Origin: Sporodiniella umbellata
Lineage: Eukaryota > Mucoromycota > Mucoromycetes > Mucorales > Rhizopodaceae
NCBI GenBank assembly: GCA_025677835.1
Contig: JAIXMR010000041.1
Span: forward strand, 1 to 57,500
Direction: 5' to 3'
DNA length: 57,500 bases
The notes beneath the pieces were generated by a model. That model saw only the letters and a list, made by a program, of their open reading frames with translations, was not told the DNA's origin and ran no database searches. Of the stretch, positions 1 through 57,500 are shown piece by piece (the first letter of the stretch is position 1; the number at the start of each line of letters is the position of its first letter). The position numbers were made by a program, and so were the translations under genes.

Positions 1-393
1 AATGATATCATGCTTTCACCTTGGTTTTTTTCGCTGCACTTTTACCCTCGGTTCGTTTGTTAATATACTCTCTTTATCTAAACTTTTTTTTTTTTTGCTT
101 GTGGCACTAAAAAAGCAAAATTTTGGCTTCGTTTAGAAGTCTCAAGGCATCTAATACTATATAATACTCTGTCATTATCTTTTGGAAATCAAATACAAGA
201 ACTTTGCACTATAACATAACATAGTCATAGCTCTACCAGTGATGGGGTTTATGTGTTTGATGGTTTAAACTTGTTTTGTTTATTTTGCAAATACTTAATG
301 TGACATTCGACAGTCAAAAGAATTTTTGTTAAAAAAAAAAAAAGTTATAATAAATAAGAGTATATATGTCACTTAAAGATGCTATTTTCTTTC
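1..393. other. intergenic, 3' side of the Sec14-like gene
   Basis: AT-rich sequence with short A and T runs. It should contain the 3' UTR of the minus-strand gene that ends at 394. I see no coding potential or RNA gene. Confidence 0.6.
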
Positions 394-1826
394 TTAAACA
401 TTTTCTGTAATATCTAAAGCAGTCCAGTCACCTCCAAAATCAAGGATAGCGCGACCTTTACTATTGATAGTCAACAAACCTTTAGCTTCGTAAGCAGTAG
501 GGCCTCTAATATCCTTTTCAGTCTTTACTCGCGAAAGACGGAATTCTCTAGCAAGCTCATGTCGAGTTTCGACATCATTCTCTTTGGATGGGGCTTTTGA
601 CCATTCCAGAGTTTCGGCTTCGTACTGTTTGATCATAGCTTGGTATTCACTGAAAGCCTCAGTAGTAGGACGAGCCAAAGTTCCGGGGGCCACAGGACCC
701 ACACTAATAGATTCATCTTTGGATTGCTTAGTTTTGTCTCCAGAGACAATAGCAGGAAGAGCAGACATATCAACGTATTGTGTCAATTCATTCAAATCTT
801 TGGTAAAGTGAATTTTGCTGGCAACAACAGGATCCAAAAGGGGTGTAATCAAATTCCAAACGGTTGAGAATACCCAAGGAGCTTTGTGAATTAAGCATGA
901 GCCTAACGTTTCAGGATAGTAAGCTTCAAAACATGTAACCAAAAACTTGACGAAATCAAAGTCCTATAAGAAAGTACATTAGGGACGCCCATGTACTTAG
1001 GACAGTAACATAATACTTACCATGTTTTTCAAAGTGAAGCCGTCCATGTTGAATACAATACAAGCAGATTCCACAGGTTGATGAACAATCACACGGGAAG
1101 TTTCCATAACGTACATTGTCAAAAGCTTAACTACCTCAAACTGCTGGTCCTCTTTCTTGTGAAGCTTTACGTTGATAAAGCTGAGCAAACGCTCAGTTAG
1201 ACTTTTAATACAAAGACCTTTGTTTATGCTTACCAAATACCACGACCTGCCTTATCTGGGCCACCTAAGTAAGCCTTGCCAGAATTGAGTTGAGTGATGA
1301 AGCTATCCCCCATTTCAGGCTTCAACTTGTTGAGCTCGTCACGAATACCGCTTTCACCAAGAGATACAATATCGTCTACTCGCATACTCAAACGCCAACG
1401 AAGAGTGTTGACAAGCATGTTGTAAGCAGCATCTAAATCCCATTTACGTGCGCGCAAAAATCGAAGAAGTACAGCATCTGGATTGTCAGTAGCAACCATT
1501 CCCCAAAAGGTGTTACGAAGACTGTTACCAGGAATCAAAGGCATCGCTTTTTCGAGAGGAAGTGTCATCCAAGAAGGATCTGTAGTTGTGCCAATAAACA
1601 AATCACTAGACTTTTCTTCAACTACTGTCTTTTTCCCGAAACCAAAGTAGCCAGACTTTTTAACGGGGGCAGGTTCTTCTTTCTTCGCCTCAGGTTTGTA
1701 TTCGGTACCCTTTTGACCAAAGAGTTCGAAAAGGCGACTCCAAAGTTTCTTCAAGTGCTCTTCTTGTGAAGCCGATAGGTTTCCAACATGGCCGGTCAAA
1801 GTAACATCAGTAGTGGCAGGAGACAT
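394..1826 (-). CDS. Sec14/CRAL-TRIO lipid-transfer protein (Csr1/PDR16-like)
   Basis: Three exons fit: 1826-1234, 1180-1021 and 963-394 (440 residues), with GT-AG introns of 53 and 57 bases that keep phase. The N-terminal half carries the CRAL-TRIO-N helices (LLRFLRARKWDLDAAYNML). The first splice restores GRGICFINVKLHKKEDQ, typical of the lipid-binding fold. It continues through IVFNMDGFTLKNMDFDFVKF and YYPETLG, the gate region of Sec14 proteins. The start MSPATT at 1826 is preferred; an in-frame ATG lies at 1844. By family it would exchange phosphatidylinositol or other lipids between membranes from the cytosol. The stretch before the fold is Lys/Glu/Pro-rich (KKEEPAPVKK). The exact subfamily (Csr1 or PDR16/17) cannot be fixed by eye. 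Confidence 0.9.
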
Positions 1827-3399
1827 TTTTTTAAATGCTTTCAAAAGTAAACAAAGTAATATAAAAGAAAAGAAAAGAAAACAAAAAAGTTTAGAGCAAT
1901 TTCTATATATTTATTTAATTTTTAAGTTCAATCTAAAAGTAGTCCTGAAATCTACTGAGAGAAAACGTGTGTGACACAGAACAGAAATGGGGGTTTCAAG
2001 CTGAGTGTTATTGAAATCCAAATATGGCAATCCATTTATGATTGCCAAAAAAAAAAAAAAAAAAAAAAAAGGGCTTGTCTTCCCTTTATCTTGCTAATGG
2101 CTATTTTGCTTCTATTTTATTTCAAGTGGGTTTATAGGTGTGAAAAGATAGGCCTAAAAATGTCTTGATGAACTGGTTCAGTGATACACCTTTTTTTGTA
2201 AAAACTCTCATACCCACATGTATCGAAGGCCAAAATGGTTGATGTTTGTACGAGATTTACCTGTGGGAATTCCACTCTTAATTTAAAACTGCCACAAAAA
2301 TTAAAGGAATAATTGCCACTTGCCTATTTGTCTCTTTTGACATGACAGAAAAACAAAAGTGAGAAAGTATTACACACTAAAATCAAAGTTCACTTTTGCT
2401 AGTTTCAAAAAAATCATAGAAAAATACCGTAAATAAGCAATTGCTGTACCCGTCTATTTTTTTTTTGTCTGTGCTCAAGCGGTGCAAGATTTTCCAAATT
2501 CTTTTGTTTAAGTGTAACTCCAATGGAAGACAATACCTTTTTTAGCTGTATAAAAATGACTAATGTTGGTTTCAAGATCCGAAATATTCTTTGAAGTGAA
2601 AATCACGTTAATACAAACAATGCGAACGGGGAGTTTTTTTTTATAAAGACAACAAAGCACAAAAAAAAAAAAAATGGCACTAATTGTTGAGAGTGGGAAG
2701 AATCGAGGTAGTACATGAGGAGGCACATATCGGTCAACGATTAATCCATTTAAAAATCCGTTTAGGTAATAGATCCTGCATGATTTTCTCTGACTGGATT
2801 TGGGTAGATTTCTGTGTTGCATTATAGATCATTTTAATTATATACTCACTTTTGATGAAGGCAACTAAGCAGACATAGCAAGTAATTTTTTAAGACAGTG
2901 GTTCTGACTTCTTTACACTTAAATAGTTTAATAGCTTAGCCATAAGAAAAATGCGACAGTTCTTCAGCCTCAATCTGATTGTCTTGCCTTTTTATTTTAA
3001 GATCCGTTTTGTTATACTATATGGTTTGGCAAATATTGATTAAAAGTGTACATAACTTGAAAGAAGAAAGCATATGTCATGCGGTAATTAAACCAGAGTT
3101 TGTACTGTGTTTATTATTTTCTGCCCACATACTTCTTTTAGAAAGTCTACTGAAAGTAATAAAATGGTTCTAGAAAATGAAAACAGCTAAACCTACTGAC
3201 AAATAAAAAGAAAACAAAAATAAACAAAAGCTAACTTTTCGAAAGTTTGCTTGTATCAAAAAAAATCAGTGTAATACTCGGCAACACAACGCTAAGTAAT
3301 ATGTTTTCAACTTTAACAATTGCATTACACTACGTTACTATTTTATCTTTAAAAGGATAGTGGTTTGATAGGTTCTTTTTTATAAAGCACTGATTTTAT

Positions 3400-3401
<2 letters not shown>

Positions 3402-3434
<33 letters not shown>
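3402..3434. repeat. A33 homopolymer
   Basis: An uninterrupted run of 33 A residues, one of the longest in the window. It could be a retrotransposed poly(A) remnant or a slippage product; no target-site duplication was recognised beside it. Confidence 0.9.
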
Positions 3435-3436
<2 letters not shown>

Positions 3437-4121
3437 AGATATTAAAATGCATAATATTCACCGAACCTTTTGTTGTAACTCTTGTTTCGCATTACACTCG
3501 ACATTAAGAAAACGAGCAATAAAATTACCACAGTCTGAACCGGTAAACTTAACTTAATCGAAAAAAGAAAAGAGAAAATCAAGTGTGAACTAGAGAATTA
3601 AAAAGAGAAAACATACGTAGTATGTAATTGATGGTTGTTCTCCAACTAAGTTTACTGACAATCAACAGACCAGTGCAAGCACATCAATAAAACGCAGATG
3701 GCTGAGCTGAAAATTGTATTGCATTGCTTTAAATTATCTTCTAGTCAATTCAATGTAATGGCAGACCTCTCTAGTAAATTTTCACAATTACTTAAATAAA
3801 CAGTTTACTGTTAATTTGAATTGGATGGTATTGTAATTTTCAGTTTTGATTCACGTCTAGCGTTTTGGTTCTTTCTAGCTTTTTTTTTTTTTGAAAAAAA
3901 ATATATAATAAAAAGCATTTATAGTAAGAAATTAACCAAACTACATGGATTTATAAGTCAAATTATTTCAAAACTAACAGTTAAAGATATTATGGTGAAA
4001 TTCTTGAGACACAGTTTAAAGAATGAGTACTGGAGACTATAAAACTAATTTTTTTTTTTTTTTTGGCACCAGAAGATCTTGAGTAAAGTTGACGGTTTAT
4101 GTATAGATAGCTGTTGTCTCA

Positions 4122-4123
<2 letters not shown>

Positions 4124-4153
<30 letters not shown>
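4124..4153. repeat. T30 homopolymer
   Basis: An uninterrupted run of 30 T residues about 700 bases upstream of the DIRS-like remnant. No flanking duplication was seen. Confidence 0.9.
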
Positions 4154-4156
<3 letters not shown>

Positions 4157-4883
4157 TTCGATAGAAAGTGTAACCACTCTAACCTTTTTGTATTTTGCCC
4201 TTTTTTATACTTCAATTATTTAATTTTTTAAAACCTGTATCTTTACGGGCTGTTTATATATTATGTATTGTAAGTGTTTAGTTTCTCTGATTATTTTTCA
4301 TTGTTTTAGACATAACCTAAGCTACTTTAATTTCTACATAAAGTATTTACTGTGCAAACCGGCCTTCTCAATGTTGCATCACAAAAAATACTTTTTTCTG
4401 CTAGCGGCTCTTTATCTATGAAAAAACCACTTTTGCGATTTGTAAATGTTGAAGTATACAGTGTCACCGGGTTTATCTTTCAGATAAAGAAATAGAAAAC
4501 GGCATGCAATAAGTCTCTTTAAAGCTAACGCTTGTTTACAAGTTTACGTTATAACTAGGTTTCACCAGCTAATTAGCGATGATGAGACCTAAATACAGGA
4601 GGAAAATGTAGCAATTGTATGTATATGCTTAGTGTATTTTTTTTCTAGACTACAGAATAATTGTAGAAATCTGCTTACTTAAGGGGTAACAGAAGCTCGA
4701 AAAAAGCGTATTTGATGTGTATTTTGAAGTACAAAGGATAGATTTTTTATGGTCATTTATATTTATATGTACAAAAAACAATTACACTAACGCTTTTGGT
4801 TCTTTAAGTTTTTTTTTATGATCGCGTGTAAGATGATAGCAGTCTTTTGCTATTTAAAGTAAAAAGCTGCGGAACTATCGCAA

Positions 4884-5726
4884 GTGTCTAGCTGGTACGG
4901 TCAAACCTATGGAAATTGTTGGTCGTTCCCAAGACAACCCTGGTTGCCTTCGCTTCGGACTCCGAAGTGGTACAAGCTCTCTTATCCACACTTTATTTTC
5001 AATAATAATGGAGAACAACAACCGCAACTATTCACTGAAAAACAGGTCACAGCAATCATCGACCAAGTTACAAAACGAGTTAGAGAAATCCAACCGGTAG
5101 ACTTGGAGCAAAGGATTCAAGGACCACCAATCCCTGACAATATACAAGAACAATTGGACAGTTACAAAACCAAACAATTACAAAAGGCACTCCAACGGTT
5201 TAAAAGATCAGATGCTAAATACAACAGTGAAGTTTGGAACGCTTCAGAAGAAGTCAGCCCCAACTTCACACAGAAACTCAAAGGATGGAAAGTGGATTCT
5301 CTACACCTCTTTAACACCATTTACAGAAGTACGGAGAATACGAAAATCCAAGCAAGAGCAGCCACAGAGATCTATGAGCAGCTCTAATATGTTACAGAAA
5401 GAGGTTGGCAACAAAAAGGTGGGGGCATGGTTAATGAAGCAATTGAAAAGGCCAGAAGATTGGCTGTTCTTGGATATGGAAGTGCAAGATCACAAGAAGA
5501 CGAAGCCAGAGAGGAAGCTACAAAAGCTATCAAGCTTCCACAGAGTATCAAACATCTGGGGAAACCCTCAGCAAAAGGCAATGAAAAGTATGGTTTTTCA
5601 CAAGAATTCATTAGAGAGTATAATGAAGCCTCCTATCAACAAGATCTTACATTAAAGTCGACCAAGAACTCAGTTAACCGATCCTTTAACTACAGCAAAC
5701 GAGAATGGGGGAAGCTATGGATATAA
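4884..5726 (+). pseudogene. gag-like region of the DIRS-like element
   Basis: An open frame at 4884-5387 gives a Gln/Lys-rich 167-residue product (FTEKQVTAIIDQVTKRV). After a stop and frameshift, reading continues at 5427-5726 in another frame (KARRLAVLGYGSARSQEDEA). The composition and the position just upstream of the RT match the first ORF of fungal DIRS elements. There is no known enzymatic motif. The start of the original ORF is unknown. Confidence 0.6.
4953..4967. repeat. short inverted repeat near the left end of the DIRS-like element
   Basis: The sequence CTTCGGACTCCGAAG is a 7-base inverted repeat around one central base, inside an unusually GC-rich 60-base patch. It could be part of a terminal or internal complementary region of the element, but no partner copy was found near 8.7 kb. 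Confidence 0.5.
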
Positions 5727-5984
5727 CAGAAGAGGAAAGCCTTTTTTACCCTTCCGGGAAAGAATTAGTGAAAAATTATGGGGACATTAGGAGCCCAACC
5801 GCGAGTCTCAGCAATCCCAAAACAACAACAACCAATAAAGACAGTCAACAAAGCTGGCTTGATTCAACAGCAAATACCAAATACCTCAACAACTCCGATT
5901 CAACATCGATCAACTACAACCACCAAAAATTATTTAATCACACAGGATGGAATTTTACCTGGAGCACATACATTTTTTCAACAA

Positions 5985-6900
5985 ATGGAAACAGATAACA
6001 ACACATATATGACCATTGTCAGTAATGGATAACGGCTACCGGCTGCAATTTTTTATGGAACCGATACCTTGGAGAACAAAACCATTAAAGTCACCACCAA
6101 TGGAACAGTCAGCGATAAATGTAGCAGTGGAAAAATTCTTAGAGGCAAGTATTTTTCAAAAATCTACAACACAGGCCGACAATACCTGTCGACTTTTTTC
6201 ACCGTTCAAGAAAAGACGAAACAAAGACCGATCTTGAGTTACACGAATTTGAACGAGTTTTTACAAGTATAACACTTCAAGATGGAGGGAGTTCCAGCAT
6301 TACGAGAGATTCTAGAGAAAGAAGATTATATATGCAAAATTGGCTTGAAGGATGCATATGTAGTAGTCGCAATCCATCAAGAGCCTCAGAAATACTTGAC
6401 CTTCGAACAAGAAGGAATATTCTATAAACATCCCTAGCGTTTGGTCTAAGTGTTACACCTCGGATTTTCTCAAAATTAATTCGATATGCCGCAGAATCAC
6501 TCAGAGCCAAAAAATTTGATCAATCTATTATCTGGACGACGTTTTCAGACTGGAAAAATCAAAAGAGAAGATGACAAAAACAGCATTGATGACTTGTCGA
6601 CATTTAGAAGACTTTGGATCCTGATCAACAAGGAAAAAGAATGTGTTAGAACCGAAGAATTACAAGAGTACCTTGGATTCCTGTTCAATACGAGAACAAT
6701 GAAGATATCATTACCTCAAGTAAAGATCAGCAAATTGCTGCAACGTTTACGCCAAGTGGAGAAGGTAACAACCCGATTTGTAGGTGGATTACCATTTACT
6801 AGGAAGATGACAGCAGTAATGCCAGCAATTGGCGAAGCTTTGTTTCATATTCGGCACTTATAGAGACATTTATCAAAGAGCTTACATCTGAGCCGTCAAA
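5985..6900 (+). pseudogene. reverse transcriptase remnant (DIRS type)
   Basis: The RT is readable in pieces across three frames: NGYRLQF and EPIPWRTKP near 6025-6090, VEKFLEASIF near 6130, KIGLKDAYVVVAIHQEPQKY near 6335-6395, the catalytic YYLDD at 6526-6540, then YLGFLFNTRTMKISLPQVKI and KMTAVMPAIGEALFHIRHL to about 6860. In-frame stops follow FYKHP near 6435. The polymerase core is therefore recognisable, but the gene cannot make a product. Confidence 0.85.
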
Positions 6901-7009
6901 ACTGGGAAGCGAACTGTCCGATATCAAATGGAGGAAATTGGAGATCAAGGTGGGAGATATTTCTAGTGAAAAGAATGGATTACCCTTTCAACAGATGGAA
7001 TTTAAACCG

Positions 7010-7385
7010 ACAACAGCAATTTAGTAGACGCTTCAGATATAGGATGGGGAGTCTCATTAGAAATCATCGAAACTCAGGATTTTGGAATCAACAAGACAAA
7101 GAAAATCAATAAATATACGGAATGACAGCAAATTGTTATGCAATTTTAATGCATTCAAGAAGATTAAAAGACACCACCATTTTTTTATTCAGCGACAACA
7201 AAACAACACTCAAATATGTCACAAAAGCAGGAGGAATAGCCTCTTTTCGACCTTCAAGATTTAGCAGTACAAACCAAGACCTGTACAATCAAAATCATCT
7301 GAAGATTCATTACCAACATGTACTAGGCATCGAGAATATCAAAGCCGACAAATTGAGCCGAGCAATGAAACGATGTACGAAATGA
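7010..7385 (+). pseudogene. RNase H remnant of the DIRS-like element
   Basis: DASDIGWGVSLEIIE near 7027 is the first RNase H strand with its catalytic Asp. FLFSDNKTTLKYVTKAGG near 7180 holds the later Asp (SDN), and HYQHVLGIENIKADKLSRA near 7310-7365 matches the end of this domain. The pieces lie in different frames. Confidence 0.8.
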
Positions 7386-7739
7386 CGATACCACAAAGAT
7401 GTCGAACAGATTCATAAGATTGGGGCAAGAAGATGAGAATCGATGCATTCGTAGCTTATCACAATCATCAGCTATCAACGTATTGGAGTTACCACCCAGA
7501 CTTTTGCTGCAAAATGGACGCCTTTCAACAATACTGGAAAAGGAAGGACCTCTACATATTTCCACCTTGGAATTAATACCGAAGGTATTAAAGAGGATAA
7601 AACGGACAGACGAAGAACGTGGTTCTAGTGACACCACTTTGGAAGAGCCAATTTTGGTTCCCGATGATTTTAAGAATGAATCACCTGCACAACAATAGTA
7701 TGGAAGATAACACAAAAAACTGGAGTTTAGTCGCTTAGG

Positions 7740-8760
7740 ATCAGCAACAAGAGGAGACCTCTGTATGAACGAGGATCTTACGACACATCTCAATAAGGCA
7801 ATTGAACAGTATGAACAAGCATACGAAGGTTATTGGCGCAAATACGCAGATTGGTGAAAAAGAAGGATTATGATGCGAAAGATATGACATACACACACTA
7901 TTTGGTGGAAACAATCATTTACAATATTCAGCACTCAACGTTTTAGATCAGCAAGCAAGTGTTTTACGTATTCTTTATCCACAACAAAAACTAATTGCAG
8001 AAGACACAGATATTGTTCAGTTTCTCAAAGCAAAACGAAGACAAGAAATATCAATTCCTTCAGAAAAGAAATTAGAAACTTGGGATGCAGATATTTTGGT
8101 GGAATATATTCTAAAAAAGATGTCTTCATCTGAAGACCTGACTCTATACGACCTACAGCAGAAAAAGATTCTACTGTTATATTTACATACAATGTGGAGA
8201 CCTCGCAGCGATACAGACCGACTGCAGTATAGAGATGTTCGTTGAAAGTATGATGCCAATAATGAGATCGAAGGAGTTACTCTTTATGTATGAAGACCAA
8301 AAGAATCACAACAAAAGTTTATTAAACCGGGTTTATTGCAAGTTCAAGAACGACAAGAATTATGCATAGTTCAAGCCTTGAGGGGGGGGGGTTGGAAAAA
8401 CCCAGGGATTATAGAAGCACTCTATCAGAAGATCATAGCTTATTTCTTACGTATTCGCAAGAAGGGTCGAAACTAGAAAGGCCTAAGAGTGCTCAGGATA
8501 CAACTATTATCAACTGGATTAAGGCGCATATGAAGAAAGCTGGACCTCGTTTTCTCTTGGGATGCTTGGCAAAGTATGCAGTCCTCATTTTTCTTTCAAG
8601 ATTAACCTTGGCGTCGGTAATTTTGTCAAATTGTCCAATATATGTAGAAACAAGACTTTGGTGGTTATCATATTTAGTAATCACCAACACCTAATTCACA
8701 CATCTAGGTTCAGCTGTTACATAGAACAGCTAGAAAATGTTACTGTCATCTCAATTTAGA
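7740..8760 (+). pseudogene. tyrosine recombinase remnant of the DIRS-like element
   Basis: From about 7950 to 8400 one frame reads through VLRILYPQQKL, LLLYLHTMWRPRSDTDRLQY and FIKPGLLQVQERQELCIVQAL. The RPRSD motif corresponds to the first catalytic Arg region of DIRS recombinases. It is interrupted by a TGA after RDVR and a TGA after LYV. The expected HxxR box and the catalytic Tyr could not be read confidently after 8540, so the C-terminal half is probably rearranged. Confidence 0.75.
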
Positions 8761-9377
8761 ATGTTCACCAAGTGTCGACATACACTGTATTGTAACAACT
8801 TATCTCCTTTAAATCCGCTTTATATTTCAGTCTTAAAAAGACACCAATAATTATTGAATAAAACATCATCTAATTTTTAGAGTCTCGTTTAACTTCTCAT
8901 TATTCATATCACTTACAAAAATTGAAAACATTTCAATGGTTCAAGACAAAGGTTGCCAGAGAAGGAGTCTTATGATCAGCTATATAAGTGTCTATTGCTA
9001 CGAGTTGGGTATTTTTTAATTATCATAATAGCAAGACTAAGTTTTTTTTTTTTTTTTTTTTTTTTTTGAAAAAAATTACCATTTGATAGATCAGACATGT
9101 AGGCTTTTTTCACTTAAAAATGTGTGATGGGAGGCTCTTTTTTTTTTATAGATGAACTATAAGTCAATTGAATTTTTTTTAAAAAAAACATTCATGTAAA
9201 GTATTGTACTCGAGAAAAAAACATGACAATTCATTTATATTTGTTTGACAATTTGCATAAAAGTCAACCTCATTTAACAATATTGAGTTTTGGTTTTTTT
9301 TTTAATTTGATTTATAGTATTTGTTGTTATACAAATAGTTAAAAAAGTAAAAGGTATGTGGGGGTAACACCAAAAGC
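8761..9377. other. intergenic, AT-rich
   Basis: It holds a T24 tract near 9043, a perfect T8A8 junction at about 9173-9188, and the probable 3' UTR of the chitinase gene. No gene was seen. Confidence 0.6.
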
Positions 9378-11049
9378 TTATTTTCTGATGCTTTGAATTG
9401 CAGTCAAAAGAGCGTGCTTAGAGTCGTCCATTTCTAGGGACCAGACCATGAAACCGGCCAAGCCTTGGTTTTTCACATAGTCTGCTTTAGCTGTTAGAGA
9501 TTTAGGGTTATCATATGTTAAGAAAACACTATTTTTGGCGTTGTATGCGTAGGGTGTTTGTGACTGCTCATCCCAGTAGCTAGTCCATCCATTCTTGTTG
9601 TCCAAAATACCATTCGAGACAATAGATCTCCATTGATACTCTCCAGTATATCCGGGTACAGCATTAGGGCAAGGATCTGAAGCTAGCTCATCATACTTAT
9701 CTCCTTGTATGCTCTTGTGTCCGTCTAGCTTGACATACATACCGGATGTTGAAGTGATAGCTTGAGAGGTTTTCAAGGCTTTGCCGTAAAAAGAGACACC
9801 AACATGAATTTTGCTTTTAGGAATACCAGCATTGTACCAAAGATCGACTGAAGTTTGTACACCCCAGCCGTGATTTGAACCTCGAAGAGCAGCGTTAGGA
9901 CCAGCGACGTTGCTCCAAGAACCGCTATATTCATAAGACTAAAGTTGATTGATACAAGTAAGATTAGCTAAACTATTCCCCCTCCCTTTTTTTTTTTACC
10001 ATGAGATAAAAGTAGTCTACTGTAGAAGCCCATGCAGCATCAAATTTCCTGGTAGCATAACCTCTAGAGTCAGCAAAAGGGTTGTTTGAAGCAGCTACGG
10101 TAATGACTTTGTGAGCCTTGGGAAACTTTTTGTCCATCATTTGGCGTAAAGTTTTGATTAAGATTAAGAAGTTGTCTGTATCATTAGGGTTTCTAAAATT
10201 AAACAATACAATTTACTTAGGCACACATAAAAGAGTTGAAAAATATTTGTAGTTACCTAGAAGCACAGGAGATACTATTAGGGCTGTTAGGAAACTCTTT
10301 TTTTTTAGAAGTCAATTAGTATTTTTGGAGTATTTTTTTAGGTCTATATAAAGCTTACCCCAGTCGAGGTTGACACCGTCAAGCGAAAACTTAGTAATCA
10401 TGTTAACAATATTCTTGGCAAGAACGTTGCGAGTGAGCTCAGAGTTAAGCAAGGTACTCATATGAATAGAGCCTGACCAACTGTATGAAGTGTTAATTTG
10501 CTGAGATTTTTTACTCTTTTTTGATATTCTTACCCTGCAACACTGATACTAACCCCAACGTTGTGCTTGTGGGCTTGTGTAACAACTGATCAATTTGAAA
10601 GGTGTAAGCGTTCAGGTCCAGTTTGTGATACATTAATTCCTGTGTAGCAACATACCTGATTTCAAATTATGGCTGTCAAAATTTTTAAGATTGCCCTTCA
10701 CGTCTGGCTCGGCAAAAGCATAAGCAAGATGGTCTACCTCACCCCACTTTACATTTTTGGGAATATCCCAGTCAAGAACGTATGCTACAATCTTGTGCTT
10801 AGGATAACTTTTATCAGAGTTCGTTTTCTTGGGGTTCTTTTTGGCGACTTTTTTGGTTTTACGATTGGTTTTCTTTGTGGTATGCTTAGAGTTGGTTTTC
10901 TTGACAGCTTTGAGACTACGGCTATGATGGTGCTTAAAGTGCTTTCCATTACGATTGTGAGATAAGGATTTGGTTTTGTGAGAGGCAGTTGATGCCACGT
11001 TAATTAGAAATAGACATAAAAAGAAGACCAATGCTAGTTTATTGTGCAT
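9378..11049 (-). CDS. secreted GH18 chitinase
   Basis: Six exons keep phase: 11049-10656, 10585-10534, 10480-10359, 10296-10257, 10192-10000 and 9938-9378 (453 residues). Residues 1-22 form a signal peptide (LALVFFLCLFLINVASTA). Residues about 23-85 are very Lys/His/Thr-rich. The GH18 barrel starts at KIVAYVLDWDI. The SxGG strand reads SISVAGW. The catalytic box DGVNLDWE (E190 the acid) is split by an intron just before the Glu. The MxYD strand reads LMSYEY, and the barrel ends with GFMVWSLEMDD. It should cleave chitin beta-1,4 bonds at the wall or outside the cell. The second Asp of the DxxDxDxE box is Asn, a conservative change. The basic linker might hold the enzyme to an anionic wall. Confidence 0.93.
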
Positions 11050-11249
11050 TGTATTTACAAGTTTTTAAAAGAAAAAAAAAAGTTCAGGTAACTCATAGTC
11101 TCATTTTATATCTGAATGCGCTTCGCATTGATCTTTTGCAACTGTAAATATACACAATTTGCACAAATTAATTGTTTCATATGAAGCCGAGTAACCAAAA
11201 ATAGACTTTTCCTCCAAAGAGTTTATTAGGCCAAGAGACATGAGCCAGC

Positions 11250-12462
11250 TTACTCCGCAGAACGTCTTTTGAACGGTAAACGCTTCCTGTCTTTTGTGGC
11301 ATTTCTTTTGCGACGTTTCTCTAAGACACGGTCTACAGCCTTGTCCCCCATCTTTTGATATCTATCCATCAATTCGAGTTTGCGCTTTTCAGCTATCGTT
11401 AAAAAAAATTATTCAAAAAATAAGAAAAAAAAAACAGGAGGTTAGTACAAGTCGACTGCTATTAATATATGCTTTACACTTTTTCAAGAAAAAAGGTTTT
11501 TTTCCTTGTTTCACCAGTTCTGATTCTTGTTTTTTCCTTTCACGTATCAGGCTTTGTTTTCTCTTCTTATCTTCATCTGTCTTTTCCGCGGATGTCTAAC
11601 CAATGCATAATTTAATAACTTAAATGAAATAATTATGATCAACACAGTAGTTGTTTTACCATTTTTATCAGCATTGCTTTCAAGTTTTCTTGCGTTTCAG
11701 CGTCTCTCTCTTTCTTTATACGCTTTTTGAGCATTTCCATTTCAGATTTATTGTATTCTTTTAGAAAACCGTAAGATTTTTCATACAGGTCTTGATTGAA
11801 GTTTCCAGAAAGTTTGTCGAATCTTGGGTCTCTTCGTTTCTACTCGCAAAAATTAAACCAAGGTACATAGTTGTTTTTTAGTACCTCTGATTGTAGTGAC
11901 ACAACAGTTCTAAGTCGGCCAACTGCTTTTTTAGAAGACATTTCCATTGGTCTAAAGTACAATAAGTGCTCTTTTTCCAAAGAGAAGTTTTTGATTTTTC
12001 TTCTACCTATGCTTGTTTTCTCTTTTCATATCTTCTTTGGATAGCTTTGATTTGTTTTTCAACTTTATTTTCCCAGCTGCACTTTGAACGTCTTTCAAAA
12101 TCTGATCTTTGGATAACTTTTTTTTTTTCCCTTGATCATTTGATTCCAACTTTCCGTTGATTTCCGCAAGTTGTTCAAAAGAAACATGTGCGAGATCTAT
12201 TATTATTAATTAAGCAAATTCTCTTGGGTTTAGTTGTAGCTTCAAGGCAAATTTACGTCTTTTAGCTTTTGCTAATCGCTCAGACATCTCTTCCTCATGT
12301 TCGCTGTCTTTTTCTTGCTACAGGAGAAGAGGTATTAGAACAAACGAAATTGTTTCGTCTTTCTTTTACGCTATCGTGTTCGCTTTCACTAAACTCCTGC
12401 TGGCTCTCTTCACTGCTCATGAATTCTTGTTCAGAGTCATTACTGGCAAACTTTTTTGACAT
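11250..12462 (-). CDS. RRP36: rRNA-processing protein Rrp36
   Basis: Seven short exons keep phase: 12462-12370, 12317-12257, 12196-12007, 11951-11885, 11839-11660, 11595-11478 and 11392-11250 (283 residues). The N-terminus is acidic and Ser-rich. The diagnostic parts are HVSFEQLAEINGKL, PMEMSSKKAVGRLR, RRDPRFDKLSGNF, then a long Lys/Arg/Glu helix, and the C-terminal signature VLEKRRKRNATKDRKRLP. Rrp36 is a nucleolar 90S pre-ribosome (SSU processome) component needed for early cleavages of the 18S precursor. The length is close to that of yeast Rrp36. It lies head-to-tail between the chitinase and the MUN-domain gene. A CCAAT box on the plus strand lies near 12569, about 105 bases upstream of the ATG. 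Confidence 0.93.
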
Positions 12463-12959
12463 TTCTATACTTAAAAAAGGGCACAAACAATTCAAACCAA
12501 AAGCCACATTAGCCAACAGAAAATCAGTATGCGTTTCCAAGGCAATTTTAAACTCTGTTTTCCGTTGTCCAATGAAAATTTATATTTTTGGCTGTTATTG
12601 GTACACATTATACGAAAAATGGTGTTCCTAGCTGCTATGGTCAAGCACTACTCACCTTAAAGTCTCAAAAGACATAGTTTACTTGCAACATTTAGTTTTT
12701 GACAACCGTGCTAAGAAAAAACAGAAAGCCGGCGTTTTTTTTATCTAAAACTGTTAAGCATTTTCAACTCCTGTCCAGACTGTTTGCCAGATATGGGACT
12801 GCTTGAGTTGAATTTGCAACAGCATTATAAGTATATTTGGTTATGTGTATGCACGTTACAATTCGATTAAAGCTATTATTTCAAAAGGTTTTTTGATTAT
12901 TGATTTTTATTTAATACAGTGTAGTATTGAGCTTGTAAAAATACATAAAAGCATAGATT
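12463..12959. other. intergenic between MUN-C2 gene and RRP36
   Basis: It contains the RRP36 promoter side and the 3' end of the next gene. Nothing else was recognised. Confidence 0.6.
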
Positions 12960-13820
12960 CTAGCGAATAAATAAAGAGTTGTTTTCTTGACAAAACAAGT
13001 TTTTCCTTTTTTCTTCGAGCTCGGATTGCAAGAAAAGTATGATTTCTTTGTCTTGCCGCATTCTCAAAAGTCGAAGGATAAATTGGATAGGCAATTTTCC
13101 AGAATTTGCGTCCTCTTTTATAGTTTTGCTCTTTTTATCAGTATACAAACAGAAATCTGACAATTTTTGGATTTTGGAGGTGGTTTGAGTATTTGAACAC
13201 AGGCCAGTTTTTTGAGTCTTTTGATACAGAGAAATTAGATGCTCAGTGCTTGAATGATAGGCTGAGTGTAAGGATTGGAGAGAATGGTATTCGTTACATT
13301 CGAGACTTTCTAAGGGAATAGCGTCTCCGTCTTCTCCACCGTTAAACAGTATTTTTAAAAGCTATTTAAGAATTGTTATTCGAAACCGTTTTTTTCTGGT
13401 TGCGCAAAAACTTGCCTCTATCCATTTGAACACTACATCCAGCTCAAAAGTATTTAGGGGTACCATGTTGGATATGTATTTTGACAAAGGGGGTAGCAGA
13501 AAATTTTCCATTATTAACAGTATCCGTTTCCATACATACATAACTATTGAATTCATCACAGGCTTAGGCAGGTTTGTACATAAGATATTAAAGTTTTCTT
13601 CCAAGAAACTAATCAGAGGATATATAGCTTCTTCACACTTCTCAATAGTAGAGTATTTTCTATTACTTGTAGCTGTTATACCAAATGAGTGAAATAAGTG
13701 ATTATTTCTACATAGTACTTTTGCGATATTTGAGCGGGACAAGTAATGAGTAATACATGGCATAAGCTATAATGAAGCAAGAAATTATCAGTTTAGTGTC
13801 CTTTTTTTTTTTTTTACTGA

Positions 13821-13858
<38 letters not shown>

Positions 13859-16800
13859 TCTGTATACACACCTTATCTAAAGAGCTACTCACAAGATCGC
13901 TATATATTCTTTGTAAAGAGCTTGTTGTCTTTTTGAACCAAAACTCAATATTATCTTCTTCTCCCAGTAAGCAAATTCTGAGCGTAATTGTACCATGAGG
14001 GTACAGTGGTAGCTGAATTTCATGGACTAGACAGTCATCAAATAGGTCTTGCGAAAGCTTAAACCAGACGCTACCATACTCTTCGTCAACACCCATTGAG
14101 TCTTCACTATATACTATAGCCAATGCATCCAAGAACCTATCTTGTGTTTTAATACTAACCTCATCATTCCATCGAGGATTAAGAGATTGGGAAACAGTCT
14201 TGGTTTTGAAGTGTTCTTTGCCATTGATTTCCAGGACAACGTAATGATTACTCGTTTTATTGTTGCTTAAGGGATGCAAATCGTTGGAGCATACTAATTC
14301 AACAGAATAAAAGAGATCTGACACCTGATGATTCTTCTTTTTGGTGGGTAAACTAGCTTTCATATGTTCTCCTAGCTTGTCGCCTTTTATGGAATTATAG
14401 AGCTTTTCTAGTTTACAACGGAAACGTACTATGCTGTTTAGTTTAATACATATCTAGACGCTTAAATTAGCAAAAAAAAATTTCAGCTTCTTTATCTCAA
14501 GTTACCTCTGGTTGTATATTTATGTCTGTTTTTTCTTCCCTTTCTGATCTTTTATTGCCTATCATTTGTAGTTTTGATAGATCGAAAAAAGAGCTTATAT
14601 GAGTTTCTTGATTTTTCAAGTTATATAAGGTCGCATCTTTTATATTCTCTTCAATAAACTCCTTTATATATCCGCAGTAGTTTTCTATAGTTTCACATGC
14701 TGCTTTTAGTAAACGGGTCTGAAATAAACAGTAATGATCGTAATTTGGCCAGTGTAAATTGACCAAGAACTGGGTAGATTGTTCAAGTATAGAAAAGACT
14801 TCAGTAAGTGTACAGTAGTCGATTGTCTGATGCCCATAAACTACGGATGTCTCAAAATCAGCCTTATTTTGCATAGAGTTACTAGACTGATGAAGCCAGC
14901 GCTTGATATGAGGCATAAACCAGGATTCAATTTTCAAAGTGTTTTTGCTTTCTGGAGTGCTATATGTATGATAGAGTTTGTTTAAACTGGAGACAGCATA
15001 ATAAAGGTCGAGCACAGCATCCAAAGAGCACTCTTGTGTGCTATAAAAAAGAGACCAATTTTCCATTTCGAGAGCAAGATAAGGAAGCTTAGCACTCATA
15101 ATGACACTCATTACTGAGAGTGTACTTAGGATACACAGCTTATTCATTCCTCGGTTGATTAACAAATCAAACTCAGAGCACAATGAGTTGACCATGACAA
15201 TCAGATTAGAAAGGTCACTTTTTTCTTCTTTACACGTTTGTTCTATATATTGCCACCGCTTCACAGCTGCACTCTGTTATGTTTTAACAAAAAAATTGGA
15301 ATACAGTTAGTTCCAAATAAAAAACGAAAAAAGAACACGATTACTAGGTTAGTTTTTGTGTCTTACTTTTATAGCCTCCTCTAGTTGTAAAACGTCCTTG
15401 GACAATTCTAAAGGTACCCCCAACTGCATACATATTTTGCTTAATTTTTCTAAAAGTTCTATTACTTCTTCTACTGTGGATAAGTACCTAAACCGAAGAG
15501 TATTAAGATATAGTCAATCTATATGTTTTTAAAGTTACACTATATTCCAATACTCGGATAATTTACTAGCCAACACATGTAAGAGAGCATTGTTTAACCC
15601 TATTAAAACACGTTTCAAAAAACTAAACTGCATGCACCGAACAAAGAGTTAAAATGATAAGAGCTAAAAAAAAAAACTTTGTATGACATAGCTTACATCT
15701 GTTTCTTCCCAGTTGTTTAAAGAGTGCTCTTCCAGCACTTTTTCTAAAAGCTCGATAGTTTTTTGAGTCTCTTCTATATGTATCTTGTTCAAACTTAAAA
15801 CCGATTTGACAGAACTCAAGCGCATTGTCACATAAAAAGGCCATGATAGTCTCCAAGTCTCCCAACACTCATTCAACAATTCTTCAGATTCTAAAGATAG
15901 CAAGTGACTAGGCCGCAGCTTCATATAGCTATTATAGTCTACACAGATGTTCATTAGGTATCGAAAGTAGGTTTTCGGATCTGGAGGAATAAAAAGGAAT
16001 GAGTCTTTTGTGATAGACAAAATAGACTACAAAGAAAAACAATCAATCAACAATATGCTTTTTTCAAAACACTTACTGAAACGGAAGAGATAGAGCTTGA
16101 TCTGGCTCTTTTGAACACGTCTATTTTTCCAAAAAGATCTTCTTTTTGTAAATTAGCAGAAAGTTTTGGATTTAAAAGAATGATAGAGTTCATTTTTTCT
16201 GTAAGTTGCTTAATCTCTGTTTGTTGCCAGTGTTCATAAGCTTCTTTAGTAAGAAAATGATCACGTTTGTCAAAAAGAGAGTGATGGGAATTGATACTAT
16301 GAATACAGTTCTTAAGATCGTAAAAGAAAGCCTAAAAAAAATCAGTAAAAGCCTAAGGTCCCTTTTTTCTTCTCTCAAGAAAATGGAGCTCTATATGATT
16401 TCCTTTACTGTTTCTGTACATAAGGGTATAAGATCGCTTAGGTTATCTTGATGCTCTCGACTATCTATGTTAAATATTTCTTGCAGATGAACAATTATGG
16501 GGAATTTTTCGAGCGGGCAAGGCGCAGGAGAGAAACTAGTTCTCTTTTGGGATTTCTTTTGTATTTGCTCCAACAGCTCTTGTGTCACTAATGACGGCGA
16601 TTCATTTTGTAATGTTTGGAGTAGAAGGTCCGTAAAAATAGTGCTCTCTGTTGAGCGATTTGCCTGTAAAAATAGGTTGACTATATCGTTCATTGTTTTA
16701 CTTCGATTTTCTTCTAGATCCGTAAGTAATTGTCGTCCTACTGTTCGAGTAGCAGAAATATCATCTAATTCTTGTATCTGATGAGTTAAGCTCTTGATAA

Positions 16801-17032
16801 CGCTGCTTGGTAGTCGATCCCGTTTGATTGCGTCAAATAGATGAGAATAAAATGATGTACGCTTTTTGGTTTTTTTTGACTGTTCAATCCATGCTAAAAT
16901 GGCGCATCTTAAAACGTAGCTATATAGTGTAGTGGGCTTAATAGATCGCTTTGATTCTCTCTTATTGTTTGTTGCGGATCCTCTTTTGATAGACGTACAA
17001 ATAGAATCTGTCGTTGTAGAGTAGCATCTCAT
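12960..17032 (-). CDS. Munc13/Git1-like protein with MUN (MHD1), C2 and MHD2 domains
   Basis: Nine exons keep phase: 17032-16409, 16331-16077, 16026-15697, 15627-15539, 15487-15367, 15273-14506, 14402-13872, 13766-13416 and 13361-12960 (1,156 residues). The N-terminus has the family hallmark TLYSYVLRCAILAW. The helical MUN region fills residues about 200-730. A C2 domain at about 755-880 contains NHYVVLEINGKEHFKTKT and LNPRWNDEV. The C-terminal MHD2-like part ends with FNGGEDGDAIPLESLE. S. pombe Git1 and Ync13 are of this kind and act in cAMP signalling or exocytosis at the plasma membrane. The C2 loops show few Asp residues, so calcium binding is doubtful. The last intron uses a GC donor, and intron 13767-13871 carries an (AT)n repeat. 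Confidence 0.85.
13826..13855. repeat. (AT)n microsatellite in an intron of the MUN-C2 gene
   Basis: About 15 AT units inside the intron 13767-13871, next to a T15 tract that serves as A-run on the transcribed strand. Confidence 0.9.
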
Positions 17033-17081
17033 TTGAATTTTAGAAAAGAGAAAGAGCCAGAAAAAAAAAGCAGAAATAGGT

Positions 17082-17303
17082 TTATTTCTTTATTGTTTTA
17101 AAGACTCTCCCTGAGCTTAAGGGATAATTATCTTGTTTATAAATAGCAGAGAAAACAAAAACAAACCAAAAAAAAAATACTGTATAAAATAGGAATGTAT
17201 ACAGTTTTACGATGATCGCTGTATAAACTTTATCCAAAATAAATGTTGAGGTTGATGAGGAAGACTTGCTAGTATTTGCACATTGTACAGATTCATATGC
17301 CAT
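17082..17303 (-). CDS. possible small single-pass membrane protein
   Basis: A 73-residue open frame with a Ser/Thr-rich N-terminal part (SKSSSSTSTF), then one strongly hydrophobic segment (LYTFLFYTVFFFWFVFVFSA) and a short basic tail. I recognise no family. It lies between the AMN1-like gene and the MUN-C2 gene in the same direction, only 50 bases upstream of the latter's ATG. It may therefore be a real small gene, an upstream ORF, or chance AT-rich reading. Phe runs are cheap in T-rich DNA, which weakens the case. Confidence 0.3.
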   Translation of the reverse strand: MAYESVQCANTSKSSSSTSTFILDKVYTAIIVKLYTFLFYTVFFFWFVFVFSAIYKQDNYPLSSGRVFKTIKK

Positions 17304-17706
17304 CTATCTCAATAAAGCCAAAAGCTTTTGTATTGACTAAGTATGGTACCAACTGTGAAATGTTAATAAAAAAAAATACATTAAGAGAGAATTTTCTCCC
17401 TGCATCTCGGTGAAAAGTTTTTTTTTAAAAAAAAAAACACAAAAACAAAGGGGGAAGAGGAGTGAGAGAGGAGAAGATACGATTCTCCTTTCTTTAACGG
17501 ATTTTTTCTACCAGTAGCGTTTATAGCTTTTGTTGGTACAAAAGCTTATCGCACTGTAAAAAAAAAAAGATTCTAAAAGATACACTAAAAACGGAATCAA
17601 CCTTTATTTTGATAGTGTATATCTTTATAAATAGTGAGAATGGCTCTTCTCTAGATAAGAAAATGCATGTAGAGCAGTACACAAAGAAACTGTTAATCAT
17701 TATTCG
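17304..17706. other. intergenic, AT-rich
   Basis: It contains a T9A10 junction near 17419-17438 and the 3' flank of the AMN1-like gene. No coding signal. Confidence 0.6.
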
Positions 17707-18876
17707 CTACTTGACAGGCGCTTTTATCTGAATTGATTTCCCACGTTGGGCTGCCCATTCTGAACAAGCTTTACTTTGTTGTTCGCATAAAGTGAGTAAA
17801 ACATGTCTTTCTACCATATAGGTAATCGATTCCCAATCGTCAATCCAGTGACATTCTTTCATCTCAAACACAGAAAGGTTAGGACAATAATGAGCATACA
17901 CATGAACGCTTTTATTTGTCAGACGGTAGCAGTCATTAACCGAGATTCTTTCGAGCGCATTACCTCGATATTTGGCCAAAAGCAAGAGACAGTCATCTGT
18001 GATGTCGCAGCCTGCGAGACCCAATACAGAGATTTGGGTATATTTGGCTACCAGTCCTATGGATTGAATCGTGATCTTCTCTCGGTCACGTACCCGGCCA
18101 ACATTTAAATGATGGAGCTCTGGGCAAAGTCTTGCTACAGCTTTGATAGAGAGGTCAGAAATTTTCCCGCAGGCTCTGAGATCCAGATGTTTGAGTTTGG
18201 GACAGTTTCGTGCGGTATCCAACATGGACTCATCCGTCAGATGGCAACATCCAGCCAAGGAAAGATATGTTAGGTTACAGAGATTTTGATTCTGAACCAA
18301 ACACTGAAGCGACTTGTCCAAAAGATTGTCACAGATGTAAAATTCGAGTTTTTCAGCTCGTGTAAGAAACGGTGCAATCTGCTGTAGTGATCGATTGATG
18401 GAGCTTTCTTTGACTTTCCACAGACTGAGGGACCGAATTGCATTTCGATATTGATCGTGGTGGCTATAGATTGAATCTACATGTACACGCTTAGCACAGC
18501 TACCGACATTCTCGAGACTAGTACATGGTGTAGAGTATTTGTTGGAAAAAAGAGTCATCCATTGTGCATACTCTTCCTGCATATGAAACGTCTTTTCAAT
18601 CGGCGCATTAGCCACCACAGAAACGAACTTTTGAAATGCTTCTAACCCAAGAGCGCTTTCTTCAAAGCTGACTGATCTCCACAGACAACGGAAAGCACAA
18701 TCATGCCAAAGCGAATTAACTAAAAGGCACTGATATATGTCTTTCCAAGGTTTTTTTTTGTCTTCTTCTGATGGGGTCAGGTACTGTATTATATTCCCGA
18801 CAATTTCGGGCAATTTCAAAGCAAGGTGTGTCACGATATTTGTTGGAGGTTTAATCGAGTTGTAGCTGGTATACAT
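17707..18876 (-). CDS. F-box/leucine-rich-repeat protein, AMN1-like
   Basis: One exon, 389 residues from MYTSYNSIKPP. The frame stays open to 18978, but the extra residues are a T-rich hydrophobic run and unlikely. An F-box-like segment comes first (LPEIVGNIIQYLTP, then CLLVNSLWHDCAFRCLWRSV). It is followed by AMN1-type Cys-rich leucine-rich repeats: LTYLSLAGCCHLTDESM, LKHLDLRACGKISDLS, ISVLGLAGCDITDD and LERISVNDCYRLTNKS. By family it would be an SCF adaptor or an Amn1-like regulator of mitotic exit. The partner is unknown. The middle (residues about 95-190) matches nothing I know. It is the only long intron-less gene on this side of the window. Confidence 0.8.
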   Translation of the reverse strand: MYTSYNSIKPPTNIVTHLALKLPEIVGNIIQYLTPSEEDKKKPWKDIYQCLLVNSLWHDCAFRCLWRSVSFEESALGLEAFQKFVSVVANAPIEKTFHMQEEYAQWMTLFSNKYSTPCTSLENVGSCAKRVHVDSIYSHHDQYRNAIRSLSLWKVKESSINRSLQQIAPFLTRAEKLEFYICDNLLDKSLQCLVQNQNLCNLTYLSLAGCCHLTDESMLDTARNCPKLKHLDLRACGKISDLSIKAVARLCPELHHLNVGRVRDREKITIQSIGLVAKYTQISVLGLAGCDITDDCLLLLAKYRGNALERISVNDCYRLTNKSVHVYAHYCPNLSVFEMKECHWIDDWESITYMVERHVLLTLCEQQSKACSEWAAQRGKSIQIKAPVK

Positions 18877-19040
18877 TGACGCGATGATTATTTGAAGGAG
18901 AGAAAAAGCGAAAAGAAGAAGAAGAAAAAAAAAAGAAAGATACGGAAATATAATATTATTGGAAAATATTAAGAACAATACTGATCATAATAATGGCACC
19001 AAAAAAATTTATTTTCCTATACAAAAATAAGCAGTGGATT

Positions 19041-21230
19041 TTATGATAGTCTATATAGCTGGCGTTCCTCAAATCGAATGGGTACAATCATCAAGTCTCT
19101 AATTCCCTGTATCTGTTCTTTGCTTAGTTTGCATTCGTTTTCAACATATCCTTCAATAGATCCGTATTTATCTTTCACAAGGCGAATGGTTTCTTTCATG
19201 GCAAAGCAGCTTTTTTTTTAAAAAAAAAAAAAAAAAGAAATCAGACATAATTTAGTGACACATATATTTAAAACTTACGGTGCAGACATCACCATAAGCA
19301 CATCGTTCATTTGAACACCTAGCATCTTGGCTTTTTTCTCTAATTCTTCATTGGGCTCTATGTAATATGATTGAGTAAATGCCTCCCAAAACAAGAATCT
19401 TACCCCAATATCCAAGGTTACTGAGAGCGTATTCATTAGCAATAATTTCTTCATCTACACCGCATAACCCTAAAAGAAGCATTCCAAAAATCCCTGTACG
19501 GTCCTTCCCAGCTGTACAGTGTACAATAATAGACTTTGTGGAGCTTATAGAATGATTATCTAGTAGATGCAAAAACACTTTTCGATATTGTTCTGCGCCT
19601 TTCTCCATAATGACGGCATAGACCTTAGGGAATCCTTTTGGTCCTTCAAAATAACCTTTCCAGCGCGAGGCCATTGCCTCTGGAGAATAGTCTGCTTTGG
19701 TAAACATGGCTGAAGGGTAGTGAGTTAATCCTTTTACGGGCCTTTTTAGCGAAATATTAGTGTGAGCAATAACTAAAATCGTATTATTTGACATACGGCA
19801 TTTGACCCTGTCTCTCTATTTCAGGATCGGAACGAAAGTCAAAGGCTGCAATCACATTTAATCGCTCCAAAACTCGTATTCCCTTGGTTGTTAGATTAAC
19901 TAAACTAGACCGGAAAAGCTAATAAGTAATAGTTGTCTTTAAATTTCCCCTTGAAAAAATTCGCTTCGTTTTGTATGTATGTATGTATGTGTGTATATAT
20001 GCGTGAGTACCTACTGTCCACATCTAAACACAATTCTTTCTCTAATGTAACCGCTTCCGTCCTTAAGTGGCCAACCACCAATATCTCTAAAATTTTTGAC
20101 ACCTTCTACATCAATCCAGCGGGGAATTACCAAGCCCACATGCTGGCCCATAGACTGCGCTTTTCTGTAGGCATTTTTTTCATGTTTTTTAAAATGATCA
20201 ATGATGACCTCAGTTAATTCTTGTTCATGACCTTCAAAGTCGTGAGTCATATTGGGTAGCATCATCAGCGTGTGGTTGGAAATCTTATTAGCGTACATGG
20301 CTGCATGGTAAACAGGCACAATCTGTATTTGATTCCGTCAACATCAAATTATCAAACATATTTTACCTTATCCTCAATTGCATGGATGGTCAAAACGCAT
20401 GTTGTTTTGGGCATTTTTATCACTAACAGTATATCAGTCATTCGTATCTGTCTCTTGTATTTATACCATGCGAGTTATCCCATGCTGTATATATGTCTAG
20501 TGCTTTTTGGGAAGTTTGGATGGATTGGAGCTCCTCTTTCTGGTAGACTTTCCAAGAAAATGACCCCTGAAAAAGATGATGAGACTATATAAAAACAATC
20601 TCACCTTTTTACCTTATTTTTTAAATCTTCTTTCATTTCGTTTGATATCAAACATTCATCTTTAGTATAGAAAGGTGTCGATATGTTGACATAGTGTTCT
20701 AAAGGCCTATCACATGTTGTAGCGTATTTCAACCCACTCAAAGACCCTAAAATGATGCTTAGTAACACAAAAAAAAAGAAAGGTGTTTTCCTTTCTATTT
20801 ACCGCGATTGAAACCAATAATGGCATAAATCGTATAGCCAAGAGATTCAAAATGGCGAGCTACGTGATGAATGTCCTCTGTGTCTTCCTAGTCAAAAAGT
20901 GAATAAAAAGTTTTGTTTTTTTTTTAAAAAAAAAAAAAATAAAAGCTTTACTGCTATGTGGTCCAGTCCAGGGTTTCCACTGCTATCTCCATTACCGTGA
21001 AAATCAAAACGAAAACTAGAATATGGCAGCTGTTTTGCCAATGTTTTTTGATATAGCGCATTCTTATGCCCTTTACATTTTATATAAGAAATGTCATTAC
21101 GTTACTCCGAATCTGTTTTCCCACCCTGCTCTCCATGGACTATCAACACAAGTCTTTTATCTTCTTCGGATTTAGTTTCCAAAATGCCAACAAGTTTTTG
21201 CTGGTCTTTCTGAATATTGATACGTGACAT
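19041..21230 (-). CDS. alpha/beta-hydrolase-like domain fused to a tyrosine phosphatase (Y_phosphatase3 type)
   Basis: Eleven exons keep one frame (538 residues): 21230-21125, 21070-20952, 20887-20803, 20746-20613, 20566-20467, 20422-20367, 20322-20014, 19918-19797, 19741-19404, 19357-19279 and 19209-19041. Residues about 25-240 look like an alpha/beta hydrolase (VHGEQGHKN, FRFDFHGNGDSSG, IEDKIVPVYHAA, THDFEGH). The nucleophile elbow reads GFNRG, with Asn102 where Ser is expected. From about residue 270 comes a phosphatase: GVKNFRDIGGWPL, LFRSSLV, AFDFRSDPE and the P-loop HCTAGKDRTG (Cys419, Arg425). The phosphatase looks active and the hydrolase half looks dead. The junction 20014/19918 lacks a GT donor. 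The gene is divergent from TRM11. Confidence 0.8.
19973..19990. repeat. (GTAT)n microsatellite in a phosphatase-gene intron
   Basis: About four and a half GTAT units, followed by GT/AT dinucleotides, inside the atypical intron 19919-20013. Confidence 0.8.
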
Positions 21231-22276
21231 TCTGTTCAAATAACCGAAACAAAAACAATTTTTAAATAAATAAAAATGATGAAATACATTCTAACTGTTA
21301 ATAAAGTTACACTCAAAACGATCATTACACCAAATATAGGTCACATGCTGCTAAAAACTAAGTATACGGGCGATAGCTATCAAGGTAGGGGCTTTGTTAG
21401 AAAAACCACGTTTTTATGTTTAGATTACAATGTATATATGACTACAGTCAATGTCTGGCTTTCATGAAATAATTTCAGTTTTCGTTTTTTACCATATTCT
21501 ATGCCATAAATTTCAGTAGTCTTCTATAGGTCGTAGGGCTGTTTATTTTTTCAAAACACACCGGACCTTTGTACTAGGATATGCAACTTCAAACCACGTC
21601 ACCTGTTTTATTTTTGTTGGTATGATTATCGGGAAGGGGAAAAGAAAAGACGTACAGATCAGACCATCAAACCAAGGATATTGAATTGGTAGAGCATGTA
21701 TATTTAAAAACCCTGAAAGAGAGAACTACACGTCTGGCCAAGATTGTTTATGTCAAATAGTGAAGTAAATTCAGCAATAAGAAATTGGTATAAAACGCCA
21801 TTGTGAAGCTATGTCAAATTTGAATTTAGCCAAGAAGCTATCGAGTACCTTACTTATGAAAAGTTTAGTGTTTAAAGTCTTAAGAGCAAAGCCTAAAGAT
21901 TTGTATTTGTAAAAGGCTAGTACAGTTTTAGCACTCTATAAAATAAGAAAAATGCTTTGTATCCGTGTTTCCATAGAATGAAGCAACTTAACTACCCAAG
22001 ACAGCGTTTTACGTTTAGGAAAAAAAATACGGGGGGTTTTTTTTTTTCTAATATCTGAATATATATTTATTGATCGCTCATCAATAATTTTTGATACCAA
22101 AAATACCACTGGTACCCTTTTGTTTTAGCAAAAACGGTAGATAAAGTGAAGAAACCAAAGTCTGGACAAACCTGTCCTTGCCTAAAAGTGACGGTTTTTT
22201 TTTTTCGAAAAAAAAAAAAAAAAAAAAAAATATACACCTACTTGAGTTTGGATAAACACTGCCTTTGTCAATCACC
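21231..22276. other. divergent promoter region between the phosphatase gene and TRM11
   Basis: About 1 kb with both genes transcribed outward. AT-rich, with no convincing ORF, tRNA or strong motif. A T11-CG-A20-type palindromic tract lies at about 22197-22230, some 50 bases before the TRM11 ATG. Confidence 0.6.
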
Positions 22277-23943
22277 ATGCCCACATTTCTTGTACAATTT
22301 GCACAGGTATACTTTAGACTGTAGAAAATAAAAAGCCATACAAAAAAAAAGTATTCATTTTTTTAATTAAAAAATAAACAGTTTCATGAAGAGTTTCGAC
22401 TCCCAGAATTGCTTGCTCTTGCCGATTTAGAAAGAGTGAAGATCGGCTATGAAATAAATGATTATCGCTTAGATGTAAGAAGAGTTTCTTTTTTTGGATC
22501 CTTTTAAGCCTGTACTGAACTCCTTTTTCGCTTTCTTATTTTTAGAATCCTTTTTTCAAGGTCGAGTTAGATTCAGCCAAAGAAGCACAAAAGCTGATTC
22601 AACGTGCAATTTTGATAAAGTGAGATAGTGAAAAAGTGTAGCCTTTGTACTCATTTGTTTTTGCTAGAAATATTTTTGAACTTTGGGGAGAAGGCAAAAC
22701 TTACGAGGATGTACACACACAGATCAAAGAAAACCCCGAGCGTTGGGACGATTATATGACTTGCTCTTTTAAATTTGTGGTCTCTGCCTTTGGATCTACA
22801 ATCAGTGCCAAAGAGCAATTGAGCAAAATCAACTCATTCTCATATCTTCGGTTTCAAGGTCCTATTGATATGAAAAAACCGGATGCACAATTTCATGTAT
22901 TGGAGGATTATGGGTGCGAAAATGCGAACGCCAACACTGTACCAGTAACAGAGCCTATTTTGGTGTACATGGGAAAATTGGTAAAAAAAAAAAAAAAAAA
23001 GAAAAAGAGGTTTTTTTGTACGTGGTGTCAAAGAGAAGTTATTGATGTGCAAAGTAATAGGTGGCTACAGGCAGTAGAGAGTTAGTAAATCGATACAACC
23101 TGAAGAAAAGAAAGTATTTGGGCACAACGTCAATGGATGCCGAGCTTTCTCTGGTCATGGCTAACCAAGCGTTAGCGGCCCCAGGAAAGCTTGTATATGA
23201 CCCTTTTGTAGGCACAGGTAGTTTTTTGTTTACCTGTGCACATTTTGGAGCCTATACGTTGGGATCTGATATTGATGGCCGACAGATTCGAGGTAAAGGA
23301 AAATCAGGGATTCATTCAAATGTGGCACAATACAATTTGCAAGGACGTGTATTGGATACGCTTGTATTTGATGTATGTCATAGCCCCTGGCGCTCACATG
23401 AATGGATTGATGCAATTGTGACAGATCCGCCTTACGGGGTACGTGCAGGAGCCAAGACATTAGGACGCAACGATGGCAAGGAGCTTGCGTTACGTACCTA
23501 CGATGGCGTACCTATGCATACACGCGAAGATTACTATCCACCTACAAAGCCTTACGAAATGTCTGAAGTGTTAGATGATCTCTTACGTTTTGCAGCGCAA
23601 CATCTTGTGGTAGGTGGCCGTTTAGTATACTGGCTGCCCACAGTTGTAGACGACTATTCAATTACAGATCTTCCTGAACATCCCTGTATGACGCTTATCT
23701 CTAACAGTGAGCAGAACTTTGGCCAGTGGTCTCGTCGACTGATTACGATGAAAAAGCACTGTAAATGGAATAGAGAAGAGAGTTTGAGTGATGCCCAAAA
23801 ACAAGAGATTATAGAACAAGGCAAAGAAGATCCAAAAAGACCGGGCCATTTCTTATTTCGCGAAAAGGTAAATTTAATCAGTCTTTCTTTTTATTTCACT
23901 CACTAAACTCTTTTGATAGTATTTTAACTTTGGTCGCCCTTAA
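22277..23943 (+). CDS. TRM11: tRNA (guanine-N2) methyltransferase Trm11
   Basis: Six exons keep phase: 22277-22306, 22382-22474, 22546-22619, 22668-22980, 23061-23867 and 23920-23943 (446 residues). The 10-codon first exon (MPTFLVQFAQ) joins FHEEFRLPELLALA, the typical Trm11 N-terminus. The THUMP-like part is followed by RKYLGTTSMDAELSLVMANQ, the SAM-binding DPFVGTGSF, and the catalytic TDPPYGVR. The last exon adds only YFNFGRP. Trm11 with Trm112 makes m2G10 in tRNAs in the cytoplasm. All key motifs are intact. The intron after 22980 begins with a long A-run right after GT. Confidence 0.95.
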
Positions 23944-26900
23944 CCCTCTTATACATATATAGAGAAAAAAAGAATAAATAGACTTTATATTTAAAGAAAA
24001 ATGTAAATAAACAAAAAAAAGTACAGTGTCTCCATTTTCAATTCAGACACTTGTTCGTTTAAATATATCTCCCAAAATGAAATGAAGCGTTAAATCAATT
24101 AAACGAAATATGAGCATAACATTAATCCCTCCAACCAGGTCTCTTTTACTTTGGAGCAATTTAACTTTATACACAAAGGCATTTTTAGCTCTGAGAAAAA
24201 AATGTTTATATTACAGTTCAAAGCTTTGTTATAACTATTGCTTTGACATTTCATTTTGTTTTAGGAAAATTAATTAAGCGGATGAGTTCATAAAATGAAA
24301 ATGCAGATTCCAGTTTTTTTCTTCTCCTTTTGGAAAATCGCCCATTCACTCCTTTAGGAAATAATCCCCTTTAAATATGTGATCGTTTTAATCCTACAAA
24401 CCAAAAATAAAAAAAAGCTCCTTCGGACTGACCTATTGAGTTAGTCTCGAAAAGAGGAGAAGAGTTCCTTATTTGTCCTTTTGAACTATATTTACTTGGC
24501 CTGCTGCGTATAGTATGAAGACTCAGCTGTACCTTGAACTGAGCGATAATACTATTACTGGTAGCTTTTTTTAAAGCTAATTTGGTCATTCTTAACCTTA
24601 GCATTAGCGATGCTAGCTTAAAAAGCGGCGCCCAAATCAAGAAAAAAAAACAGGAAGCGTTTCTGTTGTACAGTAATTTTTGTAGACTTACTTTGAGTGA
24701 ATAACTACGATCTCTTGAACCATGTTAATTGAAACCAGTTTCATTAATGTAAACGGGTGATTCTCAGTAAATTTGTACCACTCAACTATTGCTTTACTAC
24801 GGCCTTTTGTCTCACATTATAGTGTTAGCTATTTTTTTTAAAAAAAAATAGCATGAAACTCCCCACTAGTTAATTAAGAGCCTACTTTGTTTTACTTTTT
24901 TGTTTTTTTTTGAAAAAAAAAACAGTCTTTCAGAAACCCTATTGTCACAAGTAGTTATTTGATTTTGTGTATACTATAAGCTTTTTGTTTTTTGTTTCCC
25001 CCCCCCCGTTTTTTTTTTTGGCTTTCTACCGATTTTTTGCCCAAAAAAAAAGGTGTGACTAGTATGGCTGTGTTTGATAAAGGCAGACAATTGAGGGCTA
25101 CTTCAACTTGATCAAAGATATTTTTGCTACCAGTCAATAGACTTGACTGAGGCACATAAAGTGGTAAAGAGGAATATATGTTGCTACCGCTTTGTTTTTG
25201 TTTGAAGGAATCGAATCTTAGTGTTTAGTATGAAAAACCAATGAAGAGAACCTCATAGAGTACCAAAAGAAAATTTTTACTGTATGGAAAGGTTTTTTTT
25301 TTGCCTTGAATGGATTCAAAAGATAGCGTCAGTAGCTGTGTATTTGCAATTTTTAAAAGGTTCTCAATATATATCTACCTAACAATAACATTACAGTATT
25401 CTTTGTTTTGGTCAATTGACTGTTACAGGTTCAGCAAACATGAATGCGTTGGATAGGCCCCCATCTCCAAAGTATGTGAGAAATGAGGGTCAGCATCATT
25501 TGGAGAAGGCGACTCTATTTCTAATGTCCATGCTGTTTTTGGAAATGGTGCTTGCACATTTAAATTTTCAATCACCCACTTTGCATACAAATAAGAAATG
25601 CATAAGAGGATACAGAGCTGAACAAACCAATTTGGGTCTAACCAGTCCACTAATATTTGAATTCTTCATAACCAGCAGAAGCGATTCCACCATGGCGGCA
25701 TGCTCCGTTCTGAGCCAAAGCCAGTCAGTTTTGGTCGAATAATGCTATCACTTTATGTTACATTTGGGGGACGTTGTATTAACTTTGCCATCCTTAGTAT
25801 TGTCCGCTATTTTTTTGTTTTTGTTTTTAGTATTCAATATAGCTTTCCTAGCAAAGATCTTGTATTGCCAAGGGCCGATGGATTTAACTTGAAATTTTTA
25901 GAAACAAGCTTAACTTTTTTTTTTTAAGACTCTCCCACCTCCTGCACCAAACCACTTGCTTTCAGACACGGGTAGTTATCATAGCGGTACGATAGGCTCG
26001 AAAAAATATGTTTGTTATACTTCAAAAGACGGAAATATGTCTGCTGTCGATTTGGAAGGCCTTTTCTCATTACCAAGCTACACCAGAAAGTCTCGAAATA
26101 TATACAGTTGGATTACTAACCGCATAATTTTCTTTCTTGCACGACATTACACTATAAATCAGCGAAATGACTACGAAAATTAAAACCCAATCGACATGAA
26201 TTTTTTTTCAAGCGCGGTCAAGTACAACCGTGTACAAAAAGATATCCTTTGAAAGGGTGCTTGATAAAAAAATTGATTACAGGCCTAGTATATGAAAACC
26301 AAAAAAAAAAAAAAAAAAAAAAAGTAAGAAACAAAACAGAAAAAAAGTTCTTCTTTTTTCACTCGAATAAAAAAAATACTCTTATTGCGACGGCGATATT
26401 TGGGTAAGAAGCTATTACAGTTAAAGTTAAAAACCCTTTTGAAAAAACATAAAGACGATGTCATTGTTGTTTTTTATTGTATTTGCAGGGTTTGTTTTCA
26501 GATGAAAAAAAAAAGCTTATGAAATCGAAATTTGTTTGGTGTTTCATAGAATTCTTTTTGGTGAACACAAAAAGAGAAACTTCAAGTTACTCTCATCATG
26601 AGAAAGCGAGTCTTTGATTATTAAGTTTGAATACATCCGTTTTCTTGTCATTTAAAGGGCATGCAACTATTTACCTTGAGGAAACGCAAAACGGATAACC
26701 TTTCCATTGCTTTCTTTTCTCAAAGAAGCTATTATCTGTAAAAAGCATGTTTAGGCACTGTTAGAATACAGCTGTATAAAAGGTATTGCTTCAAGTTATA
26801 TGGGGTAAAGAGAAAGGGTTACACACCCAGCTTGGCCCAGTATCACATCAGCCTTATGAAATCTATATCGCCGTCAGTAGAAGCAGTCCACTTGATCTGT

Positions 26901-27364
26901 TACTCATAGGCGGTAAAAGATGTTTGGTATTATACAAAGACCTAGCGGATTAATACAATGTGGTATTGGCTGTTATAGTGAGAAAGGGTCTAGTGAGCAA
27001 GCTTTTCTCGAAAGCTCACCAAAAGCAAACAGGGTGTTTCAGAAGTAGTTATAAATAAATATATCACTTTTTCTTTTTTTTTTTTCCCTGAAAAACAGCT
27101 TAGTGTTCATAGCTACTCTTTTTAGTAAGCCCCAATTACAAAAATAAAAGCAGAAATCACCGCCAAAAAAAAAAAAAAAAAAAAGGGTAAAATTATTAGT
27201 GCTGTTATTTATATACTATTGTTACTGTTAAAGGATATGACATATATATATGAATGTGTGTATTTTAAAGAGAATGATATGAAAGTAAATGAAAGGGGCG
27301 GAGAAGTGAATATACAAAGAGAGAAAAGAGAATATACAGAAGGGCTAGGAGGAGATTAATGTTG
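23944..27364. other. 3.4 kb intergenic region with a possible coding remnant
   Basis: Mostly AT-rich, with homopolymers (A24 near 26301, T/A junctions at 24832-24849 and 24903-24922, C10 near 25000). A stretch at 25416-26183 is less AT-rich and stays open in several frames; it is described as a separate entry. A minus-strand frame at 24371-24640 has no recognisable features. Confidence 0.5.
25416..26183. other. possible unassigned coding island or gene remnant
   Basis: On the minus strand 25650-25423 reads a 75-residue frame with a membrane-like segment (WFVQLCILLCISYLYAKWVI) and a polar tail (ESPSPNDADPHF). On the plus strand 25416-25742 is open too, and 25930-26183 reads Ser/Thr/Tyr-rich sequence (SDTGSYHSGTIGSKKYVCY) after a possible acceptor TTTAAG. 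The strand cannot be decided. I recognise no family, and no full gene model closes. It may be a decayed gene. Confidence 0.25.
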
Positions 27365-28250
27365 TTATTCAGGAAGAGGAGGTAATTTTGTACGTGGGGG
27401 AGGTAACTGGGGTGGAATGATGGTTTCCCAATCGGGTATTTCAGCCAATGATTTTCTTTGAGGAACGACTATAGATTTTTTGTAGAGAGGTGGATCAGGC
27501 AAAGGTAGACTGTGGTGTTTGTTTCTAGAAAGCACTTGATAATTGTCAGCCAAGGTGAGATGAGTGAGTAGATGGGGAGTGAAGGAGCCATGGAAGCCGA
27601 GCTTGATACAACCCACAATCTTTTTCATGCGTTCTAGCCATAGTTTCATTTGGTCTACCGACGGGCAACGGATATACCATTTTGACTGGGCCTTTCTTAA
27701 TTCAATCACGTAACCTTTTTTAAACTCTTCCGTCACAAATACGCAGGTATTTTCTGTTAGCTCAAATTGCTCCCGGATAGGTTGTGAGGGTTTGGAAGAT
27801 TTAAAGATATAGACTGTGCGATCTGTCAAAACGCAAAATCGTTTTTTCCATGCTTTAGCAAACGCAAAGTGAGGTGGCTCATATTTATATAGCCAATCTG
27901 AGCAAATTCCGTATTCTACCGCGTCTTTTACGTCTTTGGTTGTTTGGCTCTGTCGAAGTTCTTTGTCATAAAGCGCTTTTAAAGAAAAGATGTTGTTTTA
28001 GTTTATTTGCTTTTTTTTTTCCGTGTACTTTTGAGTATATCTTACAATAACTGAACAGATCCTCTTCAAAGCTAGCAACGCTTAATCTTTGTGTAGATGT
28101 GCTGGCTGAAGTGGCTGTAGTGGCTGTAGAAGCAACTGAGTGTCGAAATGTATCTTTGTTTGTCGTTTCGGGACATTTGGTAGCATAGTCCATGATAATT
28201 GTGGGCGATTCTTCTATAAAAGAAGAACTATACATTTTCATATAACACAA
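27365..28250 (-). CDS. PH-domain protein
   Basis: Two exons: 28250-28029 and 27949-27365 (268 residues). The N-terminus is Ser/Thr-rich (SVASTATTATSASTSTQ). The PH domain begins at YGICSDWLYKYEPPHF and includes AWKKRFCVLTDRTVYIFKSS and ends at the helix VDQMKLWLERMKKIVG. The C-terminus is Pro-rich with possible SH3 ligands (IPPQLPPPRTKLPPLPE). By family it would bind phosphoinositides or act as an adaptor at membranes. The intron was chosen because only donor AAA|GTACAC with acceptor GACAG| keeps frame. A better-looking donor (GTAAGA at 28045) does not fit any in-phase acceptor, so this junction is uncertain. Confidence 0.75.
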
Positions 28251-30250
28251 AATAATTATGTGTAGAAGAAAAAAGGAAAATTGTAAATGGACGAGTTCAG
28301 TTTTTAAATTAAATTATTGTCTGGGATCAAGTGACAAAGGGTGTAACCATTTACATTATTTTAGGAGACAAGCGTGTTACCTATCGGAATAGTTCAAAAA
28401 GGCAAAAAAAAAAAAAAATACCAAAAGTTAGATACCAGCTCAGCCTACTTCTCAGTATGTACGTATCGATGTGTGCCTATTGACCAGCACAGACAGAAAT
28501 TATTTTAAGAATAAAAGCCATCGTTTTTCCTTTTTTGCTTCTACTTTCTATTTGGAGGGGCTTTTACTCTTTGTTTTTGGCAAAGTACTGAGAGTCAATT
28601 GATTAGAGATCCGCCTAAGTGCCCTAAAAGCGATTTAAGGTTTCGGGGGATGAAACTAAGCAAAGAGTAAAAAAAAGACCCTGTGGTCCAACGACTCCTA
28701 CAAGCGTTTCAAGCCATAAAAATTTGGTGTTTGACCAAAAAGAAATTATGGCCAGTCAGATCTTAGCTGACTTGATCACTTGTAAAACTGATTCGGTTAT
28801 TTATTGCTAAAAACAGAAGATAGAAGTGAGAATGTCAAATGATAACAATCAGTTCTTTCTTCTGTTATACACCCTGTTTTATAGTAGCCCAAATACCCTT
28901 TTCATTTCTGATATTGAATCAATATAAATCCGCAAGCAAATTAGTTTAATATCCTAACAGCCCTTTTAGATTAGTCAAAAAAAAAATACTCTAGAAAAAA
29001 TTTTTTTTTTTTTCGTTTATTATTATAATTACTACTGATTGCCTATTAAAAAAATGGCTTGGTTACAAAACAATATTCTCTGGATTAGGCTATATATGCA
29101 GGGTGATATAAAGTATTTGTCTAAATCAAATCTATCCAAGCCTTCTAGTGAGAAGCTCTTTCAGGCTATTTCTCATTAAACATGACCCTCGAATAAGGCT
29201 GAAATATAGAAACATATAACGTTAAAGCTCCGTATACTAAATATCTTATGAGTCAAGGCTTGTTTGGCTTTTTCAGTAAGACGTTGCCGTTTTCTGTTGA
29301 TAGACCTTTTGCTACGCGTTATGTATGTAGAGAGCGAGGAGATCTACACAGCCGAAAGTGAGCAGGTAGAATTCGGAATTCATTTGTATAATGAAACCTT
29401 GTTTCAATCAATAAAAGGCGTAGTTAGATTAGAAGTCGGTTTTATTACCGAGAAACTTTTTTGAACCAGCACAGCCAGAATGAAAAAGGATAAATGGTTT
29501 CGAGCAAGTGCCTTGGTTTATTCACTGTGGTTAAGAGGAGAAAGCCTTTTTTCTCCCTTTCTCTTTCCCCTTTGTCTTTTTAGCGATTCGTTTGCTCACA
29601 AGTATGAATTTGTTTTTTGATTAAAATACAAAAATGCTTTATTGGCCTCTTTGATCCAATTTTTGCTAGGCTTAAGCCACTCTCAGTTTTCAGTTAAAAA
29701 GCCGTTCACCTTTTTAAAGACGATCCTTGTTATTATTCTGAAAAACCTTATTTCTACGTGGATTCAAACCATTCATTTATAATAAACAGAAAATGTTGAT
29801 TCTGAAGCTCCAAATCATTGAAGCGCTCCCCATGTTCCAAAAGGCAGTATTCTCCGTACTGGTTAAAAATTTCTAATTGAGGGTAAAAAAAAATTAAATT
29901 GCTCGTGAAAATGTCACATGCTTTTCCTTATGTAAAATACTCGCCCTTAAAAATTTTCTGTTTTTTTTCTATTGTTATTATCTGAGCATTTGATTTTTGA
30001 AGTCTAAATTACGTTAGACCACTCCACTTTATCCTCCTTATTTAAACAGCTCATTCAATTTTATTTATGCAGCCAAACAAAAAGCTAATTGCGCACTGTC
30101 TTACAAAATAGCCTCTTTCTGGATATGATGTCATAAAAACGCCCTTACAAATATATATTTGTTATCGTCTTTTTATAATGGACAATTCGCGAGTGTTTAA
30201 GAAATTGTAATAATAAGTGCTTCTTCTTTAAACACAGTTATCTGTTAACG

Positions 30251-30272
30251 ATATATATATATATATATATAT
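30251..30272. repeat. (AT)11 microsatellite
   Basis: Eleven AT units, intergenic. Confidence 0.9.
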
Positions 30273-30788
30273 GTACGTGTATGCTCATACCTGTTTGTTC
30301 CTTGGCCTTCTTTTTATCCATCACAAGACATGAAAAAGAGACAATGTGTATCTTTGAATGCCAAATGACGCTTTTGATAGTCAAAAATAAAAATAGTATA
30401 CGCTTTTGAGCTTATGTACTTCAAGATTTGGACTGCGCCTCCTCCCTTACCCTTTACGTTTGCAATCTAAACAAAGACTTGTCGATTTTTGGACATTGTA
30501 TACTGATTTCATGACTAAGTTTACTGTTTCCTCTCTTTTAAATAAAGTGTTGGCATCTTATGAATTGATTAGTTGAAAAAGTAGCAGAGAGAGATTTTGC
30601 GGGTTTTTCTTCTTTTTTTTTTTACCAAAAGAAACAATATGGGTTATAGATTAAGTGTGGCCTAAATCACACCCTTTCCCTAAACGATCTTCTCACAACA
30701 GAAAAACACGGTATTGATTACGGTTCAATTCTATCGATAAAAGGCAATATTGTGTCTTTTTCTAATCAACCTATGTACCTGAAACGTC

Positions 30789-30798
30789 ATTGGCCAAT
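30789..30798. promoter_or_regulatory. overlapping inverted CCAAT boxes (ATTGGCCAAT)
   Basis: A palindrome holding a CCAAT box on each strand, about 175 bases upstream of the ATG at 30971. CCAAT boxes are bound by the HAP/NF-Y complex in fungi. The distance suits a promoter element. Binding is inferred. Confidence 0.45.
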
Positions 30799-30970
30799 CA
30801 AATTTCAATTTTGCTTCCGGAGATTTTAATCACGTTGTTTTTTCTTTTTCACTTTTTTTACGGGTGAAGAAAAAAAAAACTAGAAGTTTCTATTTGAAAC
30901 CAAAAGAATTTTAACAGACCTCCTATATTCTCATTTACCCAGTCTTTAAATAAAACACAAACAATTCAAG

Positions 30971-31678
30971 ATGGACGTAAAAACGAAACGAGAGATGCTT
31001 TGTAATTTTGTTCAAGAAAAAACCGAAGAAGCCGAAAGGCTTCGAGAGAAACGGAGGCAAGAACGAGGATACGACTATGAAACTTCTGATAGTAGTAGCG
31101 ATGACGAAAATCTGTATGAGAGAGAAGAAGCGGAATTTGAGTTTTCTCGCAACATAAGCCGTAGTTATAATGAGGATGACTATGATGAGGATGAGGAGGA
31201 CAGCGACGATTATTTTGATAGTGACGACAGTGATGAGAACGGTTTCAGCAAGCGTGGTGAAAGTAGCAGGCGTCTTATAGGACTAGAGGAAAAGGACGAA
31301 GACAGCGAAGACAGCGAAGACAGCGAAGACGAAAAGTGGCGTAAAAACAAGGTGCAGACAATAAACGGTGAACAAATAGACTTTGGTAAATGCTCTGCCC
31401 TTTTTAAGACGGGTCTCAATAAAGGCCAATCCTGCGAATTTACAGTTACAGTGGTTGATTTCAAAAACGGGAAGCCTATTCCTCACTGTAACCGACACAA
31501 ATTTCGTGGTGAAGAAATATATGGACAAATGAGTATAGAGGAATACAAACCTAAAAAAAAAGTGAAGGAACCTCGCAAACCTTTAGAACGAGAGTCTCGT
31601 AAGAGTGAAGCACGAATTCTATTAGACAAACTAGATGAAAGCCTGGATAGGCTTTTCAAAAAGTTCGAGTCGCTCTAA
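30971..31678 (+). CDS. acidic protein with a C-terminal Cys/His motif, function unknown
   Basis: A single-exon frame of 235 residues. Residues 1-35 are a charged helix (KTEEAERLREKRRQERGY). Residues 36-125 are extremely acidic, with Asp/Glu/Ser runs including a tandem EDSEDSEDSED. Residues about 137-177 hold GKCSALFKTGLNKGQSCEF followed by PHCNRHK, a C-x13-C-x18-C-x3-H arrangement. Small CxxxxxxGxxKGxxC...CxxH motifs of this type are seen in giant-virus and some eukaryotic proteins and are thought to bind zinc. The C-terminus is Lys-rich, then a helix (ARILLDKLDESLDRLFKKFE). The charge pattern suggests a nuclear or chromatin/RNA-associated protein, which is inference. The upstream inverted CCAAT box fits a real promoter. 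Confidence 0.75.
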   Translation: MDVKTKREMLCNFVQEKTEEAERLREKRRQERGYDYETSDSSSDDENLYEREEAEFEFSRNISRSYNEDDYDEDEEDSDDYFDSDDSDENGFSKRGESSRRLIGLEEKDEDSEDSEDSEDEKWRKNKVQTINGEQIDFGKCSALFKTGLNKGQSCEFTVTVVDFKNGKPIPHCNRHKFRGEEIYGQMSIEEYKPKKKVKEPRKPLERESRKSEARILLDKLDESLDRLFKKFESL

Positions 31679-31977
31679 ACGTATACGATCTTTGAACCTG
31701 TTGAACTAAGATAAAAAATAAAATAGTGCATTTCCTATTATTTTTTACGTTTGTAGTCTTATTGGCAACATACAATCTGATAAGGTTTGTAAGCAACTGT
31801 CGAAAGAATAAGCAAGACAGTCGGTATTGTGTGTCCAGAGTCACTGTTATCTTATATTGTGTTGTTTACTAGATTAATTATGAGAACAATAACATACTTT
31901 CCCTCCCCTCCCCTTTAATCTCAAAACAAAGTAATAAGTAGTTATCTCTCAATGAGGCTACAGTATAGATGTCACAG

Positions 31978-32020
<43 letters not shown>

Positions 32021-33955
32021 TTGGATGTAAACAATAACATACACTTAGTAAAAAGACATCTCAAAAAGAGTATACAAAACAAAGGAGAAACGCTGTGTAT
32101 CGCTTCAGGTAGTTGGTACATAAATATATAGTCTGCACTACCATCGAGGCACACATGTTCCCCCTTTTTTTTATTCCACGTTTTGAAAAGCCATCCATAA
32201 AAACAAAAACGAACTATGATGGCAACACTATAATCTTTCGGTCTACAAGAACGGAAATCTCGAATGTTTTCGTAGCTACTCGTTTTTTTCCATAAAAAAA
32301 AAAGCGACTTTTGATGAAAAATAATTTACAATACACCCAAAAAAATTCTTTCATACAAAAATAGTTTGATAGAAAAACAATACTTTTTATTTTTCTGTTG
32401 ATCAAAAAGGGAAAACAACTGGTTCTCAGGCAATTACATCAATATGTATTGAAGAGAAATTGGTATTTTTAAATGTAAATTTGTTCTAGAATGGTTTGGT
32501 ATTTCGAGATAGAAAAGTAAAATAAAACAAGCTGTATGATCATCATATCTAATAAACATGATTTACTCAACCAAAACTGTCAAAAAAATTTACAACGGGT
32601 ATAAGGTGTAAAACTAGACTTATCAAAGTTGTCTGTATCATTAACGTCGTTACGAATTATGACTTTTCTTTAATCAAACTTGTATTTATAAGCGAGCTAA
32701 AAAGAAGCGAAGCATTTAATATCGAAAACTACCTTGAAAAGGGGTTTTGTGTACAAGTTTTTATCGTCACAAGTGCACCGTACAAAGAAGCTACTGCCCA
32801 CGAAAATAGCCAAAAATTTCAGGTTTAGAAAATTAATTGAAAAACATTTGTAAGAATATTGTAGATTATATGACTATAGCCCTTTAGAATTGAAATGCTC
32901 TCAGCCAATCACCGAAGGCTCTATGACGGTTTCAATGGGGGAGAAAACGTTGTATGGCTCAGGTATCTTCCAAGGACATATCTGAGTATCTTGGGCTTAA
33001 TTTTTCTGTCCAATCTCTACTTCACTTCGTCTAAAAAAAATAAGAGAGACAAATCAAATATCTTTGATTGGTCCAAATAAACTGGTCTTTTGTCCTGATA
33101 TGTTTACATCCCATTTTGACACGGCCTAGTTTCTTTGGTTGCACCAGCACAGTCTTGTAAAAACACAAACAGGTCGACATACTTTCTATAGCTTATGGCC
33201 TTTCCTTATTTCCATTAAACAAAAAGTGTTTAAAAAAAAAAAGAAAACTCACAAACATTAAGCTAAAAATAAGTATTTTGTACATTTTCATTGTGACCCT
33301 GTTTATGAGAACAACTATAAAAAAAAGGAGGGGCAATGCATATTAAATCTATTGTGTTATTAACCTTAATATTGCTTTGTTCTCCCTCTTTTTTTTTTTT
33401 TGAGTTAAAATAGCATTAGAACAAATTTGTCATGCTCTTGTTTTTGTTTTCTTTTTTTTTCTCAAAGGTAGTTGACCTGTTTCCTTTACTAACATTTGTT
33501 AAGATTTCTTACACGACATAAATACTGTCTTTACCCTTTAGTAGCGTGTTGACTCCTTTCTTAAAAAAAAACAATTTTGAATTTTGAAGTTTTCAGTATA
33601 AGAATACACACACACAATTAAAAGTTCGTGTAACTTTTAGAGCTTAACAGCCTGAGGTTTTCTGCGATAAGGGCTATGGAGACAGCGTATGAATGTAAAA
33701 AGGTTTAACACCCTATTTTTTTTTGTCACTCTTTGCATATGACTATGATGTTCTATCATTTTTTGTATGTATGCATGTTATGCTTTCGTCTTAAAAACAT
33801 GTTACTCAACATCTTTTTCCGAAACAAAAAGGGATTTAAATTATGCCATACCTTGAATTATATTGATACTTTCTTTTCCTTTTTTCGTTGTTGAATTTTT
33901 TGCTTTTTTTTATATATTTTTCTTTGTGAGAACAACAGTAGAAAAAAAGAAAAAA
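31679..33955. other. 2.3 kb intergenic region upstream of the WC-2-like gene
   Basis: AT-rich with an (AT)18 repeat. A plus-strand frame at 32895-33080 preceded by a CCAAT-like site is short and unrecognised. No other feature was seen. Confidence 0.5.
31981..32016. repeat. (TA)18 microsatellite
   Basis: An uninterrupted 36-base TA repeat about 300 bases downstream of the acidic-protein gene. Confidence 0.95.
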
Positions 33956-35057
33956 ATGCAAGATTATTACGATTGTTCACTTGACAGACAACCACGTGCA
34001 CCACAAGGGGATTATGTTTTTCGTGAGCCTTTTACAGTACCAAGCTCATCTCGTTTAGAAGAAGAACGAAGGGATCATCTGCGATTACCTGCTGATTTTC
34101 GAAAAAAGAAGAATTGGTCTGAGCGCATCCTTGTAGAGATTACTGGTTTGATACTTGTACTCTCTGTCAATGGTGACATTCTGTACTGCTCAGAATCAGC
34201 GATCGAGCTTACGGGGTACAAACCTTACCAACTTGTCGGACAAAAGCTCATGGAATATTTGCACGTCGATGACATGGACGTCTTTATTAGAGATTTTCAA
34301 ATGTCTTTTCATACCCGGTCTCAAATCAGATCGTATTATCGATTTCGAAAAACAGATGACAGCTACACTATCTTTGAGGTCATTGGACAGCCTAACAATG
34401 GAACAGCCGATCGCCCTTCACAAGCTTTTTTCGGCATTGCACAGCCTGTGCCTTCAAAAAGCTGTTCCATGATTGACTCTTTTCTGGAACTCAAAACCGA
34501 GAACGACTGGTTAAGAAAAAGAGTAAAGGAGCTGTCAGCAAAGTATGGCAGGGTCTCTATAGATCGTGTCGAGCAAGAAGCAGTGTTATTAGAGGATACC
34601 GTTGATAGTCTCTATGTCGCCAATAATTTACAAAGCACGAGTCAAACTGGTTCGAGACATATGATGGAAGAACAAGAGGCTTGGCAAAATACATCAGCTG
34701 TCAAGGTAGAGACTATAGCTAGCATTTCCAACGAAAGCAGCTTGGCAGAAGATATGTATGATAGAAAGGATAAATGGAAAAGGCGTGTAAAGTAGAAGAT
34801 TGTCTGTTTTTTTTTTTTTTTTTTTTTTAATCAAATGTATAGAAAACCAAGGGTACCGACGAATATGTTTGTAAAGACTGTGGTACAACGTCTTCCCCAG
34901 AGTGGAGAAAAGGGCCTCAGGGTGCAAAAACGTAAGACAAAGTGACAATGTTATTATTCTGGTTACGGAAATATATTAATTTTAACGTAGATTATGTAAT
35001 GCATGTGGACTTCGCTGGGCAAAGAAAAACAAAAGGAAAAATTTTAATGAAAACTAA
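33956..35057 (+). CDS. White Collar-2-like PAS-GATA transcription factor
   Basis: Three exons: 33956-34786, 34843-34931 and 34991-35057 (328 residues), all in phase. The PAS domain (about 60-160) reads [32 protein letters not shown], shown here only as its key turns VNGDILYCS and [13 protein letters not shown] short coiled coil follows ([12 protein letters not shown]). The GATA finger is C287-x2-C290-x18-C309-x2-C312 (CKDCG...LCNACGLRW), with an intron between the two Cys pairs. By family it partners a WC-1 flavin photoreceptor and binds GATA sites in light-regulated promoters in the nucleus. Mucoralean fungi often carry several WC-2 paralogues, so which one this is remains open. An in-frame ATG lies upstream at 33863 in a T-rich run and is unlikely. 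Confidence 0.92.
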
Positions 35058-35453
35058 CAAACACCTGTGGAAACACTACAACTATGATAAAAAAAGAAAA
35101 GACAAAAGAGCCGCATACAGCAAAAATCATCTGCAGTCTATTTTTCAAGTGAAACGAAAAGACGGCAGGCGAGCTTTTGTCCTATCACACGAAACCCTAA
35201 TTGTACATACCTTTATATATGAAATTATGCGAATATAACAAGCAAAAAAAAAAAAGCGAAAATCAAGGATCTCTCCGAAGCAAAAAAAAGAACTAAGGAA
35301 ATTAAACTGTTCGTTGTATTATTCTATTATTACTATCAGCTTTTTTTATCCCCTTGCCTCTCGCTTCATTGCCTTTCCTTTCTTTTGTGTTCTTTTTTTA
35401 TTTTTTTTTCTTATTTTTTTCTTTTCTGGTTGAACCAAGTGTTGATCGGTACA
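35058..35453. other. intergenic, promoter of the cyclin gene
   Basis: A/T-rich with a pyrimidine-rich stretch at about 35340-35430 just before the cyclin ATG. No gene. Confidence 0.6.
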
Positions 35454-36624
35454 ATGGAAAGTAATGGCTCATATTTTGATGAGAGAATAAAACATTTTAT
35501 CGACTCAGCGCCTACGAACCATTTTCTGCAGCATCTCGCAGAACATGTTAGTATATTAGCTCCTTACATCTATCACCCAACTGCGTCGAGCAGAAGGTTT
35601 GTACCGCCATTGGCATCTTTTATTACACTTTTGGCTAGAAGATCCCGTGCCAAATCCGGTACTCTATTAGCGTCATTGATTATTATGGACAAACTGAAAA
35701 GAAAGTTGGACAAAACGCGTTCGGGCGTATTGCAAGGACATATGCTGCATACTGTTTTCTTGTGTTGTGTGATTCTTACAACAAAGTGCATACATGATGC
35801 CAGTCCCAAGAATTCACGTTGGTCGAAATACGCTGCTTATTTTTCAATAGAAGAAATCAACAAGCTGGAAAGAAGGATACTTGTGACAATGGTATCGTCT
35901 TTTTTTTTCTTAGTCTTTTCTTTTGCTTTGTTTGTGTCTTTTTTTTTAAAAAAAAAAAGAAAAAAAATAGTTTATTTAATATTGTACAACTGAACCGTTT
36001 ATTTAGGATCACCACCTGAAGATCACAAGGGAAGATTTTGATCTTGCGCTGAGCAGTTATCACTACACAATGTACCCAGCTTCTCCTATGCTTAGCGACA
36101 GACAATACATACCTAAGGCTGCTTCGTTGAGCAGCTTTCCTAGACCTATAGGCTTGAAGCAGTCTCACTTATCGTCTATTTTTAATCATGTCAAGAGTAG
36201 TTTCTCTGAATTGAGAAAGCTACCGAGCCATGCTAACAAGGCGAAGCATATTACAGATATCAAATTACCCAGCTCCCCAAAAGCTTTTGAATTTAATATA
36301 GGCTCAAATCATGGCATGCATACACCCGAAACGGAAGAAACTAAAGGTTTGGTTCATAGTCAATCTCTACTTGATACAACTATCCCTAGTGGCGACCTAT
36401 TTGTGAGCTTGTTTGAGCATATCTCATCCTCTTCTTTGACCTCAAACTCAACAGCGGATAACGAATCTGTTCTGACAATGTCTTTCGAAAACAATAGAAT
36501 TGACGACAGGTACAACGCAAAACCCATTAGTAAAAGAGATCTTTTGATCCCTTCTTCTCCGGCTGGGTTTTCCTCTACGCTACTAAATGATGAATGGCTC
36601 AAGAAGTTTGGCGAAAGAGCATAA
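35454..36624 (+). CDS. PCL-type (Pho80/Pcl1,2) cyclin
   Basis: Two exons: 35454-35891 and 36007-36624 (351 residues), phase 0. The cyclin fold covers residues about 45-165: SGTLLASLIIMDKLKRKL, HTVFLCCVILTTKCIHDASP, KNSRWSKYAAYFSIEEINKLER and the helix DHHLKITREDFDLAL across the intron. This matches yeast Pcl1/Pcl2 and Pho80 relatives, which bind the Pho85 kinase and act in G1/S, morphogenesis or phosphate and glycogen control. The C-terminal half is Ser-rich and low in structure, with Ser-Pro sites that could be phosphorylated. The intron 35892-36006 contains a T/A junction tract. It is convergent with the CTC1-like gene, with 217 bases between the stops. Confidence 0.87.
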
Positions 36625-36841
36625 TCCAGAACAGACAATACGATTGATTTTTTTTTTAACGCTATGGCGGCTTTATTTTAGTACATGTGGCTTGATATAT
36701 CTAATTCACGTAGAGTCCTTTTTTCCAATTTTTGTTCTTTTGCTTTATGTTTTTAGAGTATTAAAAAAAAATAAAAAAAAAAAATACAACACAGTACAGG
36801 TAGTTCTTTATCACACATGTTTAGTACAATCAGCGTGCTTA

Positions 36842-39800
36842 TCATTGGAAATATTTCCAAGCTTCTACAGCTGGGTCAAAGTTTTCAACCTCTATTACTC
36901 TCAATACTGGCTTTTTTCTCACAAAAGTATTGAATACATTTTCACCTTCTCTAATACAAAGAGGAAGCAGGTCTATTTGAGAAGCTGTACCGTCCTCTCC
37001 TAAAGCGCGATTAGCCTTTGATTTGACCAAAGACCCATACAGGTAAATCTGTGGTTTTTCCGCGTGATGGCATATATATTTTAGTAGATGATAGTAATTC
37101 ATGTCTTCAATATCTGCATCACTGTCTTCTTCCGAATTTTCGTTGTCTTCAAACTTTTCATTTAATTTTGAGTACTTTGTTCTTTCTTGATCACTAAATG
37201 AGATTTCGCCTTCTTTAAAAGCAATCCTTTTCAGCTTTTTCTTTTGCTTCTCACTCAATTGTAGCAAGTTAAACAGGTTACGATCACCATCAACAAATGC
37301 CTGTGCAATACCTGTTCCATCACCTATTTCGATAACAGCTGAGGCTAGGCATACTTTCTGCGATTTCAAACAAGATTCGGGGCAGACTCCTTCTCTCACA
37401 ACTAATTTACAAAAAGTACATACAAATTTTACAGTAAGGTTTTGGAAACTTTTAACAGAACAAGTGATTCGTATTGTGGCTGGTAAAGAGCATTCAGACT
37501 TCTTGTATAAATCCGAAATGAGCTTGCTTTTAGGATAGGGTGCTGTCGGTATGCTTTCTTTTGCCACGCATATAGTCTCAATTTCTACTGTAGTCCACTC
37601 ATTACATATCAAATAGCGTTTTCCAGACAGACTAAAGCCAGGAGGGCGTAGAAGATTTCTGAATTTTACAAAGGTACCAACTATCAGGCCCAAAACATAC
37701 TCGGTGTTTTTTGAGGTAAAATAAACGTCAATGGTTTCGAGAGTGTTGCATTGTCGGATCCGCGCTACTAACTTTTGAGTATCACATCCTATGCCGACAC
37801 CGAATTTTTTAAAATCTGCCAAAGCTCGAGTATTCTTTTTTTTTTTTTCTTGAATAAAACTTTTTGAAACGAGGATGCCATTCATATCCATTGTTCGATT
37901 TTTTTCGTCATCGTATACCATATGTTCTTTACTTGCAGATATAAGGTCTAGTGTACTGATTGATCTTCTCGGATTATAGTAAATCCCGGTATTTAGTTGA
38001 GCGTAATCAAATTCAACAGTTTTAGAAATATCAATCCACGGTTCTCTTTGTCTATAAATAGGGTATATTCTATGTGTATTTGAGTTGAACACCATTCGGT
38101 TTTGGTTTAAAGGCCCTTCAATGACATACCATTTTAAGGGGTATAGCATATTTTTGTATTTAAGACCCCCTTTAATCGAATTGAGCTCAATAACCATGCT
38201 TTTCTTGACGCTTTGGTTTGTATTGATGGGATAGAAAACCACATCTAGTACCGACCGCATACAAGATGCATGCGCTTTAGAAGAAAGAATCTTGGAAGGA
38301 GATATACTGCTGATATACATAACATGATATATGCCCCTTTGTAGTGTACAAGTATGTATTTTTGGGATGAAAAAATGGGATACAGAAGAGTTCGAAACAA
38401 TTGGCCGGCAAACAAAAGTTAGCTCTGGATGCTCAGGACCATGAATCAGAATCATGTCGGTCACATCACAGCAAAGGTATTCATGCCATAACACGGTCAC
38501 TGTGCCGTTTGCTGTGTAAGACAAGTCCTCTTTAACCCACTGCGCCTTTTTAAATATATACAAACCATCAGAAATAGGTATTTCCGATAGACATGCTATT
38601 TTCATTTGTATTTTGGTATTTTTGTCGTTGAGATAAATTTTGCCATCGTCTGCTGTAAACAAAAGCCCAAAAATAGGACAGCGAAGACCTTCATCTAGTT
38701 CAGAAATCAAGGTATATATGCTTGGTCTATCAATAGAGTAGTATCCTCCTATATGCTGAGAAACGTTGACTTCGTTTGCGTTATTAGATAAATAATCTAT
38801 AGCTATAGATACCGGCAGGCAGTGGTTTATGTTAAGTAGTGGTTGGTTGTGTGAATGATTAAATACATTGGCTATGGGTCGATCAACTGTAGTGCACTTG
38901 ATTTCGTTGCTGAGAAATTGAATGGCCAAGTTTGGTATTTCTTTTTCTCGACTGTTTACGTTGATATCGTATAGTAAGCAATCTGTGAGCTTTCTCATAA
39001 TCGTAAGAAATCCAGGAGCGTCGTTGAAGTGTATTATTAGTGACGTACATATTTCTAGTATACGGAAAACATCTATCAAATATAAACAGATAAGTTTTCT
39101 AAAGCAAAAAGAGTCAGGAAAGCGAAGTGAGGTTACCTAAAATATGTAAATGAACAATTTTGTTATACACATCAATCAATAGTTCAGTAGAAGCCCACTG
39201 ATGTATGGTCTGTACAATATCGCAATGAACAGGGAAAGAAAGTATTTGTAAATCACTTCTTGAACATGCAATTACGACTCCATATATTTTCTGATTGTCT
39301 ATAGACTGATAAGAACTCGAGCCCCACAAGTTTTCAAATAAATTGCTATTATGACTTTTGTAAGCTTTAATTGAAACTCGATGGACATGGTGAAGTCTCA
39401 ATTTAGTCGAGACACGAAAAGGCCTAAGAGCATTGTATTTGGGGCATTTAAATAAACAGATAATTTCACTGTTATTCACTTCGTATACGCCGAGAAGAGT
39501 ATCAACAACTCGTGTAATGTAAGCATCTATGGTAGTATTTTCGTGGCCGTATTTCATTACTCCAGAGACGTTTGTGTTTAAAGCTTGAAGGGCATTCTCG
39601 TATTGGCTTGGTGTTATCATTTGGACAGATGATATATCCTCGTCATATTCGAATAGAGACATAAGACCTTCTTGCGTGTCAAAAGCAGAAGATCGAGTCA
39701 GATGATTAAAAGCGTAGAGGGATCCAACACAAAACATGTGATAGTATTCAACTAGGGCCTCTGCTCTAAACATGATTGCTGCTGAAGGTGTTGAGCTATT

Positions 39801-40319
39801 TTTGAACGCGAGTTGTACGAAAAACGTTGTGGGTAAATCCAAGCGAGTAAAGATTTTCGACACGCTAACAATTTTCCCTACTATATGTATACTTGTGTCT
39901 TCAACAACAGTCGTACTGCTTTCAGGAGTATGGAACATTACATTTTCTTCTAAAGAGCTTTCAAAGCTTTGTTTATCAAATTTTAGGCATCTGTATAGAA
40001 TTGGTTGATCTTCGTTAGACGCTTGGAACACGTCTAGCACTTTGAATTCTAAAAACTGAAGGTTGTTCGTTTCACAGTTGATAAAATTCCATCTTTTGAT
40101 TATGGCAGGGATGTTAAAAAACTCTGGGCGCATAAGATCTACATTGCAATGAATCGATTGCTGGGTTTTTGGATCAGTCAGTAGGATTGTTTCTTTTTCA
40201 TTAGGTTCACTGTCTCCATTTTTTATGATCGTAAGTTCCCCTTTCAAAAAAGTATCTGTTATAGAAAAGCTAGTGCTGTGTCCAATAGCAAGCAGCTTTT
40301 CAACAGTCAGTAATTCCAT
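36842..40319 (-). CDS. CST telomere complex subunit CTC1-like protein
   Basis: Two exons: 40319-39137 and 39072-36842 (1,137 residues), joined in phase (HILDVFRILEIC). The size is close to vertebrate and plant CTC1. The protein is a long chain of beta-rich, OB-fold-like segments without enzymatic motifs. Near the C-terminus, about residues 915-985, sits an OB fold with an inserted zinc ribbon (VCTFCKLVVREGVCPESC), then SAVIEIGDGTGIAQAFV, the CTC1 signature. An acidic linker (ENSEEDSDADIEDM) follows. CTC1 with STN1 and TEN1 binds single-stranded telomeric DNA and recruits DNA polymerase alpha. Primary sequence is poorly conserved in this family, so the call rests mainly on the C-terminal zinc-ribbon OB fold and the length. 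Cdc13-like ancestry is possible. Confidence 0.7.
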
Positions 40320-40798
40320 TTGTGTATGACGAAAAGAAAAAAAAAAAAAAAACGAAAAATAAATGGTTAAAACTCTCATGTCGCGGCTAACCAATTTTGT
40401 TTTTAGAGCTTGAAAGGTGTTCAGAAAGAAAAACGCGCTCATTCACTCCAAGCAGGTTGTGTACATGCTTAACAAAGCATACTTTTCTGAAGAAGAAAAA
40501 GACGGTGAATGTACGATCTATTTGAGTTAATTTCTACGCTTATAAAAAAACAAATATTTTTGTTTGTTTAGGCCGAAATATTCTATATGAAACGAGGCTT
40601 ACTCTCACAAATATTTACTACTAACACCAACAATTATGCCAGTAGAGTTTGGCGATTTATACAGGGTATTTGGGTACTTCCATTAGAGTCGGCTACGCTT
40701 TATAAGTTTTTCGACGCGTTGAAGTAAATACAGTTGCAAAACAGAGATGAAAACAAAAACGATATTTTACTAAATACAAAATCGATAGTGATATTTAT
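40320..40798. other. intergenic, CTC1 promoter side and SDR 3' side
   Basis: It contains a possible short plus-strand gene described separately (40465-40727). An A19 run lies just upstream of the CTC1-like ATG. Confidence 0.5.
40465..40727 (+). CDS. possible short spliced gene of unknown function
   Basis: An ATG at 40465 opens MLNKAYFSEEEKDG. A donor (GTGAAT) follows at 40505 and an acceptor (TTTGTTTAG) ends at 40571. Behind it 40572-40727 is open for 51 codons (EIFYMKRGLLSQIF, RFIQGIWVLPLESATLYKFF) and ends in TAA. However the phase-1 donor does not match the frame of that second exon. Joined as written it would give a 30-residue product only. Either the upstream exon is different, or one frame is chance. 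It is divergent from the CTC1-like gene. No family recognised. Confidence 0.25.
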
Positions 40799-41751
40799 TT
40801 AAATACAAGTGTAACCACCATCAACAAACAACTCGGCACCGGTAACATATGAACTGGCGTCACTGGCTAAGAAAACAAGGGGACCCTTCAATTCATGGGG
40901 CTCACCAATACGACCCATGGGTGTTGAGTCGAGCCAAGTGGCTTCCCACTCTGGGTTCTCCTTGTTGGTATTATCAAGCAAATCAGTCTTCATGTATGCG
41001 GGGCATAAGGCATTGACACGGATACCCTTCTGAGCCCATTCAACAGCCAAACACTTGGCCATCATAGAAACAGCGCTCTTACTAGTATTATACTAAAATA
41101 GAATTGTCAATGCATTTTCATTTGTTGGGTTGGTCTATGACTTACAGCGCATTGAATTTGAGGACGATTAACGATAGCAGCAGACATAGAGGAGGTAACA
41201 ATTACATTACCCTTGCCTTGCTTAAGCATATATTTAGCAACAGCTTGGATACCATAAAACACACCGTTGACGTTGATGTCAAAGACCTTGCGCCAGTCGT
41301 CCAGGTTGTATGACTATTCATAATCAGTTAGACGTGTTGCTTCTTTAGCACCAATACGATAAGCTTACCACTGCTTCACCACCAATGTTAACACCAGCAT
41401 TGGCAACAAAAATATCAACGCCACCCATATCCTTAACAATTTGGTCAATAACAGTGTTGACTTCTTCTGGGTTTGTGATTTCAGCTTTGTAAGCTTGACA
41501 GAAAACGTTGTAGTCTTTGGCAATTTCAGCAGCAAGATCTTTAGCTTTATCGTTTGAGACATACATCACAGCGACATCAGCACCAGATTCAGCGAGAGCT
41601 TTACTCATTTGCAATCCAATACCTCTGTTTATGTTTGTGAGCTTCTCGATCGTGTTGGGTGAACAGTCAAATTTTACCTAGCACCGCCAGTAACAATGGC
41701 TTTCTTGCCCTTCAGACTAAACATGGGGAGTGTAGGAAGTGGTGTAGTCAT
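40799..41751 (-). CDS. short-chain dehydrogenase/reductase (sorbose/xylulose reductase-like)
   Basis: Four exons: 41751-41678, 41624-41369, 41313-41146 and 41092-40799 (263 residues), all in phase. The Rossmann cofactor motif TGGARGIG is split by the first intron. NAGV follows strand 4. The catalytic Ser lies in VTSSMSA, and the Tyr-Lys pair is YNTSK. The C-terminus (FLASDASSYVTGAELFVDGGY) is typical of the classical SDR family with the Enoyl-ACP-like tail. The closest functional relatives by feel are fungal NADP-dependent sorbose, L-xylulose or mannitol dehydrogenases. The substrate cannot be settled from sequence alone. Codon use is strongly biased to common codons (GGT, GCT, AAG), which suggests high expression. 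Confidence 0.92.
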
Positions 41752-43096
41752 ATTATATGAATATAGTTTATAGTTGAAAGCTGTAAAAAACAAAAACCGA
41801 TGGTGTTTTATAGGAATTTGGATCGTTTGAATATCTAAAGTCAGTCGGAGTGTCGTATTATGTCATTCTTCCTGCAATCATGAAGTAAGGTTACACGATA
41901 TCTTTAAGTCCTTCTTAATAAACGTGTCTGGCCTTAGGTGAAAGAAAAAGATAAGCCGTTGAAAAGAGTACCCAAATTCCTCAACAATGACAATTTTTTC
42001 AATCTTAGAGAACGCGTCTTTCAAAAATACGTCTACCAGCCTTGTTGCTAGACTCACTTTGTTGTAATTCGATGAGTTGCTTAAATTTATGGGCCCTCAA
42101 GGATGGCTTTCTATCGACCGCTGAGATTCAAAATACTGTTAGTAGATTACGGCCACAAACATATAGAAATAAAGTAAAAGCTACACTCTGCTTGGACTAG
42201 ACTAGTTGATACCCTTAACTTTGGTACTAATATACATCCAGAAACAGATGCTGCAGTTGTTTTCAGTTCTGTCAAATATTGGATAGATGGGGCTGACTGT
42301 TTCTAAAAAAAAAAAAAAGCGATCTAATAATCTGACAATAGTTAACGCCTAGAGGTTTTGGTACTGAACGTCACTGGTAGATTTGTATGAAACATAAGCG
42401 TATAAGACCCCTATCCCAAACATCTAGACACTGTCAGTCTTAGGCTCTGAAAGTGCACCAACAATTTAAAGAGACTTTGATTGTAGAACGTTCATCAAAT
42501 CTATAGTCATATCAGTACAGTTTTTGACTTATCAAAACAAATCAAGCCGTCGGGGCGTTTTGAATTGTATGACGTAAATCTGCAACCCGTCCAAGGGAGC
42601 AAACAGCCTACAACGGATCCAATAAAAAGGATCCTTTTTTTGGATCATATCCGGTAAAAAAAAAAAAAATAGATTAGGCTAAGTCGCCTATGAGTTTTTG
42701 TTTTTGCAGGCATTGGTTTTTGTTACATGTCCTACTGATAATAGTCAGATTCTTAGACAACAAAACAGCGTTATAGTTGCCTCTACCTTTTTTTTTTTTT
42801 TTTATCGACGAAACGAGTCGAAAAGTAGGTATTCATACCATTTTTTTTTTTTTTTTTTTGAGTAAAAGATGCTGGGGATAAAAAAGCATAAACGACTGAG
42901 TAAACAAATTGGATGTGAGTGGAATTATACAGATGCAGCTTACTGCATTTTTTTTTTTTTTTTTTGAAAGAAAGCAATGTCTAATTTATTGATTAAAATA
43001 TTTACAATGAGCCTTATCGGAACGAGAAGATGAAGGCAAGGTTCTTAATTACATGAAGAAACTGGAGGTTAGGTTTTTTTTTTAAAAAAGTTCAAC
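41752..43096. other. 1.3 kb intergenic region
   Basis: Between the SDR promoter and the 3' end of CDC7. A stretch at 41890-42130 is open for about 76 codons on the minus strand without an ATG and without a recognisable product. A 16-base palindrome (AAAAAGGATCCTTTTT) lies at 42624-42639. Three T-tracts of 15-19 bases lie at 42787-42965. Confidence 0.5.
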
Positions 43097-46000
43097 TCAG
43101 TTATGCGATTTTGTTAGCATAGCCTCTTTTAAAAAGGGATGCTTTAGGGCTTCAGCCGCCGATGGACGTTTAGCGTCAATGAGTTGTAGACAACTTTTTG
43201 TAAGATCAAGAGCAAGGAGATAGTCATTTCTGTCCCATTTTTTAACAGTCTCTCCGTTAAATTGTTTACACAGCCCATCCATGTCAATAGGGTCTTCAGG
43301 CATGTCAGGTATATTGGTCTTTATATTTCGACCTAAATTTAAAAAACGGTTACAAAACGCACAGATTCTGAGTAGTTTATCTCACCATAAAAGGTAGCAA
43401 AGTCGTGAACTTGTTTTACACCAAATGTAGTCATCAGTTCAACAATTCCGGCCGCACTGTCTTCAGGATCAAAGTATGGGTATAGGTTGCTCAAAAAGCT
43501 TATAAGAATAACACCGACTGCCCATATATCCATAGCTAATGAATGCAATGTTATTTTTTTTTTTTTTCATATACTTTATGTCTTTTACCTGTTGTTTGTC
43601 TTATGGAGTTTAGATATATTTCTGGTGCTCTGAAAGATCTGGTTCCTGAGCGGTCCACTGATATGTATTTTCTATAAAAAGAGCGTATTCAGACACCAGT
43701 TCAAAAGTTGTTTCTGTCTATGTTATTACTACCTTCTGTCGTGTATAAAATAGCCAGCGGGTCCGTCTTGGGGCTGTGTATATATGGGATCAGTGGCAGT
43801 TATTGGTTGCCCTGGTTTGTGTATCTCAAGATGGGTTGATCGCTATGGAACAACATTATTACCTTGCAGGTTTTGCTGCGATCGTATTTACCTGTGCTAA
43901 GCCAAAGTCGCCAAGGTACCCCATCTTTGTTTTTCTATTATAAAGAAAGTTACCGGGCTTGACATCGCGATGAACTATTCCTCTATCGTGAGCACACTTT
44001 AAACCTATAAGCATTTCTGATATATAGTGCTTTAAATCCAGCAATGACATCGTGGGATATATATCCTAGAAAATATGTAAGAAACATAAAATTCTAGAAA
44101 CATCTTAACAACATACTTCAAAATGATCGAACTCTATATATGGAAGGACAAGGTATGTGACATCCTCATTTCTAAAAGCAGTGATCATGGGTGTAATACA
44201 TGGTAGTCCTCTAAAAATAATGTTAGACACTCTTTATGTTACAGGCAGTATATAATTCAACCTTAAGTCTGCTAGACATGAAATCTCGTTGGCAACTCTT
44301 CTAGGCGAGCTAATGCCATATATTAGTTTGATTGCTACATAATGATGGTTTCCATCAAACGAGCTTTCAAGCTTTTTCTGAAGAGTCCAGGGCATGTATT
44401 TTTCATACAGAAGATCGTGGGCTCTGTAAACTTTACTAAAGGTACCTATAAAGAGTGATAAACTAATTAGGTCGAATTTACACACGCACCAAAAAGAAAA
44501 ACAAAAAACAAACCTCGCCCTGCCCGATCCAGTAATGTATAATATTTTTTCAGTTCAGGGAACTGTACATTGATTATGTCTATTTCGCCCTGAATTCTCT
44601 CATTTCTTTCTTGTGTGGCTATAGCATCTGCATCTGGATTTTTTTCTACTTTCCTACTTTTTGTGACTTTTTCCTTGTGGACTTGATCTTCTTCGTTTTT
44701 GAGCGCTTGTAGAGCGTATTCATTTGGTTTACCCATCATCCAGTTTTCTACTTGGTTCATTGCTTGCTTTTCAGTTTCCTCAGACATTCTGTAGTTGTTG
44801 CCTTGAGAAGAGTGATCTGCCGTATCAGCAATAATTATATCTTCTGTAAAACTCATGGGGATAGAACCATCAATCGTTGATATAGGCATTTCATCGCTCA
44901 AGATGGATTCCATAAACACAGTTTCATTACCAAACTTTGTTTTGTCTGTTTCTTCAAAATTTACATCACTCTCTGAGCGTGTATGGAAGTCGCTCATGAC
45001 AGATCCGTTTACGTTACTGTTGGTTTGGTTTCCCTTCGAATTCAAGCTGAGAGCCTTTTTGTTTTCCAAATCGTTTAAAACAACCGTATTGTTCTGTACT
45101 TTTTCATGCATACTGCCCCCTGATACTATGTACATAAACAGATATCAATATGCTGTAAAAAAAAAACAAAAAAGTACCTGTTTCAACTACTAAATCTGTC
45201 TCTAAGAATTCTTTTGGTATTTTTTCAACATTTTTATCTGAGACTTTTGGATAAAATATATTTGAGTCATGGAGTTTGTTCCTCTTTTTACTGTTAACTT
45301 ACAAGTTGTGTTTTCCAGCTCCGTTATGCACATCTTTGTGTTTTCTTTCTCTAGCTTTTTTTGTGACAAATCAATTTTATACTGCTCTTTTGTTTGTAAA
45401 GCCGAACTTTCTGCAAACTGGCTTATTTGTAGATCCTCGGCAGACGTTGACAAAGATGCTCCAAGCCCTGGTTTCTCAAGAACGTCAATAACTATACCAG
45501 AGGACTTTAAACTATCTTTTCGTAGCGATTCATCCATCAGCTCGTCCTCACTGAGTACTTTGGATATCTTTTGGCTTGTTTCTTGCTCTTCTTTGCTTAG
45601 GTCTCTCTTTACTTCGTCTACTGACAGTATGTCGATTATAGACTCGCCACTCTCGTTAGCCTTGAGTGCACTAGGGCTATCCAATGTCGAAAGATCCACC
45701 ATGGAAACATCTCCATCAGAATCTCTTATGGTTTGATGCTCTGTAATACAGCCTGTTGCGACTGCTTCTACTATAGCTTGCTTTTCTAAAGATTCAATCA
45801 CTTCCAACGCTGACGCATCAGCCATATCTACATCCCTATCTATAGTACTTGGCAGCTGTTCATTTTCAATTATAGAACTCTCTTTTTCGACCTCCCTGAT
45901 TGCCTTGACTGCCCTATGAATTGTTGTTCTTGTTGCTCTGGACCTGGTAGGTGGCTTAAGTACTCTAGGTTGCTTTTTCACCTTGGGTGTTTCAAGTGTC

Positions 46001-49000
46001 TTAGGCTCCTCAGGCTTTGGGGGCACTACAATCTCTTCAAGAGCTTTGGGATTTTTAACAGTCATTTTCGCTGTAGGTTTTTTAATAGTCTTTTTCGGTG
46101 TAGCCTTTGACGGTTTGCTCTTGGTTTCCGTTTTTTTGTTACTTCTTGTGACCCTTGTTGTTGCCATCTCTGTATCACTTTCCGTTGAATCAGAATTTGA
46201 AGCATCTATTTTTTTTTTAGAATTCTCTTCATCTTCTTGAATACACTCATCCATATCCTCATCAGTCTTTGAGATTCGGTTAACCGCCATCTGTTTTTTA
46301 GAACTTCTTTTGTTTTTCTGAACAGCCTTTTTTACATTCTCGGAAGCTTTCGAGATTTGTCTCACAGCTACCTTCTTTTTAGAACCTTTTTTGCTTTCTT
46401 TAACAGCCTGCTTAGTATCTTCAGCGGATTCCGAGTTTTGGCGCGACCTTGTTCGTCTTTTTGTAACTTTTTCTTCTTCTTCAGATTCCACGACATTCTC
46501 AATAACTTTTGAGCTCTGGCTTGCTTTTGTTCGTTTTTTAGGGCTCTTCTTGACTTCATGAATAGTCTCCTGTACGTCTTTGACAATTTTTGCGCTCTGA
46601 CTCGCTCTAGTTATTCTTCGGGGGCTTTCTTCAACTTCTTGAATAAGTTCTTTTACACTTTCAACAGGTTTAGAGCTTTGGCTTGATTTTGTTTGTTTTT
46701 TGGGGCTCGTTTTGACTTTTTGAATAGGCTCCTCCACGCTATCAGTGGCCTTTATACTCTTCTGCGCTCTGGTTATTCTTTTAGGGTTCTTCTCAGCCTC
46801 TTGAATAGAGAGTTCCGAGCCTTCAGTAGTCTTTAGGCTTCGGCTTGTTCTTGTTTGTCTTTTGGAGTCCTTTTCGTCCTCTTGGATGGGCTTATTTATA
46901 CTCTCATGGTCATTTGTGTCTTTGCATGCTCTGCTTGGTCTCTTAGAACCTGTTTCAACTTCCTGTATGCATTTTTCCATAGCTTCAGTAACCTGGTGCT
47001 CACAGCTTGCTCTAGTTTGCCTTTTAGGGCTTTTTTGGCCTTCTTCCATGGCCTCAGCGTCTTTTATACTTTGACGGGTTCGCTTCCTTGTCTGCATTAC
47101 TGTACTCTGAGGTTTTGACTCAGACCGAGCTACTGGTGCTGCAATAGCAGTTTTGGGTTCTGTTGACTCTTGACATGTCTCTATTGATTCTGAATCTAAA
47201 GAAGCTTTAGAAGGCACATGCTTTTTAAGCAAAACTGAAGAAACTGTGTCTTCTTTTAGTAGTGTTTCTGGTGAATTGATAGTAGCTTCCTCTTCTCCGG
47301 AACGAGTTTCTTTAGGTGCCACAGGCGAAATGAGTGAATCCTCCACAGGAGTAATTTCTTGTTTCATCAAACTACTTGATAATTTTGGGGAAAGCGTGTC
47401 TTTTTCTGGCAGAACTTCAGTTGATACTGTGGTGAGGGTTTCTGTCTTTGAAACGTTTTCTGACAACATTGAGAGGTGCTCTTCTTTCTGCTGTGATAGC
47501 TCCGTAGGCATATCCAATTGTTCTAAAGAAAGTTCAGACATGCCATCAGAAACCGCTTCCTTCGACAATAAAGAAGAAACATCTGTTTTTAGCACATTTT
47601 CTTTCGATGCTGGTGGAAGTATATTTTTCTCGAGTATATCCTCCAAAGGGGTTGTCTCACTTTCCAACAGATTGTCTAACAAAGCAGCCAAGTGCACTTC
47701 TTTTTCTATGGATTTTTCAAATAAAGCAGGGGAAGTGGCCCCTTTTTCCATAACATTTTCAGCTATTGGCGTATTGTTCTCGGGTAGGCTTTCCAATATA
47801 ATGTTAGATGTTGCTTCCTTTTTCATTATGTTTCCAGCCTCTGATGTTTCTTTCTCTAGTGAACTTCCCAACGGAATAGAAGCCACAGGTTCTTTTTCCT
47901 GGAGATGTTCTAATAAAGAAAAGGTAGATACATCCATCGATCCATGCTCTGTTGAAACGTTCAATGGTACCTCTTTCTCCAACAGTTCTTTTGTTAAATT
48001 AACTGAGGCTCCCTCTTGGTTTAAAGATTTCTCGGGCAGCACTACAGAATCTTCATATTTCTCTAAAGCAATAGGTGACAAAAACGGAGGCGACACTTCC
48101 TCTAAATATTTTTCTGACAATTTTACATTTTCCTCTGATATGGCTGTCGACAAAGCTGCAGACGCCATTTCTCCTAAAGCTTTTTCTGGCGCCATTAAAG
48201 AGCTCTCGTTTTTCTCTAATGCAGCTGTTGATGATTGTTCAGACAAGACTTTTTCTGGTAGGAAGTTCTCTACTGATTCTACACAATCCATTGCTTCACC
48301 TGGAAAAACACTAGACTTATCCGTTGATAGTGATTGTTTTTCTGGGAGTCCTTCTGGTAGATCTCCGTTTGATATCAGGATATCGTCAGTGTTAATGTGC
48401 TGCCCTTTCGTCGCTTTATGTAAAACAACTTTAGGGATACTATCAGCATGATCCAATTGTGTTGTAATCGGGATTTCAGCGCAATTTTGATTTAGTAAAG
48501 TGACTTTGGTATGCGGCAGCTCGTGGATAGTGGTAGTCGTAGACGGTTTCGTTGCTGAGCAAGTATAGTGATCTAGCGGAGGAACGCCAGTAGAGTCGTG
48601 AAGAGGGTTTTGATAGGAATCAAAAAAATTGGAAAATATAGGAGAATAAGACGATGTATGATACTGAGAGGAGTCGTTATTTGGTGTAATAGGCGCAGGT
48701 GGGGGCGGAAAAGGAGGCGAACATTGAGGTGTAGACGGAAGTGAATTATAAGGGTTTCTCTTAATATCTTTCCGCTTTTGGGTAAGAAAAGATTCGCCGG
48801 AGTAGTTTGACTCTACAATTATAGGTTCTATATTAGAGTTTTTTGTACTGTAATAGTTCCTGGCGAAGCTTCCATTAAAACAGTCATTGGAGAATGAGTC
48901 GTAGGCTTCCAATAGAGACGTCTCGTTTTTTAGCGAGGCAAAAAGGAAATTGCTCGCAGGCCGCTTCTTTTTGTGAATGGGCGGCAAGTGCCTTGGTGTA

Positions 49001-49047
49001 CTGGTGGCATTGGTTGTGGCTACAACTGGAATACCCCGTCTGTCCAT
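43097..49047 (-). CDS. CDC7: Cdc7-type kinase (DDK catalytic subunit) with a giant repetitive N-terminal extension
   Basis: Ten exons keep phase (1,817 residues): 49047-45303, 45243-45178, 45125-44514, 44445-44262, 44210-44117, 44065-43892, 43842-43733, 43671-43589, 43535-43386 and 43332-43097. The last eight encode the kinase: glycine loop AGRGTFSKVYRA, VAIK, catalytic loop HRDVKPGNFL, DFGLAQ, and GTRSFRAPEI after a kinase insert, all diagnostic of Cdc7, which with Dbf4 phosphorylates Mcm2-7 at origins. The first exon alone adds about 1,248 residues of Ser/Glu/Lys-rich sequence with two repeat arrays. It joins through a perfect GTAAGT donor and two small in-phase exons. Usual Cdc7 proteins have roughly 500-650 residues. 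Two neighbouring genes or an internal start remain possible. Confidence 0.85.
46230..47090 (-). repeat. protein-level tandem repeat, basic units, in the CDC7 first exon
   Basis: About nine degenerate units of some 30 residues. Each has a basic-Thr-Arg block and an acidic helix, for example SPKRQTRAS then IQEVE, SPRRITRASQS then IHEVK, and SPKKRTKASQS. Spacing is regular at about 95 bases. Ser-Pro-Lys/Arg sites recur, which resemble CDK targets. The DNA has diverged, so the array is old. Confidence 0.8.
47230..48330 (-). repeat. protein-level degenerate repeat, LEK/LPEK units, in the CDC7 first exon
   Basis: About 18-20 irregular units of roughly 20 residues built around Leu/Pro-Glu-Lys (ALEKNE, VLPEKSL, ELLEKEV, VLPEKDT) alternating with small and hydrophobic residues. 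There is no known fold. It precedes the basic array in the protein. Confidence 0.7.
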
Positions 49048-52000
49048 TGCAGTCTTTCTCACTTGAGCAAGAAAAAAAGGGAAAATTCCTGTCAAACTTC
49101 TTGAGCTCACTCGTGGCAGTCACGGCAGGTTTGAATGTGACAGTTGCTGATTTAGACTTTGGCTGTGTTACAACGATTTTAACTTTCAGTCCACAAACAG
49201 CTAGATACTGCTTGTTGATCTGGTTTTTATCATTGAAAAAAGTACCGTGTCTCGATTTTTTTTTTTTTAATAAAATCCGATTTGAACTGAATCAAAGCTT
49301 ATCTTGGTTATAAATGCTGAGCTAGCTGTAATGGACAGAGTCATACTATACATAGACATTATGCTTACTACGTATGTTTTAACAAAAGTCACTTCTACAG
49401 TTAAGATGTACTTATCAAATTCGCATGCATTCATACTGCCGCATAGCATAAGTTATTTAGCTTTGTCATAACGTTGTTGGGCTTATTATGCTAATAAATG
49501 AAACGTATTTATATTTGGTTAACAAACAAAGAGACCGCCCAGAAATCCAGGGCAATGACAAACGCTGACAATGTACATTAGTATGGTACTCGTCTTTATT
49601 TCAAAGAAGAAAAAGTACAACTCAAAGCACGCTTTACATTCTCCCAAGTTGAATTTACGACTTACCAAGGCTAGAGACGAAGATCATTGATGTAAACAGT
49701 TGTAAGTTTTTATTTTTACCATTCAACCGGCTAATAAATAAGAACTGCGGGCCGCACTTGTACGACTACTCAGTGTACAAGCCACAATATCAAAGCTATG
49801 TAAAGCATTTTAGCCGTAATTTTTCTATTCAAATATAGGTGCTCAATTGATGGCTTGTTGTCTTAACTTTGCTTCTATCCAAAGTTTAAAGTTTTTCCTA
49901 ATTTGAATTGATATACGTAGGATACATTGTCGGATTTTGAATAGATATGGTATTGGCTGGCTCCGCTAAACTGTCCAAACTACAACCAAATCGCTTAACT
50001 TTTGATTATTTGTGTAGTGTAATGAGAACTAATAGAACCAAACCTAGCTTCAGCGTAGTTGGGCTATTTAGAGCATTTAGGTATATGCTGATACCATGTA
50101 GGAACTGGCTGTCACCGTTCGAGAGCCACTGCCTGTTGTCAATTCTTTAGATATTCATCAGCTTAGCTTTCTTTGTGTCGTTCAACAACCATTTTACCCC
50201 ATCTCAGGTTTATTTTTCAAATTAAAAAAGCAGCCCGAATTTGGCTACTTTATTAGCTAATCTCGATGTATTCTTTGATACTTTCTTTTGACAAAAAAAA
50301 AAAAAAAAAAAAAAAAAACCCCCCAACAGATCAGAAAATTATATATTTGAAAAACACTGTGTAGTCTTTGAAGTTAGCTTGTAGAAACCAAACAAGTAAA
50401 AAGTTAAGAAGCACAGTTACTTTGACTTTTTTTTAAAAAAAAATAAACGAATGAATCTCTTGGACATGCATACAGATCGAATGGCTTTTTGTTATATCAA
50501 GATGAAACAACAAGCCCTTCATTCGCTTTGAAATAGAAATTAACCTTTTCGGCTTTACCGAGGTCACGTTACTTTTTCAATTAAGAATATTAGCTATAAA
50601 GACTCCTTGTTTCCAATTACTGAACACTTTTCAATACTATTGTCATTATTGTTATTTGAGAAAAGAAGAATATACTAACTTTTATTTCTTTTTAAAAAAA
50701 ACAAATAAATAGATCCATATTTGATTAGCAAAGCGTGGTGGCGAATTCTTTACAAAAGCGCGTTTAAAGCTTAATTAGGAGCTTGATACTGAACTAACGA
50801 CAGCAATAGGCTATTTCTATATAAGCCTACTGATTAAAAAGAAAGGCTGAGATGAAGCTTCGTTAGCAATGATATTAACCATGAACAGTGACCCACGAAT
50901 CTATAGAATCCATGGTCTTCAGCTCAACTTTCTATTACTGAAAAAGCAACTATACTGTTTTATAGAAACAGCGAATCCTATTATAGACACTCTGAAATTC
51001 TGTTGAATATAACTTTATATCTATTCATCTACACTACAACGTAAAATCATCGTCGTTGATGGTTCCACAGTTGCCTTTTTTTTTTTTTTTTTTTTTTCAA
51101 ACAGATTTCTTTCCGTACAAGTTTTTTGTTTTTGTTTTTTTTTTTTGGCTCAAGGTCTGCACTCCCTAACAGGATCTACAAAAATAATAATAATATCAAA
51201 ATCGATAGTATTTAGTCTGTTTGAGTTATGGCAGCAAAAACAAAAATATTGTACTAAAATTTTACGGCTTCTTGTTATTGTCAGAAGATTATAACAACTA
51301 TTTTATAGTGAGCGTTGACAATGATATGTGTGAGAAATGATGTTCTAGAGTTCTCGTTCGTTGGTCTCAAGACTCAGCTTTGAAAATGCTATGAATTAAT
51401 AGAATCTACTTTTTGTAAAGCTTTATTTGGTATTTTAATGTTTTAAAAGCCACATGGAAGAGAACGATATAGCCATGTCTTTGTTATTGAGGCTACTTTT
51501 TTTTGTTTAAAATCGAAGCTCTGTAAGATTACAAAGTTCTTTGTTCATGTGGCCATTTTAAGATCTAGTAAGTTCAACAAAGATTAGTGTAAAGACCCAG
51601 TTGCAAATTTTTCTAGGTGTTATTAAGGCTTGGGAAAACACGAATATCTAAAACTAAGGGTCCTTTTTCTTTCAATAAAATTCATCTGTCTATGGGGCTC
51701 AGATTTAATATATTACATGTACAAAAAAAAAAAAAAAAAAAAAAAAAGACTTGTAGCCATTGCTATGACGTTCACGTAGGGTGATGATTTATTTATTAAA
51801 ATAGCCGTTTTTTTTTCTCTCTTTCTAAATAGTCCTCTATACCATCAGAGTCTTGTGTAAACTATGAAACACTTTAGCTTCCACAAAATCAGCTAAACCA
51901 TCTTTGACACTCTATGAGTCAATAGATCAAAAAAAGGCTTTTGTTTTTCGGATGTCAGGTAATGTTAGTATTCTCTAAAAATCAAGGTTCGCAAATAGTA

Positions 52001-52289
52001 CCAGGGCAATAGAAAATACTAATTGGGATCGAGCTAAACTATCAAGCCTATTAAAGCAGCCTTTAGGTAGTAAATTTCGATCTAAACTAACAAAGTTGAC
52101 AAGCCAGTTCAGTCTAGTGAATATAGATATTCTCAAACAATTCTTCTTTACTAATAAACGTCTGCTGGTATTAAAAAGTAAAGGAATGCTCTATTTCGTT
52201 TTGATTGTATTGTTTAAGTGCATGCTCAGATATATCTGTATCTATAAAGACGTTACAACTGGCAATTCCAGATTATTTTTTTATTAATT

Positions 52290-52745
52290 ATCCAGTGTGT
52301 TTCTATTTTTGGAAACGAGGATCCGTGGGCGGCGGAACTTTTTCCACGCTCGTGTTACAAATCAACTATCGCCAGTCGACCGTAAGATTCGAAAGAGGCA
52401 TAGGGCTGACGAAGAGTAAGAGCGTCACGAGATCCAAAAGGAAACGAACAGGGGTTTATCGTCCGATTATTCTTACTGTAATCTACCTAACAATAACCAT
52501 ACTACAAGGCATCAAGCTCTATTGACCTTGCTTTTAACGGTTTTAAAACTTTCAGTCACAAAAGTCTCTGTCAAAGTCTCTCACTTATTTTGTGTTTCGG
52601 TTATTTTTGTGGTCAACTTGGGTTTGTCTTTTATTTTTTTCTGGAAAAAGGGTCATCTGAGAATACTATATCAACAAGACGTTGCCATCCCCCACCTTCT
52701 CTTATCAAGCGCTAATTGCCTTTTTTTTTTTTTTTTTTATCAATA
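52290..52745 (+). other. GC-richer island, possible unassigned exons
   Basis: A block at 52316-52480 is clearly less AT-rich than its surroundings. On the plus strand one frame reads RGRRNFFHARVTNQLSPVDR then RKIRKRHRADEE up to a consensus donor (GTAAGA at 52419). After a branch-like CTAAC and acceptor ACAAG the frame would continue with a hydrophobic stretch. A minus-strand reading (LRQPYASFESYGRLAIVDL) is equally protein-like. No ATG or family can be assigned. It may be a gene fragment or a transposon scrap. Confidence 0.25.
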
Positions 52746-53107
52746 GTTTTTCCGGTGACTTATAGAATGAGATGTTATTGAGAAGGTATATTAAACTGCG
52801 AATCTCAGTGACCATCTGTACTTGAGATGACAAGAGTCATGGCGTATATGTATATGTATGTACGTATTTACATATAAAAGGGTTTTGAGATTATCTCAAC
52901 ACACACACACTCTATCAACAAATAAGAGCCCAACTGATTTATGTATATTTACATGCAGTATTTGGAGCAAAAGTAGATTGTCTTCATCCTTTTTTTTTTT
53001 TTTGGTGTGACTGTAGAATGCTCCTGTTTCTTCTTTAGTAAAAAAGGCGACTTCAGCCTGCATGTGCGATTTAAGCTATAAAAGGATAGAATAAAGCAAA
53101 TATATAA

Positions 53108-53108
<1 letters not shown>

Positions 53109-53152
<44 letters not shown>
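53109..53152. repeat. (AT)n-(GT)n compound microsatellite
   Basis: Eight AT units followed by about 14 GT units, 160 bases upstream of the HAL-type kinase ATG. It is probably in its promoter or 5' UTR. Confidence 0.9.
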
Positions 53153-53156
<4 letters not shown>

Positions 53157-53313
53157 TGGGTGTAAATATGTATATAAATATGCGTATGGGGAGGGTATTT
53201 ATTACCTACAAATATAAATAGAGATTTCTTTTTTCTACCTTTTTTTCTACTTTTTTTTTTTTTTTGTTCTTATTGTTTTTGTTTTTTTTTTTAAAAAAAA
53301 AAAAGAAAAGAAA

Positions 53314-54474
53314 ATGAAACAACCTGTTATTCTATTATCTCCTGCACCAGAAGATCCCATTGAAAAAGATCCAAACTTTTTACGTAAAAAGGTATCAAAT
53401 TTATCGATTGGCGTACTTCAACCTCATATGGATCCGTTGGGATGTCGCGGTAGTCATAGCAATAGTAGCATTTATAGTAGTGGAAGCTCAGCACATTCTT
53501 ACAGCACTACACCTACACCTAGTACTGACCGAGCGCAACCTTCTTTATTACATGAAAAGTATAAAGATCATAAAATCGGTCGCCGTATTGGTTCAGGGGC
53601 GACGGCCAAACTAAAGTTGCTGAAACGAGTGAATTCAGATCGAGTGGTGGCAATGAAGATATTTCGAAAGAAGAGTAATAAAGAAACAACCAAGGATTAC
53701 GACAAACGACTGACGAGTGAATTTTGCATTTCAAAGACACTCGAGTGCCAACATGTAGTACAAGTCTATGATTTATTAAAAGACAAAAGGGGAAGATGGT
53801 GTACGGTCATGGAATATGTAAGTTATATCAGTTCTGGAAAGAGGGGATAAGGCTTATTCATTTATTGGTTTAGTGCTCAGGGGGCGACCTACTATCAATA
53901 GTACAATCACACGATTTGACAGATAATGAAATGGATTGCTTGTTTAAACAATTATTACTTGGATTAAAGCATATTCATGCTAGCGGCGTTGCACATCGCG
54001 ACATCAAGCCGGATAACTTGATTATGACCCATGAAGGGATACTCAAGATAGGAGATTTTGGTGTAGCCGACGTGGTTCAATCTTGTTTTGACTCGGAGCC
54101 AAGAGCATGTCAAGGACAGTGTGGATCAGAGCCTTACTGGTCTCCCGAAATGTTTAGTTCGCCTGAACACTACGACGGTAGAGCTCTGGATATTTGGAGT
54201 TGTGCTGTCACGTGGCATATTATGCTTTACCGCCGTGTGCCATTTATCAAGGCAAATACGGAAGATCCAAACTATGTGGATTTTTTGGACGCTAGAGGAA
54301 GCTGGTTACCTCTCTCAAAATGTAGTTTGGAAGAAAAAGAATGTCTTTTTGCAATGTTTGATATCAACCCACAGACGCGGTGGACAGTAGACCAATGCTT
54401 GAACTCAGAATGGATCTCGAGTATTCAAGTGTGTTATCAATCATTCGAAAAACATAGACATCATGACTTTATTA

Positions 54475-54479
<5 letters not shown>
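53314..54479 (+). CDS. HAL4/HAL5-family serine/threonine kinase
   Basis: Two exons: 53314-53817 and 53874-54479 (369 residues). The acceptor GGTTTAG at 53873 restores MEYCSGGDLLSIV. The N-terminal 75 residues are Ser-rich and probably disordered. The kinase has IGSGATAKLKLL (glycine loop), VVAMKIF (Lys), HRDIKPDNL, GDFGVADV and CGSEPYWSPEMF. After the activation loop it has the family-typical DGRALDIWSCAV and PFIKANTEDPNYVDFL. HAL4/HAL5-type kinases of yeasts stabilise potassium and nutrient transporters at the plasma membrane. That role is inferred for this protein. It is a short member, with little sequence outside the kinase. The 3' end runs straight into a TAA repeat, and the gene converges on ARF1 with only 79 bases between stops. 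Confidence 0.88.

Positions 54480-54506
<27 letters not shown>
54477..54506. repeat. (TAA)10 repeat that includes the kinase stop codon
   Basis: Ten consecutive TAA triplets in frame with the kinase gene. The first is its stop codon. A T28A12 junction tract follows. Confidence 0.9.
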
Positions 54507-54514
54507 GAGTGATA

Positions 54515-54555
<41 letters not shown>

Positions 54556-54558
54556 AAA

Positions 54559-55262
<704 letters not shown>

Positions 55263-55266
55263 AGTT

Positions 55267-55289
55267 TGTGTGTGTGTGTGTGTGTGTGT
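55267..55289. repeat. (TG)n repeat in the presumed 5' UTR of ARF1
   Basis: About 11 TG units on the plus strand, so (CA)n in the ARF1 transcript, ending within a few bases of the start codon. Confidence 0.9.
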
Positions 55290-57171
55290 AGATAAATAGG
55301 TTGTGATAATTAGCGGATAGAGTATGTATAAGAGAAAATATAGATTTGGGTTTTTTTTTTTTTTTTTTTTCAATAAAAGGAAAGGAAAGGGTGGTGTGTG
55401 TGTTGATACGAGTAGAGTAAAAGAAAAAAGACAAAAGAAGAAAAAAGTAAAAAAAAAAAAAAAAGATAATAATTAAAAGTTTCTTTTTGTGCAACTTTAT
55501 AATGAATAGGAGAAGAAAGGGGAGAAAAGAGTTCATGTCAAAGCAATCACAGTGAGGGAACAGGCAGATATATATGGAGAGACCAAAGCTTCAGTGTAGA
55601 AGAAGGCAGGTGGAAAGTCTCCTTTCTCCCTCTCCCTCTGTAAGCGATAGTAATGCTTTGTAAATCAATGTGAGCCATTACTTTTTGTAGAGAGAGACAA
55701 TCATTTTATGTAAGAAAATTAATTTAAAAATTTCTAAAAAAAGAGTTAATCTACTATCTCCCTCAATATTAACACAAAGCAAATTTACCTAAAAACGAAA
55801 TAAAAAGGATTGTACACGAGCCAAACATGCAATAGCAAAATTACTTGTACTGGGTTCATCATTTAAGCTGTTTAAAAATGCCATAATAAAAGACTGAAAA
55901 AGCCACTACACGCCCCGCCAGATCAGTGTTACATAACACGTGAAGTGAGAGGTTCAGACAGTGATGCTAGCGCACTTTGCAATTCCAAATCGCGTAAGTT
56001 TAATTGTCTGTCTACTGTAAACCCAAGCGATGACCGAGTGTTTGTTGGGGCTCCTCAATTACTATATATATATATGGATGTATGTAGGTATGTATTTTGC
56101 TGATAATAAAATAGGATACTTCATTGTAAAACGAGGTTCCTTTTTTTTTTTTTTTTGGGTGCATGTTTAAAGGTATAGAGGCTGCTTGGTTTTGGCCCAA
56201 TTGAAATCAAATCCTTTTTTTTTTTTTGGTTTGAAAAAAAAAAAAAGAAAAAGTCGCAAAAGTTATTTGTTGATAATCAAGTCTTTTTATTCTAAAATGA
56301 AATCCAAGCAAAGCCTATGGCAAACAAAAAATAGAAATGAGCCGCCTTGGTTTAGTAAGAGAAAAACTTACTATGCATTATTATTTGAATAACAGTGTTT
56401 TGGCCCAATTTATACAACTCTTTTGATTGAAACACACCATTGATTTTCTCGTTTCTTTGAGGACCCGTGTTATTTGTGTGCTTTTTTTTAGCTACACTCT
56501 CTATCGTTTCAAGGCTTGCAATCAATGCAGCTCATAAAAAATTAGTCTCGTCCATAGCTCTTGATAGGTTATTACTATGCATAATACCGTGTTTCCAAAA
56601 TCAATAAGGTATATTTGCGTATTATACTATATGAGATTGATTTTTGGAAACAAACGCTTTTTTATAGCGAGTGGTGGTGTTCAATACTACCCACACACCC
56701 TTTTTTTTTTTTTTTAAGCTCTTCATCTCATCTCTCTCTATGTTACACCATCTCATATTTTGCGCTTATCAAAAATAAAAAAGGGTTTTTGTTTTCTACA
56801 CACTTCTTTTCTACTTGCTTTGTCTTACTCTCTTTAACCCAAAACATAGCTTAAATAGGTGGATGAATAAAAGAGTCGGCAGTCAATAGATCTGGATCAA
56901 GTCAGTCTTTTTAAGAATTTACTTTTCTTTAGTAGCAAATGAATGGAATCAACTTTGGTCTCTAAGTCGATTCCAATCCTTGAAAAAAGAGAGACTGGAC
57001 CTTTTCCCACCAGTTTTGAAAGACAGTTTAGATTTGTCAAAAAAAAAGATAACTGTCGTCTCGGGTAGTTGGTTTAGTTAAAACTAAAAAAAAAAAAAAA
57101 AAAAAAAAAGGTTAGAAACAAGTATGCCTACTTTAGCATCTCTTCATTTCAACTTTAAAAGCCATAAAATC

Positions 57172-57205
<34 letters not shown>

Positions 57206-57500
57206 AAAAGAAACTACTTTTAAATGACTAATGTAGCTCAACCACTCTTTGCCATCAACAACAGCCAAAAAGAACAAAGTCAGCAAACTGATTGCAGACA
57301 GGAGAAGTGGTTGACGGCTTTCTTTTTGGGTGGTGGTATTATCAGAAAGTTAAAAAAACACATTGCACTTTGAAAAGCCCAATGCTCAGTAACCTTTTTT
57401 TAAAAAAGTACTTTGAGTGTAATTAAGGTGATAGAAAAAAGTAGTTTGTAGATGGGTTTGAACTCTTTAACAACATGGGGGGGGGGGAAGAGAAAAACGT
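55290..57500. other. 2.2 kb region upstream of ARF1, no gene recognised
   Basis: AT-rich with polypurine/polypyrimidine stretches at 55360-55470 and 55590-55640, many homopolymers (A24 at about 57086, A31 at about 57173) and a G11 run near the window end. Frames at 56186-56392 and 56615-56854 are low-complexity and not called. Confidence 0.5.

What the first reader, a model, noticed from the sequence alone, without database searches (positions are those of the whole stretch)
43097..49047. Cdc7 kinase gene with an apparent 1,250-residue repetitive N-terminal exon
Seen: a 3.7 kb open frame ends in a perfect GTAAGT donor and joins in phase, through exons 45243-45178 and 45125-44514, to an unmistakable Cdc7 kinase. 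Known: Cdc7 proteins are usually about 500-650 residues and depend on Dbf4. Inference: the extension, with many SP-K/R sites and basic repeats, could tether the kinase to chromatin or replace part of the accessory subunit. I know of no described Cdc7 of this form.
Basis: partly seen in the sequence, partly recalled or inferred. Interest (0 to 1): 0.8.

Follow-up and report, generated by a model that had tools for sequence, protein, structure and literature searches.

The report
Cdc7 kinase paralogue with giant tail
In a mould of the bread-mould family, an extra copy of the kinase that starts DNA replication carries a roughly 1,450-residue tail that is a real part of the gene, begins with a stretch shared with related moulds, and sits in a genome that also has a compact copy of the kinase and two copies of its partner.

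Summary
A ten-exon minus-strand gene (49047..43097; introns 49-68 nt, GT..AG) encodes 1,817 residues: a 1,248-residue first exon joined in phase to an intact Cdc7-type kinase. The public Sporodiniella umbellata model (P0008, 1,544 aa) has the same first joins but stops in intron 4, before the catalytic loop, so it shows no kinase domain. The fusion is real: the first ~61 residues (MDxRGIPxV...SLLEAYDSFS) match the start of 12 of 22 Mucorales-type Cdc7 proteins tested (best E 1e-28). The extension is therefore old; its length here is a lineage expansion, including a 27-residue basic repeat. Best reading: a Cdc7 paralogue ('clade B') whose tail docks and tethers it, probably still used with a Dbf4. 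Transcripts, binding and function are untested. New variant of a known kind.

The parts
45303..49047 (-). exon 1: N-terminal extension, 1,248 complete codons (ATG at 49047)
   Evidence: open frame; same start and same joins in public model P0008
48865..49047 (-). conserved N-terminal block, residues 1-61: MDxRGIPxV ... SLLEAYDSFS
   Evidence: BLAST match at E <= 1e-3 in 12 of 22 chosen relatives, best 1e-28; strict motif RG[IVL]P[ILV]V in the first 60 aa of 19 of 249 held proteins: 17 named Mucoromycotina Cdc7 models (one of them, P0008, is this gene) and 2 unnamed metagenome proteins
46168..47034 (-). array of about eleven units of a 27-residue repeat, basic box xSPK[KR]xTRASQS plus acidic IQEVE end (residues 672-960; units cut by hand: nine of 27, one of 26, one partial of 20)
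   Evidence: autocorrelation peaks at lags 27 and 54; nine 27-mers mean pairwise identity 0.34 against 0.09 shuffled, max 0.12 of 300; 81-bp tandem repeat 46499-46733
45178..45243 (-). exon 2
   Evidence: in-phase join with exons 1 and 3; present in P0008
44514..45125 (-). exon 3: end of the extension, pre-kinase region and start of the kinase glycine loop
44878..44925 (-). pre-kinase motif ETVFMESILSDEMPIS (residues 1338-1353) shared with R. stolonifer and, in part, R. arrhizus
   Evidence: BLAST over 1328-1455 with R. stolonifer P0005 (E 6e-18) and 1334-1455 with R. arrhizus P0002 (1e-11)
44262..44445 (-). exon 4: kinase N-lobe (GTFSKVY, VAIK, ANEIS); followed by a donor GTTGAA where the public model reads on and stops
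44117..44210 (-). exon 5: kinase
43892..44065 (-). exon 6: kinase catalytic loop HRDVKPGN and DFG
43733..43842 (-). exon 7: kinase insert region, short here
43589..43671 (-). exon 8: RSGTRSFRAPE activation segment
43386..43535 (-). exon 9: kinase C-lobe
43097..43332 (-). exon 10: end of the kinase and stop codon

Best explanation
This is one gene for a Cdc7-type (DDK catalytic) kinase of a Mucorales paralogue group ('clade B'). The catalytic motifs are all present, so it is probably an active kinase, and probably one still activated by a Dbf4-type subunit, of which the genome has two (inferred). The roughly 1,450-residue N-terminal part is, by inference, a disordered tail with a conserved docking end (RGIPxV plus a short helix SLLEAYDSFS), a rapidly changing repeat-rich middle whose basic SPK[KR]/TR boxes would bind DNA or chromatin electrostatically, and a conserved stretch just before the kinase. 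It most likely works as a tether that brings a specialised DDK to a particular place or partner, beside the compact Cdc7 (480 aa) of the same genome. Shown: gene structure, homology, paralogy, motif conservation, two genes with Dbf4 hallmarks. Inferred: disorder, tethering, Dbf4 pairing, specialisation.
For: Gene model, and the same joins in a public model. Kinase type by sequence and fold. N-terminal block matched by BLAST in 12 of 22 relatives: R. stolonifer, Mucor, Thamnidium, Choanephora, Parasitella, a metagenome protein and, weakly, Apophysomyces; the strict motif alone also in Umbelopsis, Absidia, Lichtheimia, Fennellomyces and metagenome P0146. Clade B, 21 rows on one side of a 100/100 branch, the genome's 480-aa Cdc7 on the other. 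Three Cdc7-like kinases in the genome. Two genes with Dbf4 hallmarks, both zf-DBF matches over the Pfam cut-off (36.0 and 58.8 bits against 24.8), on two sides of a 100/100 branch, each side also with R. arrhizus, R. delemar and R. microsporus rows. In the model of relative P0120, tail residues 1-290 have pLDDT mostly 28-39 per ten residues, with rises at 1-10 (49), 41-60 (53-60) and 241-260 (47-48). Basic repeats.
Against: No RNA data. BLAST of the extension found nothing at E <= 1e-3 in 9 of 22 relatives, among them Lichtheimia, Absidia, Umbelopsis, Fennellomyces, P0146, three R. microsporus models and R. stolonifer P0004. Of the 21 clade B rows only 10 have the strict N-terminal motif. Of the other 11, five are short models (377-518 aa), one is partial, one (P0124) seems by eye to start late, and four (P0001, P0002, P0003, P0004) are long and lack it. 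One R. microsporus model of this kinase is only 391 aa (P0119). The compact Rhizopodaceae copy also sits on a long branch (0.94; clade B 0.75), so which copy does the essential replication work cannot be told. The 27-residue repeat was not seen in the relatives read (by eye), so the middle's tether role rests on composition. Dbf4-B scores below the Pfam cut-off for motif M (20.1 against 25). No partner was tested.
Confidence: 0.6

Rival explanations
1. Two neighbouring genes: exon 1 is a separate gene ending at 45202, and a compact Cdc7 starts at an ATG at 45135 or 45111.
For: Without splicing, exon 1 stops at 45202. ATGs lie at 45135 and 45111. One R. microsporus model of the kinase is only 391 aa.
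Against: Only 66 bases would separate that stop codon from the ATG at 45135. The N-terminal block sits on the same polypeptide as Cdc7 in relatives with tails of 336-610 residues. The public model of this very gene joins them. Residues 1-181 have no second copy in the genome at E <= 0.001.
Confidence: 0.04
2. Both forms exist: the fused long kinase, plus a short kinase from an internal start, or an exon-1-only protein when intron 1 is retained.
For: An in-frame ATG (MHEK..., 45111) lies near the start of exon 3, and a stop lies shortly after the unspliced donor. Public models of relatives vary in length.
Against: No transcript data; variable public models are more simply annotation errors.
Confidence: 0.2
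3. The tail replaces Dbf4: it folds back on the kinase and activates it without a partner.
For: The tail has a conserved short helix and a conserved stretch next to the kinase.
Against: Two Dbf4-like genes are present. Exon 1 has no BRCT, motif M or DBF zinc finger match. In the relative P0120 the tail is not predicted with confidence.
Confidence: 0.05
4. The middle of the tail is neutral: a relaxed, repeat-expanding segment with no role beyond its conserved ends.
For: Tail length before the glycine loop ranges from 336 to 1,472 residues among clade B models with the motif. Different repeats occur in different genes (R. stolonifer P0005, by eye; C119 with a 468-bp repeat).
Against: TR[ASRT] boxes recur in six of the seven long Rhizopus models (2, 2, 3, 6, 7 and 8 copies; none in P0004, no shuffle control for these). 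These models came from a search limited to about 1,000 residues or more, so their length is partly selected.
Confidence: 0.3

Closest known systems
Cdc7 (DDK catalytic subunit; budding yeast Cdc7, human CDC7; fission yeast Hsk1 by recall)
   Same: Kinase fold, catalytic motifs, best sequence and structure matches
   Different: Tail of about 1,450 residues; short kinase inserts; member of a separate clade beside a compact copy
Spo4-Spo6, the second DDK-like kinase complex of fission yeast, used in meiosis (PMC5368709, passages read)
   Same: A second Cdc7-like kinase and a second Dbf4-like subunit in one fungal genome
   Different: Probably an independent duplication (not tested: no S. pombe sequence was in the trees). 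That Spo4 has no long tail is recalled, not tested. No expression data here
Long Cdc7-like database models of Rhizopus, Mucor, Thamnidium, Choanephora, Parasitella and one metagenome protein (P0001-P0007, P0120-P0125, P0127, P0129, P0132)
   Same: Same kinase clade for those placed in the tree (P0006 and P0007 were not placed); 10 of these 16 carry the strict N-terminal motif
   Different: Shorter tails, other repeats; most named only 'hypothetical', 'unnamed' or 'kinase-like', two named cell division control protein

Membership tests
Cdc7 / DDK catalytic subunit | closest to Cdc7 among solved kinases by sequence | tested here: met
   the top four distinct sequences are Cdc7/CDC7, ahead of a Trichomonas kinase and CK2 (best 60 of 1,254 shown)
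Cdc7 / DDK catalytic subunit | complete catalytic motifs (G-loop, VAIK, HRD, DFG, APE) | tested here: met
   all found in order
Cdc7 / DDK catalytic subunit | Cdc7 fold | tested here: met
   relative P0120, not the window protein itself, was folded; top 11 PDB hits are CDC7-DBF4 entries
Cdc7 / DDK catalytic subunit | activation by a Dbf4-type subunit | not testable with these tools
   two Dbf4-like genes exist; binding not tested
Cdc7 / DDK catalytic subunit | phosphorylates MCM2-7 to fire origins | not testable with these tools
   needs experiment
Second, specialised DDK (Spo4-Spo6-like) | paralogue of both kinase and regulatory subunit in the same genome | tested here: met
Second, specialised DDK (Spo4-Spo6-like) | meiosis-specific expression and partner choice | not testable with these tools
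   no expression data held
Cdc7-Dbf4 single-chain fusion | Dbf4 domains (BRCT, motif M, DBF zinc finger) in the extension | tested here: not met
   no Pfam family at E <= 1 in the 1,248 residues of exon 1

The most novel reading that the evidence does not exclude
Rhizopodaceae, and perhaps many Mucorales, have two parallel replication-kinase systems: a compact Cdc7-A with Dbf4-A, and a tailed Cdc7-B with Dbf4-B, the second addressed to its own chromatin sites by an ancestral N-terminal docking motif and an expandable basic repeat tail. This would be a division of labour in origin firing or meiosis that I found in no paper of the held library.
Probability: 0.35. Interest if true: 0.68.

Novelty: new variant of a known kind. 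Interest (0 to 1): 0.5.

Why it matters
Cdc7-Dbf4 is usually treated as one essential complex per cell. A fungal lineage in which the kinase has duplicated, in which one family has also duplicated the regulator, and in which one kinase copy carries a huge tail with an old docking motif, would let one ask how replication or meiotic DDK tasks are split and what the tail adds. It also flags that public models of this kinase can be cut short: the one for this very gene loses its kinase domain, and R. microsporus models of it range from 391 to 1,187 aa.

Tried and rejected
Rejected: two separate genes (homology and the public model); Dbf4 fused into the tail (no domain; two separate Dbf4-like genes); a Pfam identity for exon 1 (none). 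The 401-aa plus-strand frame opposite exon 1 (47246-48451) was taken for a mirror frame of the coding strand, without a test. PMC2699053 (Rhizopus oryzae genome, passages read) reports five 'Cdc7' homologues, but by its own text that name is the fission-yeast septation kinase (Cdc15p homologue), not this kinase; set aside. Where clade B branches is not settled: grouping it with 12 A-type rows of its relatives is not rejected (p-AU 0.186), and the root is not inferred. Dbf4 relatives came back only from Rhizopodaceae and two unnamed metagenome proteins (11 proteins; only the 7,999 candidates sharing most words were scored), so whether Dbf4-B accompanies Cdc7-B in Mucor and others is unknown. 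Left out of the 55-row kinase tree among the Mucoromycota hits: P0006, P0007, P0008, P0011, P0151, P0153, P0209 (partial, truncated or close relatives of rows kept); most non-Mucoromycota hits were not used. One search scored only 7,994 candidates and listed 120 of 243. No RNA evidence could be had, and the exon-1 protein was never used alone as a database query (the three protein searches went to the kinase twice and to Dbf4), so a free-standing relative of exon 1 is not excluded by search.

Full report
OBSERVATION. The window (36% G+C) lies on contig 135 of a 25.9-Mb, 198-contig genome. A public protein, P0008, named BY458DRAFT_210819 of Sporodiniella umbellata (Mucorales, Rhizopodaceae), is identical to the gene model over 1,536 residues, and three other S. 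umbellata proteins (P0133, P0138, P0239) come from contigs whose lengths equal those of contigs 119, 114 and 117 of this genome. The source is very probably that species. Extending them gives ten exons, nine introns of 49-68 nt with GT..AG ends, and 1,817 residues. The kinase occupies about residues 1462-1817 and has its G-loop, VAIK, HRD, DFG and APE motifs. Its closest solved sequences are yeast Cdc7 and human CDC7.

THE PUBLIC MODEL IS TRUNCATED. P0008 has the same start and the same exon 1-2-3-4 joins, then reads on at donor GTTGAA and ends after eight more residues. It has no Pfam hit at E <= 0.1. Whether its joins rest on RNA data I cannot tell.

IS THE FIRST EXON REALLY PART OF THE KINASE? 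By homology, yes. BLAST of residues 1-1455 against 22 chosen relatives gave matches at E <= 1e-3 in 13, of which 12 cover the N-terminal block. R. stolonifer P0005 matched over 1-205 (E 1e-28) and 1328-1455 (6e-18), and P0007 likewise. Seven proteins of Mucor, Thamnidium, Choanephora, Parasitella and a 'R. stolonifer' record (P0121) matched from residue 1 to 57-70 (E 3e-12 to 2e-8). Metagenome protein P0125 (5e-5) and two Apophysomyces proteins (1e-4, 2e-4) matched weakly. R. arrhizus P0002 matched only next to the kinase (1e-11). Nine gave nothing. The strict motif RG[IVL]P[ILV]V occurs in the first 60 residues of 19 of 249 held proteins and was not found further in: 17 named Mucoromycotina Cdc7 models, one of them this gene and some from the same species, and two unnamed metagenome proteins placed among them. 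In the 55 Mucoromycota-centred proteins listed, 19 have it and 36 do not. In the window's genome a DNA pattern for it matches twice, once here, against five matches of the reversed control, so it is not a common genomic word. Residues 1-181 occur once in the genome. Of the 21 clade B rows 10 have the strict motif; most others are short or partial models, but four long Rhizopus ones lack it.

ANATOMY OF THE TAIL. Exon 1 has no Pfam family at E <= 1. Residues 201-600 are acidic and 701-1000 basic. Residues 672-960 hold about eleven units of a 27-residue repeat, cut by hand: nine full units have mean pairwise identity 0.34 against 0.09 in shuffles (max 0.12 of 300), and the DNA shows an 81-bp period. 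SP[KR][KR] occurs 4 times in residues 1-1461 (0 of 1000 shuffles as high), [ST]P[KR] 8 (2 of 1000), CDK-type [ST]P.[KR] only 5 (93 of 1000); sites inside repeat copies are not independent. A model of the shorter relative P0120 (26-row alignment) is confident in the kinase only; tail residues 1-290 are mostly at pLDDT 28-39 per ten residues, with rises at 1-10 (49), 41-60 (53-60, helix 47-59) and 241-260 (47-48). This fits a disordered tail with short docking motifs but does not show binding.

PARALOGUES. A six-frame search of the genome with the kinase finds three Cdc7-like genes: this one, one on C114 (P0138, 480 aa, 41% identical) and one on C119 (P0133, partial, 54%). In a 55-row tree the window gene lies in a 21-row clade B, one side of a 100/100 branch, with Rhizopus, Mucor, Thamnidium, Choanephora, Pilobolus and others; the 480-aa gene lies on the other side with R. 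delemar. C119 groups with R. stolonifer P0004 (96/90, long branch), and the frame upstream of its kinase holds a 468-bp repeat, 2.7 copies at 99%. Both clade B and the compact Rhizopodaceae copies sit on long branches (0.75 and 0.94), so neither can be called the unchanged one. Where clade B branches is open (p-AU 0.186 for joining it to 12 A-type rows). The motif is present on both sides (Lichtheimia, Absidia, Apophysomyces, Umbelopsis, Fennellomyces on the A side), so it most likely precedes the duplication and was lost in the compact Rhizopodaceae copy.

DBF4. Family searches find a Dbf4-type gene on C117 (motif M 5.6e-9, zinc finger 9.3e-6). A search with its protein finds a second, weak place on C18 (E 1e-4), where the DNA encodes a BRCT-like part, motif M and a DBF zinc finger. 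In hand-joined models both zinc fingers pass Pfam's cut-off (58.8 and 36.0 bits against 24.8), both BRCT matches pass narrowly (22.4 and 22.8 against 21.3), and motif M passes for C117 (38.3) but not for C18 (20.1, cut-off 25). With 11 database relatives they fall on two sides of a 100/100 branch, each with Sporodiniella, R. arrhizus, R. delemar and R. microsporus. By eye, the B side shares a C-terminal tail. So the kinase tail does not stand in for a missing Dbf4; if anything, both DDK subunits have duplicated in this family.

HOW IT LIKELY WORKS. Shown: one gene, a Cdc7-type kinase with intact catalytic motifs, an old N-terminal block, repeats, paralogues of both subunits. Inferred: the kinase is active with a Dbf4; the N-terminal block docks on an unknown partner; the basic repeats help hold the enzyme on chromatin; the copy has a specialised task. 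The nearest precedent is fission yeast Spo4-Spo6, a DDK-like pair expressed in meiosis (PMC5368709, passages read).

LITERATURE. Searches for Cdc7 with Mucorales (1 paper), Cdc7 with N-terminal extension and Dbf4 (25 papers, 20 listed, listing only), Dbf4 with Rhizopus (1, listing only), and Cdc7/Dbf4 gene duplication in fungi (1, listing only) showed no description of this. The Mucorales paper (PMC2699053, passages read) uses 'Cdc7' for a different kinase. Only open-licence papers were searched.

NEIGHBOUR. Downstream, the 745-aa frame 39079-36842 matches Pfam CTC1 of the telomere CST complex (40.3 bits against a cut-off of 27.8). It is not part of the finding.

Noticed in passing
window 36842-40442, minus strand: Two adjacent long open frames just downstream of the kinase gene. 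The 745-aa one (39079-36842) matches Pfam CTC1, a subunit of the telomere CST complex (40.3 bits, cut-off 27.8); the 442-aa one (40442-39114) has no Pfam match at E <= 0.1 and may be the same gene's upstream part (guess by position).
   Followed up: partly
L020 2457-3705 (G000:C119, about 140256-141504): A 468-bp tandem repeat, 2.7 copies at 99% identity, inside the open frame upstream of a third Cdc7-like kinase: a recent expansion beside another clade B kinase.
   Followed up: partly
G000:C18:52874-54056 (L025): An apparently intact second Dbf4-like gene with a C-terminal tail shared with Rhizopus relatives; no public S. umbellata protein for it came back.
   Followed up: partly
P0121 (public R. 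stolonifer model, 808 aa): Groups with Choanephora cucurbitarum at 100/100 in the kinase tree, unlike the other R. stolonifer copies: possible contamination or mislabelling of that assembly.
   Followed up: no
P0138 (G000:C114) residue 273: The compact Cdc7 of this genome has HKD in place of HRD in the catalytic loop; the R. delemar models P0134 and P0137 also lack an HRD[IV]KP match.
   Followed up: no
P0010 (public Apophysomyces model, 1,072 aa): Carries short-chain dehydrogenase domains after the kinase (PF13561, PF00106), while A. ossiformis P0155 ends after the kinase: probably two neighbouring genes merged in that model.
   Followed up: no
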